Shown here: piece by piece, positions 1 to 64,000 of the stretch
Position numbering within the stretch: the stretch's first letter is position 1
Layout: the number at the start of each line of letters is the position of its first letter
Assembly (NCBI GenBank): GCA_011390575.1
Contig: JAABSE010000006.1
Location: forward strand, 1-64,000
Source of the DNA: Sphingobacteriia bacterium
Lineage (GTDB): Bacteria > Bacteroidota > Bacteroidia > Bacteroidales > UBA7960
Reading direction: 5' to 3'
DNA: 64,000 nucleotides
Position numbers and translations under genes: made by a program
The notes under the pieces: model-generated
Database searches by the model: none
Seen by the model: only the letters and a program-made list of their open reading frames with translations
Told to the model about the DNA's origin: nothing

Positions 1-246
1 GTTGCTGATATTTCGCTAACCCCCGACATCCAAATCTTCCCCAACCCGGCCACCGGGATCGTACAGATTACCGGTCTTGAAGAATACCAGTCCTATCAAC
101 TTCAAATTCTGGACTTATCAGGGAGGCTTCTTACAAAAAGCCATTCTTCTCCATTTGTCAACCTTGGAAAATTGCCGGCAGGGGTTTATTTGCTCCGGAT
201 TTCCGGAAAAGACTTTCAACTCACCCGCAAAATCATCAGGCAGTAA
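1..246 (+). CDS. T9SS cargo protein, C-terminal end only (partial)
   Basis: The frame is open from the first base to a TAA, so only the last 81 residues are visible. They form a type A C-terminal sorting domain of the type IX secretion system: the entry motif IFPNPATGIVQI, a strand around LQILDLSGRLL, the turn LPAGVYLLRI and the basic tail LTRKIIRQ. In Bacteroidota this domain of about 80 residues sends a folded protein through the outer membrane and is then cut off or anchored. The functional part of the protein lies upstream of the window, so the cargo cannot be named. No clear T-rich terminator follows; a GC-rich palindrome (284-298) lies 38 bp downstream. Confidence 0.85.
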   Translation, partial: VADISLTPDIQIFPNPATGIVQITGLEEYQSYQLQILDLSGRLLTKSHSSPFVNLGKLPAGVYLLRISGKDFQLTRKIIRQ

Positions 247-740
247 AAGGCTTTAAAGATTCGTATCCTGCTGACCAGGGCAAAGTCCGGTCCGGACTAC
301 AGTTCCGGCCCGGACTAATGATGTATACTGTACGATTTTGTGTATAGCGGATCCATACCTTGTTCACCGGAATTACCGGGTATGGGTTGATTGTGGCAGT
401 CATAGAAGCAGTATATCGTATAGGGATTTTTGTTTTATGTTTTTCGGCTAATGATAACCTATGATATTGGTTAGCTTTGTGCAAAGCAGATTCCCGGCCT
501 GATTGTCACGAAAAAACCACTTTGTGGTTTTTAAAACTGCGTCTCTGCGTCTTCGCGAGAGGAAAGGATTCTATGTATACGAGCATAATATCCAAAATTT
601 GACCCCTATTCTTATGATTCAAGCAAAGTTCCCTTTAAACTGAGTTCATTCCCGGGGATAAGGATTTTTCTTAATAATCTTCTCGCAATTTTGTAACAAT
701 TCCCCTTTCGGGCTTACTAAAGGAATAAACAGTTTTCAAC
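247..740. other. Intergenic stretch, no gene seen
   Basis: No convincing coding frame; ORF 236..484 on the minus strand has no family features. It holds a GC-rich perfect dyad, AGTCCGG-T-CCGGACT at 284-298, with a second related half at 301-316, possibly a stem-loop at the end of the upstream transcript although no T-run follows. Around 540-562 is a GCGTCT-type run (gcgtctctgcgtcttcgcga), which resembles degenerate intergenic repeats of some genomes; only one copy is seen here. The last 80 bp are AT-rich and lead into the sigma factor gene. Confidence 0.5.
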
Positions 741-1256
741 ATGATAGAAAAAGAGCTCAGGTTTAAGACGCTTGTCAGGGAAAATGAAGAACGAATCCGG
801 CGCATTTGCCGGTATTATGCCCCTACAGAGGAGGATCAGAACGACATGTACCAGGAGGTTTTGGTCAATATATGGAAAAGTCTGGACAGTTTCCGGGGCG
901 ACTCTGCCATGGGTACCTGGGTATACCGGGTGGCTGTAAACACCTCCCTGAGCTATTCGGGGCAACATTACAAACGGATGAAGCTCAACGTGGAAATGGG
1001 AAGTGAATACCTGCAAAATGCCTTTGTACAGGAGGATGAATACATGCTAAAGGAAGAGAAAATACAGGCGCTGCAGGCTGAGCTGAACCAGCTTTCCTTT
1101 ATCGATAAAGCCATTATGGGGCTGGTTATCGAAGGGCTTTCCACCAAAGACATCAGCGATATTATCGGCATCACCGAGTCCAATGTGAGGGTGAAAATCC
1201 ACCGCATTAAAAATGAACTGCGCAGCAAACTCAATACAAATTCAGAATCGTTTTAA
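741..1256 (+). CDS. ECF-type sigma-70 family RNA polymerase sigma factor
   Basis: A 171-residue protein with the two conserved parts of an ECF sigma factor. Region 2 is around residues 30-75 (DMYQEVLVNIWKSLDSF, then GTWVYRVAVN), which binds core polymerase and the -10 element. Region 4 is around residues 118-165 (LSFIDKAIMGLVIEGLS, then the helix-turn-helix TKDISDIIGITESNVRVKIH), which binds the -35 element. Length is normal for the family. It is followed after 18 bp by a membrane protein gene, probably cotranscribed. That neighbour lacks the usual zinc-binding anti-sigma motif, so a role as its anti-sigma factor is only a guess. The targets cannot be told from the sequence. Confidence 0.9.
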   Translation: MIEKELRFKTLVRENEERIRRICRYYAPTEEDQNDMYQEVLVNIWKSLDSFRGDSAMGTWVYRVAVNTSLSYSGQHYKRMKLNVEMGSEYLQNAFVQEDEYMLKEEKIQALQAELNQLSFIDKAIMGLVIEGLSTKDISDIIGITESNVRVKIHRIKNELRSKLNTNSESF

Positions 1257-1274
1257 CCTATAACATTTATAATT

Positions 1275-1832
1275 ATGGAAAATATATCCCGAAATCCCGG
1301 AGAGATGGAAAGCTTCGTATCCCGGCTTAAGAAGCAGGATAGCTACAACCTGCAACTGGGCAAGGTGCTCAAGAGATTTTATATCATTATGGTGGTTTTT
1401 TATATTCTTTTGATGGTAGTCAATCCCTTCTCTGATTTGTCTATCCTGCATAGGGTTATTGGACTGCTTTTTGTTTTGGCCTTTTCCTGGTTTGCCATGC
1501 TGTTCTCACGATATCAAAAAGACTTTCGGGATGTGGATTACGGTTTGCCTACATTGCAAATGATGCAGAATGTGGTGGAAAGGTATAAGTTCTCGCTGAA
1601 AACGATTCTTCAGTTGATCCCTCCCCTGGCGATGGTGGCCATTGCTCTCAGTCTTACAGTTTACCAGAGTACTAGTGCTGCCAATGCACTCTACCGGGTG
1701 TTGATGGTACAGTTGTTTTTCTTTTTGATTGCACTGGTGGCTGGCTATGCAGGCTACGAAGTATGGAAGGTGAAACACAAACCCCTTGTAGATCATGCCC
1801 GTGAGATGTTGAAGGAATTGGACAGGAAGTGA
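1275..1832 (+). CDS. Four-helix membrane protein next to the ECF sigma factor
   Basis: A 185-residue protein I do not recognise at family level. It has a charged cytosolic N-terminus (about 30 residues), a first pair of hydrophobic segments near residues 35-52 and 60-78, a charged middle (YQKDFRDVDYG), a second pair near 110-130 and 138-158, and a basic C-terminal tail. The start 18 bp after the sigma factor stop suggests one operon. Such sigma plus small membrane protein pairs recur in Bacteroidota, and the second gene may sense the envelope or restrain the sigma factor. No HxxxCxxC anti-sigma zinc motif is present, so that role is inference. Confidence 0.65.
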   Translation: MENISRNPGEMESFVSRLKKQDSYNLQLGKVLKRFYIIMVVFYILLMVVNPFSDLSILHRVIGLLFVLAFSWFAMLFSRYQKDFRDVDYGLPTLQMMQNVVERYKFSLKTILQLIPPLAMVAIALSLTVYQSTSAANALYRVLMVQLFFFLIALVAGYAGYEVWKVKHKPLVDHAREMLKELDRK

Positions 1833-2138
1833 AAAGAGTATAGTGAAAAGAAAGTTGTAAGAAGATACCAGAGACCAGGGTAAAGGGCTTAAAGCTGAAA
1901 GCGCAAAGGTTTTTAGCGTAGCGGGGAAAGCAAATTTAACATATTTATTTCCAATTACCCTGGCAGGATGATAGCCTGAACAGGGACAAAGATTATCCAT
2001 GGCAACGGTGAGATTTTTTGAAGGATAGGAGTTGGTTTAAGGGTCGAATATTTCCGATGAGACCTCCAGTTTATGCCCTTAAAGATATTTACATGGTGAT
2101 TATGTTGTAATGTGTCATAATTACGGAAAATACGGAGT
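1833..2138. other. Intergenic stretch, nothing recognised
   Basis: About 300 bp between the membrane protein and the promoter of the next gene. ORFs here on the minus strand (1506..2000) only shadow the upstream gene. No RNA, repeat or terminator with a clear T-run was seen. Confidence 0.4.
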
Positions 2139-2166
2139 TTTGTAGCGTATGAGAAACTTATTTTTG
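2139..2166 (+). promoter_or_regulatory. Probable Bacteroidota-type promoter of the STAS-like gene
   Basis: A TTTG box at 2139-2142 and a TATTTTTG box at 2159-2166 fit the Bacteroidota consensus (TTTG near -33, TAnnTTTG near -7) with 16 bp between them. The start codon follows about 45 bp downstream. Motif match only. Confidence 0.4.
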
Positions 2167-2209
2167 CCGTGATAATTTGATCTAACCACCAACAAAAATA
2201 TTGTTTACA

Positions 2210-2590
2210 ATGAATGAGTCAAAAGCCTTTTATGACAAGGATTCCGGAGCTGCTATCGGACATTTTGCAGGTTTTTTGAAGCCTGAAGAATTTAAAACCA
2301 TTGCAGAGGAGTTGCATGTCATCAGAAAAAATAACAATTCCCAAAAGCAATTGAATAACATTGAGCAGATGAGGGTACTTACTGCCGATGTTCAGAAATG
2401 GCTCAATGATGTATGGTTTCCCAAAGCCAAACAGGGTGGGTTGAAATATTTTGCCTTTGTAGTGCCCAAAGATGTATTTGGTAAAATGAGTATGGAGAAT
2501 GCCAATAAAGATACTTCCGTTACCAGTGGGATAGAAATTCAGTACTTCCAGACCGAGACCGAAGCGAAAGCATGGTTAAAGTCGAAGTAA
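2210..2590 (+). CDS. Small STAS/SpoIIAA-like protein
   Basis: A soluble 126-residue protein. The ATG at 2210 is preferred to the upstream TTG in the ORF track (2201) because it lies in the same frame and starts the compact domain. The pattern of alternating strands and helices ends in LKYFAFVVPKDVFGKMS and FQTETEAKAWLKSK. This resembles the small STAS/SEC14-type (SpoIIAA-like) proteins of Bacteroidota, whose C-termini read 'A..WL'. Function is unknown for this group; binding of a lipophilic ligand or a partner protein is possible. It is a single-gene unit, with a promoter-like motif upstream and a stem-loop just after its stop. Confidence 0.55.
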   Translation: MNESKAFYDKDSGAAIGHFAGFLKPEEFKTIAEELHVIRKNNNSQKQLNNIEQMRVLTADVQKWLNDVWFPKAKQGGLKYFAFVVPKDVFGKMSMENANKDTSVTSGIEIQYFQTETEAKAWLKSK

Positions 2591-2609
2591 TTGCGTTTTC
2601 CTGGATTAG

Positions 2610-2649
2610 TTGAGGTTGCCAGCTGGGGTTTGTCAGTGGGCAACCTCAA
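2610..2649 (+). terminator. Stem-loop after the STAS-like gene
   Basis: Perfect 11-bp inverted repeat TTGAGGTTGCC / GGCAACCTCAA with an 18-nt loop, starting 19 bp after the stop and followed by a T-rich stretch. Likely transcription terminator, although the T-run is interrupted. Confidence 0.5.
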
Positions 2650-2851
2650 TGTATTTTCACTTTTCTCGTCCAACACAAAATAAAACCCATCTTACACATG
2701 AATCCTTCCCCCTAATACCCCAATGCAAAAACAACCCAACTACATAGTATGTGCATCACTACGCACATGCCCGGGAAGAAGAGCACCAAATTGTTCATAT
2801 TGCAAAGGCTAATGGGGGTTAAACCGCCAATCCGTAATCCACAATTCCTCC

Positions 2852-3499
2852 CTAAATCTTCACAATTTTATGCTTGATGGCATACACCACCAGTTCGGCG
2901 GTGCTGTTGATTTTGAGCTTTTTCATGATGTTGGATTTGTGCGCTTCTACGGTACGCACGCTGATATGGAGATTGTCGGCCAGTTGCTGGTTGGTCATTC
3001 CTTTGGTGATGGCCTGCAGAATTTCGGTTTCGCGCTCGGTAAGTTTGTTGTTCTGCCCTTCTTTTTTGGTTTTGCTTTTCAGGAAATTTTCAATGAGAAT
3101 TTCGGAAACAAACCCTTTGCTGTAATGTTCGCCTTTTACCACTGTGTGAATGGCTTCGATAAGCTGTCCGGGTTTGAAGTTTTTGGGAACGTATGCCATG
3201 GCTCCGGCCTCAAAACCGGTTACTATCATATCTTCACTTACAGAAGAGGAGTGGAGAACTACCTTGGTGGCCGGGAATTCTGAAATGATTTTTTTGGTCA
3301 GCTCAATGCCATCAATACCGGGAAGGATTACATCCAGAATGACCACATCAGGTCTGAGGTCTTTGATTTTCTGGTAGGCTTCTTCGCCGTCTCCGGCAAC
3401 ACCTACCAGTTTAATGTCAGGAACTTTTGAAAATATTTGCCGGGCAGCCAGTACAATCAAATCATGATCGTCAACAACAAGTACCTTTATTTTATCCAT
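2852..3499 (-). CDS. Response regulator, NarL/LuxR type
   Basis: A 215-residue two-component response regulator. The receiver domain (residues 1-120) has the acidic pair D10-D11, the phospho-acceptor D56 in VVILDVILPG, the conserved S/T position (VVLHSSS) and K104 in YVPKNF. The C-terminal LuxR-type helix-turn-helix (about 148-212) reads LTERETEILQAITKGMTNQQ, then the recognition helix region ISVRTVEAHKSNI. It should bind DNA as a dimer when phosphorylated. No histidine kinase lies beside it, so it may be an orphan regulator served by a kinase elsewhere. It is transcribed alone; the ABC permease upstream is 131 bp away. Confidence 0.92.
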   Translation of the reverse strand: MDKIKVLVVDDHDLIVLAARQIFSKVPDIKLVGVAGDGEEAYQKIKDLRPDVVILDVILPGIDGIELTKKIISEFPATKVVLHSSSVSEDMIVTGFEAGAMAYVPKNFKPGQLIEAIHTVVKGEHYSKGFVSEILIENFLKSKTKKEGQNNKLTERETEILQAITKGMTNQQLADNLHISVRTVEAHKSNIMKKLKINSTAELVVYAIKHKIVKI

Positions 3500-3630
3500 T
3501 GTAAAGCCAACTTTATATTTTTGTCTCCAAAACTGTTAATCTACAGACAAATTTAGTAAAAAATATTATTAAAGCCTAAAATATTTAATTTAGATAAAAA
3601 CAGGCAATTTGTTAAGAGGACTTTTGTTAC

Positions 3631-4869
3631 CTATTCGTATCGCAAGGATTCGATGGGGTCGAGTTTTGATGCTTTGGCTGCCGGATAGTAACCTGCTGCA
3701 AGCCCTACCAGGAAACACACGGTTACCCCCATAAAAATCCATAGCCAGGGAACAATAAAGGGGTTGCCGATAAAATAAGAAATGATGTTCCCCACGAGTA
3801 TCCCGAAAATAATTCCTACCAGACCTCCCAATTGACAAATAACCACAGCTTCGGCCAGAAACTGTTGTTTGATGGTTTGGCGTGTGGCTCCCAGGGCTTT
3901 GCGAATGCCTATTTCGCGGGTGCGTTCGGTAACTGATACAAGCATGATATTCATCAGGCCAATGGCGGCCCCCAGCAAGGTGATAATACCGATAATGGTG
4001 GCTGCCCCGGTAACCATTCCCAGGTTTTCAATGAGCATACGGGCAATATTGTCGCTTTTGCTTACATCAAAGTTGTTGGTTTCGTTGGGCCGCAACCCCC
4101 TGACAATTCTGAACAAGCCGGTAGCTTCTCCGATGGCCGTTTCCAGGTCGGCAATGTTGTCGGTGCTTACGTTTACGGTATAGTTCATGTTGGGTCGCGA
4201 AAAGTTTTGCCTTGCCGATACTACCGGGATGATGCAAACCAAATCGTTGCTGAATCCAAAACTCGCTCCTCTTTCTTTAAGCACTCCGATTACCTGGTAC
4301 CTCTTGTTGCTGATGGAAATGAACGAACCCAGCGGGTTTTCATTGTTTTTAAACAGGCTGCCAACCAGTTGCGAGCCAATAATCACCACGTTGGCTCCGG
4401 TTTCCTGTTCGTGATTGGAAAAGTTTCTTCCCCGATCAAGCTCAACACCTGAGGTTACAAGGTAGTTGTCATCCGAGCCGGTGACGTTGATGTTGGGATT
4501 GGTTTCTTCCGAGCCAAACCTAACTGTTGCGGTGCTGGTACCCCAAACCGAAACAGAAACGCTGGCAGGAAACTGAAACTCTTCCTTAAACCGCATGGCC
4601 TCTTCAAAGGAGATGTTCCTGAACGACTGGGGTCTGCCGCCACCCATTACGCGCATTTCGCGGTTTCGGATGGAAAAGCTGTTGGATCCCAGACGGGCAA
4701 AACTCGAGGTGATAGAAACTTTGATGGATTCAATGGAGGTAAGAATACCCACCAGTGCCATGATACCAAAGGCAATGATTAGTATCGTGAGCAAGGTGCG
4801 CAGTTTGTGGCTGCGAATAGAGCTCAGTGAAACCTTAAAATTCTCGGTGGTGACTATCCTTTTCTTCAT
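3631..4869 (-). CDS. ABC transporter permease, MacB/FtsX type
   Basis: A 412-residue membrane protein with the MacB fold: an N-terminal transmembrane helix (about residues 22-45, [20 protein letters not shown]), a large periplasmic domain (about 46-285), and three C-terminal helices. These include the FtsX signature [20 protein letters not shown] and [18 protein letters not shown]. The tail [13 protein letters not shown] is the typical MacB ending. Such proteins work with an ABC ATPase in mechanotransmission or in export of lipoproteins, peptides or antibiotics. No ATPase or membrane fusion partner lies beside it. It begins 9 bp after the upp stop codon, so the two are probably cotranscribed even though the functions are unrelated. 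Confidence 0.9.
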
Positions 4870-4878
4870 GGTTCAGGG

Positions 4879-5529
4879 TTAGAGTTTGTTTCCAAATGCC
4901 AGGTCTCCGGCATCTCCCAGTCCGGGAACGATATACCCTTTGGCGGTGAGCTCATCGTCTACGGCTCCCAGCCACATGGTAAAACTTCCTGAGGGCATGT
5001 GTTTTTTTACGTGTTCTACTCCTTCAACGCTGGCAAGTATCGATACGATATGTGTATGAGCCGGCTTGCCTTTGGAAAGCAATTCCTTGTAAGTAAGAAC
5101 CATAGAACCGCCGGTAGCCAGCATAGGGTCTGAAAGGATAAGAATCTTATTGTCCAGCGAAGGGCATGAAGCGTATTCGATCTGAATAGTAAAGCTACCG
5201 TTTTTGTGGTGTTTCCTGTAGGCTGAGATGAAGGAATTTTCGGCCTGGTCAAAAAAATTGAGCAAACCGTTGTGCATTGGTAAACCTGCTCTTAATATGG
5301 TGGCAATTACGGGTTGTTCTTTCAGAACTTTACAGTTGGCTTCGCCCAGAGAGGTGACTACCTCCTTTTCTTCCCATGGCAGCTGTTTGCTGATTTCATA
5401 GGCAAAAATCTCCCCCAGTCTTTCCATGTTTTTCCTGAAGCGCATACTGTCCTTCTGAATCTCAATGTCACGCGCCTCCGCGATATATTGGTTCAGAAGC
5501 GAATTTTGATTTCCCAATATGTGTACCAT
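4879..5529 (-). CDS. upp: Uracil phosphoribosyltransferase
   Basis: A 216-residue enzyme that converts uracil and PRPP to UMP in pyrimidine salvage. The PRPP-binding loop is at residues 131-142 (ILSDPMLATGGSM), and the uracil-binding C-terminal motif is GYIVPGLGDAGDLAFGNKL, as in canonical Upp. The N-terminal part (residues 1-70) carries the RxxNMERLGE stretch common in Bacteroidota members. Length is normal and no key residue is missing. It lies 36 bp downstream of the FemAB/GNAT-like gene and 9 bp upstream of the ABC permease on the same strand. Confidence 0.93.
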   Translation of the reverse strand: MVHILGNQNSLLNQYIAEARDIEIQKDSMRFRKNMERLGEIFAYEISKQLPWEEKEVVTSLGEANCKVLKEQPVIATILRAGLPMHNGLLNFFDQAENSFISAYRKHHKNGSFTIQIEYASCPSLDNKILILSDPMLATGGSMVLTYKELLSKGKPAHTHIVSILASVEGVEHVKKHMPSGSFTMWLGAVDDELTAKGYIVPGLGDAGDLAFGNKL

Positions 5530-5565
5530 ATGTGATAAGATTAGGTGTTTATCTGGTTATACCCG

Positions 5566-6504
5566 TTATTTTTTTGCCAGAAAATACCATTTGGCAAAGG
5601 GTTTTAGCAAGAACGGAAAATGATTGATTTCTATCTGTAAAAATACACATTCTTTTGAACCAAATCCACTATAAAAGCGTGCAAGATTTTTTTCCATACT
5701 TCCTTCAAAATCCAGGGTAATATTTTGTCCCGCATGTTCGCGGATATAACTGTCGATAATAGCAGACATGGCACCGTTTTCCCGTGCCTCAGGGGTACTG
5801 CCCGAAAAAAGAAGAATAGCTTTTTTATGGCTGAAAACAAACACAATGCCTGCACAGAAGGTGTTTTGTGCATTGTAGGCACTGTAAACTTTGGTGTCGC
5901 CCCGGTGTATGCCTGAATAAATCAAATGTTTCAGGGTTTCATACTGGGCAGGTGTGAACGGCGATAGTTGCTTCCCTTTGTTATTTTTAAAGGCTTCGAT
6001 GACAGAAACAGGGTCCGCATTGGGTGTAACAAATACCCTTTCTTTTTCTGATTTTTTGATGTTTCTGCGGGTTTGCCCCGAATAACCCTTCCGGATTTCT
6101 TCGTAAGGGGCAATCAGATCCAGTTCATATGTTTTTCTTTGGTGGGTTGCTCCCTTAATGGCAGGGCCTGTTGGGTTGAACGTGTTAAGGTTGAGGATTA
6201 CATACCAGTAATCAGAGGGTATGGCCGATATAAATGCATTCAGCAGATTCTCGTCTACCGGGAAGGAAGAAAACACTCCCAGCTGCTGCACGAAGATCGG
6301 CTGAAGGATATAGTTAATACCGTATTTGGTTTTCCCGGGCAACGGCATTACGGCCTCATAATCGCCATATACCAATGCATCCCAGGAAGGAGAAACCTGA
6401 TTTAAATAAAAGCTGTAAGGGTATATCAATCCATTGATTGCATTTTCGATACAATGGTCCCATTTATCAAAATCTATGTGAACGTGTTTTTTGAATTTAA
6501 TCAT
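5566..6504 (-). CDS. GNAT/FemAB-like acyl- or aminoacyltransferase
   Basis: A 312-residue soluble protein with the double-GNAT layout of the FemAB/FemX group. The middle part reads YSGQTRRNIKKSEKE, matching the 'RR.IrkA' helix that follows the first GNAT half. The C-terminal part has AGIVFVFSHKKAILLFSGS and the typical DFEGSMEKNLARFYSGFG. FemX-like enzymes transfer amino acids from aminoacyl-tRNA to peptidoglycan precursors, but this clade in Bacteroidota is mostly uncharacterised and sits with polysaccharide genes. Its upstream neighbour (36 bp) is a polysaccharide deacetylase-like protein, which suggests a cell-envelope role. The substrate is unknown. Confidence 0.65.
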   Translation of the reverse strand: MIKFKKHVHIDFDKWDHCIENAINGLIYPYSFYLNQVSPSWDALVYGDYEAVMPLPGKTKYGINYILQPIFVQQLGVFSSFPVDENLLNAFISAIPSDYWYVILNLNTFNPTGPAIKGATHQRKTYELDLIAPYEEIRKGYSGQTRRNIKKSEKERVFVTPNADPVSVIEAFKNNKGKQLSPFTPAQYETLKHLIYSGIHRGDTKVYSAYNAQNTFCAGIVFVFSHKKAILLFSGSTPEARENGAMSAIIDSYIREHAGQNITLDFEGSMEKNLARFYSGFGSKECVFLQIEINHFPFLLKPFAKWYFLAKK

Positions 6505-6540
6505 AATGCTTATCGGATTATCACAATGGGTAACGTCACA

Positions 6541-7869
6541 TCAGGGTTTTGGTTCGCTGAGAATATGCTCAATTAATTCGGAATAAATTCTGCGCCAGCC
6601 TTTCCATTGTCCATGTTCGCTTAGGCTATCGTTGTGCCAGAGCGTTATCAGGGTTCCGTCAGCCTTTTTTACGGCATCTGCTATCTCCTTTGCTTTTGCT
6701 ATGGCATCTTCAGGTTTTAGTTTCATGTAGTCGCGTAGAGTTCCGTCCATGATAGCGGTAGGGTATACTTTGAGTCTTGTTTCTGCCTCCATGGAGAGAT
6801 CGAAAAAAGTAAAGGGGGTGCAGGTTCCGGCTCTGAAACCGGTATGCGATGCAAAGCCCATGGAAAAATCATTCTTGATGCCTGTTTTTAGCAGGTTCTG
6901 ATAGGTTTGGGGCATCTTCAGCTTCAGATAATGTTGCCGGCTGTTCTTTACCGGTCGGTTGAGGATCCCCGATAGCAGTTCGGTTTCTTCCTTCAACCGG
7001 TATTCTTTAAAATTAGAAGCATAAGAAGGGTGTACGCCTGTTTCGGCATAGTCACCCACGGTTTTTACCAGCGTCTGAAAAGTGCGTGAATGGATGGAAA
7101 TGTTTTTGTCTTTGGGCCCATACTGGCCACATAGGAAAAAATATACGGGTTTGAGCCGGTATTTTTTCTGCAGCTGTAGCTGAAACTCATAAGTATCGAA
7201 AGGATCCTGTCGTTTCCCGCTAATAGTTTCCAGGCGGTAACGCAAATTCGAAAAATTAAAAGTAAAGATATCTTTGGCAAATAAAAACAGGTTTCTTGAC
7301 ACCCCTTTTCCTTTGTAGGCATATGCCACATCAATGTCGTAGGTGGGAATAAAGGTGAAGTTGTTTTTACGGGGTTCCAGGAAAGGAAAAATCTCCAGCA
7401 ACTTTTTTTGCATTTGTTTTGCCTGCAAATCAATAACAGGAATATCGAGAAAACCCTGTTGGTAGGCTATGCTTTGGTCGGCTTCAAAACGTCCGTGCCG
7501 GTCCTCCAGAAAGGGCAGATATTCTTCATACCGGCTAAGCAGATAAAAGGATGAGGAGAAAATGTCGAAGCCAAGGTCGCAAACTACATCTGTGCGCGTA
7601 AGAGGAAACAGCACAGGGAAGTCATCTTTTTTTTGCACCTGGGGCACAAAATCTCTGATTCCTTTTTCCTGCAAAAGCCCTGAAGGGTAAACTTTAAGTG
7701 CTGCTCCCGGGAGCTCTCGTCCGGAATAGTTGATTTTCCCGCCCCTGAAATTAAGAAACTCTTCACTGGAGTTGGTAACCTTGTAGTCAAAACCACAGAT
7801 GTCGCGCAGCAATGTTTTGGCTATATACTGAATCCTGTTGTTGATCCTGGGAGTAAAGAGTAAAATCAT
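6541..7869 (-). CDS. Polysaccharide deacetylase-like protein
   Basis: A 442-residue protein without signal peptide. The N-terminal 130 residues match the domain found ahead of NodB-like deacetylases in Bacteroidota (DVVCDLGFDIFSSSFYLLSR). The catalytic-like part has TYDIDVAYAY (a D-x-D metal motif near residue 178), a TGVHPSYAS segment with the conserved His-Pro, and GFASHTGFRAGTCTPFTFFD, a position where the family often has R-x-G-x-x-x-P. The C-terminal LWHNDSLSE carries the late His. I infer an N-deacetylase acting on a glycan during envelope polysaccharide synthesis. It is the second gene in a minus-strand run after radC (40 bp gap). Confidence 0.7.
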   Translation of the reverse strand: MILLFTPRINNRIQYIAKTLLRDICGFDYKVTNSSEEFLNFRGGKINYSGRELPGAALKVYPSGLLQEKGIRDFVPQVQKKDDFPVLFPLTRTDVVCDLGFDIFSSSFYLLSRYEEYLPFLEDRHGRFEADQSIAYQQGFLDIPVIDLQAKQMQKKLLEIFPFLEPRKNNFTFIPTYDIDVAYAYKGKGVSRNLFLFAKDIFTFNFSNLRYRLETISGKRQDPFDTYEFQLQLQKKYRLKPVYFFLCGQYGPKDKNISIHSRTFQTLVKTVGDYAETGVHPSYASNFKEYRLKEETELLSGILNRPVKNSRQHYLKLKMPQTYQNLLKTGIKNDFSMGFASHTGFRAGTCTPFTFFDLSMEAETRLKVYPTAIMDGTLRDYMKLKPEDAIAKAKEIADAVKKADGTLITLWHNDSLSEHGQWKGWRRIYSELIEHILSEPKP

Positions 7870-7909
7870 GAGAGAAACAAGCTAAAAACAGGTAAAGATA
7901 AAAGATATT

Positions 7910-8626
7910 TTACAGAGCACCTTCATCGGCAAAGCTAAAATAGCTGTCGCCTGCCACAATAATGTGGTCAAGTACGGGTAAATCAAGGAAAGAACCTGCG
8001 TTTTTGCATTTCTGGGTTATTTCATGGTCTTTTTTGCTGGGCAGGGTATTGCCGCTGGGGTGGTTATGGCAAAGAATGACCGATGAGGCATTGTCTTCCA
8101 GGGCGATTTTAAAAATTTTTTTGGGGTCTGCAACGGTTCCCGCCAGGCTTCCTTCGCTTATTTTATGGGTTCGTTTGATCATGTTTCCCCGGTTGAGGGT
8201 AATGATCCAGAATTCCTCATAATTGCTGTCGCTCAGAATAGGGTGCATCAATTCAAAGGCATCACGGCTGGAGGTGACTTTTCTTTTGCTGAGGCTGTCG
8301 CTGAGTCTTCTGCGGCGGCCCAGTTCCAGGGCCGCGATAATGTTGATGGCTTTGGCTTCTCCGATACCTTTAAATTTCATCATCTCTTTCACGCTCAGGC
8401 GCGATAGTTCATTGATGTTCTGGTTGACGGAGGCATAAATCTGCCGGGCAAGATCAACAGCGGAGTGTTCGCGGGTGCCTGAGCCAATCAGAATGGCCAG
8501 CAGTTCAACATCACTAAGGGCAGTGGCTGTTTTGGCCAGGAGTTTTTCCCTGGGGCGGTCGTCTTCTGCCAGCGATTTGATTTTGTTGGGGTTGCTTTTT
8601 GAGTTTAAATCAGCTTTTTCGCTCAT
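7910..8626 (-). CDS. radC: RadC family (JAB domain) protein
   Basis: A 238-residue protein. The N-terminal helix-hairpin-helix-like region is FKGIGEAKAINIIAALELGR (about residues 88-107). The C-terminal JAB/MPN metalloprotease-like domain holds VILCHNHPSGNTLPSKKDHE, the H-x-H-P-x-G-x(8)-D zinc motif intact. Named for a disputed DNA-repair phenotype; the biochemical role of chromosomal RadC is still unclear. Length is as expected for the family. It starts the minus-strand run that continues through the deacetylase-like gene, the FemAB-like gene, upp and the ABC permease. Confidence 0.92.
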   Translation of the reverse strand: MSEKADLNSKSNPNKIKSLAEDDRPREKLLAKTATALSDVELLAILIGSGTREHSAVDLARQIYASVNQNINELSRLSVKEMMKFKGIGEAKAINIIAALELGRRRRLSDSLSKRKVTSSRDAFELMHPILSDSNYEEFWIITLNRGNMIKRTHKISEGSLAGTVADPKKIFKIALEDNASSVILCHNHPSGNTLPSKKDHEITQKCKNAGSFLDLPVLDHIIVAGDSYFSFADEGAL

Positions 8627-8664
8627 GAGTTCTATGATTTAAGCTAATTTAATACTATCGGAGC

Positions 8665-8702
8665 AAATAAAAAAAGGTTTTTGACGTATCAAAAACCTTT
8701 TT
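8665..8702 (-). terminator. Terminator of the first tRNA-Glu unit
   Basis: Perfect 14-bp stem AAAAAGGTTTTTGA / TCAAAAACCTTTTT with a 4-nt loop, directly after the tRNA on the minus strand and followed there by a T-rich run. Typical intrinsic terminator shape, although the stem is AT-rich. Confidence 0.75.
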
Positions 8703-8704
8703 CG

Positions 8705-8776
8705 TAGCCCGTAGGGGATTCGAACCCCTGCTACCAGGATGAAAACCTGGCGTCCTAACCCCTAGACGAACGGGCC
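8705..8776 (-). tRNA. tRNA-Glu (anticodon TTC), copy 1
   Basis: Read on the minus strand, this is a 72-nt tRNA. The acceptor stem GGCCCGT pairs with ACGGGCT (one G-U at the first position), followed by discriminator A. The anticodon arm is CCAGG-TTTTCAT-CCTGG with anticodon TTC, reading GAA/GAG. The T arm is CAGGGG-TTCGAAT-CCCCTA. CCA is not encoded. It is identical to the copy at 9148-9219. Confidence 0.95.
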
Positions 8777-8848
8777 GCTGTTAGTAAAGCAGTGCAAAAT
8801 TATATTTTTTTCTTATGGAAAAAATATTTTTTTGCGGTTACTGCTTAT

Positions 8849-9100
8849 TTATAATTTGTTTACGTAAAGGGTTAACTTAGATTTGAGGTTAGAAGCCTTA
8901 TTCTTATGAATAACGTTCTTCTTGGCCAGTTTGTCAAGCAAAGCAACTACTTTGGGAAGACTTTCCTGAGCCTGCGTTTTGTCAGTGGTGTTCCTCAGTT
9001 TTCTTACCGCATTGCGGGTAGTTTTTGCGTAATAGCGATTGCGCAATCTTTTGGCATTGTTTGACCTGATCCTCTTTAATGCTGATTTATGGTTGGCCAT
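8849..9100 (-). CDS. rpsT: 30S ribosomal protein S20
   Basis: An 83-residue, very basic, helical protein that binds 16S rRNA. It starts [20 protein letters not shown], as S20 does, and ends with the helix [25 protein letters not shown]. Length is normal. It stands alone between two identical tRNA-Glu genes on the same strand (gap 47 bp upstream, 72 bp downstream), so the three may share transcripts. Confidence 0.97.
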
Positions 9101-9147
9101 AGTTGAAAAATTTACTGTAATTAAATGCTTTAAATAATGATTTATTG

Positions 9148-9219
9148 TAGCCCGTAGGGGATTCGAACCCCTGCTACCAGGATGAAAACCTGGCGTCCTA
9201 ACCCCTAGACGAACGGGCC
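9148..9219 (-). tRNA. tRNA-Glu (anticodon TTC), copy 2
   Basis: Same 72-nt sequence as the copy at 8705-8776, with the same acceptor stem, TTC anticodon and TTCGAAT T loop, and no encoded CCA. It lies just upstream of rpsT on the minus strand. Confidence 0.95.
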
Positions 9220-9611
9220 TTGCAAAAAGGAGTGCAAATTTAAAACAATTTTTATTCCCCGCAAAACAATTTGAAATAATTTTTTAAATTCACCCATAAA
9301 AGCTCTTGGCTCAGGGGTTTATTGCGGCAAAAGTAGCGTTTATTTGTGAATAATATCCTATGTATTTGCAGTTATCTGCCCGATAACCATAATCCTTTGA
9401 TTAAACTGAGATTCTATAAATGGGTGGCAAGAGATGAATTTTATTGGAAAACCCTCAATTACTTCTGATTTCTTCGGTTATATTCACTGTAAATTGCTAC
9501 CTTTGCACCGCTGAAGAATGGAATGGAAAAAAAATGTCAGAAATTATCAAAAAATGCGAAACTCAGCGCATCAATACACGTAAATAATGTAAGTACTAAA
9601 TAATTTTTTTA
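9220..9611. other. Intergenic region between tRNA-Glu and the OmpA/TPR lipoprotein
   Basis: AT-rich, non-coding in all frames, and divergent between the two transcription units. A TACCTTTG box (9498-9505) is one possible -7 element; the closer TATATTTG box is listed separately. Nothing else recognised. Confidence 0.4.
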
Positions 9612-9619
9612 TATATTTG
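9612..9619 (+). promoter_or_regulatory. Possible -7 promoter box (TATATTTG)
   Basis: Matches TAnnTTTG, about 80 bp upstream of the lipoprotein start. No convincing -33 TTTG at the right distance, so moderate to low confidence. Confidence 0.35.
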
Positions 9620-9700
9620 TACTGATTTTAGTAGTATTAAGCAAAGAATTCAACAAAAACTCAATCAACGGAGACTAAAATTAATAATAAATTGAAAACT

Positions 9701-11434
9701 ATGAAGAACGTAAAACTTTTAGCTGTATTGCTTATTACGGCAGTCTTTTTGGGCAGTTGTGGACTAAACAAGATGATCAGAGATTATGGAGATGAGGTAA
9801 GTTTCACTCCCGAAGTAAATCCTCTTGAAAACCATGGCGGCGATGTTGCCGTAAATGTAAGTGGACGTGTAAGCGAGAAGTATTTTCACGCACGTGCCAA
9901 AGTAGAGCTTACTCCGGTGCTGGTTTATGAAGGTGGTGAGCAAACTTTGCAAACTGTATATCTCAGAGGTGAAAAGACTTCCGGAGAAGGAACCGTTATT
10001 AATCGTGGATCAGCTACCAACTTTGCTTTTTCAGATGTTGTAGCATTTGAAGAAGGTATGGAAGCTTCTGAACTCTTTGTAAGAGCCAGAGTTTATCGCG
10101 AAGGAAGAGAAGATGATGTTACCAATCTGCCTGATAAAAAAGTAGCAGATGGTGTTATCAACACTTCTCAAAGAATAGAACACGATTATGATCTTGAGCT
10201 TGCTGCTCACGGTTACGAAAAAGTAACCAGGGTTTCGGAAAGTGCCAACATCTATTTTGAGTATATGAGGCATAATATCAACTGGAGACTGCCCCTCAAC
10301 CGTGAGGATGAAAGTATGGAACAGATGGATCAACTTTCTGAATTTATCAAACAGGGTTGGGAAATCGAATCTGTTGAGGTAAATGCATGGGCTTCTCCCG
10401 AAGGTGAGGTAGCTTATAATGAGAGTTTATCTGAAAACCGTGCTGAGTCTGTACACGAATATACCAACGATTTGTTCAGCAGACTGGAAAAAGAAACCGA
10501 ATCAGAATTTAATATGCCTGAAATTCAGGTTACCGCCAAAGGTGAAGACTTCGAAGGTTTCATGAGAGTTCTCAATGCTTCTGATTTGCAAGACAAGCAG
10601 GCTATTGCCAATATCATCAATTCTCAGCTTGCACCTGCAGAAAGAGAAAGAAGAATTAAAGATATGACCGTTATTTATGGAGAGATTGAGAAGCTTCTTG
10701 AGCCCCTGCGTCGTGGTGAAATCGTTATCACTTCCTTTGAGCCTAAGAAAACCGATGAAGAAATGGCTAACCTTTCTACCTCCAATCCTTCAGAACTTGA
10801 CGTGAAAGAATTGCTTTACGCAGCTACCCTTACTGAAGACCACCAGACCAAACTTACTATTTATCAGGCTGCACAACAGCTTTTCCCACAAGATTACAGA
10901 GGTTTTAACAACGCAGCATACGTACACCTGAAAATGGGTAATGCAGATGCCGCTGCCGCTGATCTGGAAAAAGCCAACCAGCTTGCTCCCAACAATGGCC
11001 ATGTGCTTAACAACCTGGGTGCTGTTGCAGCACACAAAGGAGACATTGAAAATGCTCAGTCTTACTTTGAGGCTGCCCAGGGTCAGGGTGTTCGCGTTAA
11101 CTACAACGTTGGTACTCTCATGATTCTTGAAGGTGACTATCAGGCTGCACTCAGCTCATTTGCCGGTCGTACCTGTACACACAATGTCGCTCTGGCACAC
11201 CTGATGGCAGGGAATGAAGCTGCTGCAATGACCAATCTCGAATGTGCTCCTGAGTCAGCTCACGTAGCATACCTGAAAGCGGTTATTGGTGCACGCAGAC
11301 AAAACAATGCCATGGTATTTGAAAACCTCAGAACAGCGGTAAGTCTTAACCCTGAACTTAAAGAGGAAGCCAAGATGGATCGCGAATTTATCCAATACTT
11401 CCAGGTTGCTGAATTCGAGGAAATTGTGAGATAA
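9701..11434 (+). CDS. Lipoprotein with OmpA-like and TPR domains
   Basis: A 577-residue protein starting at the ATG of 9701; the TTG at 9692 adds only three residues. The signal peptide ends in a lipobox, VFLGSC, so Cys is lipidated. Residues 30-180 are a beta-rich region of unknown family. Residues about 200-330 resemble an OmpA C-terminal peptidoglycan-binding domain (VEVNAWASPEGEVAYNESLS, then ENRAESV). Residues about 385-520 form TPR helices (AAYVHLKMGNADAAAADLEK and HVLNNLGAVAAHKGDIENA). Such lipoproteins are thought to anchor the outer membrane to peptidoglycan or to scaffold a complex. It is transcribed alone and ends in a strong terminator. Confidence 0.8.
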   Translation: MKNVKLLAVLLITAVFLGSCGLNKMIRDYGDEVSFTPEVNPLENHGGDVAVNVSGRVSEKYFHARAKVELTPVLVYEGGEQTLQTVYLRGEKTSGEGTVINRGSATNFAFSDVVAFEEGMEASELFVRARVYREGREDDVTNLPDKKVADGVINTSQRIEHDYDLELAAHGYEKVTRVSESANIYFEYMRHNINWRLPLNREDESMEQMDQLSEFIKQGWEIESVEVNAWASPEGEVAYNESLSENRAESVHEYTNDLFSRLEKETESEFNMPEIQVTAKGEDFEGFMRVLNASDLQDKQAIANIINSQLAPAERERRIKDMTVIYGEIEKLLEPLRRGEIVITSFEPKKTDEEMANLSTSNPSELDVKELLYAATLTEDHQTKLTIYQAAQQLFPQDYRGFNNAAYVHLKMGNADAAAADLEKANQLAPNNGHVLNNLGAVAAHKGDIENAQSYFEAAQGQGVRVNYNVGTLMILEGDYQAALSSFAGRTCTHNVALAHLMAGNEAAAMTNLECAPESAHVAYLKAVIGARRQNNAMVFENLRTAVSLNPELKEEAKMDREFIQYFQVAEFEEIVR

Positions 11435-11458
11435 TGTCTGAATGATTTTATGTTATAA

Positions 11459-11495
11459 GCCATTTGCAACTTCAGGTTGTAAATGGCTTTTTTTA
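11459..11495 (+). terminator. Intrinsic terminator
   Basis: Stem GCCATTTGCAAC / GTTGTAAATGGC (12 bp, one G-U) with a 5-nt loop followed by TTTTTTTATTT, 25 bp after the lipoprotein stop. Confidence 0.88.
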
Positions 11496-11604
11496 TTTGT
11501 GTTTTTTATTTGTACTTTTGTTTTGTTGTGAATATCCTTAATTTTAAAAGCTATTTATAGTATTTTGCCCTTTAAAAACTAAAACTCTATTCATTCTAAC
11601 CATC

Positions 11605-12390
11605 ATGCGTTTTAAAATTGATTTCAAACTGCAGGGCGAGGCACCTTTTTCCATTCCTGTCAACTACCAGAGCGAATTCTTTGCCTGGATTCACAAAATG
11701 CTCCATTTTCAAAGTGATGCTTTCAGAAAATTCCTGGAGGAAAAAAAATTCCTTGATGCAAACGGGGAGTACAAACTTTTTACTTTCTCCGATGTCGTCT
11801 TTGCACCTCATAAGGTGGTTGACGACAGGCTCATTGTTGAAAATGATTATGCATCCATGATATTGTCTTTTTATGCTCAGGATGATATCGAACCTCATGT
11901 TATGGCAACATTCAATAACCAGGAATTTAAAATCGGGGATGCAAGAGGGAAAGTGAGTGTGAAGATTGATAAGATTACCAGCCTGGAAGTTCCCGATTTT
12001 GGAAAATTGAAAAAAGTGGTTTTTACCTCTTTGTCGCCAATGCTCATTGGCGAACCCGGAAACAACAACTATATTAATCCTGATCAAAAAGGATTTGACA
12101 AGATCTTTTTTAAAAATCTTATGTTCAAGTACGCCAATCTTGTTAAATATTTGCCTTCTGGTCCCGGTAACGGCCTTTCAGGGTTAAACGATTTGCAGTT
12201 CAGGCTCATGGGAAAACCCAAGGCTAAACACGTGAAAATCAAAACAGACACACCCCATCAGAAATCGGTAAAAGGGTATATGTTTGACTTTGAAATTAAG
12301 GCCCCGGAAGAGTTATTGAAGATTGGATACAATGCAGGGTTTGGTGATTTAAATCACCTGGGCTTTGGCTGCTGCGAATTAAAAAAGTAA
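11605..12390 (+). CDS. cas6: CRISPR-associated endoribonuclease Cas6 (orphan)
   Basis: A 261-residue protein of Cas6 form: two ferredoxin-like halves, a C-terminal glycine-rich loop (IGYNAGFGDLNHLGFGCCEL), and a preceding KGYMFDFEIKAPEELLKIGY segment. Residues H30 and H34 in FFAWIHKMLHF lie where Cas6 proteins carry the catalytic His. Cas6 cuts pre-crRNA inside the repeat hairpin. I see no CRISPR repeats and no other cas gene nearby, so it is an orphan. It could process an array elsewhere on the genome, or be a relic of a lost locus. The frame is intact. It marks the left edge of an accessory-looking stretch, 110 bp after the terminator of the upstream gene. Confidence 0.82.
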   Translation: MRFKIDFKLQGEAPFSIPVNYQSEFFAWIHKMLHFQSDAFRKFLEEKKFLDANGEYKLFTFSDVVFAPHKVVDDRLIVENDYASMILSFYAQDDIEPHVMATFNNQEFKIGDARGKVSVKIDKITSLEVPDFGKLKKVVFTSLSPMLIGEPGNNNYINPDQKGFDKIFFKNLMFKYANLVKYLPSGPGNGLSGLNDLQFRLMGKPKAKHVKIKTDTPHQKSVKGYMFDFEIKAPEELLKIGYNAGFGDLNHLGFGCCELKK

Positions 12391-12928
12391 TAGGTAGCCG
12401 GTTCGGGACACCGGGAATATGTTAATTGTTTTCCCATTAAGTTGAAAAACTTTACCGGGTTTAAGACCCTGGTTCGATGTATGGAAGCCTGTACGTGGTG
12501 AAATTAAACAGGCCACTTGAAATATACAAAAACCTCCCATATTAATATTGGCTGACAAATAAACAGAAAATAAATCGACCATAGGATAATTTGTCACATT
12601 ATTATGCGATTATTAATTTCAGGGAAAATATTTGTAATCTATCAATAACTTACATTGGAGTTTGGCTTAGTGTATGGGCTCTGTATTTTTCTTCACTGGC
12701 TCATTTTTCATGTTTGAAGAAAGTTTGATAGACCATGCGCTCTTATTAGGAATGTATGGATTCAGTTTTTAATTATGGAAGCTCTGAAAATCATTTTAAT
12801 TTACCTCCTCCACCAAAATGTTCAAATAGTACTCGCGGGTTAAAACCTACAAAATTCTTTTACATTATCACTATATTATTCCGGTTTTGCAATTGGGTAT
12901 TGATTGAAAATAATGTTACTTAACACGT
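12391..12928. other. Non-coding stretch after cas6
   Basis: More than 500 bp without a supported gene. I looked for CRISPR units (30-37 bp repeats every 65-75 bp) and found no recurring word. ORFs on the track are short and lack family features. The sequence is AT-rich. Confidence 0.5.
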
Positions 12929-13105
12929 TTAAATCAATCCCAGGGAGCTGATTACATCATTAACCATTGCTGCTGCTGACTTTGCAATATCCCCATCAGC
13001 TTCTAAAAATACACCTTCAACTTAAACTTGAACACCCTCGGCCTTAATTAATTTTTCTGCCACAATCTTCCCCATACTTTTGTTCCCGTAAACTAAATCT
13101 CAGAA
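12929..13105 (-). pseudogene. Decayed gene remnant (C-terminal piece)
   Basis: On the minus strand one frame reads protein-like text, interrupted by a single in-frame TAA: DLVYGNKSMGKIVAEKLIKA, then EGVQV, a stop, VEGVFLEADGDIAKSAAAMV, NDVISSLGLI, and a final stop. The hydrophobic/helix pattern recalls the C-terminal half of flavodoxin-like folds (LVYGN...), but I cannot name the family. No start codon or N-terminal part is seen, and upstream the frame is closed. Best read as a gene remnant next to the truncated CarboxypepD_reg gene. Confidence 0.4.
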
Positions 13106-13107
13106 AA

Positions 13108-13407
13108 ATGGGAACTCTAAAGAACCACAGTAGGTCCATTCTTTTATATGTGATGTTAACATTAATCGCACTAAATTCATTTTCGCAAAACGTGTTAGAG
13201 CAAACCGTAAGGGGTGTAATAGTTGACACCGACACTAAAATTCCACTTACAGGAGCAACGATAATAGTCCATGAAACGAACCCAATAATGGGTACCACAG
13301 CAAATCCCGATGAGAATTTCCCCATTGAGGAGATTCCGGTTGGCCGTCACATCCACGCATGCGCGGGACAGGCATCTGACATAACTAATAAAATTGTAGA
13401 CAGATGA
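13108..13407 (+). pseudogene. Truncated CarboxypepD_reg-like protein (TonB receptor N-terminus?)
   Basis: A 99-residue ORF. It has a signal peptide (ILLYVMLTLIALNSFSQ), then the start of a carboxypeptidase D regulatory-like domain (VRGVIVDTDTKIPLTGATI and TTANPDENFPIEEIPVG), as found at the N-terminus of SusC-like and TonB-dependent receptors. After IPVGRH the frame enters repeat R1 and ends with HACAGQASDITNKIVDR. The same tail motif recurs in repeat R2 (ACTGQASDLFNQIINR). The receptor barrel is missing. Its stop codon overlaps the rsgA start (ATGA), so translation could be coupled. Probably a receptor gene cut off at the repeat junction. Confidence 0.65.
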
Positions 13408-13408
13408 A
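13356..13408 (+). repeat. Junction repeat R1
   Basis: A 53-bp sequence from CGCATGC to CAGATGAA, identical at 46 of 53 positions to R2 (20617-20669). Its right part is also shared with R3 (20763-20798). Its last bases give the ATG of rsgA. Shared blocks are CGGGACAGGCATCTGAC and ACAGATGAA. Confidence 0.8.
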
Positions 13409-14471
13409 ATTAGAAGATTTTGGATATAATGACAAACTCCATAAATTAAGAATCGAGAATAACCTTTCAGACTTTGAGATTGGAAGAGTCATTGCGGAAC
13501 ACAAAGAAAGATATATTGTAAAAGCAGAAAATGGCGAATTTGAAGCCGAAGTAACTGGAAATTTACGCTTTTCAGCAAAAAGTCGTCTCGATTTCCCTGC
13601 GGTAGGTGACTGGGTTGCATTGACAACTTATGATTCTGATTTTTCAGTAATCCATAAAACACTACCGAGACTTTCAATCATTACAAGACAGGCAGTAGGT
13701 CAATTTGGAGAGATGCAAATAATAGCAACAAACATTGATTCTGCATTTCTGATGCAAGCCGTTGACAGAGACTTTAATATCAACCGACTGGAAAGATATC
13801 TGACCATTTGTTATTCATCAAAAGTAAATCCAATAATTGTACTGACGAAAACTGATTTGATAAATGAACAAAAAATTGCTGAAATAACTGACAGCATTCA
13901 GCAACGAATTAAAGACATTCTGGTTTTTGCAATTAGTAATGAAACGAAGGATGGATACGAAGCACTCAAAAAGTTTATCGAAAAGGGTAAAACATATTGT
14001 ATGCTTGGTTCTTCAGGAGTTGGAAAATCAACATTATTGAATAACCTTTCAGGAAAAACTTTAATGAAAACAGATGCAATTAGTCAGAGCACGCATAAAG
14101 GAAGACACATTACAAGTCACAGAGAATTAATTGTACTTGAAAGTGGTGGGATTCTTATTGACAATCCGGGAATGAGAGAAGTGGGAATTACAGATACAAC
14201 CAGTGGATTAGAAACTACATTCAACAAAATTATCAGTTCTTCTCAAAAGTGTAAATTCAAAGACTGCACCCACACCAACGAAATTGGTTGTTCAGTTCTC
14301 GAAGCTGTTGAAAAAGGAGAAATTGACAAAAATTCCTATGAAAACTACCTGAAAATGGAACGAGAAAAAGCACATTTTGAATCAACAATTGAAGAAAAAC
14401 GGAAAAAAGATAAAGCGTTTGGGAAAGTGATTAAAAACTACAAAAAAGACATGAAGAAAAATAAGTTATGA
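13404..14471 (+). CDS. rsgA: Ribosome small subunit-dependent GTPase A
   Basis: A 355-residue circularly permuted GTPase that helps mature the 30S subunit. The N-terminal OB-fold is at residues 1-95. G4 precedes G1, as expected: LTKTDL comes first, then the P-loop GSSGVGKSTLLNNL near residue 200, then DNPGMREVG (G3). The C-terminal zinc site is CKFKDCTHTNEIGC. It is longer than the common chromosomal form (about 300 residues) because of a lysine-rich C-terminal helix. The gene is AT-rich (AAA/GAA-heavy) compared with its neighbours, and its start codon lies inside repeat R1, overlapping the upstream stop. This suggests recent acquisition, possibly as a second copy. Confidence 0.92.
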   Translation: MKLEDFGYNDKLHKLRIENNLSDFEIGRVIAEHKERYIVKAENGEFEAEVTGNLRFSAKSRLDFPAVGDWVALTTYDSDFSVIHKTLPRLSIITRQAVGQFGEMQIIATNIDSAFLMQAVDRDFNINRLERYLTICYSSKVNPIIVLTKTDLINEQKIAEITDSIQQRIKDILVFAISNETKDGYEALKKFIEKGKTYCMLGSSGVGKSTLLNNLSGKTLMKTDAISQSTHKGRHITSHRELIVLESGGILIDNPGMREVGITDTTSGLETTFNKIISSSQKCKFKDCTHTNEIGCSVLEAVEKGEIDKNSYENYLKMEREKAHFESTIEEKRKKDKAFGKVIKNYKKDMKKNKL

Positions 14472-14578
14472 ACCCGGGATTTAAGACAAGATTAAATTGA
14501 GAAAAGCAGATATCACAACAACCACCGAACCGCTAACAAGTGCTTTAGGCAACCAGAAACAGAAATTACCTCAGCTAA
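14472..14578. other. Short non-coding stretch after rsgA
   Basis: Separates rsgA from the decayed fragment. No terminator hairpin with a T-run is visible. Confidence 0.35.
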
Positions 14579-14773
14579 TGGGCGCCCGTCTCTCTTTTTG
14601 AATGTCGCGAATTTAAAATCAAAACCAAAGTCATACACTATGAACACTCCGGCGCTTCCCTGGCAATAGAGCCTCAACCTTTTGATGATGAGATTAACGG
14701 GAAAGGTTTGGTTTTGCAAACTACGATGGGAAAAGCGCAACAGGAAGTTTTTACAGGCATAATCTTCAAATAA
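14579..14773 (+). pseudogene. Possible gene remnant of 64 codons
   Basis: An open frame from after TAA (14576) to TAA (14771) with protein-like composition (FECREFKIKTKVIHYEHSGA, then IEPQPFDDEINGKGLVLQTT) but no start codon near its left end. It looks like the C-terminal piece of a lost protein. Family not recognised. Its place between rsgA and a differently organised gene fits a patchwork region. Confidence 0.3.
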
Positions 14774-14829
14774 ATGAGAAGGTCAATGAGGTTGTGGTTA
14801 GGCTTTATAAAATTTAAAATTCAACCAAA

Positions 14830-15465
14830 ATGAAAAATCGAATTTTTATCAGCACAATCACAATGGCTTTACTTCAAACGCTGTGCATAAATACTTCAAA
14901 CGCCATTAACCACAAACCCTATGATTCAGATTCTGTGGGGGATGGAATCTTCAAAAATATCAATATCACAACGCTTGCCTTTGGTGGAACCGGAGTTCTT
15001 TTTACCCGGGTCAACAATCAGCTGGGTTTAATGAGCGGCGGAAGAGGTGCTGTAACATTAAATAACCGCTTTACCTTTGGTGGCGGGGGCTGGGGTATGC
15101 CCAAGGGTGTTGAAATAAATACCCAAGCCGACACACTGGAGTTTTTCAAGTTTGGTTATGGTGGCCTGGAGTTTGGCTACATTTTTCATGAAGGGCAAAA
15201 GGTAAGGTTTGGCTCAAATCTGCTGGTAGGTTGCGGTGTTGGTTTCCAGGAGAAATACCCAAAATCGGGGGGAGAGATCAAGATGTTTCCGGTATTTGAG
15301 CCATCGCTCTACTCCCAAATTGCTATAGGAAAGCTATTGCGGCTGGATATAGGATTAACCTATCGGTTTGTTACCAGATCGAAATTCTCATTTATAAACA
15401 ATCGGCAGTTAAGAGGCCCATCTATATACATCGCCTTTTTGGTGGGCACTTGTAACTGCGATTAA
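14830..15465 (+). CDS. Secreted protein, probably a small outer-membrane beta-barrel
   Basis: A 211-residue protein I do not recognise by name. The N-terminal signal peptide runs to about residue 25 (TLCINTSNA). The rest alternates glycine-rich strands (RFTFGGGGWGMPKG, KFGYGGLEFGYIF, VRFGSNLLVGCGVGF) and ends with LDIGLTYRFVTRSKF and an aromatic strand. This pattern suggests an 8-strand outer-membrane barrel. It sits 12 bp upstream of the alpha/beta hydrolase and may be cotranscribed with it. Function unknown. Confidence 0.6.
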   Translation: MKNRIFISTITMALLQTLCINTSNAINHKPYDSDSVGDGIFKNINITTLAFGGTGVLFTRVNNQLGLMSGGRGAVTLNNRFTFGGGGWGMPKGVEINTQADTLEFFKFGYGGLEFGYIFHEGQKVRFGSNLLVGCGVGFQEKYPKSGGEIKMFPVFEPSLYSQIAIGKLLRLDIGLTYRFVTRSKFSFINNRQLRGPSIYIAFLVGTCNCD

Positions 15466-15477
15466 TCCAAAATTACA

Positions 15478-16602
15478 ATGAAAACTTATAAAAATCTGAA
15501 TTTAAAGATGGGGGTTAAAGTGATGACTTATACACTTTTAGCATTAGGAGGGCTGTTAATCATATTGTTAGTGTATCTGGCAATAATTAGTTCAGGCAAG
15601 CCCGAAGCATTTCGGGATGAGAATGGAGAAATCCTTGAGGGAAGCATCTCCGAAAAAATATTTGTCCAAATAGGTGGAGTGAAGCAGGGGATGTTTATTC
15701 AGAGTAAAGATTCTACTAATCCCGTGTTGCTTTATCTTCATGGTGGCATACCAGAATATTTCCTGACAAAGAAATACCCAACAGGACTTGAAGATTGCTT
15801 TACTGTGGTTTGGTGGGATCAACGGGGGGCTGGCCTTTCATACAACGCCGACATACCTGAGGAGTCGATGACACTGGGACAAATGATATCAGATACAAAG
15901 GAGGTGACGAATTACCTGCGTAAGCGCTTTGAGCAGGACAAGATTTACCTTATGGGACGTTCAGGCGGAACTTTTATTGGTATTCATGTGGCAGCAAAAG
16001 CACCTGAATTATACCACGCATACATTGGAATTGGGCAGATGTCGGATCACTTAAAATCAGAAAGAATGGCTTATGAATATATGGTAAAAGAATACAGGGA
16101 TGCAGGGAATAGGAGAATGTTAAGAAAACTGGAAGCCTCACCGGTAACTGACAGGATTCCATATGGATACCTTAAGTTGAGAGATAAAGCCATGCATACC
16201 ATTGGTGTTGGCACTACACGTGATATGAGTTCGATAGTAACCGGTATTTTTATTCCATCGCTTACATGCAGAGCCTACACATTTACTGAGAAGATTAATC
16301 TGTGGCGAGGCAAAGCTCAAGCTGGTGTTCACCCTCTGTGGAATACTATTTTAGCCACGGATTTATCCGAACAAGTTCCTGACCTGAAAATTCCGGTTTA
16401 CTTCATGCATGGCATTTATGACTACACAGTTTCTTACAACTTGGCCAGGGATTATTTTGAGAAGTTAAATGCACCTGAAAAAGGTTTTTACACTTTCAGT
16501 CAATCAGCTCACAGCCCGATGTTTGAAGAACCCGAACGGTTTAGAGAAGTTGTTGAGAAAGATATTTTGCATACGAACTTCAAACTGGCAGACAAACAAT
16601 AG
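15478..16602 (+). CDS. Alpha/beta hydrolase, proline-iminopeptidase-like, membrane-anchored
   Basis: A 374-residue protein with an N-terminal transmembrane helix (about residues 15-37) and a hydrolase fold outside the membrane. The nucleophile elbow is GRSGGT (near residue 161). A WWDQRGAGLSY segment matches proline iminopeptidase relatives. The acid is probably in FMHGIYDYT and the His in SQSAHSPMF. The oxyanion loop reads LHGGIPEYF where relatives usually have HGGPGMPEYF, so two residues are missing and the P-G is lost. Activity may be altered. The likely substrate (small peptide, ester or lactone) is not clear. One of three hydrolases of this fold within 7 kb. Confidence 0.75.
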   Translation: MKTYKNLNLKMGVKVMTYTLLALGGLLIILLVYLAIISSGKPEAFRDENGEILEGSISEKIFVQIGGVKQGMFIQSKDSTNPVLLYLHGGIPEYFLTKKYPTGLEDCFTVVWWDQRGAGLSYNADIPEESMTLGQMISDTKEVTNYLRKRFEQDKIYLMGRSGGTFIGIHVAAKAPELYHAYIGIGQMSDHLKSERMAYEYMVKEYRDAGNRRMLRKLEASPVTDRIPYGYLKLRDKAMHTIGVGTTRDMSSIVTGIFIPSLTCRAYTFTEKINLWRGKAQAGVHPLWNTILATDLSEQVPDLKIPVYFMHGIYDYTVSYNLARDYFEKLNAPEKGFYTFSQSAHSPMFEEPERFREVVEKDILHTNFKLADKQ

Positions 16603-16733
16603 TCATAGCATTTTTCATATTCAACCCTGCACAAAACACTTTCAGCACAAAATATCTCACCATCAACCTGATATTTTTTTGTATGTGAATTAGCTTGATT
16701 ACTTTTATTGCAATTTAAACCAATATACCTGGT

Positions 16734-18863
16734 ATGATATTCAGACGAATACACAAACTTCTCCCTTTTAACAAGCTTTTTAAGCTGGTGCTGGGTATGG
16801 CTATCGTGTTGCAAATTATTGTCATCACATACAACCATTATAGCGGATATCACGAACTTGAAAATTTTACTGCGCTTATTGTAAGGATCCTCAGGGGCAT
16901 TTTTTATAGCGTGATCGCAGGTTTTGCCCTCGCATATCCCGATATTATTGTGATTCAATTCCTGAATAAACGAATCCAGTGGACCAGGGGTGCGCTTAAG
17001 CGTGCCCTCATCCAGTTCTCGATCATGCTTTTTATTGCCATTACAGTTTCGTCGGTTCTGACAACTTTTGCGCACTGGGTAAGCAACTTTCCGCAGGGTT
17101 TGAGGAATGTTTTATTCAACAATGCACTTATCTATTCCGTTGTGAATGCTTTTTTTATGTCCATTCTTGAAGCCTGGATTTACCTCGATGAAAGTATGAA
17201 GGAAAAGGTGAGGGCCGGAAAATTTCAGCAGGAACTGCTCGCGGAGGCTGCCAGCCGAGCAAAGTATGAGGCGCAAATAAAAATTGAAGAGGAGAAAAAT
17301 AAGTATGCCCAACAGCTGATAGAACAGGAAAAAAGGCTGAATGAGCATCTGGAAGAGGAGATGAAAAAGCGTGAAGCCATTACCAGGCAGCTTAACACAA
17401 GCCGCGAACAGATGAACAGTATTCTGTTAAACCTGGCCGGTGCAGCCTATCGATGCTTCATTGATGAACATTACACGATGAAATATATTAGTGATAAAAT
17501 CTTTGATATTTCCGGCTACCATGCATATGAATTTATCGAAAATGCCAATCTTTCATTTGCTTCCATTATTCATCCCGACGATATAGAACTGTGCAGAAAA
17601 AATATTCTTGAAGCTACCACCGCGAAAAGGCATTACGAGTTTGAGTACAGGATCATTCATAAAAATGGTCATGTGGTTTGGGTAAACGAGAACGGCAAGG
17701 GAATTTACAATGAAAGTGAGCAACTGACGTTTTTGGACGGTATTATTCTTGACATTACCCGGAGGAAAGAAGCTGAATTTGCTGCGGCAGAAAGTGAACG
17801 GAATTTCAAGGAACTCATGGATCTTTTCCCGCAACCCATCTTTGAACTTGATATTGAAGGTAACATTCTGTTTGTCAACGGTGCGGGCCAGGAGTTTTTC
17901 GGAATCGTAATGCCCGAAAAGCCCGATGATAAAATATCGGCACTTGATTATATGGTTGAAGAGGATGTGCCAAGGGTTCAGGAGAATATAAAAAAATCAA
18001 ACCAGGCTATGCTTTCAACTCCAATTGAGTATACCGTAAAAAGACCCGATGGGACAAGTTGTCCTGTGTTGATATATGGCTCTCCAATAGTCCGCAACAA
18101 CAAGATTGTTGGCCGCAGAGGGATCATCATTGATATCTCTGAGAGAATAAAACAGGAGCGAAAACTATTGAAGGCAAAAGAGGAACTGGAACGTGTTAAC
18201 AATACCCTTGAGCAAAGAGTTGCAGAGCGCACAAAACAGCTTACCAAGGCAAATACGCAACTGCTTAAATTACAGAAAGAGAACCTGCAGTCGCAGTTCG
18301 AAGTGCTGAAACAGCAGGTGAACCCACATTTTCTTTTCAATAGTCTGAACGTGTTAACCTCACTCATTAAGATTGATCCCGACCTGGCAGAATCATTCAC
18401 CGAACGGCTGTCGAAGGTTTACCGTTACGTGCTTGAAAACAAGGAGAAGGATTTGGTGAGCCTTAGCACCGAGCTGGAGTTTCTAAATGCTTACCTGTTC
18501 CTGCTCGGGATCAGGTTTATGAAGAAGCTTTCCATCGAAATTAAAATCGACAAAATTTACCACGAATACCTGATTTTGCCCATTGCCATTCAGTTAATTA
18601 TAGAGAATGCCATTAAGCACAATACTTTCTCGAAGGCGCAGCCTTTAAAAATCGAAATATTTGTGGATGAACAGCAGCGATTGAACATTATCAATAACCT
18701 CAACGTGAGGGAAACAAAATTTGTGTCAACAGGGGTTGGCCTCGAAAACATCAACCGCAGGTATGCGCTGGTGTCGGATCAAAAGCCCGAATTCCAAAAA
18801 ACTACGGAGCATTTTATGGCCAGGCTCCCTTTGCTTAAATCGGAAAAAATCGAAACAGAATAA
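16734..18863 (+). CDS. Membrane PAS-PAS histidine kinase, LytS/His_kinase type
   Basis: A 709-residue sensor kinase. Four transmembrane helices (about residues 12-33, 46-75, 90-112, 125-150) are followed by a coiled coil (155-225), PAS 1 (about 230-345, with PAC motif YEFEYRIIHKNGHVVWVNE), PAS 2 (350-470), a second coiled coil (475-520) and the His_kinase domain. In that domain H532 in QQVNPHFLFNSLNVL is the expected phospho-acceptor. A short ATPase domain with IIENAIKHN and GVGLENINRRY follows. This type acts with LytTR response regulators, one of which starts 13 bp downstream. The ligand sensed is unknown; PAS domains suggest a small molecule or redox cue. Confidence 0.9.
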   Translation: MIFRRIHKLLPFNKLFKLVLGMAIVLQIIVITYNHYSGYHELENFTALIVRILRGIFYSVIAGFALAYPDIIVIQFLNKRIQWTRGALKRALIQFSIMLFIAITVSSVLTTFAHWVSNFPQGLRNVLFNNALIYSVVNAFFMSILEAWIYLDESMKEKVRAGKFQQELLAEAASRAKYEAQIKIEEEKNKYAQQLIEQEKRLNEHLEEEMKKREAITRQLNTSREQMNSILLNLAGAAYRCFIDEHYTMKYISDKIFDISGYHAYEFIENANLSFASIIHPDDIELCRKNILEATTAKRHYEFEYRIIHKNGHVVWVNENGKGIYNESEQLTFLDGIILDITRRKEAEFAAAESERNFKELMDLFPQPIFELDIEGNILFVNGAGQEFFGIVMPEKPDDKISALDYMVEEDVPRVQENIKKSNQAMLSTPIEYTVKRPDGTSCPVLIYGSPIVRNNKIVGRRGIIIDISERIKQERKLLKAKEELERVNNTLEQRVAERTKQLTKANTQLLKLQKENLQSQFEVLKQQVNPHFLFNSLNVLTSLIKIDPDLAESFTERLSKVYRYVLENKEKDLVSLSTELEFLNAYLFLLGIRFMKKLSIEIKIDKIYHEYLILPIAIQLIIENAIKHNTFSKAQPLKIEIFVDEQQRLNIINNLNVRETKFVSTGVGLENINRRYALVSDQKPEFQKTTEHFMARLPLLKSEKIETE

Positions 18864-18876
18864 CACATCTACCACA

Positions 18877-19641
18877 ATGAAAGTCGTAATTATAGAAGAC
18901 GAGGCGTTTGCCGCTTTGCGATTGAAAAAGATGATTCAGGATTACAATCCAGATATTAGAATCCTTGCAGAACTCGAATCGGTTGCCGGGTCGGTTAAGT
19001 GGTTCAAGTCGAACCCCGAACCCGATCTGATATTTCTTGATATTCACCTTGAGGACGATCTCTGCTTCGCCATCTTCGAGCAAGTGAACATCTCCAGCCC
19101 GGTAATCTTTACCACTGCATTCGACGAATACGCCATAAAGGCTTTTAAACTGAAGAGCATCGACTATCTGCTAAAACCCATTGTACATGAGGAACTTGCT
19201 GCCGCATTGAAGAAGTATGAGCAGTTTAGCGGTTTGCACCACAACTCCACCGACCTGCAATCGCTCTACAACCTGCTAACCACCACTGAAAAAAAGTACA
19301 GGGAACGTTTCTCCATTTCGGTTGGCACCAAGATTAAGATGGTTGAGGTTACGGACGTTGCCTACTTCTTTGTCATGGATAAAGGCGTTTACCTTCGCAC
19401 AATGCAGGGTTGCACCTATAATATTGAGTACACTTTGGATAAGCTGGAGGAGATGATGAGCCCCACTTCATTTTTCCGAATAAATCGCAAGTATCTGATC
19501 AACGTTGCGTCAATTGTAAATATGGTAGTCTACTCTCGCAGTCGCGTGAAATTGGAGCTAAAACCCAAAGCCGACGATGAGTTTGAGACTATTGTGAGCA
19601 TCGACCGTTCGAGCGAGTTTAAAAAGTGGTTAAATCAATAA
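18877..19641 (+). CDS. LytTR-family response regulator
   Basis: A 254-residue protein. The start at 18877 is chosen over the track's 18721, because the longer version would run 140 bp into the kinase gene and receiver homology begins at MKVVIIEDE. The receiver has acidic residues E7-D8, phospho-acceptor D55 in IFLDIHL, then FTTAFDEYAIKAF and the conserved K in YLLKP. The C-terminal LytTR DNA-binding domain (about 145-250) has FFVMDKGVYLRTMQG and FFRINRKYLINVASI. It forms a two-component pair with the kinase just upstream, which should phosphorylate it. Targets are not evident; neighbouring hydrolase or reductase genes are candidates. Confidence 0.92.
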   Translation: MKVVIIEDEAFAALRLKKMIQDYNPDIRILAELESVAGSVKWFKSNPEPDLIFLDIHLEDDLCFAIFEQVNISSPVIFTTAFDEYAIKAFKLKSIDYLLKPIVHEELAAALKKYEQFSGLHHNSTDLQSLYNLLTTTEKKYRERFSISVGTKIKMVEVTDVAYFFVMDKGVYLRTMQGCTYNIEYTLDKLEEMMSPTSFFRINRKYLINVASIVNMVVYSRSRVKLELKPKADDEFETIVSIDRSSEFKKWLNQ

Positions 19642-19750
19642 TCATTGGATGTGAGAAATATTATTTGGTCAACAGGTGGGCCCTGCCATGGATTGACTTA
19701 TCAGATACGTCAAAAGAGTGAGAACTAAATAATAAATCAAGAGATAAATT

Positions 19751-20392
19751 ATGAAAATTATTGCAGTTAATGGAAGTCCAAGAAAGAAATGGAACACCCA
19801 TATTCTTCTTGAAAAATGTTTGGAAGGAGCAAAAGAAACAGGAGCTGAAACAGAAATGATTAATCTTTACGATATCCGGTATAAAGGCTGTACCAGTTGT
19901 TTTGCCTGTAAATTAAAAGGAAATGAAGTAACTAAGTGTGCAATGCAGGACGAGTTGGAACACGTTTTACAAAAAATTTGGAAATGTGATGTTCTTATAT
20001 TAGGCTCTCCCATTTATTTTGCTTCAATAACAGGAGAATTGAAATCATTTATGGAGCGTTTACTTTTTCCTTACACTTCTTACGAGGGCAAACCCTCCTC
20101 ATTTGGAAGAAAAATTAATACGGCATTTGTTTATACCATGAATGCTCCATCTTTTGCCTTACCACTGATTGGATACAATAAACTTTTCAAATACAATCAG
20201 AAGCTAATGAAACACACTTTTGGAAGTTGCAAATCATTAAAATCAACGTCGACTTACCAATTTGATGATTATAGTAAATATGCTATGACTTATTTCGATG
20301 GGAAAAAAAGGCTAAAACGGAGGGAAACCGTATTTGCAGAAGACTGTAAAAAAGCTTTTGACTTAGGCAAAAACCTTTGCACAGCTAAATAG
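19751..20392 (+). CDS. Flavodoxin-like NAD(P)H-dependent FMN reductase
   Basis: A 213-residue flavodoxin-fold protein. The FMN phosphate loop is GSPRKKWNTH (residues 8-17), followed by a Cys-rich stretch GCTSCFACKL usual in iron-sulfur flavoprotein relatives, and then CDVLILGSPIYFASITGELK, the second FMN-binding loop. The family reduces quinones, azo dyes, nitro compounds or iron using NAD(P)H; the substrate here is unknown. A CxxCxxC arrangement is visible but is not long enough to be certain of an Fe-S cluster. It is transcribed after the LytTR regulator (109 bp) and is followed by the repeat region. Confidence 0.85.
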   Translation: MKIIAVNGSPRKKWNTHILLEKCLEGAKETGAETEMINLYDIRYKGCTSCFACKLKGNEVTKCAMQDELEHVLQKIWKCDVLILGSPIYFASITGELKSFMERLLFPYTSYEGKPSSFGRKINTAFVYTMNAPSFALPLIGYNKLFKYNQKLMKHTFGSCKSLKSTSTYQFDDYSKYAMTYFDGKKRLKRRETVFAEDCKKAFDLGKNLCTAK

Positions 20393-20492
20393 AAAATAAA
20401 TGTGTTAACTTTATTTAATGTAACGTTAGCAGCCATTTGAGAAGTAAATGAGAAAAAGATTCTTAATTATTAACCATTTTGTTAAATGTTAT
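20393..20492. other. Spacer before the tandem repeat units
   Basis: AT-rich, with TAACGTTA (a perfect 8-bp palindrome) near 20421. No coding potential seen. Confidence 0.35.
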
Positions 20493-20616
20493 AGATGAAC
20501 CGAGCCATGACAATAATAATTGACACACACTCGGATGATTATAATATACACCGAGCTAAAATAGTTGTGGCTACTTATTGTTGGCGATTTATCCCGCTTT
20601 TCGCGGGAGCTCTCCG

Positions 20617-20669
20617 CGCATGCACGGGACAGGCATCTGACCTATTTAATCAAATTATAAACAGATGAA
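20617..20669 (+). repeat. Junction repeat R2
   Basis: Second full copy of the 53-bp junction repeat, in the same orientation as R1 (46 of 53 identical). R1 and R2 bracket about 7.2 kb that contains rsgA through the flavodoxin-like gene. Confidence 0.8.
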
Positions 20670-20762
20670 CCGAGCCATGACAAAAATTTTAACACACACG
20701 CTGATGATTATATCATTCGAAATAACTCCAAAACACTTGTATTGTTTATTGTTGGCGAGCTC

Positions 20763-20798
20763 CATCTGACCTATTTAATCAAATTATAAACAGATGAA
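20763..20798 (+). repeat. Junction repeat R3 (right part only)
   Basis: The 36-bp right part of the repeat (CATCTGACCTATTTAATC and on to CAGATGAA) is identical to R2 over its whole length. Its final ATG is the start codon of the hydrolase at 20794. Confidence 0.8.
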
Positions 20799-21732
20799 AA
20801 AAATAATGGGTTATACTCTAATCGGTTTTTTAGTGCTGATCATGGCAGCTCTTCTGATAGCTTTTCCATCATACAAAAAGCAAATGAAGCAAGCCAGGGA
20901 ACGAATACAAAGCGAATCGCAACTTTTAGAAACCCCATTTGGAATGATGGAATATGCAGTTCGTGGCCAGGGAAAGCCGGTCTTGTTAATTCACGGCGCA
21001 GGCGGTGGTTTCGACCAGGGTTTGTGGCTCGGACAAATTTGTCTCAATGAGGATTACCAGTTTATTGCACCCTCAAAGTTTGGTTACCTTAATTCAGACA
21101 CTCCCAAAGAATATTCGGCAAAATTTCAAGCTGAACAATATCGTATTCTTTTGGATTCCCTGGGTATCGAAAAAGTCAGTATCATCGGTGTGTCGGCCGG
21201 AGGTCCTTCATCGATGCAATTCGCCTGTGATTTCCCGGAACGGGTTGAAAAACTGGTTTTGATGAGTGCAGTAAGCATGCCCCCTAATTCCAACGATAAA
21301 GGCTCGTTTTTTGTAAAAATCATGCAAACCATACAGAAGTCGGATTTTGCCTATTGGGTTTTTACCAAAGCCTTCAAAACCCAAATACTGGGTTTGGTTG
21401 GAATTCCTGCTGAAGACTATAAAAAGTTTACGAGAGAACAAAAAGAACTTGCCAATGAGTTGCTGGATTTGATGCATCCTATGTCGTTACGACACAAGGG
21501 TACAGTAACAGATGGTTTAATTATTAAGGATTTCACGGTTCCGGATAGTATCGGTGTGCCCACACTTATTATTCATTCAAAAAATGACGGATTGGTAAGT
21601 TATAGTCATGCTGTACATGCACATCAAAACATCAATGGCTCAAAACTAATTCTATATGAAAAAGGCGGACATGGTGCAATTTCAGAACTGAAAGATGCCC
21701 GAGAACAAATCAGTGTTTTTTTGAACAATTAA
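20794..21732 (+). CDS. Alpha/beta hydrolase, membrane-anchored
   Basis: A 312-residue protein with an N-terminal hydrophobic helix (GYTLIGFLVLIMAALLIAF) and a hydrolase domain. The oxyanion region is LLIHGAGGGFDQG, the nucleophile elbow is GVSAGGPSS (Ser near residue 134), the acid is probably in IIHSKNDGLVSY, and the catalytic His in EKGGHGAISE. The start codon is supplied by repeat R3. The substrate is unknown; relatives include esterases, haloperoxidase-like enzymes and C-C hydrolases. It is followed 44 bp later by another hydrolase, possibly in one transcript. Confidence 0.82.
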   Translation: MKKIMGYTLIGFLVLIMAALLIAFPSYKKQMKQARERIQSESQLLETPFGMMEYAVRGQGKPVLLIHGAGGGFDQGLWLGQICLNEDYQFIAPSKFGYLNSDTPKEYSAKFQAEQYRILLDSLGIEKVSIIGVSAGGPSSMQFACDFPERVEKLVLMSAVSMPPNSNDKGSFFVKIMQTIQKSDFAYWVFTKAFKTQILGLVGIPAEDYKKFTREQKELANELLDLMHPMSLRHKGTVTDGLIIKDFTVPDSIGVPTLIIHSKNDGLVSYSHAVHAHQNINGSKLILYEKGGHGAISELKDAREQISVFLNN

Positions 21733-21776
21733 TGTTATAAATGTCGCTCATCAGAGAAAATTAAACAATAGTTATC

Positions 21777-22682
21777 ATGAGATTAATGGTTTTATCAATT
21801 CTTGTGTTGCTGAACCCTTCAGTTCAGGCACAGGAGAAGTACATAACAACTTCAGATGGTGTGCAGTTGTTTGCTAATGTTAAAGGTACCGGTCCGGCAT
21901 GTTTGTACATTCATGGCGGACCAGGATCGGGAAGCCACTGGATGGAAGCATTTATGGGTGATTCACTTGAACAACATTTTCAAATGATTTATCTCGACCA
22001 AAGGGGAGTAGGAAGATCTTCAAGCCCTTCGGATAAAAACTATTCTCTGGAGCGAATAGTTAAGGATTTCGAAGAAGTCAGGATTGCGCTAGGTATTAAA
22101 CAATGGCTTACCCTCGGGCATTCCTTTGGAGGTATATTGCAAACGGCTTATGTAAAAAACAGTCCAGAGGTTATTGCAGGCCTGATGTTCATTAATTGTA
22201 CCCTGGATATGAACGATAGTTTTGGTAAAAGCTGGTTGCCCAAAGCAATGGAATTGCTGGGTGATGATATTCCAAATATTTGCAGGGATACCACCGTTAC
22301 GGTTTACAAGCGGATGTTGGCCATCATGCCGGTACTGGGGGAGAAGGGAGAAATGTGGAAATTATTCTTCAACCAACAGGAAAACAGCTGGAAAATGAAC
22401 GAAACCTACAGTAAATTTGAAAGCTGGAATGGTGACCAAAGTGAGCAAATATTGGAATATGACGAATATTGGCAGGATTTCGGGGAGTTTTCGAAATATG
22501 TAAGCCAGCCTGTATTGTTTTATTATGGCGAAACCGACTGGGCTATTGGCCCGGAACATTATAAAGGAATAAAATTTCCTGAAATGATTTTGTGGGGGAG
22601 TAAAGCCGGACACATGCCTTTTCTTGAAGACAAAGCCGATTTAATGAAAGCAATAACGCATTATAAATCCAGGTATTTTTAA
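21777..22682 (+). CDS. Secreted alpha/beta hydrolase, proline-iminopeptidase-like
   Basis: A 301-residue protein with a cleavable signal peptide (LSILVLLNPSVQAQ). It has a full catalytic set: oxyanion loop YIHGGPGSGSH, DQRGVGRSS, nucleophile elbow GHSFGGILQ (Ser near residue 112), acid in YYGETDWAIG and His in SKAGHMPFLE. These are hallmarks of peptidase family S33 (proline iminopeptidase) and of related esterases. It acts outside the cytoplasm. It is the last gene of the accessory stretch and is followed by a terminator and a tRNA-Ser. Confidence 0.85.
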   Translation: MRLMVLSILVLLNPSVQAQEKYITTSDGVQLFANVKGTGPACLYIHGGPGSGSHWMEAFMGDSLEQHFQMIYLDQRGVGRSSSPSDKNYSLERIVKDFEEVRIALGIKQWLTLGHSFGGILQTAYVKNSPEVIAGLMFINCTLDMNDSFGKSWLPKAMELLGDDIPNICRDTTVTVYKRMLAIMPVLGEKGEMWKLFFNQQENSWKMNETYSKFESWNGDQSEQILEYDEYWQDFGEFSKYVSQPVLFYYGETDWAIGPEHYKGIKFPEMILWGSKAGHMPFLEDKADLMKAITHYKSRYF

Positions 22683-22763
22683 CCATTGGGCTTCTTGAAA
22701 TGAAACTTGCATGAGTACTGAGCGCTCTAATGGAAATGAAAATGCTGCTTATTAAACATAAAA

Positions 22764-22810
22764 AAAGCCTGTAAGCCAATACTTACAAGCTCTTTCTTCT
22801 TTTTTCTTTT
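22764..22810 (+). terminator. Terminator after the secreted hydrolase
   Basis: Stem AGCCTGTAAG / CTTACAAGCT with a 6-nt loop (one mismatch or wobble), followed by a long T/C-rich run with many Ts. Confidence 0.7.
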
Positions 22811-22817
22811 TTCTCAG

Positions 22818-22902
22818 CGGAGAGAGAGGGATTCGAACCCCCGGAGGTGTTACCCTCAACGGTTTTCAAGACCGCCGCAATCGACCACTCTGCCATCTCT
22901 CC
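22818..22902 (-). tRNA. tRNA-Ser (anticodon TGA)
   Basis: Read on the minus strand, this is an 85-nt class II tRNA. The acceptor stem GGAGAGA pairs with TCTCTCC, discriminator G. The anticodon arm GCGGT-CTTGAAA-ACCGT gives anticodon TGA (UCN codons). A long variable arm (GAGGGTAACACCTC) and a T arm with TTCGAAT follow. CCA is not encoded. It stands at the right edge of the accessory stretch. Confidence 0.95.
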
Positions 22903-23180
22903 GGGGGCAAAAGTACAAAAAAAACCTTTCTACGCAACAAAAATTACACATTCTTTCAAAAAAAATATATTGCCAATATAAGATGCAATTAATCAGGGGG
23001 TTGCATGGAGATTTTTATTCCAATAGTATTATTCTATACTGTTTAAATGTTTAAAACCTTACCTTTGATTGTTATATATATGCCGGTTCAAAAATTCCCG
23101 GCAACAGTTAGCAGGGGAAAAGGGCATGATTATAAATCCGGAAAATCCTCAAACAGCGTTATTTTATTATCAGTGGATTT
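22903..23180. promoter_or_regulatory. Upstream region of the GT2 gene with a possible -7 box
   Basis: Non-coding and AT-rich. TACCTTTG at 23060-23067 fits the TAnnTTTG -7 element, 113 bp before the start codon. No clear -33 partner. Confidence 0.35.
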
Positions 23181-24206
23181 ATGTTAAAACTTGCAATAGT
23201 TATATTGAACTGGAACGGCAAACCATTGCTTGAAAAATTTCTGCCCTCAGTGATACAGCACTGCCCTGTGTATGCCAGGATTTTTATTGCTGATAATGGT
23301 TCTGAGGATGATTCTGCAGTTTTTGTGGGTGAACAGTATCCTGACATTGCCTTTCTGGATTTGAAGAAAAATCATGGCTATACCGGAGGATATAACAAGT
23401 CGTTGAATTTAATCCAGGCAGAATACTATGTTTTGCTGAATTCAGATATTGAAGTAACACCGGGATGGATAGATCCAATTATAGATATAATGGATAAGAA
23501 TCCGGATATTGCAGCATGCCAACCGAAAATTCTTTCCTGGCACGATCGCTCATTATTCGAATATGCCGGGGCAAGCGGAGGATACATTGATAAGTATGGT
23601 TATCCCTTTTGCAGGGGAAGAATATTTGAGCAACTGGAAGAGGATAAAGGACAGTACAATTCCACTGCGGATGTTTTCTGGGCTACCGGCGCATGTATGT
23701 TTGTAAGGAGAAGTGACTTTAACCTGGCAGGAAAGCTGGATAAAGATTTTTTTGCTCATATGGAAGAAATCGACCTTTGCTGGCGGTTGAAAAGAATGGG
23801 AAAACGCATCGTATGTCAACCATCGTCGGTAGTATATCATGTGGGTGGAGGGACCCTGCCGAAAAATAATCCGAGGAAAACTTATCTCAACTTCAGAAAT
23901 AACCTTTTATTGCTGGCAAAAAATCTACCTGCCCGGCAATTCTATGTTGTTTTGCTCAAAAGGCTTGTACTTGATCAGATAGCTGCAGCTAAATTTTTGC
24001 TTGGCGGGCAACACCGGGATTTTCTGGCCGTATACAAAGCCACATTTTCTGTAATTCGAAATCTAAGAAAAAAACGAAAAGAGGGCAAAGCTCTGCCTTA
24101 CATAGCAGTGTCAGGGGTGTATGGAAATAGTATTGTAAAAGAATACTTTCTGATGGGTAAAAAGCAGTTTTCCCGGCTGGATACTGCCCGGTTCATGAAG
24201 CTATAA
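23181..24206 (+). CDS. Glycosyltransferase family 2
   Basis: A 341-residue GT-A fold enzyme. The start is VILNWNGKPLLEKF. The sugar-nucleotide-binding DNGSEDDS follows, then LLNSDIEVTPGW, with the D-x-D-like NSDIE metal motif near residue 93, and the acceptor-side FFAHMEEIDLCWRLKRMGKR, typical of the rhamnosyltransferase-like branch of GT2. No transmembrane helix is visible, so it probably works at the inner face of the cytoplasmic membrane on a polysaccharide or O-antigen intermediate. It is not in a larger glycan cluster here; aroQ is convergent 20 bp downstream. Confidence 0.88.
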   Translation: MLKLAIVILNWNGKPLLEKFLPSVIQHCPVYARIFIADNGSEDDSAVFVGEQYPDIAFLDLKKNHGYTGGYNKSLNLIQAEYYVLLNSDIEVTPGWIDPIIDIMDKNPDIAACQPKILSWHDRSLFEYAGASGGYIDKYGYPFCRGRIFEQLEEDKGQYNSTADVFWATGACMFVRRSDFNLAGKLDKDFFAHMEEIDLCWRLKRMGKRIVCQPSSVVYHVGGGTLPKNNPRKTYLNFRNNLLLLAKNLPARQFYVVLLKRLVLDQIAAAKFLLGGQHRDFLAVYKATFSVIRNLRKKRKEGKALPYIAVSGVYGNSIVKEYFLMGKKQFSRLDTARFMKL

Positions 24207-24226
24207 CCCCCTTGATGGTGAAAGAA

Positions 24227-24664
24227 TCAGATGATGGTATTGATCAAACTGTCGATGGCAAGCCTGTAGCCCTCAAGCCCAAACCCGCTGATGCTGCCTG
24301 CGCATGCCGCAGCAATGTGCGAGCTGTGCCGGAAGCTTTCCCTGGAGAAAATGTTGGATACATGCACTTCAACCACCGGAGCATTGATGGCCAGAACAGC
24401 ATCTCCAAGTGCTACTGAAGTATGTGTATAACCGCCGGCATTCAGAATGATTCCATCAGTTGAAAATCCTTTTTCATGCAACTTGTTGATGAGTTCCCCT
24501 TCTACATTGCTTTGGAAATACTCAATATTTACCTGTGGAAAGTATTTTCTGAGCTTTTCCAGGTAATCTTCAAAAAATGTATTCCCGTAAACAGAAGTCT
24601 CCCGCAATCCCAGCAGGTTAAGGTTGGGACCATTGATGATGATGATATTTTTCTTTTCTGACAT
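24227..24664 (-). CDS. aroQ: 3-dehydroquinate dehydratase, type II
   Basis: A 145-residue enzyme of the shikimate pathway (3-dehydroquinate to 3-dehydroshikimate). The start is set at 24664 (MSEKKNIIIINGPNLNLLG); the track's longer ORF adds 32 residues without homology. Motifs: INGPNLNLLGLRETSVYG with the catalytic Tyr, FQSNVEGELI, ILNAGGYTHTSVALGDA, and VEVHVSNIFSRESFRHSS with the catalytic His and Arg. Length is normal for the dodecameric type II enzyme. It is convergent with the GT2 gene and shares its upstream region with the TPP-regulated receptor. Confidence 0.95.
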   Translation of the reverse strand: MSEKKNIIIINGPNLNLLGLRETSVYGNTFFEDYLEKLRKYFPQVNIEYFQSNVEGELINKLHEKGFSTDGIILNAGGYTHTSVALGDAVLAINAPVVEVHVSNIFSRESFRHSSHIAAACAGSISGFGLEGYRLAIDSLINTII

Positions 24665-24791
24665 GGTGGTATCCTTGAATATTACTGCTATTTGATATCT
24701 GCTATTGCAAAAGTAACCAAATAGCCCCATATTTTGGCAGGGCTGGAGTGTTGTTAACATTTGTTTTCACAGGGTTTCCCGAAAAAGTATT

Positions 24792-24799
24792 TACCTTTG
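24792..24799 (+). promoter_or_regulatory. Probable -7 box of the riboswitch transcript
   Basis: TACCTTTG fits TAnnTTTG and lies about 15-20 bp before the first riboswitch stem, so the transcript would start just ahead of the aptamer. Confidence 0.5.
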
Positions 24800-24814
24800 C
24801 ATCTTAAGTCAAAA

Positions 24815-24892
24815 TAGGGGTGCCCTAAAGTTACGGGCTGAGATCAAACCCATTGAACCTGATCCGGGTAGTGCCGGCGAAGGGAAGGGACA
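24815..24892 (+). ncRNA. TPP riboswitch (THI element)
   Basis: Conserved TPP aptamer words appear in order: GGGGTGCCC, GGGCTGAGAT, the ACCC...TGAACCTGATC core, then CCGGGTAGTGCCGGCG and AAGGGA. Together they make the P1-P5 fold. It ends about 65 bp before the start codon of a TonB-dependent receptor. In Bacteroidota TPP riboswitches commonly govern thiamin uptake receptors, shutting them off when thiamin diphosphate is abundant. Confidence 0.95.
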
Positions 24893-24956
24893 GACTTTTA
24901 TCGGAGATTTTCCCCTTTTAATCTCCTTAAGTTAAACCCAAAAATAAATTATTAAA

Positions 24957-27386
24957 ATGAGATTTCTGACAACAATGGTGGTGGCAGTGCTTCTTGCCCT
25001 ACCGTCCATTGCGCAGCACTCCCTGCGGGGAACTGTAAAAGATGCGTCGGACCAATCGGCTTTGCCCGGCGCTAATGTAGTAATCGAGGGTACCTTTAAG
25101 GGTACCCATACGAATTCTGATGGTAGCTTTGCGCTGACAGGGCTTAGCCAGGAACAAATTACCCTGAAAATTTCTTATCTGGGTTTTCAGGCCCGAACCC
25201 TGGAAATCAATCTTGCTCATGTGCAGCAGGTAGAAATTTTGCTGGAGCGTTCTTCTTTTCTGTCGCAGGAGGTAGTGGTAAAAGCCACGCGGGCTGACAA
25301 CCGCACTCCCTCAACGCGCACAGATGTGAGCAAACAGGATATTCAAAGTGTAAACCTGGGACAGGATCTCCCTTTCCTTCTCTCCCAAACGCCCAACCTG
25401 ATAACCAGCTCCGATGCCGGTGCCGGGGTAGGGTACACCTGGATGAATATCAGAGGAAGTGATAACAGCCGTATCAATGTTACCATCAACGGGATTCCGG
25501 TTAACGATGCCGAATCGCATGGAGTTTGGTGGGTGAATATGCCTGACCTGGCTACCTCCACTGAGAATATTCAGATTCAGCGTGGGGTAGGCACCAGTAC
25601 TCAGGGTGCGGCCGCTTTCGGGGCCACCATCAGTGTGCAAACCCTGCAGCTCAGAGAAGATTCCTATGCTGAAGTCTTTAGTTCAGGAGGCTCTTTTAAT
25701 ACCCTCAGAAACTCGGTTAGTTTCGGAACGGGCTTGATGGGTAAAGGCTGGGCCTTTGACGGAAGACTTTCCAGGATTAACTCGGATGGTTATATTGACC
25801 GCTCTTCTTCCGACCTGAAATCCTTTTACCTCTCAGGTGGATATTATGGCAAGCGTACCGCATTGAAAGCCATTGCCTTCTCTGGCTCGGAAAAAACATA
25901 CCAGGCCTGGAACGGAGTTCCCGGCTATCTGCTTGAGGAAAATCCTACCTACAACCCCTCGGGTGAGTATAGTGACGAGGAAGGTAATGTGCAGTACTAT
26001 GATAATGAAACCGATAATTACCAGCAAGACCATTATCAGCTGCATCTTACCCATCAGTTTTCTCCCTCATGGGTGGGAAATACTTCTTTGCACTACACTT
26101 ACGGAAGAGGATATTATGAACAATATCGTGAGAATGATAAATTCAGCAACTATGGCTTGCCAGATGTAATGATTGATTCTACCATTTTCAGCCGTACCGA
26201 TCTGATCAGACAAAGGTGGCTCGATAACCATTTCTACGGGCTTACCTACTCGCTGGACTATAAGAGCCTTGACAGGCTTCAGGCAGTGTTGGGAGGTGGC
26301 TTTAACAAATATGAAGGTGATCATTTTGGTGAAATTATCTGGGCACAGTTAGCCAAAGGTTTTGAAAAAGGATACAGGTATTATGAAAATGATGCTGCCA
26401 AAACCGACTTCAATACTTTTGTGAAACTAAACTATGAGCTTTTTGCCGGATTATATGTATTCGGTGATTTGCAATACCGGGAAATTGTTTACGACTTTGA
26501 AGGGCTGGGTATGGTAAATGAAGAGGTGGTATCGCTGGACCAGCGAGCTGTTTTTAATTTCTGGAATCCCAAAACAGGCTTCGTCTATGAAATCTCTCCC
26601 GCACATAATGTGTATGCTTTTTACGGTATCAGCAACCGTGAACCTGTAAGACGCGATTTTACTGAGTCATCACCCGAAAGCCGGCCCCGGCACGAAACCC
26701 TGCGCAACACGGAACTGGGATATAAATTTACTGCCTCTAAACTTTATGCAGCCGTAAATTATTACCTGATGGATTACAGAGATCAACTGATTCTCACCGG
26801 TGAGATCAATGATGTGGGAGGTTTTACAAGAACCAATATTGAAGACAGTTACCGCATGGGTGTGGAGTTGGAAACAGGCTATCGCTACAACCGGTTTTTT
26901 GAAGTGTCCGGAAACCTGAGTCTGAGCCGCAATAAGATTCCTGAATTTACGGAATATTCTGATGTGTATGATGAAGACTGGAACTGGATCGGCACCCATG
27001 TAGCAACCTATGAGGACACAGATATAGCTTTTTCTCCCTCCCTGGTGGGTTCGCTAATGCTGAAGACTTCACCTGTAAAGGATGCTTCCGTTGCCCTTAC
27101 CGGAAAATATGTGTCGGAGCAATACATTGACAATACCATGAACCCCGACCGCATGCTGGATGCGTATTTTGTGAACGATCTGAGGCTGTCCTACATTTTC
27201 CGCAACAGCTATTTTAAGGAACTTGAGTTCAGTTTCGCCATCAACAACCTGTTTGATGTGGACTATGTTACCAACGCATGGATTTATAAAGGAATTCTGG
27301 GCGACAGCAATCTGATAGCACTTGAGGATGGTTACTTTCCGCAGGCAGGAAGGCATTTCCTTGCGGGTTTACGACTAAAGATTTAA
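24957..27386 (+). CDS. TonB-dependent outer-membrane receptor, probably for thiamin
   Basis: An 809-residue receptor. The signal peptide (about residues 1-20) is followed by a CarboxypepD_reg-like domain (22-100, LRGTVKDASDQSALPGANVV), a plug domain (about 115-225, with VGYTWMNIRGSDNSRINVT) and a 22-strand barrel that ends in the aromatic strand RHFLAGLRLKI. The TPP riboswitch in the leader implies control by thiamin diphosphate, so the likely cargo is thiamin or a precursor. The usual inner-membrane partners (pnuT, thiamin kinase) are not next to it. It is a single-gene transcript ending at a strong terminator. Confidence 0.9.
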   Translation: MRFLTTMVVAVLLALPSIAQHSLRGTVKDASDQSALPGANVVIEGTFKGTHTNSDGSFALTGLSQEQITLKISYLGFQARTLEINLAHVQQVEILLERSSFLSQEVVVKATRADNRTPSTRTDVSKQDIQSVNLGQDLPFLLSQTPNLITSSDAGAGVGYTWMNIRGSDNSRINVTINGIPVNDAESHGVWWVNMPDLATSTENIQIQRGVGTSTQGAAAFGATISVQTLQLREDSYAEVFSSGGSFNTLRNSVSFGTGLMGKGWAFDGRLSRINSDGYIDRSSSDLKSFYLSGGYYGKRTALKAIAFSGSEKTYQAWNGVPGYLLEENPTYNPSGEYSDEEGNVQYYDNETDNYQQDHYQLHLTHQFSPSWVGNTSLHYTYGRGYYEQYRENDKFSNYGLPDVMIDSTIFSRTDLIRQRWLDNHFYGLTYSLDYKSLDRLQAVLGGGFNKYEGDHFGEIIWAQLAKGFEKGYRYYENDAAKTDFNTFVKLNYELFAGLYVFGDLQYREIVYDFEGLGMVNEEVVSLDQRAVFNFWNPKTGFVYEISPAHNVYAFYGISNREPVRRDFTESSPESRPRHETLRNTELGYKFTASKLYAAVNYYLMDYRDQLILTGEINDVGGFTRTNIEDSYRMGVELETGYRYNRFFEVSGNLSLSRNKIPEFTEYSDVYDEDWNWIGTHVATYEDTDIAFSPSLVGSLMLKTSPVKDASVALTGKYVSEQYIDNTMNPDRMLDAYFVNDLRLSYIFRNSYFKELEFSFAINNLFDVDYVTNAWIYKGILGDSNLIALEDGYFPQAGRHFLAGLRLKI

Positions 27387-27416
27387 TATTCTCACTGTTA
27401 TATCTTCGGAAAAGCG

Positions 27417-27459
27417 AAAGCCTTTGCAGAACATGTCTTTGCAAAGGCTTTTGTTTTTT
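27417..27459 (+). terminator. Terminator of the thiamin receptor transcript
   Basis: Stem AAAGCCTTTGCA / TGCAAAGGCTTT with an 11-nt loop, followed by TTGTTTTTTAG, 31 bp after the stop codon. Confidence 0.85.
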
Positions 27460-27465
27460 AGCAGG

Positions 27466-28566
27466 TTACTCTGGATTTTCTCCCAAGGTATCATCTGCTG
27501 GTTCAGGGTCTTCCTCCAGGGCTTTGTGTTTGGCATAATGCCGCCATTTATCTATCAGCTGCTGCATGTCATCAGGAAGTTCAGAGTTAAACGACATCTG
27601 CTCTCTGGTGGCAGGATGGATGAAGCTCAGGGTCTTTGCATGAAGAGCATGCCTGGGGCATACCTTGAAGCAATTCTGAACAAACTGTTTGTACTTGGTA
27701 AAGGTTGTTCCTTTCAAAATACGGTCGCCCCCGTAAGTTTCGTCATTGAACAGCGGATGTCCGATATACCGGAAGTGTGCCCTGATTTGATGGGTTCGGC
27801 CCGTTTCGAGTTTACATTCTACCAGGGTCACATATCCAAACCTTTCCAGCACCCTGTAGTGTGTCACGGCATGTTTACCATGCTCACCATCGGGAAAAAC
27901 CTCCATTACCTGCCTGTTTTTCAGGCTGCGTCCGATATGGCCTGTGATGGTTCCTTCATCCTCCTTCAGGTCGCCCCAAACCATGGCATGGTACAAACGG
28001 TCAATTTTGCGGTCAAAAAAAGTCTTGGCCAGCCGGGTTTGAGCAAGCTCATTCTTGGCAATAAGCAGTATTCCGGAAGTATTTTTGTCAATGCGATGCA
28101 CCAGGCCGGGTTTTACCGGCTCATTGTTTTGCATGGGTAAATCCCTGAAGTGGTAAATCAATGCATTTACAAGGGTTCCGGTATAGTTTCCATGTCCCGG
28201 ATGTACCACCATGCCTGCTTCTTTGTTGACAATCAGAATATCCTCATCTTCATAATGGATGTTGATAGGAATATTTTCGGGGATAAGCTCTATTTCGCGG
28301 GGCGGAAAGGCCAGCACAATGCTTACCACATCCAGGGGTTTTACCTTGTAATTGGACTTGACAGGTGTGTCGTTTACCAGGATGTTTCCGGCTTTTGCTG
28401 CATTTTGAATTTTGTTGCGGCTGGTATTCTCAAGCCTGGCCATAAGGAATTTGTCAATGCGCAGCATCCCTTGTCCCTTATCGGAAACAAACCGATGATG
28501 TTCATACATCTCCTGCTCATCATTTTCATTTTTCTCCTCCTCGGGATGTTCCTGGTAATCTGTCAT
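27466..28566 (-). CDS. rluD: Ribosomal large subunit pseudouridine synthase, RluD family
   Basis: A 366-residue enzyme that isomerises uridines in 23S rRNA. An S4 RNA-binding domain (about residues 35-95, LRIDKFLMARLENTSRNKIQ) precedes the catalytic domain. That domain contains GLVHRIDKNTSGILLIAK with the catalytic Asp, and the C-terminal LECKLETGRTHQIRAHF-type motif (here LVECKLETGRTHQIRAHF). An acidic N-terminal extension of about 30 residues and an acidic C-terminal tail are seen. It follows the T9SS gene by 14 bp on the same strand, in a ddl / PASTA / rluD neighbourhood common in Bacteroidota. Confidence 0.95.
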   Translation of the reverse strand: MTDYQEHPEEEKNENDEQEMYEHHRFVSDKGQGMLRIDKFLMARLENTSRNKIQNAAKAGNILVNDTPVKSNYKVKPLDVVSIVLAFPPREIELIPENIPINIHYEDEDILIVNKEAGMVVHPGHGNYTGTLVNALIYHFRDLPMQNNEPVKPGLVHRIDKNTSGILLIAKNELAQTRLAKTFFDRKIDRLYHAMVWGDLKEDEGTITGHIGRSLKNRQVMEVFPDGEHGKHAVTHYRVLERFGYVTLVECKLETGRTHQIRAHFRYIGHPLFNDETYGGDRILKGTTFTKYKQFVQNCFKVCPRHALHAKTLSFIHPATREQMSFNSELPDDMQQLIDKWRHYAKHKALEEDPEPADDTLGENPE

Positions 28567-28580
28567 AGGGGTAAATTTTA

Positions 28581-30554
28581 TTATCGGGCAATGATAAAGC
28601 GTGAGGGTTCTGCGGCTACTGCTCCACGGGTGGTAACCTGAAGGAAATACATGCCGTTGACCAGTGAAGATACATCCAGCCTGTTTTGATTGTGATAGGT
28701 GCTCACTAACCTGCCGGAGGCATCAAATATCCGTACTTCGTAATCACCGGTAAGGTTCTGGGGCAATTCAATGTTCAAGCTGTTGTGGCGCACCGGATTG
28801 GGGTAAACCTTCATTTCTCCTGGTATGGGTTCAGTGGGCGTGTGTGTAATGGTCTGAGGTCCGAATACGGGTCGTATCATCAGCGCTCCTTCGTATATGG
28901 AGGGAAGCCACTCGCCATGCGAGTTAAAAAATATATGGCCGGTGGCAGTGCTGCTAAGGTCATACCCGATATTGAGAAACTCATTGGTCGTTTGCTCCCA
29001 CCCCACATAAATGGTGTCAGAAACAGCCAGAGGCGGGTCGAGGGGAAAGCTGACAAACTGATTGAGACTTTCACCGAATTCCACGCTAACAGGTTCTGAT
29101 TCATAAAGAACGGTTTCCGGTTCCAGGTTTTTCCATACTTTTAATATGAACGGATGTACGCTCTGATTGTAAAGGGTAGGGTTGAAATAAAACTGCACTG
29201 CTTCCAGGGTGTCTGTATGGCTGAGGATAAATCTTACAGCTCCCTTTGCATTGAACCCTGCAATTCCGTATCCGTTTTCAGGGCTACCATCATCAAATGC
29301 AAAGTAATTGTCGAACACCTGCCGGAAGACAATGGTGTCGTTTCTTGTCCATGAGTCCCCGTTATCTCCTTGTCGTATTACATGGTTTATCTTAAACAAG
29401 CGCGACGGAGCGGGCTGCAGTGCTCCCGATCCCAGGGGATTGGGCACCAGGATTGGATTGGCATGCTCTTCAAAACTCTGGTATCCTCCAATATGGAAGG
29501 GGGCAATATTCCGGGTTCCTCCGTTGTAATTTCTCACCACCGAGCCTTGTTCGTCCGTAATGTAATAGCGGTAAGAATAGTTGAGGGTCATATTGTCGAG
29601 GTTGGCAATGTCCACATTAAACCTGGCTCTTTGCCGGCTTTCGGGGTCAATGATATAGTGCGACCAGGGCATGGACTGTAAATCCTGCAAAATGGATTGC
29701 GCCGGTGCCGCAAAAGCGATATCATAATAAAAAGAATCCGCAACCGAGCGGCCATAATCAAGGGTAATATAATCCACGTTCCAGTTGCTTATGTTACCGG
29801 CAAAATTATCCGGTGTTTTGCTCAGCGGGAAACTGGCGTAATTGCGAAACCTGAACTGAAAATCATCTCTCAGGTAGATTTCCTCATCAATAAACAAGGC
29901 TACCTGCTTAAAAAAAGTGCTGTCGTTGTTCTCCACGAAACTTTCCAGGCTTTCTCCTTCGGCACGCCAGATGCTTTCCCACAAATCATCTACCCAAATC
30001 TCTTCGTCAGGGTTTTCGGGGTCTTCAGTGTAATAGCCGGGAGTATGCAAAAATTCCACTACCAGCGAATCCCGCTGCCTGGGGGCACTTCCACGGCCCT
30101 GGGGCTGGTAGAAAAAAGTAAGCATAATGCTGTCGGAAGGTTGCAAAGCGGCCGGCTCACTACCAAATACAGAATCTAAACGGATGGGGCGTGAAGTAAG
30201 AAAATCAGCAGAAAACTGATAGTTGTCTTCCTCGGCCTCCGAATATATCTCCCCTTGTGCATTGAGGGCATCAAAAGTTGCTGTTCCAAAAGATTTGGGA
30301 TTTACAGCAAAGCCGGTATTGACAAAAACGTAATTGTCTTCCCATAGCATTGGGTCGGGATAGGGGCCGGCATAGGAAAAGTCTTCCCTTAGAGGGAGGG
30401 TAAGTGCCGTGCCCGGTTCTGTTTTGGTGAAAACACTGTCGCGGAATTGCATTTTTGCAGGATTCCCGGCCAGGGGTCTCAGAATCTCCTGGCCCTGGCT
30501 ACTTGCCAGGCCCGCTAATACTATACACAGTAATAATAAAAATTTCTTTGTCAT
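28581..30554 (-). CDS. Secreted protein with T9SS type A sorting domain
   Basis: A 657-residue secreted protein; the ATG at 30554 is preferred over the track's upstream TTG. The signal peptide is KKFLLLLCIVLAGLASSQGQ. The large middle is beta-rich and aromatic, with no enzyme motif I recognise. The last about 80 residues are a type A sorting domain: MKVYPNPVRHNSLNIELPQN, then VRIFDASGRLVSTY, then LVNGMYFLQV and the tail SRFIIAR. It lies between the PASTA gene (89 bp upstream) and rluD (14 bp downstream). This placement suggests a conserved surface protein, but its role is unknown. Confidence 0.82.
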   Translation of the reverse strand: MTKKFLLLLCIVLAGLASSQGQEILRPLAGNPAKMQFRDSVFTKTEPGTALTLPLREDFSYAGPYPDPMLWEDNYVFVNTGFAVNPKSFGTATFDALNAQGEIYSEAEEDNYQFSADFLTSRPIRLDSVFGSEPAALQPSDSIMLTFFYQPQGRGSAPRQRDSLVVEFLHTPGYYTEDPENPDEEIWVDDLWESIWRAEGESLESFVENNDSTFFKQVALFIDEEIYLRDDFQFRFRNYASFPLSKTPDNFAGNISNWNVDYITLDYGRSVADSFYYDIAFAAPAQSILQDLQSMPWSHYIIDPESRQRARFNVDIANLDNMTLNYSYRYYITDEQGSVVRNYNGGTRNIAPFHIGGYQSFEEHANPILVPNPLGSGALQPAPSRLFKINHVIRQGDNGDSWTRNDTIVFRQVFDNYFAFDDGSPENGYGIAGFNAKGAVRFILSHTDTLEAVQFYFNPTLYNQSVHPFILKVWKNLEPETVLYESEPVSVEFGESLNQFVSFPLDPPLAVSDTIYVGWEQTTNEFLNIGYDLSSTATGHIFFNSHGEWLPSIYEGALMIRPVFGPQTITHTPTEPIPGEMKVYPNPVRHNSLNIELPQNLTGDYEVRIFDASGRLVSTYHNQNRLDVSSLVNGMYFLQVTTRGAVAAEPSRFIIAR

Positions 30555-30643
30555 GTGCAATCAATGGTGGGTAAAACGTTTGGCTTTCTATAGAAAAACC
30601 GTTTTAACCCTGTATTATTGTTTGAAATTACCTGTGCTGCAAA

Positions 30644-31648
30644 CTATTCTTCGCTGTTGTACCATATTTTAATTTCTGTACCTCTCAGGATGGTTGGTTC
30701 CTCTTCCGGGTCAGGCTCTTGTCTGTACACTCTGGCATTTTGTGTGGTGGTTCCTTCTTCATATACCTCCTCTCCCAACATCAGCAGCGACTCTTCCAGC
30801 ACATCCATTACTTCCCAGGGTGTTTTACCCATAAGATTAGGAGTAGGCACACTGAGCAATTCCCGGGTATATTCATCAAAGTCAAATTCCTCTGCCGAGC
30901 GGTAGTATAAATCTACAGTGCTTCCCATAGATACTTGTTGCGGACGGTTAAGAACATTGGGCGACTGTCTGTAAACTCTGACACTATCGGTCAGTTCGTC
31001 CATAAAAACTTCCTGGCCCACATTCAATGAAGATGCATTGATGAGCCTGATGGCTTCTTCCCTGCTTTTGCCGATTACCAGGGGCACGTTGACATAGCTG
31101 CTTCCTTCACCGGTTCCCAGCACAAGATCAATGGTTGTTCCTTTCTCAACAGGTGTGCCTGGCTGTATGGTGCCCTGATTGTATTTTTGTTGCAAAACGG
31201 CATTTCTGGCAATGTTGGGTACGTAATCAAGGGTTCCTACATTCAGACCGTACGTTTCCAGCAGCGATTGCGCCTGTCTGAAGGAAAGGTCTGTTAGATC
31301 GGGCATGGCTACCATTTCCGGTAATATGGCCACCGTGGTTAGATATATAGTTCTGTTTCTCTTCACTTCAGATCCTGCTTCAGGGTTTTGTGCCGCAACA
31401 GAGCCCCTGTCTCTTGTTGTATCAAAAATGGAGTCGTTAATCACCGGCCTGAGGTTCATTCTTTTCAGGACCTGCTCTGCCTGTTTTTGTTCCATCCCAT
31501 CCAGGTCAGGTACTTCAATGGTACGGCCATGGCGTGTATATATATCAAGGGCTTTTATCGAAAACCACAATAAAGCGATACTGGCAGCAAGTGCCAGTAG
31601 AAAGTGGTTGCGGAAGGTTTTGCTTTTTAAAAAAGATATAATCTTCAT
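30644..31648 (-). CDS. PASTA-domain membrane protein
   Basis: A 334-residue protein with one N-terminal transmembrane helix (about residues 14-33) and an extracytoplasmic part of consecutive PASTA repeats. Repeat 1 starts VPDLDGMEQKQAEQVLKRMN. Repeat 2 is MPDLTDLSFRQAQSLLETYG. Repeat 3 is VPLVIGKSREEAIRLINASS. A divergent fourth starts TPNLMGKTPWEVMDVLEESL. PASTA repeats bind peptidoglycan or beta-lactams in Ser/Thr kinases and penicillin-binding proteins; here there is no kinase domain. It is divergent from ddl, the D-Ala-D-Ala ligase, which supports a cell-wall role. Confidence 0.88.
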   Translation of the reverse strand: MKIISFLKSKTFRNHFLLALAASIALLWFSIKALDIYTRHGRTIEVPDLDGMEQKQAEQVLKRMNLRPVINDSIFDTTRDRGSVAAQNPEAGSEVKRNRTIYLTTVAILPEMVAMPDLTDLSFRQAQSLLETYGLNVGTLDYVPNIARNAVLQQKYNQGTIQPGTPVEKGTTIDLVLGTGEGSSYVNVPLVIGKSREEAIRLINASSLNVGQEVFMDELTDSVRVYRQSPNVLNRPQQVSMGSTVDLYYRSAEEFDFDEYTRELLSVPTPNLMGKTPWEVMDVLEESLLMLGEEVYEEGTTTQNARVYRQEPDPEEEPTILRGTEIKIWYNSEE

Positions 31649-32005
31649 TGGCTTGAAATATAGTTAGTAGCTGCATCTAAAGAGTTTGCAGGGCAATTTA
31701 ATGGAATGTTCCGGATAATTGCTGCCAAACTGGCTTTAGACCCACTGCATTTTTACCGCCCAAAATTAATAATTAATTGGCGATATTGGAGGTGCTTGAA
31801 CTAATTTAGTTGTTGTGTCTGATAAGTAACGGTGAAAAGGAGGTTGTGGTATACGGTTTAGGCTATCTAACCTTTTAAGTGAATAATTGTTTTTTGCATT
31901 CTCTGCAATGATTTTTTTATTTCCTGCTTATTTTCTTTGTCAAGAATCATAACTTTGCTTCTCATCAACCCATCAAGGAATCATCTATTAAACCTAAAAA
32001 TATCC
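31649..32005. promoter_or_regulatory. Divergent promoter region of the PASTA gene and ddl
   Basis: No coding frame. TAACTTTG at 31950-31957 fits the TAnnTTTG -7 element for ddl, about 49 bp before its start. No clear -33 partner, and no operator seen. Confidence 0.4.
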
Positions 32006-32992
32006 ATGAAGAAAAACATAGCCCTTGTTGCCGGTGGCGATTCCGGAGAATATGTTATATCTGTAAATAGTGCCGCCATCATACGTAAAAATATTGATGC
32101 CGGGAAATTCAATGTATTTACCATACTTATTTCCGGCAAGAGGTGGGTATTTCTTCAGGATGACGGTACTGAAAGGCCTGTAGATAAAAATGATTTTTCT
32201 GTAATGCACAGCGGGGAGAAGATCAGCTTCGACTGTGCATTGATTACCATACATGGCACACCGGGTGAAGATGGAAAATTGCAGGGATATTTTGATCTGA
32301 TGGGGATTCCCTATACCACATCCGGGCAGCTGGCTTGTTCTCTTACCTTCAACAAGTATTTTTGCAATGCCCTGGCTGCTCACTGGGGGATGCATGTAGC
32401 CCGTTCGGCCAAATTCAGGAAAGGGGAGGAGCTATCCCTGGATCGTATTCTCAGCAAGGTTCATCTGCCGGTTTTTGTAAAACCCAACAAGGGCGGATCA
32501 AGTTTGGGCACCACCTTTGTAAAACGAAATGAGGATTTGCTGGCTGCCATGGAAGCCTGCCTGGAGCATGATGATGAGGCCCTGGTGGAAGAGTATATTG
32601 AAGGAGTAGAACTTACCTGTGGTGTTTACCGTCGCCAGGGTAAAGTGCTGGTACTGCCTGTAACGGAAATAGTGAGCAATACCGAAGCCAGATTCTTTGA
32701 TTACGAAGCGAAATATACGCAGGGAGCAGCAGATGAAATCACTCCCGCGCGCATATCGCCTGAGTTTACCCTGCAGGTGCAGGATACAACCCGCTTTTTG
32801 TATGAGAAATTTGAGCTGCGGGGGATTTGCAGGCTGGACTATATTTTCAGTAAGGACAAACTCTTTTTCCTGGAAGCCAATATTACCCCTGGAATGTCAG
32901 AAAGGAGCATAGTACCGCAGCAGGCAGAATATGTGGGCATCTCATTGAAAGAATTATTTTCGGATGTGCTGGAGCAGGCTATGAATGGGTGA
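32006..32992 (+). CDS. ddl: D-alanine--D-alanine ligase
   Basis: A 328-residue ATP-grasp ligase that makes the D-Ala-D-Ala end of the peptidoglycan stem. The start at 32006 (MKKNIALVAGGDSGEYVISV) is chosen because the 23 extra residues of the track lack homology. Motifs: HGTPGEDGKLQGYFDLMGIP, VFVKPNKGGSSLGTTFVKRN (ATP-grasp), FEYE-like DYEAKYTQGAADEI, and FFLEANITPGMSERSIVPQQ with the metal ligands. The early loop reads GGDSGE where most Ddl have GG.S.E(H), a minor variant. It is convergent with rdgB (9 bp gap). Confidence 0.94.
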   Translation: MKKNIALVAGGDSGEYVISVNSAAIIRKNIDAGKFNVFTILISGKRWVFLQDDGTERPVDKNDFSVMHSGEKISFDCALITIHGTPGEDGKLQGYFDLMGIPYTTSGQLACSLTFNKYFCNALAAHWGMHVARSAKFRKGEELSLDRILSKVHLPVFVKPNKGGSSLGTTFVKRNEDLLAAMEACLEHDDEALVEEYIEGVELTCGVYRRQGKVLVLPVTEIVSNTEARFFDYEAKYTQGAADEITPARISPEFTLQVQDTTRFLYEKFELRGICRLDYIFSKDKLFFLEANITPGMSERSIVPQQAEYVGISLKELFSDVLEQAMNG

Positions 32993-33001
32993 ACCTATTG
33001 G

Positions 33002-33586
33002 TTAAAAATAGTTTAAAGACATCAGGTACTCTGACAGCAGGTTAAAGGCTTTGTATCTGTGGCTGATACGGTTTTTTTCATGCAGAGGCATTTCGGCAAA
33101 GGTTTGATCATAGCCTTTGGGAACAAATATGGGGTCGTATCCAAATCCTTCCACACCCCTTTTTTCTTTGATGATTTCTCCCTCGGCAACACCTTCAAAA
33201 AGGAGCTCTTCGTCTTCGAGCAGCAGGGCAATTACTGTTTTGAAACGTGCCTTGCGGTTTTCAACCCCTTCCAATTCCTTCAATACTTTTTCCATATTGG
33301 CAACACTGTCTTTTGCTTCTCCGGCATAGCGGGCCGATAATACCCCGGGTCTGCCGTCGAGGGCATCAATTTCAAGTCCTGTATCATCCGAAAAGCAGAA
33401 ACAGCAATAGTGTTCCCGCACGAATCTTGCTTTTTGCAATGCGTTTCCCTGCAATGTATCTTGTGTCTCCGGAATGTCTTCTTTGCAGTTGATATCTTTA
33501 AGCCCAAGGATTTTCATGTTTTCAGGAAGCATGGACTGTACTTCAGCAAGCTTATGGGGGTTGTGGGTGGCAAATACCAGTTTCAT
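33002..33586 (-). CDS. rdgB: XTP/dITP diphosphatase (HAM1/RdgB)
   Basis: A 194-residue nucleotide-pool cleaner that hydrolyses dITP, XTP and related damaged nucleotides. The start at 33586 ([20 protein letters not shown]) is preferred; the track begins at an upstream TTG. Motifs: the substrate-binding [25 protein letters not shown] with catalytic Asp, [34 protein letters not shown] and ISHRYKAFN. Length is normal. It is convergent with ddl and downstream of the biotin carrier terminator. Confidence 0.95.
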
Positions 33587-33611
33587 AATCAATCTAGTTT
33601 AATGCAATGAA

Positions 33612-33654
33612 TAAAAAAACAGCCGGAGCAAATTTTCAGTGGATGCTCCGGCTG
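33612..33654 (-). terminator. Terminator of the carboxyltransferase / biotin carrier unit
   Basis: On the minus strand: stem CAGCCGGAGCA / TGCTCCGGCTG (11 bp) with a 13-nt loop, followed by TTTTTTTATT. It lies 47 bp after the biotin carrier stop codon. Confidence 0.85.
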
Positions 33655-33700
33655 ACTACTAATCTGAATTTACACGCCTGGTTGTATGTTTCTTATAGCC

Positions 33701-34054
33701 TCAGGCTATTACTTCGGGCTTTACTTCCAGTAAAATATGATTTTTGGCAACTTTATCGCCAACCTTTACATTGATAGCGGTTACCGTTCCATCAAAAGGA
33801 GCAAGAATATGGTTTTTCATTTTCATGGCTTCCAAAATCAGCAAAATGTCTCCTTCCTTCACCTGATCACCCTCCTTAACATTAACCTCCGGAATGTTTC
33901 CGGGCATAAAGGATTTCAGGTGCGATGGGTTAATGGGTTCATAAGGTTTGCGATTGCGATACATTTTATTGAGCTGGGTTTTGTAGCTCGCATCATCTAC
34001 CACAAACTCTGTAAAAACCACTTCGTTCTCTGCAGTGTTATTATCTTTTTCCAT
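33701..34054 (-). CDS. Biotin carboxyl carrier protein of an acyl-CoA carboxylase/decarboxylase
   Basis: A 117-residue protein. The charged N-terminus (about 50 residues) precedes a biotinyl domain (about 48-113) with the modified lysine in LILEAMKMKNHILAPFDG. Biotin ligase would attach biotin there, and the arm shuttles CO2 to the carboxyltransferase. It follows the carboxyltransferase gene by 48 bp. It could serve a propionyl-CoA carboxylase or a methylmalonyl-CoA decarboxylase; the biotin carboxylase or membrane decarboxylase subunits are not in the window, so the direction of the reaction is open. Confidence 0.87.
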   Translation of the reverse strand: MEKDNNTAENEVVFTEFVVDDASYKTQLNKMYRNRKPYEPINPSHLKSFMPGNIPEVNVKEGDQVKEGDILLILEAMKMKNHILAPFDGTVTAINVKVGDKVAKNHILLEVKPEVIA

Positions 34055-34102
34055 TATTCATCAATTAAAAATACATCAATTGCCTTGGATTGAACCCATG
34101 CA

Positions 34103-35650
34103 TCAGAATGGAGGAATTCCATGTTTCTTCTTAGGTCTGAGTTCTGATTTCTGGCTGGAAACCTCCAGGGCATGTACTACAAACCTTCTGGTTTCGTTGG
34201 GTTCAATTACTGCATCAATGTAACCATGAGCAGCAGCCACGTATGGGTTGGCAAATTTTTTCTTGTATTCTTCTACTTTTTCCTGTCTGACCTGCTCGGG
34301 ATTTTCTGCATTTTTGATTTCGTTGCGGAAAATAATATTGGCAGCCCCTTCAGGACCCATCACGGCAATTTCGGCTGTGGGCCATGCAAAGACAAAGTCG
34401 GCTCTGAGATGGCGGGAGCACATGGCAATGTATCCACCCCCGTATGCTTTGCGCAGAATAATCGTGATTTTGGGTACAGTAGCTTCTGAGTAGCTGTAAA
34501 GAATTTTGGCACCATGCCTGATAACACCGGCATGTTCCTGATCGATACCCGGCAGGTAGCCCGGCAGGTCAACAAGGGTTACCAGGGGAATATTGAAGGC
34601 GTTGCAAAACCTGATAAAACGTGCTGCCTTATCAGAAGAATCCACATCCAGTACCCCTGCCAATACCATGGGTTGATTGGCAACAAAACCAACCGTATCG
34701 CCATTGATACGGCCAAATCCTACTACCATGTTGGCAGCAAAGAGTTCCTGTACTTCAAAGAAATCGCTGTCGTCGCTGATTGAGCGGATAACATCTCTTA
34801 CATCGTAGGGCTCTCTGGGGTCTGTGGGTATTATATTGTCAATTTTGAACTGACGCGATTTGGGGGCTTTCTTGGGGAAAGCATCCGCTTTTTTGGAATT
34901 GTTCCACGGGATAAAGCTAACCAGCTTTTTAATTTGTTGCAGACACTCCTGTTCGCTTTCTGCGAAAAAATGTGCGTTACCTGTTATTTCGGAGTGCACA
35001 CGGGCGCCTCCCAGCTCTTCCATGCTGATTTCTTCTCCCAGTACCGACTTGATTACCTCGGGGCCGGTGATAAACATTTTGGAAATCTTATCTACCACAA
35101 ATACAAAGTCGGTAAGGGCAGGAGAGTAAACTGCTCCCCCGGCGCAAGGGCCGAGTATTACAGAAATCTGTGGAATTACACCGGAAGCCAGCGTATTGCG
35201 GTAAAAAATTTCACCGTACCCGGCCAATGAGTTTACCCCTTCCTGGATTCTTGCCCCACCTGAGTCGTTGATCCCAATGATGGGAATCTTCAGGTTCATG
35301 GCGTGGTCCATTATCTTGGATATTTTGCGGGCATGCATAATTCCCAGGGATCCTCCTGCTACGGTAAAATCCTGGGCGTAGATACAAACCGGAAAGCCAC
35401 TTATAGTTCCTGTGCCGGTGATTACTCCGTCACCGGGAAGGTGCTTTTTATCCATGTCAAAATCTCTTGCGGCATGTTCTACAAAGAGGTCATACTCATG
35501 AAATGAGTTGGGATCCAACAAGGCAACAATCCTTTCCCTTGCGGTCATTTTTCCCATTGATTGTTGTTTTTCGATGGCTTTCTGTCCACCGCCCAGGAGT
35601 GCTCCCTGCATCCTCTTCTTAAGATCCAATGTCTTATGCTTAATCGACAT
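34103..35650 (-). CDS. Acyl-CoA carboxylase carboxyltransferase (propionyl-/methylmalonyl-CoA type)
   Basis: A 515-residue crotonase-fold carboxyltransferase made of two halves. The N-half reads MTARERIVALLDPNSFHEYD, then VCIYAQDFTVAGGSLGIMHA and INDSGGARIQEGVNSLAGYG. The C-half reads FVANQPMVLAGVLDVDSSDK, then LVDLPGYLPGIDQEHAGVIR and KAYGGGYIAMCSRHL. This is the MmdA/PccB type, which moves CO2 between biotin and propionyl-CoA/methylmalonyl-CoA. In fermenting Bacteroidota it takes part in the succinate-propionate route. Cotranscribed with the biotin carrier. The rest of the complex is elsewhere. Confidence 0.92.
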   Translation of the reverse strand: MSIKHKTLDLKKRMQGALLGGGQKAIEKQQSMGKMTARERIVALLDPNSFHEYDLFVEHAARDFDMDKKHLPGDGVITGTGTISGFPVCIYAQDFTVAGGSLGIMHARKISKIMDHAMNLKIPIIGINDSGGARIQEGVNSLAGYGEIFYRNTLASGVIPQISVILGPCAGGAVYSPALTDFVFVVDKISKMFITGPEVIKSVLGEEISMEELGGARVHSEITGNAHFFAESEQECLQQIKKLVSFIPWNNSKKADAFPKKAPKSRQFKIDNIIPTDPREPYDVRDVIRSISDDSDFFEVQELFAANMVVGFGRINGDTVGFVANQPMVLAGVLDVDSSDKAARFIRFCNAFNIPLVTLVDLPGYLPGIDQEHAGVIRHGAKILYSYSEATVPKITIILRKAYGGGYIAMCSRHLRADFVFAWPTAEIAVMGPEGAANIIFRNEIKNAENPEQVRQEKVEEYKKKFANPYVAAAHGYIDAVIEPNETRRFVVHALEVSSQKSELRPKKKHGIPPF

Positions 35651-35855
35651 ATCCTTAACGTTTTTATTTTAAATTGAATTTATTATTCTGCTATCAATCT
35701 GTGAGCCTTTGTTTTACCCATTTTACGCGGGAAAAAACATCCAAAGTAATGAAAAAAAAATGAAAACAGCACCTTTTTCTTTTGAAAAAATTAGGCTCTG
35801 TAAATTAATTAGATTTCATAAAACATTGATTACCATTGTTGTATGCTAATGTTCG

Positions 35856-37745
35856 CTACCTGATTATAACCTTGCGGGTTATAGTACTATTTCCTGTGCT
35901 GATGGTGAGGAAATAAATTCCGTCATCAATATGATCAAGATAAATTGTATGGGAGGATTTCTCCCCTGTATTGATGATCACCGGCGGAGTTAAAATCTGT
36001 CCTGTAATGCTACTTAGTGTAACTTGCACCTTGTCTTTTACTTCTCCAAAATACACTTTGATGAAGTCCTGAGCCGGGTTGGGGTAAATATTAATGTTCT
36101 GTGATAGTTCGTGAGGGGTTTCAATATTTACCTCATCGGTAAAGTTGGCAAAGAGCATAACTTCTGCTTCGGGCATGGTAAACTGAAGATCTTTGTTAAC
36201 CGAAACGATTTGTCCCAGGGTGTCGGTCCAGTTTTTAAAGCGAAAACCATCACTGGGAGTGGCAGAAAGATTCACATTCTCTGTTTCTGCAAAATACCCT
36301 GCACCCAATACGGTGCCGGAAAGGGGCGGGTCAATTTCCACCACAACAAAATTGGTTATGGCATTGGGATCGTACCCAAAAAGTTGTTCGGGATTCTCAT
36401 TATCCGGGTCAAGCCATGTCTTTAATTGTGTTTCCGGAGCATCTCCATTGGCCATCCAGTGGAGGTAAAACTTACCGTAAAAATCGGGTGAGGTTGGGTT
36501 GGAGCAACTGGCTCCGCCCCCTGTGAGGGTGCCGGCAATAAGTCCATGCTGGTCGAAAATAGGTGATCCCGAGGAGCCTCCTTCGGTAACCCCGTGCCCC
36601 GACTCGGTTTCTTCCCAAACCACGCTCCAGTATCCATTGGGCATGCCCCCGGTAAAGGTTCCCTGTTGGAGTGGGTTGGTATAGGTTGAAATCTTTTTGG
36701 CATCACCCGAGGGATGATGGATGCCCGTACCTGCCAGTGGATCGCGTGAAGAAACAGACCATCCGTTGAAATATGGATTCCAGTCAATGGGAACATCGTC
36801 ATTGAGCAACAGGAGTTTGAAGTCTGTTCCCTGGCTGATGGGGGCTTTGGCTACTATCGACGCACCGGTAAGCATCCTGGTATTGGGCGTTCCTCCGCTA
36901 TTTGGGCAGCCCGGGTATTCATAATTGAAATAAAACTGCCATGCCTGTAAATCGCTGCTGCTGGCACTGCTGCCACAGTGGTCAGAGGTTAAAAAATAGG
37001 GAGTAGCGTCATTGAAAGTATTGTTTATCAGTGAACCCGTACAGTTATACCAGTTTGTTCCCTGGCGGAGCAGGATTCTTGCCACCCCGCGTTTCTGTTT
37101 CTGCCACATATTTCCTTCCGGGCAATTTACATTCACGTTGCAATCTCCTGAGGATTTGGTGCCTTCGGTTGATGGCTCCAAAAAGGTGTCGTCGGTGAGA
37201 TATATTATCTCATCAATGGTAAAATCAGGTGCCTGGTTTATATTGGCATTTTGCGCATGATATTCGATGATCAATGTGGAAGTGGGTAAAATACGGGTTG
37301 AAAAATTACCGTGTGATGTATTGTTTGCCTGCGTGAATGCCCCTATGTGATGCTTTTTTGTGTCATCAAAAATAAACAATTTGTCATTTTCTTCTATGTG
37401 GAAGTCAGAAAATACAATCCCCAAGGCTGTGGCTCCCGGAACGGTAATCATTACATGCCACAATACGCTGCCGTCGGGCAGCAGAGTAGGTTGTGCCCTT
37501 TGCGAAAATTTCTCATGCACAGGAATGGATACCCCTGCAAACATGGGGAATTCCTCACGGTAAACTTCCTTGTCAATCATGTTTTCGCTGAAATACACCT
37601 TAATGGGTTCAATTTCAGGCAATGAAAGGCTATGAATCAGGGAGTAAGGTGTTTCATCCGTACTTAATTGAGCAAGCAATGGCTGTGTGGCCAGGAAAAA
37701 AAGAAGAAACAAAGTTCTGAAGGCCATTTGGGTGCTTCCTTTCAT
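35856..37745 (-). CDS. Secreted trypsin-like (lysyl endopeptidase-type) protease with T9SS domain
   Basis: A 629-residue protease. The signal peptide is in MAFRTLFLLFFLATQPLLAQ; translation may begin at that internal ATG. A propeptide-like region runs to about residue 200. The serine protease domain spans about 201-450 with an intact triad: H256 in FLTSDHCGSS, D308 in GTDFKLLLL, S392 in GGSSGSPIF. Many Cys are present, as in lysyl endopeptidase relatives. Next come an InlB B-repeat-like domain (about 467-535, FRFKNWTD) and a type A sorting domain (about 555-629, IYPNPAQDFIKVYFGE to TRKVIIR). It is probably exported by T9SS to digest external protein. Substrate preference is not proven. Confidence 0.88.
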   Translation of the reverse strand: MKGSTQMAFRTLFLLFFLATQPLLAQLSTDETPYSLIHSLSLPEIEPIKVYFSENMIDKEVYREEFPMFAGVSIPVHEKFSQRAQPTLLPDGSVLWHVMITVPGATALGIVFSDFHIEENDKLFIFDDTKKHHIGAFTQANNTSHGNFSTRILPTSTLIIEYHAQNANINQAPDFTIDEIIYLTDDTFLEPSTEGTKSSGDCNVNVNCPEGNMWQKQKRGVARILLRQGTNWYNCTGSLINNTFNDATPYFLTSDHCGSSASSSDLQAWQFYFNYEYPGCPNSGGTPNTRMLTGASIVAKAPISQGTDFKLLLLNDDVPIDWNPYFNGWSVSSRDPLAGTGIHHPSGDAKKISTYTNPLQQGTFTGGMPNGYWSVVWEETESGHGVTEGGSSGSPIFDQHGLIAGTLTGGGASCSNPTSPDFYGKFYLHWMANGDAPETQLKTWLDPDNENPEQLFGYDPNAITNFVVVEIDPPLSGTVLGAGYFAETENVNLSATPSDGFRFKNWTDTLGQIVSVNKDLQFTMPEAEVMLFANFTDEVNIETPHELSQNINIYPNPAQDFIKVYFGEVKDKVQVTLSSITGQILTPPVIINTGEKSSHTIYLDHIDDGIYFLTISTGNSTITRKVIIR

Positions 37746-37828
37746 GGGCTGTATCTTAAGAAGGGAAAATATAGTTTGTCCAACACAAATGTACGGGATT
37801 ATTTGATGAGGAAAAAATCAAACCAATT

Positions 37829-38857
37829 TTATTTTGCCTTGATGGCTTTGGTTGAATTTCTCTTTTTGAGCTCGGGCTGAAATACCTTTATTCTTGATTT
37901 GAGTTCTGATTCGGGTTGGGATAGTCTTTCCAATAAAAGGTTCATGGCTTCCTGCCCCATTTGATAGCCCTGTTGCTCGAGGGTAGTAAGGGTGGGAAAA
38001 ACCAGGTTGGCCACCGGATCGTCTCCAAATCCTGCCACTGAAATATTTTCTGGAATTCTGTAACCGTTCTCTCTTAATATGTGCATGGCAGTGATAGCTG
38101 TGGAGTCGTTAACGGCAAAAACCCCGTCAATCTTATCTGCCATGGACAGAATGATATCTTTGTGTTCCAGCACTGTCTGGGGGGTATCGCATTTGAGCGC
38201 CAGCTCAGGAACAAACGGGATATTATTGTCTTTGAGTGCCTGCATATAACCCTGCAGCCTCTCCTGTCCGATATGCAGGTGGGGCTGGGTTCCCAGGTGA
38301 AGAATTTTCCTGCAACCTGTTTCAATCAGGTGGGAAGTAATCAGTCTTGCACCGTTAAAATCGTCGGTGATTACCCTGTCGGTATCAATTTCCTTACAAA
38401 CCCGGTCGAAAAAAACCATGGGTATCTGGCTGCGATATACCGAGAGGAAGTGACTGAAATCTTCGGTGCTTTTACTCATACAAACCAGCAGGCCATCTAC
38501 CCGATGATCGAGTAATGCCTGCACATTCATTTCTTCACGCCCGAAATCTTCGTTGGATTGACAAATCATCACACGGTATCCTTTGCTGTAAGCAATGTCC
38601 TCTATTCCACTGATGATGGAAGAAAAAAAGTGATGAACAATTTCGGGAATAACAATACCAATGGTATGTGAAACCTGCTTTTTCAGGCTCAGGGCAAGCG
38701 CATTGGGTCGGTAATTCACCTTTGCTGCAAAGGCTTTGATTTTTTCTCTTGTCCCTTCGCTGATATCGGGATGGTCTTTCAGTGCCCTTGAAACAGTGGA
38801 GGGAGATACGCCTAATGCCTTGGCAATGTCGCTGATAGATGTAAGATGAGGCTTCAT
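37829..38857 (-). CDS. LacI-family transcriptional regulator
   Basis: A 342-residue repressor/activator. The N-terminal helix-turn-helix and hinge read SISDIAKALGVSPSTVSRAL and YRPNALALSLKKQ. The periplasmic-binding-protein-like domain (about 60-335) reads TIGIVIPEIVHHFFSSIISG, then FAVNDSTAITAMHILRENGY and ISVAGFGDDPV, and binds a sugar or sugar phosphate. It is divergent from the susCDE locus, and a perfect 14-bp CG-centred palindrome of LacI operator type lies between them. That makes the Sus genes and its own gene the likely targets. The inducer is unknown. Confidence 0.93.
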   Translation of the reverse strand: MKPHLTSISDIAKALGVSPSTVSRALKDHPDISEGTREKIKAFAAKVNYRPNALALSLKKQVSHTIGIVIPEIVHHFFSSIISGIEDIAYSKGYRVMICQSNEDFGREEMNVQALLDHRVDGLLVCMSKSTEDFSHFLSVYRSQIPMVFFDRVCKEIDTDRVITDDFNGARLITSHLIETGCRKILHLGTQPHLHIGQERLQGYMQALKDNNIPFVPELALKCDTPQTVLEHKDIILSMADKIDGVFAVNDSTAITAMHILRENGYRIPENISVAGFGDDPVANLVFPTLTTLEQQGYQMGQEAMNLLLERLSQPESELKSRIKVFQPELKKRNSTKAIKAK

Positions 38858-39074
38858 AACAGAATGTGAAATTTGCTGGTTGAACAGTTTAAAATAAACC
38901 CTGCAACGAAAGCTATAAAAGTACGAAAAAAAGGGAGGGGGAGTTCATGTGTTTTAGAAAACTTTTTGCCAACACAAAAGCATAATAGTTGAATGCTTTT
39001 TCAGTTGAAATTAAACAATGTTTTGCAAATTGATGTTATGCAAACGAATTCGCAAAGCAAATCGCAAACGTTGT

Positions 39075-39088
39075 CGCAAACGTTTGCG
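39075..39088. promoter_or_regulatory. Candidate LacI-family operator
   Basis: CGCAAACGTTTGCG is a perfect 14-bp palindrome with the central CG typical of LacI-family operators. A further CGCAAACG half-site lies at 39063-39070. It sits 217 bp from the regulator's start and about 66 bp upstream of the susC -7 box. Confidence 0.65.
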
Positions 39089-39153
39089 GTAAAAAAACAC
39101 GCCAATTTGTTGATAGTCAGGCGGAAAATATTAGCAAATCATGTTTTTTTTTA

Positions 39154-39161
39154 TACTTTTG
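39154..39161 (+). promoter_or_regulatory. Probable susC -7 promoter box
   Basis: TACTTTTG fits TAnnTTTG. It would start a transcript with a long (about 180-nt) leader before susC, as is common for Sus loci. The -33 element is not obvious. Confidence 0.4.
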
Positions 39162-39343
39162 CTTTTCACTGTTTTTAATCTTAAACTAACGAAAAATTAA
39201 CAATTGTTTAAACTTCAATCCCGAAAGGGGAAAAATTCCTTTCAGGGTATTCAAACCTTCGGGTACATTTTTTTATTATCAACTTACACAAACAAAAAAC
39301 AACTTTAAATTAATCAATTTTATTAATCAAAAATCCAAACAAA

Positions 39344-42343
39344 ATGGTAAAGAAGATTGCCAGATTATTTGCATTGCTGCTTGTGGTTTTTAGTTTTGCA
39401 GCCCAGGGACAAACCGGCCGGATAACAGGTACGGTTGTAGACCGGGCAACAGGCGAAACCTTACCCGGCGCAAGTGTATTGGTGGAAGGAACAACCATCG
39501 GTACAGTAACCAACATGGATGGCCAGTTTGAGTTTAGTGCTCCTGCCGGCGACATCACACTTGTAGCTTCTTTCCTGGGATACGATCCCAGCAGAAGAGA
39601 AGTTAACCTGCCTGAGGGTGAAACCCTTTCCGTAACCTTCGAACTTTTTGCCGACATCACCATGCTGGAGGAGTTCATCGTTATCGGTTATGGAGTTCAG
39701 AAAAGAGAAGATGCTACCGGTTCGGTGGCTGTAGTGGGGGAAGCTGAATTTAACCGGGGAAATATTACCACTCCCAGTGAACTGCTCATGGGTAAAATGG
39801 CCGGTGTACAAATCACCTCCGGCGGCGGGGCTCCCGGTGCTGACGAAACCATCCGTATCCGTGGAGGCTCATCCCTTTCTGCTACCAATGATCCATTGGT
39901 GGTGATTGATGGCGTGCCTGTTGATAACAGAGGTATTGACGGGATGAGAAGTACGCTTAGTACCATCAATCCCAATGATATTGAAACATTTACCGTACTG
40001 AAGGATGCTTCTGCCACTGCCATTTATGGTTCAAGAGCTTCTAATGGTGTTATTATTATTACCACGAAAAAAGGTCAGGAAGGACAAGCTTTGCGTCTTG
40101 CTTATAATGGTACATACTCCCTTTCTTCCAATACGCAATTGGTTGATGTACTGGGTGCTGACCAGTTTCGCAATCTGGTGAATGAAAGACATGGAAATAA
40201 CCCGAATGTATTGGATTTGCTGGGTGATGCCTCCACCGACTGGCAGAATCAGATTTATCGTGATGCTTTCGGACATGATCATAACGTAAGTGCTACCGGC
40301 GCACTCATGAATGTTCCCTACCGTGCTTCCGTGGGATTTTCATCTCACGATGGTGTGCTGGATACTGACAACATGACCCGGATCACAGGTGCCATTAATC
40401 TGAGCCCCACTTTCCTGAATGACGATCTGAAAGTGAACCTGAATGCAAGAGGAGTAAACGTAAACAATACTTTTGCTGATAACGGTGCCATAGGTGCTGC
40501 AGTTATGTTCGATCCTACACAACCGGTAACAACAGATAGTGAAGATTTTGGTGGATATTATGCCTGGACTACTGAATCAGGCCTCCCCAAGCCCGTAGCA
40601 ACTTCCAATCCCGTTGCCTTGCTCCAGCTTCGCGAAGATATTTCAACAGTTAACCGTTTTATCGGTAATGCGCAGTTGGATTACCGCCTTCCTTTTCTTC
40701 CAGAATTAAGAGCCAACCTCAACGTGGCTTACGACTATTCTAAGAGTGAAGGCGAAATCAATGTGCCTGACTATGCTGCATGGTCACTGGTAAGAGGTGG
40801 ACAACGGCGTGTTTATGACCAGGAGAAGAAAAATGAATTGATTGATTTTTACCTGAACTACGTTACCGATATTCCTGCCTTGCAGAGTAGTCTTGATGTA
40901 ATGGGGGGATATTCCTGGCAGCATTTTTATGAAGGAAGTTCTGCTTTTGATACCAACCTTGAAAACAACCTGGGGCAACAACTGGGACTGAATGATGGTT
41001 ATCGGGTATTTGCAGATACAGAAAGCAAACAGGAACTATATCTTCTTTCGTTTTTTGGTCGCTTGCAATACAATCTGATGGATCGCTATCTTTTGACTTT
41101 TACCGCAAGAAATGATGCATCATCCCGCTTTGCCGAAGGCAACCAATGGGGCCTTTTCCCATCTGCTGCTTTTGCATGGAAAATAAAAGAGGAGAGCTTC
41201 ATGCAAAATGTGGATGCGGTTTCAGAACTCAAGCTTCGTTTGGGTTGGGGTATTACAGGTCAACAGGATATTAGTGATGATTTTTATCCTGCTCTGCCCC
41301 GTTATGCAAGAAACATCCAGGGTGCCTACTATTTCTTTGGAGACAGAAGAATATCCACTTTGCGTCCTTCAGGGTATGATCTTAACCTGAAATGGGAAGA
41401 AACCACCACTTACAACATCGGTATTGATTATGGTTTTGCCAATGACAGGTTCAATGGTTCTATTGAATTCTATCAAAGAGAAACCAAAGATATGATCAAC
41501 TTTATCACCATTCCTGCCGGAACCAACCTGACCAATGCCATTTTTACCAATATTGGTAACATGGAAAACCAGGGTGTTGAATTTACCATCAATACACGTC
41601 CTGTCGTAACTTCTGATTTTGTCTGGAGATTGGGTTTTAATGCTACCTACAGTGAAACCGAAATCACCAAACTCACCATCTCAGAGGATCCTGAATACCT
41701 TGGTGATTTTACAGGAGGCATTTCCGGGGGTGTTGGTAACAATATTCAGATTAATAGTGAAGGATTCGCGCCCAACTCCTTCTTTGTATACCAGCAGGTA
41801 TATGATCAGGATGGCAACCCCATTGAAGGATTGTATGTAGACCGAAACGGTGATGGACAAATTGATGATGAAGACCGTTACCATCATCAAAAGCCCACTG
41901 CCGATTACTATCTGGGGTTGAACTCCTCATTTGAATATGGAGATTTAACTTTCTCATTTGCAGGTCGTGCCAATCTGGGCAATTTTATGTACAACAACGT
42001 AAGTTCTATGAATGGAGAGTACAGTCGTTTGCATCGCCCCGAGGGACCTTACCTGAGCAATATCAGCTCCAGTGTTTTTAATACAAACTTTAACAGCGCA
42101 AGATATTTCTCTGATTATTACATCCAGGATGCCTCTTTCTTTAAAATGGACAACATTTCTGTGGCTTACAACTTCGGAAACCTGATTCCCGGAAACACCA
42201 GCCTCACAGCATCCTTTACGGTACAAAATGCTTTCATCATCACCAAATATGATGGATTGGATCCTGAAATTGCCAACGGTATCGACAATAATTTTTATCC
42301 ACGTCCGAGAAATTTTGTACTGGGTTTAAGTCTTCAGTTGTAA
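39344..42343 (+). CDS. SusC/RagA-family TonB-linked outer-membrane transporter
   Basis: A 999-residue receptor. The signal peptide (residues 1-24, LLVVFSFAAQGQ) is followed by the CarboxypepD_reg domain (26-105, RITGTVVDRATGETLPGASV), the SusC plug with the TonB-near stretch EEFIVIGYGVQKREDATGSV, and IRGGSSLSATNDPLVVIDGV, then IYGSRASNGVIIITTKKGQ. The barrel ends in FVLGLSLQL. It pairs with the SusD-like lipoprotein next door, which forms the lid, to import oligosaccharides with TonB energy. First gene of susCDE, controlled probably by the divergent LacI-family regulator. The glycan is unknown; a starch-type sugar is possible because of the SusE gene. Confidence 0.95.
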   Translation: MVKKIARLFALLLVVFSFAAQGQTGRITGTVVDRATGETLPGASVLVEGTTIGTVTNMDGQFEFSAPAGDITLVASFLGYDPSRREVNLPEGETLSVTFELFADITMLEEFIVIGYGVQKREDATGSVAVVGEAEFNRGNITTPSELLMGKMAGVQITSGGGAPGADETIRIRGGSSLSATNDPLVVIDGVPVDNRGIDGMRSTLSTINPNDIETFTVLKDASATAIYGSRASNGVIIITTKKGQEGQALRLAYNGTYSLSSNTQLVDVLGADQFRNLVNERHGNNPNVLDLLGDASTDWQNQIYRDAFGHDHNVSATGALMNVPYRASVGFSSHDGVLDTDNMTRITGAINLSPTFLNDDLKVNLNARGVNVNNTFADNGAIGAAVMFDPTQPVTTDSEDFGGYYAWTTESGLPKPVATSNPVALLQLREDISTVNRFIGNAQLDYRLPFLPELRANLNVAYDYSKSEGEINVPDYAAWSLVRGGQRRVYDQEKKNELIDFYLNYVTDIPALQSSLDVMGGYSWQHFYEGSSAFDTNLENNLGQQLGLNDGYRVFADTESKQELYLLSFFGRLQYNLMDRYLLTFTARNDASSRFAEGNQWGLFPSAAFAWKIKEESFMQNVDAVSELKLRLGWGITGQQDISDDFYPALPRYARNIQGAYYFFGDRRISTLRPSGYDLNLKWEETTTYNIGIDYGFANDRFNGSIEFYQRETKDMINFITIPAGTNLTNAIFTNIGNMENQGVEFTINTRPVVTSDFVWRLGFNATYSETEITKLTISEDPEYLGDFTGGISGGVGNNIQINSEGFAPNSFFVYQQVYDQDGNPIEGLYVDRNGDGQIDDEDRYHHQKPTADYYLGLNSSFEYGDLTFSFAGRANLGNFMYNNVSSMNGEYSRLHRPEGPYLSNISSSVFNTNFNSARYFSDYYIQDASFFKMDNISVAYNFGNLIPGNTSLTASFTVQNAFIITKYDGLDPEIANGIDNNFYPRPRNFVLGLSLQL

Positions 42344-42363
42344 AACCATAAAAACAAAATAAG

Positions 42364-43950
42364 ATGAAAAAACTATTTAATATAATTGCTGTATTTATCA
42401 GTTCATCACTGTTGTTTACGGCGTGTTTGCAGGATTTGGATGTAGCTCCTATTGATCCAAATGAATCCACCCCGGACAGGGTGTATGATGATCCTGCGGC
42501 TTACGAAGAAGTGCTTGCCAAGCTATATGCCGGATTGGCCGTGTCAGGTCAGGAAGGACCTGCAGGACAAGGCGACATCAGTGGTATTGATGAAGGATTT
42601 GGTCAATACCTCAGAGCCTTGTGGTATCATCAGGTGCTCACCACTGATGAAGCGGTTATTGGCTGGGATGACCAGACCATCAAAGACTTCGTGTATCATG
42701 CATGGGGTTCCAATGATGTTTTCGTTACGGCTATGTATTCCCGTATATTTTACCAGATAGCCCTTGCCAATGAATATTTGCGTCAGACTACCGACGATTT
42801 GCTTAATGAGAGAGGCGTTGATGACCAGTTGAAGGCTCAAATCCAGGTTTACCGTGCTGAAGCGCGTTTCCTGAGAGCTTTGAGCTACTGGCATGCCCTT
42901 GACATCTTTGGCAATGTTCCCTTTGTAACCGAAGAAATGGCTGTGGGATCCATCCCTCCTGAGCAGATTCAGCGGGCAGATCTTTTTGTCTTTATTGAAG
43001 AAGAACTGCTGGCGATACTGCCGGAAATGGTTGAACCGCGGCAAAATGAGTATGGCCGTGCCGATAAAGCTGCTGCCTGGACTCTGTTGTCAAAACTTTA
43101 TCTCAATGCAGAAGTTTACACCGGTACTCCCAGATGGGAAGGTGCATTGCAATATGCAGAGCTGGTAATCAACGAAGGAGGTTATACCCTTGAACCTAAC
43201 TATGCATACCTGTTTAATGCCGATAACAATCCCATCCAGAACCCCGGTTTTAATGAAGTGATTTTTGCCGTTCGTTATGATGGTATCGAAACACAGACTT
43301 TTGGTGGTACCAACTTTATTATCCACGCTGCCATTGGAGGTAGTATGGATGCTGCTGATTATGGTATGGACGGCGGTTGGGGAGGCTTACGCACAACTTC
43401 CGGCCTCGTTGATTTGTTTGCCGAAACTGATGGAAGACGGATGTTCTATGAGGATGGTCAGACAGTTGATATTCCTGATTTAGGAGAATTCACCAATGGA
43501 TTAGCGGTGGTGAAATTTACCAATATCAAAAGAGACGGCACACCAGGTTCGAACCTTGCCCATGCTGATACCGATTTTCCGATATTCCGTTTGGCTGACG
43601 TTTATCTTATGTACGTCGAAGCTCATCTGAGAGGTGGAGGTGGAAATGCGGCACAGGCACTGGAGTATTTCAATGCGCTTCGTGTACGTGCTTTTGGCGA
43701 TGCAACCAATAATGTTTCCTCTTTGAGCCTCGACAGAGTGCTGGATGAACGTGCACGTGAATTGTACTGGGAAGGTCACAGAAGGACCGACCTGATTCGT
43801 TTTGGCAGGTTTACCGGTGGAGACTATGTTTGGCCCTGGAAAAACAATGTTGCTGAAGGGGGTGCTACCGATGAAAGGTACCAATTGTTCCCTATTCCCT
43901 CTGCCGACATTACTGCCAATCCTAACCTAATTCAAAATGACGGTTATTAA
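42364..43950 (+). CDS. SusD/RagB-family nutrient-binding lipoprotein
   Basis: A 528-residue surface lipoprotein with lipobox SLLFTAC, so Cys is lipidated. The SusD fold has TPR-like helices: QVYRAEARFLRALSYWHALD and DLFVFIEEELLAILPEM, then ADKAAAWTLLSKLYLNAEVY and the C-terminal RARELYWEGHRRTDLIRFGR, a SusD hallmark, followed by a final LFPIPSADITANPNLIQN. It caps the SusC barrel and binds the glycan. It starts 20 bp after susC and is cotranscribed. Confidence 0.95.
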   Translation: MKKLFNIIAVFISSSLLFTACLQDLDVAPIDPNESTPDRVYDDPAAYEEVLAKLYAGLAVSGQEGPAGQGDISGIDEGFGQYLRALWYHQVLTTDEAVIGWDDQTIKDFVYHAWGSNDVFVTAMYSRIFYQIALANEYLRQTTDDLLNERGVDDQLKAQIQVYRAEARFLRALSYWHALDIFGNVPFVTEEMAVGSIPPEQIQRADLFVFIEEELLAILPEMVEPRQNEYGRADKAAAWTLLSKLYLNAEVYTGTPRWEGALQYAELVINEGGYTLEPNYAYLFNADNNPIQNPGFNEVIFAVRYDGIETQTFGGTNFIIHAAIGGSMDAADYGMDGGWGGLRTTSGLVDLFAETDGRRMFYEDGQTVDIPDLGEFTNGLAVVKFTNIKRDGTPGSNLAHADTDFPIFRLADVYLMYVEAHLRGGGGNAAQALEYFNALRVRAFGDATNNVSSLSLDRVLDERARELYWEGHRRTDLIRFGRFTGGDYVWPWKNNVAEGGATDERYQLFPIPSADITANPNLIQNDGY

Positions 43951-43968
43951 TCTCAAAAATTGATATCA

Positions 43969-45102
43969 ATGAAAAGATTATTCATAATATTTACTGTTTT
44001 CGTTGGGCTTGCTTTTATGGTGGCCTGCGAAAAAGAACAGGAGAATCCGGTACTTGATTTGAATGATATTGTACCGGCTGAATTGCTCAGTCCTCAATCA
44101 GGAGGTGATTATGTTCTGCTTCAGGAAGAAGCCGAAGATACCCTCTTCAATATTAGCTGGAATGCGGCTGATTATGTAATGGAAGACATCCTTCCTCCCC
44201 GATATGCTATAGAGGTGGATATTGATGGAAATGATTTTGCCGCTCCTGCCACCGTGGCTACTCTAGATGATCTGGATTATGATTTAATAGTGAACAGGCT
44301 GAATGATGTCAGTGGTACTCTTGGGCTTGAACCCGATGTAAGTTCTGAGGTGAATATGCGCATTCGCTCATTTATTCCCGATACTTCTGATGACTTGATG
44401 CAGTATTCCAATCATGTTACTTTCAGTATAACTCCTTTCGAGTTTGCTGTACCGCCTATTTATATCCTTGGAGATGGAACGCCTCCGGGATGGGATAATA
44501 CCGGAGCGCTGGAAATGGAACATGTGGAAGAAGCTACCTATGCAATCGTAGTTGACCTCGGTGCCGGATTTCTGAAATTTATTTCGGTTCTTGGCCAATG
44601 GGCTCCGCAGTGGGGTACAGATGATAATCCCCCTACCATAGAGGAAGACGGAACCATTGAAGGTAACCTGGTTTACCGACCCACCGAAGCTGAGCCTGAC
44701 CCTGCCGCTATTCCTGTACCTGAAGAGCCGGGATCTTATCGTGTTGTTGCCGATACTCTCGGGTTAAAATACAGGATTGAGCCTACTGCTGAGAAAGTAT
44801 TTCTTGTTGGCGATGTCGTGGAAGCTGGCTGGAATATCGGAGCTGCTGTAGAAATGACCAAAACAGCTCCCGGTAAATTTTACACCATGCTGGAACTGGA
44901 CGGAACCGAAGGCTTGAGCCTGCAGTTTGCCGATGGCCAGACGAATCAGGCTACCCGCTGGGGTTCTGCATCTGATTATGCTCATGCCAGAAGCAAAATG
45001 GTAGAAAGCAACAACCGCAAAGTACAATTGCCCGCAAAAGCAGGCACGTATAAACTGGAAGTGAATCTTGCTACCCAAAACTATCGTTTGATAAAACAAT
45101 AG
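43969..45102 (+). CDS. SusE-like outer-membrane glycan-binding lipoprotein
   Basis: A 377-residue lipoprotein starting at the ATG of 43969; the track begins at a TTG 9 bp earlier. The lipobox FMVACEKE is followed by an N-terminal Ig-like SusE domain (about 25-150, with ISWNAADY). Two repeats of the starch-binding type follow, each beginning with a strand like IYILGDGTPPGWDN or VFLVGDVVEAGWNI and containing a glycine- and aromatic-rich motif. In the starch system SusE/SusF bind malto-oligosaccharides at the surface. No glycoside hydrolase gene follows; a terminator closes the unit. Confidence 0.85.
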   Translation: MKRLFIIFTVFVGLAFMVACEKEQENPVLDLNDIVPAELLSPQSGGDYVLLQEEAEDTLFNISWNAADYVMEDILPPRYAIEVDIDGNDFAAPATVATLDDLDYDLIVNRLNDVSGTLGLEPDVSSEVNMRIRSFIPDTSDDLMQYSNHVTFSITPFEFAVPPIYILGDGTPPGWDNTGALEMEHVEEATYAIVVDLGAGFLKFISVLGQWAPQWGTDDNPPTIEEDGTIEGNLVYRPTEAEPDPAAIPVPEEPGSYRVVADTLGLKYRIEPTAEKVFLVGDVVEAGWNIGAAVEMTKTAPGKFYTMLELDGTEGLSLQFADGQTNQATRWGSASDYAHARSKMVESNNRKVQLPAKAGTYKLEVNLATQNYRLIKQ

Positions 45103-45131
45103 TTTTCAGGTAAGTTTAATTTCTGTCAAAT

Positions 45132-45165
45132 AAAAAAGGCCGGACATCTCGTTCGGCCTTTTTTA
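45132..45165 (+). terminator. Terminator of the susCDE transcript
   Basis: Stem AAAAAAGGCCG / CGGCCTTTTTT with an 11-nt loop and a T-run, 29 bp after the SusE stop codon. Confidence 0.88.
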
Positions 45166-45385
45166 ATGCGCAAGCAACTTTGCGCTTTTCCAGCAAGAAA
45201 CCCATATTATGCAAAGTAACGCGGAAATGCAATTTCCGCTTAGCAGGGACTTCCAGGGTGCACAGTCGTGGGACCATTTCCTGGAACGGTAGTGAAATGG
45301 CAGGCCCGCAAGATGGTGCGGGTATTGCTATTTACCGGATGTGAGAATCGGAAATGCAATTTCCGCTCAGCAGGTTGATTTGTAT
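45166..45385. repeat. Short palindromic repeats between susE and the phosphatase
   Basis: The dyad CGGAAATGCAATTTCCGC occurs twice (45222-45239 and 45349-45366), each followed by (t/c)agcagg. Between them are a GC-rich stem-loop (cccgcaagatggtgcggg) and related inverted words. This resembles a REP-like pair. Non-coding. Confidence 0.6.
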
Positions 45386-45415
45386 ATAAAAAAAGGAGGC
45401 GCGAACCTCCTTTAT
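45386..45415 (-). terminator. Terminator of the alkaline phosphatase gene
   Basis: On the minus strand: stem AAAGGAGG / CCTCCTTT with a 6-nt loop, followed by a run of Ts, 27 bp after the stop codon. Confidence 0.8.
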
Positions 45416-45441
45416 TATTCTACTATAATTGAACTAAAGCC

Positions 45442-46899
45442 CTACTGATTGAATTTATGCACCTCCACTTCCGGTTTTCCCCACATCATAAATACCAGGC
45501 TGGCCATGTCGGTATTTTCGATAAAGGGGCCACGAACCGGGTCGGTTTGCCGTGCCATGAGGCTGAATAATTCTGCTCCGGGTCCTTTGGCATAAAAAGG
45601 TACCAATACATTGGTATGGCTGTCGAAATGCCACTCCATGCCCGGCACATTGCCTTGTCCGTTGTTGGTTACAGGTTTGTAAATGGGGTCAGGGTCTCCG
45701 GGTCCGGTAAGGTAGCCGCATTCGTGGTCGGCCGTGACAATTATCAGGGTTTCATCCCAGTTGCTGTTCTCTTCCACCCATTTCACTGCAGCACTCACCG
45801 CGTTGTTGAAATCGGTTTGCTCCTCTAACATTCTTGCAGAATCATTGTCATGACTTGCCCAGTCCACAGCACCACCTTCCACCATAACAAAGAAACCGTT
45901 GTTATTCTGGCTTAATACGTTGATAGCAGCTTTGGTCATTTCTTCAAGGGTTGCTACATTTTCGCTGAAAGGAGTCTGGAAGGGCATGTTGTGAGCTTCA
46001 ACAGCATCACGGCTTTGCTGGAGGGTTGAATAAACCTGGGGTACGCCCAGCACTCTGCGGGGTGTGCTTCCGGTGGCCATTTGCTGAAATTCCTCGCGCG
46101 TCTGGATTAGTGTCCATGGATCGGGTTGCCCGTCTCCGTTTGCATCCTGCGCCCTGAAGGTAGCTTCAGTGGTCTCGAAAACAGTTCTGTTATCATTAGC
46201 TTTGAGCAAATCCCATACTTCTCTTCCTCCCACATATCGTGGATTGCCTTCTGCAGGCTGACCATTATCGTCAAAATCCGGGTTGCCGGGTGCCATGATA
46301 ACATCGGTTGCAGAATGGAAAAATAAGTATTGGGCAATCTGCGCGTAATTGTTTCTTTGTACATTGTGTGCTACAAATCCTGCCGGGGTAGCATGGCTGA
46401 GAGGTACACTGGATACAATCCCGGTGGCTTTGCCTAGGGCTTTGGCTGCCTGGCTCATGTGCGTGAGGGTATCACCGTTCACACCAATGCCAATGGATCC
46501 GTTATAAGATTTTTTACCCGTCGAAAGGCTGGTAGCTCCTGCGCCGGAATCGGTGTAATCGCTCTTTACATAGTCATGGTTGGTTGCGGCAAGGCGGGGG
46601 TTGTATCCCGCGCTGAATACTGTATCTCCCTCTTCAATCGAGATGACTGAAGGGTAGGTAGCCATAGCAAATTTCACCCAGTCATCCTGCTGGAATACCT
46701 GTGCATTGTCTTGTCCATAAGTGAAATAATTGCTGGCACGCAGGTGCTCAAACCCCATCCCGTCGCTTATGAATACAATGATGTTTTTGGGTTGGGGAAG
46801 TTGTTCTTCCTCTGTTTGCCCTGATACGTTGCAGGAGGTTATAAACAGCGAAAACAATATTGCCCAAAAGGAAAAATAATTAAGCCTGTTGATTTTCAT
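45442..46899 (-). CDS. Alkaline phosphatase (lipoprotein)
   Basis: A 485-residue metal-dependent phosphomonoesterase of the PhoA superfamily. The lipobox is FITSCNVSG. The zinc/magnesium site motif IVFISDGMGFEHLRASNYF lies at about residues 40-58. The nucleophile Ser is in DYTDSGAGATSLSTGKKSYN. Later metal ligands are in GGAVDWASHDNDSARM and VTADHECGYLTGPGDP. It sits on the cell surface or in the periplasm and releases phosphate from organic esters. No Pho-box was looked for successfully upstream, and it is transcribed alone. Confidence 0.93.
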   Translation of the reverse strand: MKINRLNYFSFWAILFSLFITSCNVSGQTEEEQLPQPKNIIVFISDGMGFEHLRASNYFTYGQDNAQVFQQDDWVKFAMATYPSVISIEEGDTVFSAGYNPRLAATNHDYVKSDYTDSGAGATSLSTGKKSYNGSIGIGVNGDTLTHMSQAAKALGKATGIVSSVPLSHATPAGFVAHNVQRNNYAQIAQYLFFHSATDVIMAPGNPDFDDNGQPAEGNPRYVGGREVWDLLKANDNRTVFETTEATFRAQDANGDGQPDPWTLIQTREEFQQMATGSTPRRVLGVPQVYSTLQQSRDAVEAHNMPFQTPFSENVATLEEMTKAAINVLSQNNNGFFVMVEGGAVDWASHDNDSARMLEEQTDFNNAVSAAVKWVEENSNWDETLIIVTADHECGYLTGPGDPDPIYKPVTNNGQGNVPGMEWHFDSHTNVLVPFYAKGPGAELFSLMARQTDPVRGPFIENTDMASLVFMMWGKPEVEVHKFNQ

Positions 46900-47286
46900 T
46901 TTGCTTTTAATTTTAGGTAAGATTTTCGGTAAGTTATTTGTTGGTAAAATTGTAAATTTTTGAATGCTTATGGGGGAAGCTCTCCTCTTTGAATTTGATA
47001 TGATGATGATTGTGTCCTTACTTCAGAACAAATCAGCGATTCAACAGTTCAACTCAACCCGATCAAATTTATAAACGTGGTCTTTGCTTTTAATTTTATT
47101 CCCTTTACATATCTGCAAAGGAAGAACTGTTTGCCAGTGCAATATTACGAAATGTACATTAACTGTAGTTTAAATAAATGCAAAAGCCTTAAAAAACGCA
47201 CAGTAACTTCCAACAGCGGCTAAAACTGATGAATGTTAACCGATACATTTTTTAAGGCATCTGAATTTCTTTTGCTGCTCTATTTT
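46900..47286. other. Non-coding region upstream of the phosphatase
   Basis: AT-rich, no gene supported. It contains the phosphatase 5' region. No RNA or repeat recognised. Confidence 0.4.
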
Positions 47287-47463
47287 CTAAAACTCGAGTC
47301 GTGTAAAATTCAGGTAGTTTTCCCACATCTCCATGTTGGCTTTTTGTTCCTTGTTTTCTTTGGTCAATTTTCTGAACAGGTGCTGGTGGGATAGAGTTTT
47401 TCCGGCAAAGTTCCTTCGCAGGTGCGCTCTGATTTTTAGCGAGTTTCTTTTTAGTCTGTTCAT
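47287..47463 (-). CDS. Possible small basic protein (58 residues)
   Basis: An ATG at 47463 opens a 58-codon frame not on the ORF track: MNRLKRNSLKIRAHLRRNF, then GKTLSHQHLFRKLTKEN, ending MWENYLNFTRLEF. It is highly basic and helical, unlike random text. The overlapping track ORF 47252..47575 on the same strand has a less natural composition in its C-terminal half. No family recognised. Either frame or neither may be real. Confidence 0.3.
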   Translation of the reverse strand: MNRLKRNSLKIRAHLRRNFAGKTLSHQHLFRKLTKENKEQKANMEMWENYLNFTRLEF

Positions 47464-47777
47464 AGCTAAGCTTTTTTAATTTGTAAATCCATAAGTCCCA
47501 CTTGCAAATATAAGCCATTGCTGTTAAAAAAACATTAAGAAAATAAACAAATGTTTTACGAAAGGAAGGGTTCATATTATAAATTGCTGGCCAACAGGAG
47601 GGTCTGTCATTTTAGCGGGAGTGTTAAATTTATGTGATGTTTTTGGAGGTAAAGTTTGTTTGCGATTGATTGCATAAAATAAGCAATGTATGACAAAAGT
47701 TGTTTATTTTTGAAAGATTTTATGGGCAGATGTTTTCTATATGTGCAGAATAATTCCCGGGATATAATATTTATGGA
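47464..47777. other. Non-coding region upstream of the GT4 gene
   Basis: AT-rich. It holds the promoter region of the glycosyltransferase and of the possible small ORF. No strong motif beyond scattered TTTG words. Confidence 0.35.
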
Positions 47778-49001
47778 ATGAAGATATTGTATGTGTCTTA
47801 TGATGGTATGACTGATGCACTGGGTCGCTCCCAGGTAATTCCCTACCTGGTAGGGTTGTCAGCCAAAGGACATACGATACACATCATCAGTTGTGAGAAA
47901 AGTAAGATCCCCAGGGAAGAAACCCTTGAGGTGGAGCAGATTCTTAAAGAGAATCGTATATCCTGGAGCCCGCTTCCTTTTTCCACCCGTCCCCCATGGA
48001 TTTCCAAAATTCTGGATGTACTGAAAATCAAAAATCTTTCCCGAAAGCTCCATCTCCGCGAGAATTTTGATGTAGTACATTGCCGCAGTTACATTGCTGC
48101 ACTGGCAGGGTTGGACTTAAAGCTGAAATACGGTGTAAAGTTTGTGTTCGACATGCGGGGATTCTGGGCCAATGAGCGTATCGAAGGAGACATGTGGAAC
48201 CTGGAAAACCCGGTTTACGACTACATTTACAAGTATTTTAAAAGGAAGGAGAAGGAATTTTTCAGCCACGCTGATGCTGTTGTAAGTCTTACCCATAACG
48301 GGAAAGGGGTAATCAGGGAACTATTTGGCGAATCTGTTGCCGCCAGGACCACCGTCATTCCCTGTTGTGTGGATACCCGCTTTTTTTCCCGTGAAAACCT
48401 GCCCCGGGAGAAAGCTTCAGCCCTGCGAAAAGAACTTGGCATAAAGAAGGATGACCTGATTATCTCCTACCTGGGTTCTGTTGGAACCTGGTATATGACC
48501 GATGAGATGCTGTTATTTTATAAGAAGCTGAAAAGCAGGTTTCCCCATGCACGCTTTCTGTTTATTTCGGGCGACTCCCCTGATTTTATTATGAAAAAAG
48601 CCCGCCTGCACGCCATTGATGAAACCGATATTATTGTATCGCGCGCACCCCGGAAGCTGGTCCCGCTGTACCTCTCTCTTTCTGCGGTTTCTATCTTTTT
48701 TATCAGGCCGGTTTTTTCCAAAAGAGCCAGCAGCCCCACCAAGCAGGCCGAGATTATGAGTATGGGAATTCCCCTGATTTGCAACACCGGTGTGGGAGAT
48801 ACCGATATGCTCTTTTCTGATGAAAAGGTTGGGCTTGTTTTGAAAGACTTCTCTGATGAGCAGTTCAATCGGGCCATAGATAGCATGGAATCGGTCCTGA
48901 AGTTAAATCCCGATGAAATAAGGGAGAAAGCCGTAAAGGTTTTCAATCTTGATGATGGGGTGAATAGTTATGATGCTATTTATCATTCAATCACTCAATA
49001 A
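47778..49001 (+). CDS. Glycosyltransferase, GT4-like (GT-B fold)
   Basis: A 407-residue enzyme with two Rossmann halves. The N-half has SYDGMTDALGRSQVIPYLVG and FDVVHCRSYIAALAG, then KFVFDMRGFWANERIEGD. The C-half carries ISYLGSVGTWYMTDEMLLFY and the donor-binding region IRPVFSKRASSPTKQAEIMS, then GIPLICNTGVGDTD, with the Glu of the EX7E-type motif in KQAEIMSMG. It should transfer a sugar from a nucleotide donor to a glycan or lipid on the cytoplasmic side. It is a single gene here, and the acceptor is unknown. Confidence 0.85.
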   Translation: MKILYVSYDGMTDALGRSQVIPYLVGLSAKGHTIHIISCEKSKIPREETLEVEQILKENRISWSPLPFSTRPPWISKILDVLKIKNLSRKLHLRENFDVVHCRSYIAALAGLDLKLKYGVKFVFDMRGFWANERIEGDMWNLENPVYDYIYKYFKRKEKEFFSHADAVVSLTHNGKGVIRELFGESVAARTTVIPCCVDTRFFSRENLPREKASALRKELGIKKDDLIISYLGSVGTWYMTDEMLLFYKKLKSRFPHARFLFISGDSPDFIMKKARLHAIDETDIIVSRAPRKLVPLYLSLSAVSIFFIRPVFSKRASSPTKQAEIMSMGIPLICNTGVGDTDMLFSDEKVGLVLKDFSDEQFNRAIDSMESVLKLNPDEIREKAVKVFNLDDGVNSYDAIYHSITQ

Positions 49002-49130
49002 TGGCGCTGCGTCATATGTGATTAAGGGTTGTTGTGTGTTAATCGTATTTGTTTCAGAGCCTTTCTCAACCAGCTTATCTGCCACCCATTGCGCATTACC
49101 AAAACATCAACCAGACAGATACAGTTTCTG

Positions 49131-51077
49131 TTAATTTTCCTGTATCCGGTATTTCCTCATTTTTGAATAGAGCGTTGTACGGCTGATTCCCAGTTTGCGG
49201 CTTACCAGGGAAATATTTCCATCCATTCGCTGAAAACACTCTTTGATGGTTTGCTTTTCCAGCTCCTCAAGGGTGTAGTCAAAATCTTTCTCCCTGCCTT
49301 TATTTCCGTTCTCCTTTATGGGTGCAGAGTTAACCACGAAAGATTCAGGGTTTGTTTCGTTGTTTTTGGAGGGATTGATGATGTTGTAACTGCTGTTACC
49401 ATTAAAATTGACAATGTTTTCCACATAGTTTTCCAGCTCCCTTACATTACCCGGCCAGTCATAATGCATAACCTGTTCAATCAACTCTTCTGATACAGGA
49501 GGCATGGGTTTATCCAGTTTTTGCGCCTTGACCTGAAGGAAATGGTCGAAAAGCGTTTTTTTGTCCTTTCCCCGTTCTCTCAAAGGAGGAATAAACAGGG
49601 GGATAACGCTGAGCCGGTAAAAGAGGTCTTCGCGAAAAGTCCCTTTTTTCAGTTCATCAATGAGGTTCTTCTTGGTAGCGGCAATCACCCTTACATTGAC
49701 AGGAATGTTTTTGGTGCCTCCAATGCGCGTTACATAACCTTCCTGCAATACCCTCAGGAGATTCACCTGCATATCCAGCGGCATTTCCCCAATTTCATCC
49801 AGGAAAATAGTACCTCCGTTGGCCAGCTCAAATTTGCCGGCATGTCCTCCTTTTTTGGAACCGGTAAAAGCACCTTCTTCAAAACCAAACAGCTCACTCT
49901 CGATAAGATTTTTGGGTAAAGCACCACAGTTTACAGCGATAAAAACCGAGTTGCGCCGCGGGCTAGCATTGTGTATGCTTTGTGCAATCAGCTCTTTACC
50001 CGTACCGCTTTCTCCCATTAACAAAACCGTGGAGGTTGATCCTGATATCTTTTCAGCATGCTCAATGACCTGGCTGAATTCACGGTTTTCCCCGATAATG
50101 TCATCAAAATTGTAGTGAGCCCGCATGCCGGTATATTTGTTGACCAGGTTGAAAATCTTCTGCATTCCTTTTATGACCAGTACCATTCCGATGATTTGTT
50201 CCCGGGAGTCAAGGATAGGGTAAGCACTCAGGTCGTATCTTTCCTTGCTGCCATTGAGGGCAAAGGTCGTTTCCATATCCATGTATGTTTCACCTCTTTG
50301 AAAGTGCTCTATGATATCTTTCCAGTGAGGAAGCAGTTTGTCTATGGGATGATTGATAAACTTTTCTTTGTTGAGGCTGAGCATAGATGCTGCCCAGTTG
50401 TTGATGGTTTTGATGTTTCCGTTGATATCCAGTGCCATAATACCCGCAGATACGGATTCCACGATGGATTTCATATAAGAAAAGGCTTCGTTGAGCTGGT
50501 CCTGCGCCTGGTCGGCTTTGATTTGGTTTTCGATGGCGCGTACGGCAGCAACTACCAGTCCCAGTGTATGGGGGTGTACGAGATGGCTTTCGCCGGTAAG
50601 GTTGAGGGATCCTATAATTTCGCCCTTATTGTTATGAATGGGAGCCGCAGAGCATGTCCATCGGTGATAGGCAGAAATAAAATGCTCTGAGGCAGTTACC
50701 TGGATGGGCTGGTTTTCGCTGATGGCTGTTCCCATGGCATTGGTGCCAATGTTTTTTTCATGCATGTAGGCTCCCACCACCATGTTGAGGCGCTCTGATT
50801 CGGCAATGATTTCAGGATCTCCCACCGCACGTAAAATACAACCCTCATTGTCGGTCAAAAGGATAAAAAAACCTGAATTGGCAACCGACTCATGGATGAT
50901 TTCCATAAAGGGGATGGCAATTTTCAGCAGATATTCATTGCGGGCCAGGTGGGTGGAAACCTCATTACCCTTAAGAATTCTGTTGGGAAAAATCTGTTCT
51001 TTGTTTACACCATATTCCTCGCATCGCTGATGCGATTTTTTGATGATTTCTCTTTGTGTGCTGGCATTGTTGGTCAT
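49131..51077 (-). CDS. Sigma-54-dependent transcriptional activator (AcoR-like, GAF-PAS-AAA-Fis)
   Basis: A 648-residue activator. The N-terminal GAF domain (about 50-185) holds FFILLTDNEGCILRAVGDPE, then the AcoR/DhaR-type GTNAMGTAISENQPIQV. A PAS domain spans about 203-310. The AAA+ domain (about 325-565) has Walker A GESGTGKE (355-362), GAFTG (402-406, contacts sigma-54) and Walker B FLDEIGEMP (about 425-433). The C-terminal Fis helix-turn-helix includes NISLVSRKLGISRTTLYSKM. Binding of a small molecule to GAF or PAS should open promoters of the -24/-12 type. One such promoter lies upstream of AOR, 2.4 kb away. It is adjacent to the oxyanion transporter (40 bp) on the same strand. Confidence 0.93.
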   Translation of the reverse strand: MTNNASTQREIIKKSHQRCEEYGVNKEQIFPNRILKGNEVSTHLARNEYLLKIAIPFMEIIHESVANSGFFILLTDNEGCILRAVGDPEIIAESERLNMVVGAYMHEKNIGTNAMGTAISENQPIQVTASEHFISAYHRWTCSAAPIHNNKGEIIGSLNLTGESHLVHPHTLGLVVAAVRAIENQIKADQAQDQLNEAFSYMKSIVESVSAGIMALDINGNIKTINNWAASMLSLNKEKFINHPIDKLLPHWKDIIEHFQRGETYMDMETTFALNGSKERYDLSAYPILDSREQIIGMVLVIKGMQKIFNLVNKYTGMRAHYNFDDIIGENREFSQVIEHAEKISGSTSTVLLMGESGTGKELIAQSIHNASPRRNSVFIAVNCGALPKNLIESELFGFEEGAFTGSKKGGHAGKFELANGGTIFLDEIGEMPLDMQVNLLRVLQEGYVTRIGGTKNIPVNVRVIAATKKNLIDELKKGTFREDLFYRLSVIPLFIPPLRERGKDKKTLFDHFLQVKAQKLDKPMPPVSEELIEQVMHYDWPGNVRELENYVENIVNFNGNSSYNIINPSKNNETNPESFVVNSAPIKENGNKGREKDFDYTLEELEKQTIKECFQRMDGNISLVSRKLGISRTTLYSKMRKYRIQEN

Positions 51078-51117
51078 ATATTGCTCCTTTCTTATTGAGG
51101 TAGGGCTGCAAAGCTCC

Positions 51118-52173
51118 CTACAAGTACTTTACTGCAGATGCTTTGAAACTTATCCATACTTTTTTGGCGGGGCTTAAATCCAGATTTCGGACCGAATTTT
51201 TACTTACAATCACAGAAAAATCTTCAGCGGTGCTGATTATAAGTTCAGCTCCGTGGTTGAGGGTGATTATTTCTTTGATGAAACCATGGTACTGGTTGGT
51301 GGCACTGGTTTCCAGCTCTTGCTCCGATACGATAATGTCTTCGCCCGGTATCATCAGATGGGTAATGTTTTGTGCTGGTGGTTCTATCACTTTTATGAGC
51401 AGTCCGTTGGGAGTTTTGCCGCGAAACAAACCGTTTTGCTGTTCTTCGGGATGAAAGCTGCATTGGAAAATGTTTTTGATTCCGCTAAACTGTGCTACAA
51501 ACTTAGAAACCGGGTTTCGGAAAACCTCTTCAGGCTTTCCCCACTGCAATAATTCCCCGTTCTCAATCACGGCAATGGTTTTGCTGAGGGTGGCCGCTTC
51601 CATGTAATCATGGGTAACGTGGATAATGGTTTTTCCACTCTGGTTAATTTCCTTCAGCAGATCACGAAGTTCATGACGCAGGGTAACATCCAGGCTGGCC
51701 AGGGGCTCATCGAGGAGTAGAACGGTGGGTTCGGAGGCCAGCGTACGTGCCAGGGCAACGCGCTGGGCTTCTCCTCCTGACAAGGTTCCGGGATGACGGT
51801 TCAGAAGATGAGTGACACGGGCTTGTGCTGCCAGTTTAGCTACCCTTTCCTTTATTTGTTTTCCTGATAACCCTTTTTTGTGTAAGCCGTATGCAATGTT
51901 CTTGCGCACTGTCATGTGTGGAAACAATGCCATATCCTGGTAAACCAACCCCATAGGACGTTTTTGGATGCTCATGGTGGAAATGTTTTCGCCATCAAGG
52001 TGAATGGAGCCTTCATCGGGTGTGATGAGCCCGGCAAGAATTTCCAGCAGCACAGTTTTTCCTGCTCCAGAGAGTCCCAAAAGGGTAAGGTAATCTCCCT
52101 TATTTATACTGAGCGAAATGTTTTTCAGGTGAAAATCTCCCAGTCGCTTGCTTATCTCCTTAATTTCTAACAT
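51118..52173 (-). CDS. ABC transporter ATPase, tungstate/molybdate type
   Basis: A 351-residue ATPase of the ModC/WtpC type. Walker A is GLSGAGKTVLLE (about 33-44), the Q-loop VYQDMALFPH, the signature LSGGEAQRVALART, Walker B VLLLDEPLASLD and the H-loop HVTHDYMEA. Residues after about 230 form a TOBE-like regulatory domain, as in oxyanion importers (HGFIKEIITLNHGAELIIST). Its start overlaps the permease gene by 14 bp, which suggests translational coupling. With the AOR and cofactor genes next door the substrate is probably tungstate or molybdate; sulfate or phosphate are less likely. No binding-protein gene is present nearby. Confidence 0.88.
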   Translation of the reverse strand: MLEIKEISKRLGDFHLKNISLSINKGDYLTLLGLSGAGKTVLLEILAGLITPDEGSIHLDGENISTMSIQKRPMGLVYQDMALFPHMTVRKNIAYGLHKKGLSGKQIKERVAKLAAQARVTHLLNRHPGTLSGGEAQRVALARTLASEPTVLLLDEPLASLDVTLRHELRDLLKEINQSGKTIIHVTHDYMEAATLSKTIAVIENGELLQWGKPEEVFRNPVSKFVAQFSGIKNIFQCSFHPEEQQNGLFRGKTPNGLLIKVIEPPAQNITHLMIPGEDIIVSEQELETSATNQYHGFIKEIITLNHGAELIISTAEDFSVIVSKNSVRNLDLSPAKKVWISFKASAVKYL

Positions 52174-52948
52174 GGTAATTCTTTTGTGAGAGAACTCTCA
52201 TGAATACAAAAACTGCCAGGCAAACCAGAATAAACACTGCCGCCACGGGCCTTGCATAACTCAACCCAAAGGATGCAAATCTTTCCCAGATCAATACGGG
52301 AGTGACCATGGGATGATAGGCAATGATAATAACTGCGCCAAATTCACTCAAACCCCGGGCCCACATCATTACCAATCCGCTCAGTACCGGGCGTTTGGCC
52401 AGGGGAAGCGAAATGGTGAAGAAAACCCGCAGGGGTGATGCTCCCAGGTTCAATGCTGCTTTTTCCAGTTTCTCCGGTACGGCAGCAAAACCATCCCGGG
52501 CAGCATTGATGGCAAAAGGAAGGCTTACAAAGGCCATGGCCACTACAATGCCTGCTACACCTCCCACAAAACTGAATCCTGCCTGCTCACCCGCCTGCCC
52601 AATCCAGGTGCCTCGCGAAATTATTCCCAGCAAAGCAATTCCGGCAGCAGAGTGGGGGATAACAACGGGCAAATCTATCAGCCCGTTTACCAGGCCTTTC
52701 AAAGGGAAATGTTTTCGGGCAAGCAACCAGGCCAGCGGGATGGCCAATATGCCAAAAATGAGGGTGGCACCCATGGATGCAAACAAAGTAAGCCGAATAC
52801 TTTTGGAAACTTCTGTATCCTGAATCGTTTGCAGATATTCTGAGGGACTGGTTCGCAACAATAATCCCAGCAACGGGGCAACAATGAAAAGGATGATCAA
52901 TCCACTGAAAAATATGATGGCAAGTTTCGTGCGCCAGTCTTTTAGCAT
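52160..52948 (-). CDS. ABC transporter permease, tungstate/molybdate type (WtpB/ModB-like)
   Basis: A 262-residue permease with about six transmembrane helices. The first is near residues 9-30 (LAIIFFSGLIILFIVAPLLG). The ATPase-contacting EAA loop reads AALNLGASPLRVFFTISLPL (about 165-185). The segment GLSEFGAVIIIAYHPMVTPV, then LIWERFASFGL, resembles WtpB proteins, which move tungstate and molybdate in AOR-containing organisms. It is first in the transporter pair, and the ATPase gene overlaps its end. The periplasmic binding protein (WtpA/TupA/ModA) is not in the window; it may be encoded elsewhere. Confidence 0.85.
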   Translation of the reverse strand: MLKDWRTKLAIIFFSGLIILFIVAPLLGLLLRTSPSEYLQTIQDTEVSKSIRLTLFASMGATLIFGILAIPLAWLLARKHFPLKGLVNGLIDLPVVIPHSAAGIALLGIISRGTWIGQAGEQAGFSFVGGVAGIVVAMAFVSLPFAINAARDGFAAVPEKLEKAALNLGASPLRVFFTISLPLAKRPVLSGLVMMWARGLSEFGAVIIIAYHPMVTPVLIWERFASFGLSYARPVAAVFILVCLAVFVFMRVLSQKNYHVRN

Positions 52949-53331
52949 GGGTTTTTCTTTTTTGTGTATGAACGGATAATTGATGCTTTTATAGTACTGG
53001 AGGTGGATAATTTATCTTGTTTTTTTTTATATCATTGGTGTATATAATTCATTTTCAATTTTATTGAAGGCAGGCCTCTCACTGCGTTCGAGGTGACAGG
53101 TCGTTAGATTTGCCAGGGTGGTGGTTGATGGCGGCAAAGCCGCCATCAACCACCACCCCCTCTAAGACTCTGGTACCCCTTGTCATTTCGACCGGAGGGA
53201 GACCACGAAGTAGCAGCGAAGCTAAATCTAACAAATTTCACCCGGACACTAATATTTTTTGAAATTTAGAATCAGTCTAAATATGAATAACACTCCTTTC
53301 AAAGCAGAATTGTGTTTTTGTTGTGTTCAGT
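52949..53331. other. Intergenic region with REP-like palindromic element
   Basis: No gene. It includes the upstream region of the transporter and the element at 53075-53232. On the minus strand no clean sigma-54 or TAnnTTTG promoter for the transporter was found near its start. Confidence 0.45.
53075..53232. repeat. REP/MITE-like palindromic element with a 20-bp hairpin
   Basis: A perfect 20-bp stem GGGTGGTGGTTGATGGCGGC with loop AAA (53116-53158) stands at the centre. It is flanked by 9-bp inverted GTTAGATTT / AAATCTAAC (53103-53111 and 53224-53232). Outside and inside these lie two related inverted words: CCTCTCACTGCGTTCGAGGT (left, 53075) and TGTCATTTCGACCGGAGGGA (right, 53181). The right word is of the kind seen in REP elements of Bacteroidota. 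No transposase is present, so it is a non-autonomous or relic element. Confidence 0.7.
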
Positions 53332-53350
53332 ATCTTAACACTGTTAAGAT
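53332..53350. promoter_or_regulatory. Dyad P1, candidate activator site upstream of AOR
   Basis: ATCTTAACA-C-TGTTAAGAT is a perfect 19-nt palindrome, centred about 150 bp before the predicted AOR transcription start. This distance is usual for enhancer sites of sigma-54 activators. Confidence 0.55.
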
Positions 53351-53400
53351 TCTGCACACAAAAATAGCAGAAAACTGTTCAGAAACAAAACATTTTTTCA

Positions 53401-53422
53401 AGATGTTAACCTTTTAACATCT
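53401..53422. promoter_or_regulatory. Dyad P2, candidate activator site upstream of AOR
   Basis: AGATGTTAA-CCTT-TTAACATCT is a perfect dyad that contains TGT-N10-ACA, a spacing seen in some activator sites. Its centre is about 70 bp from that of P1 and 56 bp from the -24 element. Confidence 0.55.
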
Positions 53423-53466
53423 CGTGATTGATCGCAAGTGGCATATAGTCAGGGTTATGTGGTGTT

Positions 53467-53482
53467 TGGATTACAGATTGCA
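53467..53482 (+). promoter_or_regulatory. Sigma-54 (-24/-12) promoter of the AOR gene
   Basis: TGGATTACAGATTGCA matches the sigma-54 pattern TGG-N8-TTGCA, with GG and GC separated by exactly 10 bases. The transcript would begin near 53493, leaving a leader of about 57 nt before the start codon at 53550. Confidence 0.7.
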
Positions 53483-53549
53483 ACTGTTAGAAAAATTAAT
53501 AGTTTCAAGCAAAAACTATCACTCTATTTATTCACCAAAAATTAAAACC

Positions 53550-55349
53550 ATGCACGGTTACAGAGGAAAAATTATAAGAATTAATCTGACAGATCTGAGC
53601 TACAAGCTTGAAGATCTGAATCATGATGAAGCCATGAAGTTTATTGGAGGACGGGGTTTTGGATCAAAAATAATGTTTGATGAAGTGGATCCCAATATTG
53701 ACCCTTTCGATCCTGCCAATAAGATTATCATTGCCACAGGACCCATGACGGGTACACCCACCCCGGCGGGCGGTCGTTATATGGTGGTTACCAAATCGCC
53801 CCTCACCGGCACCATTGCCAGCTCCAATTCGGGCGGTTACTGGGGTGCCGAGATGAAATTTGCCGGCTACGATGCTATGATATTAGAAGGTAAGGCCGCC
53901 AAACCCACCAGTATTTTTATCGAGGATGACAAGATTGAATTCCGTGATGCCAGTGGTCTTTGGGGTAAAACTACCATTGAAACCACCAACGAAGTGATGA
54001 AAGAGGCGCCTGCCAAAGCCAAAGTGCTTTGTATCGGACCTGCCGGAGAAAACCTGTCGAAAATTGCTGCAGTCATGAACGATCTTAACCGCGCTGCCGG
54101 ACGCAGCGGTGTGGGTGCAGTGGTAGGCAGCAAAAATTTGAAAGCCATTGTTATCAAAGGTTCAACAAAACCTTCCGTTGCCGATCCTGATGCCCTGAAG
54201 GAAGTGGTGAAAAGAGGGCGCTCGCAAATCAAAGATAACGGAGTTACCGGTGCCGGGCTACCCACATACGGTACCAACGTTCTGGTGAATATTATCAACG
54301 AAGCTGGCGTTTTTCCCACCAACAACTTCCAGGAAACCTATTTTGACAAGGCCGAAGAAGTAAGTGGAGAAGCCATGGCAGAAAAATTCCTTATCAAGCG
54401 TGAATCCTGCTTTGCCTGCCCCATTGCCTGTGGTCGTTATACCAAAGCAGACGATATTGAAACCGGTGGACCCGAATACGAAAGTGTATGGGCTTTTAGT
54501 GCTGCTTGCGGTGTTTCCGATATGAAGGCTGCCATTAAAGCCAACTTCTGGGCCAATGAAATGGGTATGGACACCATTTCGGCCGGAGTTACCGTTTCTA
54601 CTGCTATGGAATTGTATGAAAAAGGGTTTATCAAAGATGATGAACTCGATGGACTGGGATTGAAATTTGGGGATGGCGACAGCATGGTAGAATGGATCAA
54701 GAAACTGGGTCGTCGCGATGGGCAACTTGCCAGCAAAATGGCTGAGGGTTCTTATCGCCTGGCTGAATCTTATGGTCACCCCGAACTATCCATGAGTGTA
54801 AAGAAACAGGAACTTCCTGCTTATGATCCACGTGGTATCCAGGGACAGGGACTTCAGTACGCTACATCTAACCGGGGAGGTTGCCACGTCAGAGGATACA
54901 TGATTTCTCCCGAAATTCTGGGTCTGCCCGAAAAACTTGACAGAACTGAGCTGAAAGGAAAGCCCGAATGGGTGAAAATTTTCCAGGATCTTACTGCTTT
55001 TATTGATTCCTGTGGCATGTGCCTGTTTACTTCATTTGCCCTTACAGCCGATGATTATGCTGACATGTTTACTGCTGTTACCGGTAAGAAACATACGGCA
55101 GCCGATATTCTTGAAGCCGGAGACCGCATCTGGAACCTGGAAAGAATCTGGAACCTGAAAGCCGGTATCGACCCCTCACAGGATAAACTACCCAAAAGAC
55201 TGCTCGAAGAAGCCATCCCAAGTGGTCCTTCCAAAGGGCAAAGGAGTGGTCTTGCCGAGTTGCTACCTCTTTATTACAAAGAAAGAGGCTGGGACGAAAA
55301 AGGTATCCCCACAGCTGATAAACTCAAAGCATTGGGTGTTCCTGCATAA
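53550..55349 (+). CDS. aor: Aldehyde:ferredoxin oxidoreductase (tungsten pterin enzyme)
   Basis: A 599-residue enzyme. The start at 53550 (MHGYRGKIIRINLTD) is chosen because the track's earlier start would translate through the sigma-54 promoter. AOR oxidises aldehydes to acids, passing electrons to ferredoxin, or can run in reverse. The [4Fe-4S] ligands are C287, C290, C294 (CFACPIAC) and C491 (SCGMC), matching the known spacing. Pterin-binding stretches include NDLNRAAGRSGVGAVVGSKN and GGRGFGSK near residue 33. The cofactor would be tungsto-bispterin. Upstream it has a -24/-12 promoter and two dyads; downstream is a terminator, then cofactor genes. Confidence 0.95.
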   Translation: MHGYRGKIIRINLTDLSYKLEDLNHDEAMKFIGGRGFGSKIMFDEVDPNIDPFDPANKIIIATGPMTGTPTPAGGRYMVVTKSPLTGTIASSNSGGYWGAEMKFAGYDAMILEGKAAKPTSIFIEDDKIEFRDASGLWGKTTIETTNEVMKEAPAKAKVLCIGPAGENLSKIAAVMNDLNRAAGRSGVGAVVGSKNLKAIVIKGSTKPSVADPDALKEVVKRGRSQIKDNGVTGAGLPTYGTNVLVNIINEAGVFPTNNFQETYFDKAEEVSGEAMAEKFLIKRESCFACPIACGRYTKADDIETGGPEYESVWAFSAACGVSDMKAAIKANFWANEMGMDTISAGVTVSTAMELYEKGFIKDDELDGLGLKFGDGDSMVEWIKKLGRRDGQLASKMAEGSYRLAESYGHPELSMSVKKQELPAYDPRGIQGQGLQYATSNRGGCHVRGYMISPEILGLPEKLDRTELKGKPEWVKIFQDLTAFIDSCGMCLFTSFALTADDYADMFTAVTGKKHTAADILEAGDRIWNLERIWNLKAGIDPSQDKLPKRLLEEAIPSGPSKGQRSGLAELLPLYYKERGWDEKGIPTADKLKALGVPA

Positions 55350-55368
55350 CTTTTCCCTCTTGTAATCG

Positions 55369-55418
55369 GTCCGTTGCCCCCAAACAATTGCTTTGTGCCG
55401 GGGGCTTCGGACTTTTTT
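55369..55418 (+). terminator. Terminator after AOR
   Basis: Stem GTCCGttGCCCCC / GGGGGCttCGGAC with a central loop of about 18 nt, followed by TTTTTT, 20 bp after the stop codon. Confidence 0.85.
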
Positions 55419-55646
55419 ACCCTTTCAAATTTATACAAAAAATGGGACAGACTATATACCATTAGAAAGTAATCTCTCGTGCAAAACATATCCGGAACTC
55501 ACCCACAACTGATACCAGTTTGATTTCGATTGTCATGGTGAAGAACCCAATTGTGCCGATTGTTTATGGTCAAGAAAATTCGTATTTTGCAATTGATTAT
55601 TTTTGACCGAATGCAGTAAGCCATCACTAACAATAACAAAAACCCT
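55419..55646. promoter_or_regulatory. Spacer between AOR and the cofactor genes
   Basis: Non-coding. TATTTTTG at 55598-55605 is a possible -7 box 42 bp before moaD. So the cofactor genes probably have their own, non-sigma-54 promoter. No second -24/-12 match was found. Confidence 0.4.
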
Positions 55647-55871
55647 ATGCAAATCAAAGTAAGATTATTTGCCACTTTACGCGAAGGAAGAGGTAAAGAG
55701 CAGATGATGGACTTCGCCGACATTGCCACGCCACAGGCGATTTTTGACAGGCTGGATATTCCTTCAGCCGATGTGGCCATTTTGCTCATCAATGGTTTCG
55801 ACGGTAAATTTGATCAGCCCCTTAAGGATGGCGACACGGTGAGTATCTTCCCCCCGGTTGGAGGTGGATGA
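55647..55871 (+). CDS. moaD: MoaD/ThiS-family sulfur carrier protein
   Basis: A 74-residue ubiquitin-like protein ending in PPVGGG. The terminal Gly is adenylated by a MoeB/ThiF enzyme and turned into a thiocarboxylate that supplies sulfur to molybdopterin. It starts MQIKVRLFATLREGRGKEQM, typical of MoaD. It is followed 107 bp later by a ThiF/MoeB-like gene, which fits this role. MoaE, its usual partner subunit, is not seen in the window. Confidence 0.88.
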   Translation: MQIKVRLFATLREGRGKEQMMDFADIATPQAIFDRLDIPSADVAILLINGFDGKFDQPLKDGDTVSIFPPVGGG

Positions 55872-55978
55872 TCACGGGAATGTGTTGTTTCATGTTCGGA
55901 AAAGCTATGGTTTCTGAATGTTTATCAACCATTCGGCCACCCATAAGCATAATCTGCTAATCAAAATCAATCTGAAAA

Positions 55979-56659
55979 ATGCAAAAACGATACATCAAGA
56001 ATGAGAATATGCTTTCGCGGGAAGAGAATTTATCTCTGCGCGAAAAGAGAGTACTTGTGGTGGGATGCGGAGGTTTGGGAGGGCATCTGATAGAACAACT
56101 GGCAAGGCTGGGTATCGGGCATATTACCGCCATCGACGGAGATGTTTTTGACGAAAGCAATCTCAACCGCCAGCTTCTTTGCCATGTTGACAATATTGGC
56201 CAGCCCAAAGCGCTTGTTGCCAGAGAACATACTGCCCGCGTAAATCCGGATGTAAAAGTTACTGCCATTCATGCATTTCTGGATGAATCCAATGCAGAAG
56301 AAATCATCAGCGGACATGATGTGATTTGTGATGCGCTGGATAACATGACTACCCGGCTTTTGGTGCAGCAATATGCTGAAAAGCTGCGTATACCCATGGT
56401 TTATGGTGCCATTGCAGGATGGTACGGGCAGGTAACTACCATCTTTCCTGGCGACAATATCCTGGGAAGCATCTACCAGGGGGGAAGCAATAAAGGGATA
56501 GAGCAGGAACTGGGAAATCCCTCTTTTACTCCGGCTCTGGTAGCTTCCATTGAAGTCTCGGAGGTGGTAAAAATTATCATCGGCAGAGGGCAACTGTTGC
56601 GCAACCGCTTTTTGATGATCAATACCCTGGATCAGGAATATGAAGTTTTTGATATTTGA
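55979..56659 (+). CDS. moeB: ThiF/MoeB-family adenylyltransferase (short form)
   Basis: A 226-residue E1-like enzyme that should adenylate the C-terminus of the MoaD-like protein. The nucleotide loop is VVGCGGLGGHLIEQLARLGI (about residues 24-43). The catalytic acidic residue is in VICDALDNMTTRLLVQQYAE. The usual two CxxC zinc pairs of MoeB are absent: the only Cys near the N-term are in VVGCGG and LLCHV, and no CxxC is present. The C-terminal rhodanese domain is absent too. So it belongs to a short, zinc-less branch near HesA/ThiF; the gene symbol is by context. Confidence 0.8.
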   Translation: MQKRYIKNENMLSREENLSLREKRVLVVGCGGLGGHLIEQLARLGIGHITAIDGDVFDESNLNRQLLCHVDNIGQPKALVAREHTARVNPDVKVTAIHAFLDESNAEEIISGHDVICDALDNMTTRLLVQQYAEKLRIPMVYGAIAGWYGQVTTIFPGDNILGSIYQGGSNKGIEQELGNPSFTPALVASIEVSEVVKIIIGRGQLLRNRFLMINTLDQEYEVFDI

Positions 56660-56794
56660 AGTTTTCAGCTAAAAGGTAATTACCCCAATTTTACATTTCA
56701 GCAAAACCCGTCGGGAAAGACCGCGAAGTTTCCTTAATTTTGTAATGAAGCTTCTGGCTTCCTGTTAAAACTACTATTCATTAAATTACTGTCA

Positions 56795-57970
56795 ATGATA
56801 TCTTTTGAAAAAGCCCTTGAAACCATATTAGCTTCTGCCCGCTACCTGGGTGATGAACATGTTGATTTTATGGATTCCCTCAACAGGGTGCTGGCCGAAG
56901 ATGTATATTCTGATGTGGATATGCCTCCTTTCGACAAAGCTGCTATGGATGGATTTGCCTGCCGCAAGGATGATATTACCGGTGAACTGGAGGTAATTGA
57001 AACGGTTGCGGCCGGTCAGATACCCCGGAAAAGTCTTGAACCGGGTCAGTGCGTTCGTATCATGACCGGCGCCATGGTGCCTGAAGGAGCCGATACTGTG
57101 CTGATGGTAGAGCAAACCGAAATGACAGGGGAGGAGAGGATACGGTTTACGGGGACTAAAACTACACCCAATATCGCATACAGAGCTGAAGATGCAAAGG
57201 AAGGAGACGTTATGTGGAAGAAAGGGGAGCCTATACTTGCTTCTCACATTGCCATCTTTGCTGCAGTGGGTTGCACCCGGCCCCTGGTAGCGCGGCAACC
57301 CCGGGTGGCTGTTCTTTCTACCGGCGATGAACTGGTAGAGCCCCATGAAAAGCCAGGTCCGGGAAAAATTCGGAATTCCAATGCATGGCAACTCATGGCG
57401 CAGATCCGCAATGTTAATTGTATTGCCAATTACATGGGCATTGTACCCGATACAGAGGAAGAAACAGATACTGCCATCTCCAAAGCGCTGCAGGAAAACG
57501 ATGTGGTGTTGCTTACCGGCGGAGTGAGTATGGGAGATTTTGATTTTGTACCCAAAGTGATGCGCGAAAACAAGGTGGATATCCGTTTTCAGAAGGTGGC
57601 AGTGAAGCCCGGCAGACCCACCGTTTTTGGCGTGACGGAAAAATCATATATTTTTGGCTTGCCCGGAAATCCCGTATCTTCCTTCATCAATTTTGAGGTT
57701 TTTGTAAAGCCCCTGCTTTATAAACTGATGGGTCATGATTACCAGCCTGTTGAGCTTAGCATGCCTATGGCTGCTGATTTCCGGCGCAAAAAGGCTGACA
57801 GGCTTGAGTGGGTTCCCGTAGATATTACCCCCGCCGGAGAAGTATTGCCGGTAAGTTACCACGGTTCCGCCCATATTCATGCCGTTTGTTTGTCCAAAGC
57901 CCTCATGAAAGTGCCCGTTGATACGTTTACATTTGACAAAGGAGAAACAGTACATGTTAGACCCATATAA
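56795..57970 (+). CDS. moeA: Molybdopterin molybdenumtransferase
   Basis: A 391-residue enzyme that inserts Mo (or W) into adenylated molybdopterin. Motifs: FDKAAMDGFA, AAGQIPRKSLEPGQCVRIMT, VGCTRPLVARQPRVAVLSTG (then DELVEP), VVLLTGGVSMGDFDFVPKVM, VAVKPGRPTVFG and LPGNPVSSFINFEVFV. Domain order is as in E. coli MoeA (domains II/I, then III, then IV). In AOR organisms a paralogue often handles tungsten; which metal is used here cannot be read from the sequence. The moaA start overlaps its last 17 bp. Confidence 0.94.
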   Translation: MISFEKALETILASARYLGDEHVDFMDSLNRVLAEDVYSDVDMPPFDKAAMDGFACRKDDITGELEVIETVAAGQIPRKSLEPGQCVRIMTGAMVPEGADTVLMVEQTEMTGEERIRFTGTKTTPNIAYRAEDAKEGDVMWKKGEPILASHIAIFAAVGCTRPLVARQPRVAVLSTGDELVEPHEKPGPGKIRNSNAWQLMAQIRNVNCIANYMGIVPDTEEETDTAISKALQENDVVLLTGGVSMGDFDFVPKVMRENKVDIRFQKVAVKPGRPTVFGVTEKSYIFGLPGNPVSSFINFEVFVKPLLYKLMGHDYQPVELSMPMAADFRRKKADRLEWVPVDITPAGEVLPVSYHGSAHIHAVCLSKALMKVPVDTFTFDKGETVHVRPI

Positions 57971-58754
57971 CCGTAAAATCAATTACCTGCGTATATCTGT
58001 TACCGACAGGTGCAACCTGCGCTGCAGGTATTGTATGCCTGAAGATGGTGTGTGCATGGTAGAGCACAAGGATATTCTTACCTACGAAGAAATACAGGAG
58101 GTGGTGGCAGTTGCCGTACCGCTGGGGATGGATAAAATACGTCTTACCGGCGGAGAACCTCTTGTGAGAAAAGATATTGTTGAGCTTGTGAGGATGATAG
58201 CAGAGGTGAAAGGGGTGAAAGATATTGCCATTACCACCAATGGTGTGTTGCTGGAAAAGTTTGCTCAACCTTTGGCAGAGGCTGGACTGCACAGGGTAAA
58301 TGTCAGTCTGGACACTATGGATCCGGAAAAATTTAACAATATAACCCGGGGAGGGGATATCCGCAAAGTTTTTGCTGGCATTGAAGCTGCCAGACTTGCG
58401 GGGCTCAGTCCCATCAAAATCAATTGTGTTATTCAGCAATCCAGCGATGAACCTGATGCGCTGGCTGTCAAACAATACTGTCTGGAGAATGGGCTTCAGG
58501 CCCGTTTCATCAGTCAAATGGACCTTTCAACCGGGCACTTTGGGATTGTAGAAGGGGGCACTGGTGGCGATTGTACCAACTGCAACCGTTTGCGCCTTAC
58601 CCCAACCGGCAAGATGAAGCCTTGTCTTTTCTCCGATCTTGAATTTGATATTCGTGAGATGGGTATCCGCCAGGCCATAGAAGCAGCCCTTTTCGGAAAA
58701 CCCGAAAAAGGAACCATCAATCTGAGCAATTGTTTTCATAATATTGGAGGGTAA
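57954..58754 (+). CDS. moaA: GTP 3',8-cyclase (MoaA), short form
   Basis: A 266-residue radical SAM enzyme for the first step of pterin cofactor synthesis; MoaA is usually 320-340 residues. The start at 57954 is chosen because homology begins at MLDPYNRKINYLRISVTDRC. The N-terminal cluster has C20, C24, C27. SAM-binding GGEPL and the C-terminal cluster C207, C210, C224 (CTNCNRLRLTPTGKMKPC) are present, and it ends in GG, which MoaA needs. The stretch that normally joins the last barrel strand to the second cluster is about 60 residues shorter here (MDLSTGHFGIVEGGTGGDC). Both clusters and the NRLRL GTP arginines remain, so activity is plausible. Confidence 0.85.
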   Translation: MLDPYNRKINYLRISVTDRCNLRCRYCMPEDGVCMVEHKDILTYEEIQEVVAVAVPLGMDKIRLTGGEPLVRKDIVELVRMIAEVKGVKDIAITTNGVLLEKFAQPLAEAGLHRVNVSLDTMDPEKFNNITRGGDIRKVFAGIEAARLAGLSPIKINCVIQQSSDEPDALAVKQYCLENGLQARFISQMDLSTGHFGIVEGGTGGDCTNCNRLRLTPTGKMKPCLFSDLEFDIREMGIRQAIEAALFGKPEKGTINLSNCFHNIGG

Positions 58755-58834
58755 TATTTGCCAATCAGTGTTCTCAGTTTGAGTAAAAATACATTACTCT
58801 TCATTTATAAAGGGAAAAATATAAACGTTAAAAG

Positions 58835-59281
58835 ATGAACAAATTCTCTCATATCGATGATCAGGGCAAGGCCAACATGGTAGATGTAAGTCCTAAGCCC
58901 ATGCAAACCCGCACTGCAGTTGCCCGGGGCTTTATTCGTCTGCAAAAGGAAACGGTAAGGCTCATTGGCGAAAATGAAATGAAAAAGGGCGATGTACTTA
59001 CTGTGGCTGAAATTGCAGGCATTCAGGCAGCCAAAAAAACTTCAGACCTCATCCCATTATGCCATCCGCTGCAGATAACCAAAGCCGATGTGAAGGCTGA
59101 ACTGCAGGAAGAGGGGGTGGAAGTAACAGCAACCTTAAAGTGCATCGGGCAGACAGGCATTGAAATGGAGGCACTCACCGGTGCCAGTGTGGCACTGCTT
59201 ACTGTTTATGATATGTGTAAGGCGGTCGACAAGGAAATGGTTATTGAGCAGGTAAGATTGCTGGAGAAAACCAAAGCGTAG
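58835..59281 (+). CDS. moaC: Cyclic pyranopterin monophosphate synthase (MoaC)
   Basis: A 148-residue enzyme that acts with MoaA to make cyclic pyranopterin monophosphate. Motifs: [40 protein letters not shown] (with active-site Lys and His) and [20 protein letters not shown], then [11 protein letters not shown]. Length is slightly under the usual 155-160, with a short C-terminus. It lies 80 bp after moaA in the same direction. Confidence 0.95.
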
Positions 59282-59340
59282 CAACCGTTTTTTATACCAT
59301 AGACGGAAAATGCTTAAATTTGCAAAAACATAAAAAATCG

Positions 59341-60276
59341 ATGACGCAACAAATAAAAGTCCTTTCGGTAAATATTTCTAAAGAAAAAGGCACCGTTAAA
59401 AAACCTATAGAAGAGATTACCCTCAATCATAATGGCGTAATGGATGATGCCCACAGTGGCCCCTGGCACCGACAAGTGAGTTTGCTGGGCAAAGAAAGTT
59501 TTGATCGCTTTTCTGAACAGGCAGGCAGAGCGCTTGCTTTTGGTGAATTTGCCGAGAATATTACTACCGAAGGGGTAGAACTGGTAAAAACTTCACCCCT
59601 TGATCGGTTTGTGGGCAAAAATGTGGAGTTGGAAATTACCCAGATTGGCAAAGAGTGCCATGGATCCAGTTGTGCCATTTTCAGGGAAGTAGGAAGCTGT
59701 GTCATGCCCAAAGAGGGTATCTTTGCCAGGGTTGTGAAGCAGGGATCCATCAAGCCGGGAGATGTGCTGGAATATGTGCCCAGGGTGCTGCGTTTTCATG
59801 TGGTAACCCTGAGTGATCGTGCCAGTCGCGGGCAATACGAAGACAAAAGCGGCCCCAGGGTGGTTCAACTCCTGCAGGAACATTTTGAAAAAAGACCCCG
59901 TAATATACAAATTGAAACCACCATCATTCCTGACGAATCCTCCAGCCTCTCGCTGGTGCTTGAGAAAGCTTCCTACGAAGAAATTGATGTACTCATTACC
60001 ACAGGCGGCACAGGTATTGGCCCTCGCGATATTACTGTGGAAACCGTTACCCCCATGCTCGACAAAGAGATACCCGGTATCATGGAAATGATTAGGGTGA
60101 AATACGGCGCCAACAAGCCCAATGCGCTGCTGAGCAGGGGAGTGGCCGGGCTGATGTCCGATACTTTGGTTTATACCCTTCCCGGAAGCGTAAGAGCAGT
60201 GAATGAGTATATGGAAGAAATTCTCAAAACCCTGGAGCATCTTATCTATATGCGCCACGGCCTGGATGTGCATTGA
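59341..60276 (+). CDS. MOSC-MogA fusion protein (molybdopterin adenylyltransferase)
   Basis: A 311-residue two-domain protein; start at ATG 59341 (the track starts at TTG 59320). Residues 1-150 are a MOSC domain (ITLNHNGVMDDAHSGPWHRQ; ITQIGKECHGSSCAIFREVG, with the Cys used by sulfur-handling MOSC proteins). Residues about 150-311 are a MogA/MoaB domain that adenylates molybdopterin (RFHVVTLSDRASRGQYEDKS; DVLITTGGTGIGPRDITVET; YTLPGSVRAVNEY). The fusion joins activation of the pterin to a domain that usually handles sulfur or metal-cofactor transfer. It is the last cofactor gene, 59 bp after moaC and 26 bp before the next gene. Confidence 0.9.
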   Translation: MTQQIKVLSVNISKEKGTVKKPIEEITLNHNGVMDDAHSGPWHRQVSLLGKESFDRFSEQAGRALAFGEFAENITTEGVELVKTSPLDRFVGKNVELEITQIGKECHGSSCAIFREVGSCVMPKEGIFARVVKQGSIKPGDVLEYVPRVLRFHVVTLSDRASRGQYEDKSGPRVVQLLQEHFEKRPRNIQIETTIIPDESSSLSLVLEKASYEEIDVLITTGGTGIGPRDITVETVTPMLDKEIPGIMEMIRVKYGANKPNALLSRGVAGLMSDTLVYTLPGSVRAVNEYMEEILKTLEHLIYMRHGLDVH

Positions 60277-60302
60277 TTTCTCTTTGTTTTTGACTTACTG
60301 TC

Positions 60303-60845
60303 ATGGATATTAACAGCCAGAAAAACGAACTTCGACGGATTGTAAAACAACGAAAAAAGGAGTTTTCCAATGAAAAAAAACTCGCTGCTTCGACTCTGAT
60401 TTTTGAGCAGATGGAACAGCTACCTGAATTTATCGAAGCGCAAACTGTTTTGCTTTACTGGTCAATGAAAGATGAGGTGCAAACCCATGACTTTGTGCTG
60501 CGCTGGTACCAGAAGAAAAACATTCTCTTACCCATTGTGGAGGGTGATGTATTGCGCTTGAGAAAATTTACCGGGATGGATTGCATGGTGGAAGGAAAAG
60601 CCTTTGGTATCATGGAGCCTCACAACGGACCTGAGGCTGATGCTTCAGAAATAGACCTGGGAGTCATTCCCGGGGTGGCCTTTGATAAATCCGGCAACCG
60701 TCTTGGTCGCGGAAAAGCGTATTATGATAAACTTCTTTCGGTGAATCCATTTTCCACTGTTGGCGTGTGCTTCGCTATTCAGTTGTTTGACTCAGTACCT
60801 GCCGACAGCCTTGACGTTCCCATGAATAGAGTACTTTTCGCCTGA
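60303..60845 (+). CDS. 5-formyltetrahydrofolate cyclo-ligase
   Basis: A 180-residue enzyme that converts 5-formyl-THF to 5,10-methenyl-THF with ATP. Motifs: ELRRIVKQRKKEFSNEKK near the start, and the ligand-binding LGVIPGVAFDKSGNRLGRGK, then AYYDKLL. The C-terminal PMNRVLFA is a family ending. It begins 26 bp after the MOSC-MogA gene and could be the last gene of that transcript, though the metabolic link is weak. Confidence 0.93.
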   Translation: MDINSQKNELRRIVKQRKKEFSNEKKLAASTLIFEQMEQLPEFIEAQTVLLYWSMKDEVQTHDFVLRWYQKKNILLPIVEGDVLRLRKFTGMDCMVEGKAFGIMEPHNGPEADASEIDLGVIPGVAFDKSGNRLGRGKAYYDKLLSVNPFSTVGVCFAIQLFDSVPADSLDVPMNRVLFA

Positions 60846-60929
60846 ATTGACTCCCTGATAATTGATGAGCGACTAAACATTTTACTTCTTCCGATGTTTT
60901 TTTAACAATTTACATTAAGTAACGTTAAA

Positions 60930-62414
60930 ATGCAGAAAACATTGAAAACAGCAGGGATTATCGGTTCCGGATTTGCAGGTTTGGCAGCCGCATGCACACT
61001 GGCTCAAAAGGGATTTAAGGTAAGTGTTTTTGAGAAGAATGAAGGACTGGGCGGTCGGGCCCGAAAGTTTCATGCCGAAGGATTTATGTTCGACATGGGA
61101 CCTTCGTGGTATTGGATGCCGGAAGTGTTTGAGAATTTCTTTAACAAGTTTGGCAAATCTGCTTCAGACTACTACGATCTTGTAAGATTGAACCCTTCCT
61201 ATAATGTAGTTTTCGGTAAAGATGATATTGTTTCCATGCCTGCCAGCTATGATGAGCTAGAGAAGCTATTTGAAGAGATTGAGCCCGGCAGCAGCGAAAA
61301 TCTGCGCAAGTTCCTCGCCGAAGCCGAATACAAATATAAGGTGGGGATGGAAGAATTTGTCTGGAAGCCCGGGCTATCCGTTTTTGAGTTTGCTGACACC
61401 CGTGTGCTGAAAAGTGTATTCAAATTGCAGATGTTTACCTCTCTTGCTTCGCAGGTGGAAAAACTCTTTAAAAACCAGAAACTGCGTGAAATTCTCAAGT
61501 TTCCTGTGCTGTTTCTCGGTGCCACACCCGAAAATACTCCTGCCCTGTACAGTCTGATGAACCATGCCGACCTTTCGCTGGGCACCTGGTATCCCATGGG
61601 TGGCATGCACAAAATCATTGAGGGTTTTGTTTCACTGGCCAAAGAACTGGGGGTAGAGTTTCATTCGGGTGAACCGGTGGAAAGAATTGATATGCTAAAC
61701 GGGAAAGCCACAGGATTTACCACACACAAAAGAAGCTATCAGTTTGATTACATTGTGGCCGGTGCCGATTATCATCATGTGGAGCAGAAACTTTTGCCCC
61801 AAAAGTACAGAAGCTATACACCAAAATACTGGGAAAACCGCACCATGGCACCCAGCTCTCTCCTTTTTTATTTAGGGCTGGATAAAAAATTTGACGGGCT
61901 TGAGCATCACAATCTTTTTTTTGACCGTGACTTTGATCTGCATGCAAAAGAGATTTATACTGAGCCTGCCTGGCCTACTGATCCCCTGTTTTATGTGTCC
62001 TGTCCGTCAAAAACCGATGCATCTGTCGCTCCTCTGGGAAAAGAAAATGTCTTTATACTGATGCCTCTTGCTCCCGGAATTGAGGACAGTGATGAGCAAC
62101 GAGAAAAGTATTTTGATATCATTGCAGAAAGGATCAAAGATATTTTAGATGTTGATATCCGTGAGCATATCATCTACAAACGATCCTTCTGTTTGAATGA
62201 CTTTGTCAGCGACTACAATGCTTTTAAAGGCAATGCCTATGGTCTGGCCAATACTTTAAAACAGACGGCCATTCTCAAACCCAGGGTTCATCACGATAAA
62301 GTGCCGAACCTGTATTATGCCGGGCAGCTTACTTCTCCTGGTCCGGGTATGCCTCCGTCAATTATTTCCGGGCAGCTGGTGGGTGAATTGATTGCGCAAA
62401 GGGATCAGAAATAG
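60930..62414 (+). CDS. Phytoene desaturase-like FAD oxidoreductase (CrtI family)
   Basis: A 494-residue FAD enzyme. The dinucleotide site is TAGIIGSGFAGLAAACTLAQ, followed by VFEKNEGLGGRARKFHAEGF. The middle holds hydrophobic substrate-tunnel segments (FLGATPENTPALYSLMNHAD, then GTWYPMGGMHKIIEGF). The C-terminal CrtI signature is LYYAGQLTSPGPGMPPSIIS, then GQLVGELI. It should desaturate phytoene in carotenoid synthesis; CrtB is not in the window. Its last 10 bp overlap the convergent lipoprotein gene. Confidence 0.9.
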   Translation: MQKTLKTAGIIGSGFAGLAAACTLAQKGFKVSVFEKNEGLGGRARKFHAEGFMFDMGPSWYWMPEVFENFFNKFGKSASDYYDLVRLNPSYNVVFGKDDIVSMPASYDELEKLFEEIEPGSSENLRKFLAEAEYKYKVGMEEFVWKPGLSVFEFADTRVLKSVFKLQMFTSLASQVEKLFKNQKLREILKFPVLFLGATPENTPALYSLMNHADLSLGTWYPMGGMHKIIEGFVSLAKELGVEFHSGEPVERIDMLNGKATGFTTHKRSYQFDYIVAGADYHHVEQKLLPQKYRSYTPKYWENRTMAPSSLLFYLGLDKKFDGLEHHNLFFDRDFDLHAKEIYTEPAWPTDPLFYVSCPSKTDASVAPLGKENVFILMPLAPGIEDSDEQREKYFDIIAERIKDILDVDIREHIIYKRSFCLNDFVSDYNAFKGNAYGLANTLKQTAILKPRVHHDKVPNLYYAGQLTSPGPGMPPSIISGQLVGELIAQRDQK

Positions 62415-63442
62415 GTATATACATCCTCTTCCTGATAATATAAGTAATCAATTTTTAAAAACGGGGATTCTTTGCCATCTTCGATTGAATATATGAGGCT
62501 ATTGACCAGGTATCCTTCCTCATTATAGTAAAACCATTCTATAAATATTGGTGCGCCTTCGGCATTTTTGACAATCTTTTCCGAAAACCGACCCAAAGAA
62601 TCCATTTCTAATTCAAGCAAATACTCCTCAGGGATTCTTCCCAGTTGTCTGTGCCTGGTTTTTAAAGCATTGAGCTTTCCGGCGTCATTGTAATTAAAAC
62701 TTACGGAGATACGGTTTTGGGTTGTTGGGTCTGTATACTTTCGCTTTTTCAGTTTCCCTGTGGTTGCATTGAGTGAGTGCTTCCAGGCGCTGCTTTTATC
62801 ATCCATCAGAAAAGCGAGCGAGTGTTTTTTGATATATTGCGCGTAATGAAAAACTCCTTCGTTGGAATCTGCGGTATTTTCCACCTCGAATATGATATTA
62901 TTAAAGTCGGGGTAGAGATTGGCAATGTGCGTATACTCCTGCTTTTCGGAATCAAAAAGATGGAGCTGATCTACCAGACGGTATTTTGTAAGGTAATCTA
63001 CATTGGCCTTATATTTTATGCCAAGGCCTGCCAGTTTTGTCTCCTCTACCAGGGAATAATCTTCGGGTATGTATTGGCCGGTAACCAACTCAGATACATA
63101 ATCCAGGGTTGTTTTGTCCGAAAACCATTGAGAATAGTTGCCTTTATTGATGATGATAACAGCATCTACATTGCTTGCCGAGGCTTTTTCTCTCATTTGG
63201 TGAACAAGGCTGGTGTAGGGTGTTCCGGCAGGGGCAACAACCTCGAAAATGTGGGTTCGGATGTATTGGTTGTCTTCAGGCAATTCTCCGGGGAAAAACA
63301 TCTCTATGTTGTAGTTGTGCGGGGGTGTTGGAAAATCGCTGATGCGCGAGTGGTTGTTGATATTGTAAGATTGATGACAACCTGTGAACAGGATAAGCAA
63401 GGTGATAACCATTGCCCATAAAAGAGGTGATTTTGCTTTCAT
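62405..63442 (-). CDS. Hypothetical lipoprotein
   Basis: A 345-residue protein I do not recognise. The lipobox is LLILFTGCHQ. The first half carries a pattern like a small beta-alpha domain (DNQYIRTHIFEVVAPAGTPY; NVDAVIIINKG), which resembles proteins that hold a 'VDAVI' strand. The second half has tandem beta strands of the kind VSFNYNDAGKLNALKTRHRQ, ELEMDSLGRFSEKIV, FIEWFYYNEEGYL, reminiscent of RHS/MORN-like YD repeats. It is convergent with CrtI and overlaps its end by 10 bp. Function unknown. Confidence 0.6.
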   Translation of the reverse strand: MKAKSPLLWAMVITLLILFTGCHQSYNINNHSRISDFPTPPHNYNIEMFFPGELPEDNQYIRTHIFEVVAPAGTPYTSLVHQMREKASASNVDAVIIINKGNYSQWFSDKTTLDYVSELVTGQYIPEDYSLVEETKLAGLGIKYKANVDYLTKYRLVDQLHLFDSEKQEYTHIANLYPDFNNIIFEVENTADSNEGVFHYAQYIKKHSLAFLMDDKSSAWKHSLNATTGKLKKRKYTDPTTQNRISVSFNYNDAGKLNALKTRHRQLGRIPEEYLLELEMDSLGRFSEKIVKNAEGAPIFIEWFYYNEEGYLVNSLIYSIEDGKESPFLKIDYLYYQEEDVYTYF

Positions 63443-63610
63443 AACAAGAGGAATGTTTTAATTGTATAATACCATTATTATTATTAAGACAATATACTTG
63501 TAAGCAAAAGGTTAGGTTAAGAGAAATGCAATTGTCAATCTGGTTTGGTTGTGAATTATTTATCAATAATTATGCCAACATAAATAACAAAACGAGTTGG
63601 GCTCAATATA

Positions 63611-63650
63611 AAAAAGCCGGCACAAGATTGCTTGTGCCGGCTTTTTGAAA
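63611..63650 (-). terminator. Terminator of the M3 peptidase gene
   Basis: Stem AAAAAGCCGGCACAAG / CTTGTGCCGGCTTTTT with a 4-nt loop. On the minus strand it is followed by Ts and lies about 30 bp after the peptidase stop codon. Confidence 0.88.
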
Positions 63651-63675
63651 GTCTTTATCTTTAAGGCCTGTAAGC

Positions 63676-64000
63676 CTATCTTACAAGTCCTCTTTGTTTC
63701 AACAGGGGTTCAATATCAGGCTCCTGTCCACGGAAATCAACATACATTTCCATAGCATCTTTAGTTCCTCCTTTTTCAAGGATTACTTCGCGGAACCTTT
63801 GGGCTGTTTCCTGGTGGAAAAGATCGCCTGTTTCTACAAATGCTTCAAATGCATCAGCATCCAAAACGCCAGCCCAGATATAGCTGTAGTATCCGGCAGA
63901 ATAACCACCTGAGAAAATATGCTGAAAATGTGTGCTGCCATGGCGGAAATAGATTTCATCCATCATGTTGTACCGGTTCTTTACTTCCTCTTCAAATTCC
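63676..64000 (-). CDS. M3-family oligopeptidase, C-terminal end (partial)
   Basis: The frame is open from the window edge (about 107 residues visible) to the stop at 63676. The sequence YFRHGSTHFQHIFSGGYSAG, then YYSYIWAGVLDADAFEAF, is the conserved C-terminal part of M3 metallopeptidases such as peptidyl-dipeptidase Dcp and oligopeptidase A. The zinc HExxH motif lies upstream, outside the window. The track's start at 63966 is an internal Met, and coding continues to the edge (EFEEEVKNRYNMMDEI). The enzyme degrades short peptides. Confidence 0.9.
   Translation of the reverse strand, partial: EFEEEVKNRYNMMDEIYFRHGSTHFQHIFSGGYSAGYYSYIWAGVLDADAFEAFVETGDLFHQETAQRFREVILEKGGTKDAMEMYVDFRGQEPDIEPLLKQRGLVR

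Follow-up and report, generated by a model that had tools for sequence, protein, structure and literature searches.

A compact, clade-wide form of the radical SAM enzyme MoaA within a tungsten-pterin gene cluster of Bacteroidales

Introduction

MoaA, a textbook example of a two-cluster radical SAM enzyme, catalyzes the first step in the synthesis of the molybdenum/tungsten cofactor. The locus presented here lies in a 64,000-nucleotide stretch of Bacteroidales DNA (hereafter the window) and encodes a MoaA of 266 residues; the canonical MoaAs that we extracted have 316-337. Such a short gene raises the question of whether it is damaged, whether it encodes an enzyme with a changed reaction, or whether it is a functional MoaA that has been streamlined. 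An initial annotation of the window favored an evolved form and suggested that it might be tied to aldehyde ferredoxin oxidoreductase (AOR) systems. No paper describing a short MoaA was found in the open-licence literature.

Results and discussion

Family assignment of the short protein

The window protein scored 294.5 bits against TIGR02666, the MoaA equivalog model (cut-off 284.05), and the best non-MoaA NCBIfam model reached only 71.9 bits, which rules out another radical SAM family. Nine short forms scored against TIGR02666 gave 270.9-301.1 bits, six of them above the cut-off and three below it (270.9, 278.5 and 281.7). Pfam recognized a Radical_SAM domain followed by a partial Mob_synth_C domain (PF06463; 41.0 bits, cut-off 37.4), which covers only profile positions 55-101 of 128, the first ~54 being gone. 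Since this incompleteness is an architectural and not a catalytic feature, we keep the protein in the family as a variant of MoaA. Archaeal MoaA (TIGR02668) is likewise represented by a shorter model, of 303 positions, which the window protein matches at 8e-65; however, the score of 218.8 bits falls short of the cut-off of 325.25, and the match breaks at the same segment. TIGR04317, the tungsten cofactor oxidoreductase radical SAM maturase, is also a radical SAM protein encoded beside AOR, but it is a separate family (69.5 bits for the window protein, cut-off 380). No second, normal MoaA was found in the window genome, which is about 90% complete.

The hallmarks listed in the initial annotation were all present, namely the length of 266 residues, the Cys triads C20/C24/C27 and C207/C210/C224, GGEP (residues 66-69), NRLRL (residues 211-215) and the final GG, which also closes 35 of 35 canonical MoaAs extracted. 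The features of the locus are given in Table 1.

Table 1. Genes and motifs at the short moaA locus, with their positions in the window.
Feature	Position	Strand	Remarks
Wtp-type tungstate/molybdate ABC transporter genes, divergent	51118..52948	-	WtpB-like permease and WtpC-like ATPase
AOR (aldehyde ferredoxin oxidoreductase)	53553..55349	+	AFOR_N and AFOR_C
MoaD/ThiS-like sulfur carrier, GG end	55647..55871	+	PF02597
ThiF/MoeB-like E1 enzyme	55979..56659	+	PF00899
moeA, 3' end overlaps moaA start	56795..57970	+	MoeA_N, MoCF_biosynth, MoeA_C
Short moaA	57954..58754	+	266 aa, ATG start; GTP 3',8-cyclase, compact form; TIGR02666 and AlphaFold/PDB match
Radical-SAM cluster motif C20-x3-C24-x2-C27	58011..58034	+	Invariant in 37 aligned short forms
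Shortened R184-to-C207 segment	58503..58574	+	23 residue steps vs 65-74 in 13 canonical MoaAs; carries GxFxxVxGGxGGxC
Second-cluster motif C207-x2-C210-N-R212-L-R214 ... C224	58572..58625	+	Pairs with S. aureus C261/C264/R266/R268/C278; invariant in 37
C-terminal Gly-Gly	58746..58751	+	Invariant in 37 aligned short forms
moaC, normal length, next pathway enzyme	58835..59281	+	TIGR00581 203.8 bits, cut-off 141.5
MOSC-MogA/MoaB fusion, start codon uncertain	59320..60276	+	MOSC and MoCF_biosynth

Two trims relative to canonical MoaA

Alignment with Staphylococcus aureus MoaA paired residues 3-193 of the window protein with 7-201 and residues 195-234 with 249-289, leaving 46 residues missing between the two blocks (193 pairs with 201, and 195 with 249). 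Set against 13 canonical MoaAs, drawn from Bacteroidota as well as other phyla, the spacing between Arg184 and Cys207 is 42-51 residues shorter. A second trim, of 9-18 residues, lies behind C224, where the window protein counts 43 residues up to its C-terminus versus 52-61 in the same 13 proteins. Thus, the loss of about 60 residues that had been placed before the second cluster does occur at that site, but it is smaller there and is split over two places. The segment is indeed shortened, as had been noted, but it has not been replaced by a wholly new loop: the HFGIV...C stretch aligns with the canonical strand just ahead of the second cluster (S. aureus FGLI...C) and is a remnant of it. In canonical MoaA, the deleted segment forms the first part of Mob_synth_C and comprises roughly a helix and a strand. 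These two trims and the partial Mob_synth_C set the short form apart from canonical MoaA. The two resemble each other in the radical SAM core, both [4Fe-4S] triads, the GTP-site residues, the terminal GG and the predicted fold (S. aureus structures 1TV7/1TV8/2FB3; TIGR02666), and in the placement of the gene beside moaC.

Conservation of the active site and predicted fold

In the alignment, R17, S126, K163, R192, R266 and R268 of S. aureus MoaA pair with R13, S118, K155, R184, R212 and R214 of the short form, and both S. aureus Cys triads pair with those of the window protein. All six residues, both triads and the linker motif GxFxxVxGGxGGxC of the short form are invariant in 37 aligned short forms. 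The six S. aureus residues contact GTP, and three of them, R17, R266 and R268, are altered in the MoaA triple mutant 2FB2 (PDB entry title). Binding of GTP by the second cluster of MoaA is established (review PMC5352715).

An AlphaFold model built from a 37-row alignment (pLDDT 89.2, pTM 0.88) has MoaA structures as its top PDB matches (1tv7/2fb2, query TM 0.78-0.80), the next being BlsE at 0.64, and the short form is confidently predicted to adopt the MoaA fold. In the model, a strand at residues 182-187 is followed by a loop and then by a strand at 212-215. Residues 191-200 are modelled less well (pLDDT 77), and the C-terminal tail is the least certain part (51-66).

We infer from these data that the short MoaA is a functional, streamlined GTP 3',8-cyclase, a reading to which we give a probability of about 85%. 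Its first cluster would cleave SAM, GTP would be held by the second cluster together with the conserved Arg, Lys and Ser residues, and a C3' radical would attack C8 to form 3',8-cH2GTP. This product would be handed to MoaC, encoded by the adjacent gene, and converted into cPMP for a tungsten or molybdenum pterin cofactor. The deleted segment would then be dispensable for the chemistry. The genomic data given below also support this reading: the short form is the sole MoaA found in the window genome and in nearly all short-form genomes, while PF00384 matches were present in 47 of 47 genomes tested and AOR in most short-form genomes. The low dN/dS, the constant MoeA neighbor and the single clade point the same way, whereas the partial Mob_synth_C, the less confident parts of the model, the three scores below the TIGR02666 cut-off and the scarcity of MoaE count against it. 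The short-form clade may provide a natural view of which part of the C-terminal domain of MoaA can be spared, and the protein offers a compact scaffold for study.

Distribution and origin of the short form

The genome that contains the window is a draft of 198 contigs, and we considered whether damage or an assembly artefact had left an in-frame deletion here. Among congeners, the short form was found in 10 of 11, nine of them with 82-92% identity across all 266 residues; the genomes G009 and G004 of the congener draw were without it. Most of the family carried it too, as did several further families of the order. Of 344 genomes drawn evenly across the order, 140 had the short form (a few of them with partial genes) and 4 a canonical MoaA, one of these 4 having both, and the short form was the sole MoaA detected in 139 of the 140. 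Of 62 short proteins extracted, with start codons picked to fit the alignment, 61 have 266 residues and one has 267. In a maximum-likelihood tree of MoaA sequences only, all short forms made up one clade with a support of 100/100, on a long stem branch (0.88 changes per column); this clade weakly adjoined a Clostridial MoaA, the tree containing five sequences from other phyla. The dN/dS ratio among congeners was about 0.03 (0.02-0.05 where it could be estimated, several pairs being saturated at synonymous sites), and the short form is under strong purifying selection.

Independent genomes from many families share exactly this architecture; such recurrence, a single clade and a dN/dS of ~0.03 refute a pseudogene or a sequencing deletion, and leave damage or artefact with a practically negligible probability. 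No normal-length MoaA was found at this locus in close relatives, and the congeners had none in its place. Together with the invariant catalytic residues, these data bear out the proposal of an evolved form rather than damage: the compact MoaA is a real, evolved, clade-wide new form of a known enzyme. The tree shows a single origin of the short form, whose ancestor probably lost the segment, and this form would then have become the standard MoaA of the order.

Sampling of the short form is almost confined to Bacteroidota. A contig scan with exact peptides of the short form recovered close relatives only. No short form was recognized among the best plasmid matches listed, which looked canonical or partial, and viral contigs gave one weak radical SAM match only.

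Gene neighbourhoods

The genes in the window stand in the order WtpC-WtpB (divergent), AOR, MoaD, ThiF, MoeA, MoaA, MoaC and MOSC-MogA. The WtpB-like permease scored 283.5 bits against NF040839, under the cut-off of 340, and the WtpC-like ATPase was assigned by sequence and position. We examined 50 neighbourhoods of the short moaA, in which all counts are lower bounds because several contigs end near the gene. A MoeA-family gene lay immediately upstream in 50 of 50 and MoaC was present in 41, with ThiF/MoeB in 23, Wtp-type transporter genes in 20-22 and AOR in 11. MogA or a MOSC-MogA fusion was common, and MobB, MobA and a ModE-like regulator, named from sequence reading, occurred in subsets. 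The fusion of MOSC to a MogA/MoaB-like domain seen in the window is conserved in many short-MoaA loci.

The missing segment might also be supplied by a separate protein that closes the active site. The clean removal of the segment and the MoeA gene that always adjoins the short moaA would fit such a partner. However, beyond MoeA/MogA, MoaA itself and MoaC in 41, no ORF family was conserved across the 50 neighbourhoods, and no conserved neighbor was a candidate for supplying the segment. We thus consider complementation by a partner very unlikely, though a gene elsewhere in the genome, or a new interface with MoaC, might play that part.

Absence of MoaE from most genomes with the short form

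In the order, MoaE (PF02391) was detected in 18 of the 344 genomes: all 4 that have a canonical MoaA, 13 of the 139 whose only MoaA is the short form, and a single genome lacking any MoaA match. It was undetectable in the window genome and in 126 of the 139 short-only genomes of the order, using a model that matched in 11 of 14 control genomes. No substitute for MoaE was seen near the short moaA in the 50 neighbourhoods. The short-form genomes that lack MoaE still have MoaC, MoeA, MogA and pterin enzymes. Since MoaE is missing from most short-form genomes, the pathway after cPMP is not canonical in them.

This pattern raises the question of whether the short MoaA itself performs a changed reaction, acting on another nucleotide or making another pterin precursor, and thereby opens a distinct tungsten-pterin pathway that does without MoaE. 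The contrast in MoaE content between short-only and canonical-MoaA genomes, the invariant GG-x-GG linker and the long stem branch would all fit, but every mapped ligand of GTP and of the clusters is kept, the MoaC and MogA neighbors are normal, and 13 short-only genomes do have MoaE. Moreover, loss of MoaE has also been reported in Geobacter metallireducens, whose MoaA isoenzymes were described as ordinary (PMC2700814). A changed reaction is therefore unlikely in our view. A broader idea takes the short MoaA for the signature enzyme of a tungsten-pterin pathway that evolved separately. Its genes would have been inherited and moved as one block with MoeA, MoaC, usually the MOSC-MogA fusion, Wtp and AOR, and the pathway would dispense with MoaE, the large subunit of classical MPT synthase, by means of a substitute or a modified intermediate; we regard this idea as doubtful and put it forward as speculation.

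The short moaA gene marks a large, mostly uncultured bacterial group in which cofactor synthesis departs from the E. coli model, MoaE being undetectable. Such a group makes molybdopterin synthesis in these organisms directly testable.

Association with AOR and transfer to another class

Within the order, AOR was found in 118 of the 140 short-form genomes versus 13 of 204 without the short form, with an extreme Fisher value in which shared ancestry is ignored. Elsewhere in the phylum, it was found in 0 of 76 genomes with a canonical MoaA. In a family of another class (f42), 4 of 4 short-form genomes tested had AOR, versus 0 of 5 with a canonical MoaA. The absence of AOR from the 76 canonical-MoaA genomes and the contrast within f42 are more telling than the Fisher value. 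An ordinary MoaA has generally been assumed for archaeal and other AOR users.

AOR was nevertheless undetectable in 22 of the 140 short-form genomes, one of them 99% complete (G036), which indicates that the tie is not obligatory and rules out an exclusive dependence of the short form on AOR. The proposed tie to AOR systems thus holds as an association that is strong in this phylum but not exclusive, given these 22 genomes, an AOR genome with a canonical MoaA only (G467), and AOR lying near the gene in 11 of 50 neighbourhoods; nor does the short form always accompany AOR, a point that the initial annotation had proposed to check. A more fitting description is that the compact MoaA is the standard form of the enzyme in the order and has been inherited together with a set of tungsten-pterin genes.

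In the class of f42, the short form occurred in 5 of 264 genomes, all from two f42 genera, and in the tree the f42 short forms were nested within the clade of the order. The two f42 loci that we read carry AOR, Wtp genes, MoeA, the short MoaA and MoaC together. Given the nesting and these co-located genes, transfer as one block is the simplest reading. The short form would later have entered at least one family outside the class of the order, as part of moeA-moaA-moaC, and in the two loci read AOR and the Wtp transporter would have moved along.

Additional observations

A TIGR04317-like radical SAM gene (345.9 bits, cut-off 380) lies between AOR and MoaD in relatives (L043:6067-7113, minus strand), a likely member of this family occupies the same interval in genome G003, and the gene is absent from the AOR-MoaD interval of the window. 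In one genome, a frameshift or an assembly error has broken the short moaA into two pieces that overlap and lie in different frames (G492:C63:15108-15906). Genome G490 carries two full-length short MoaA genes, on contigs C70 and C111.
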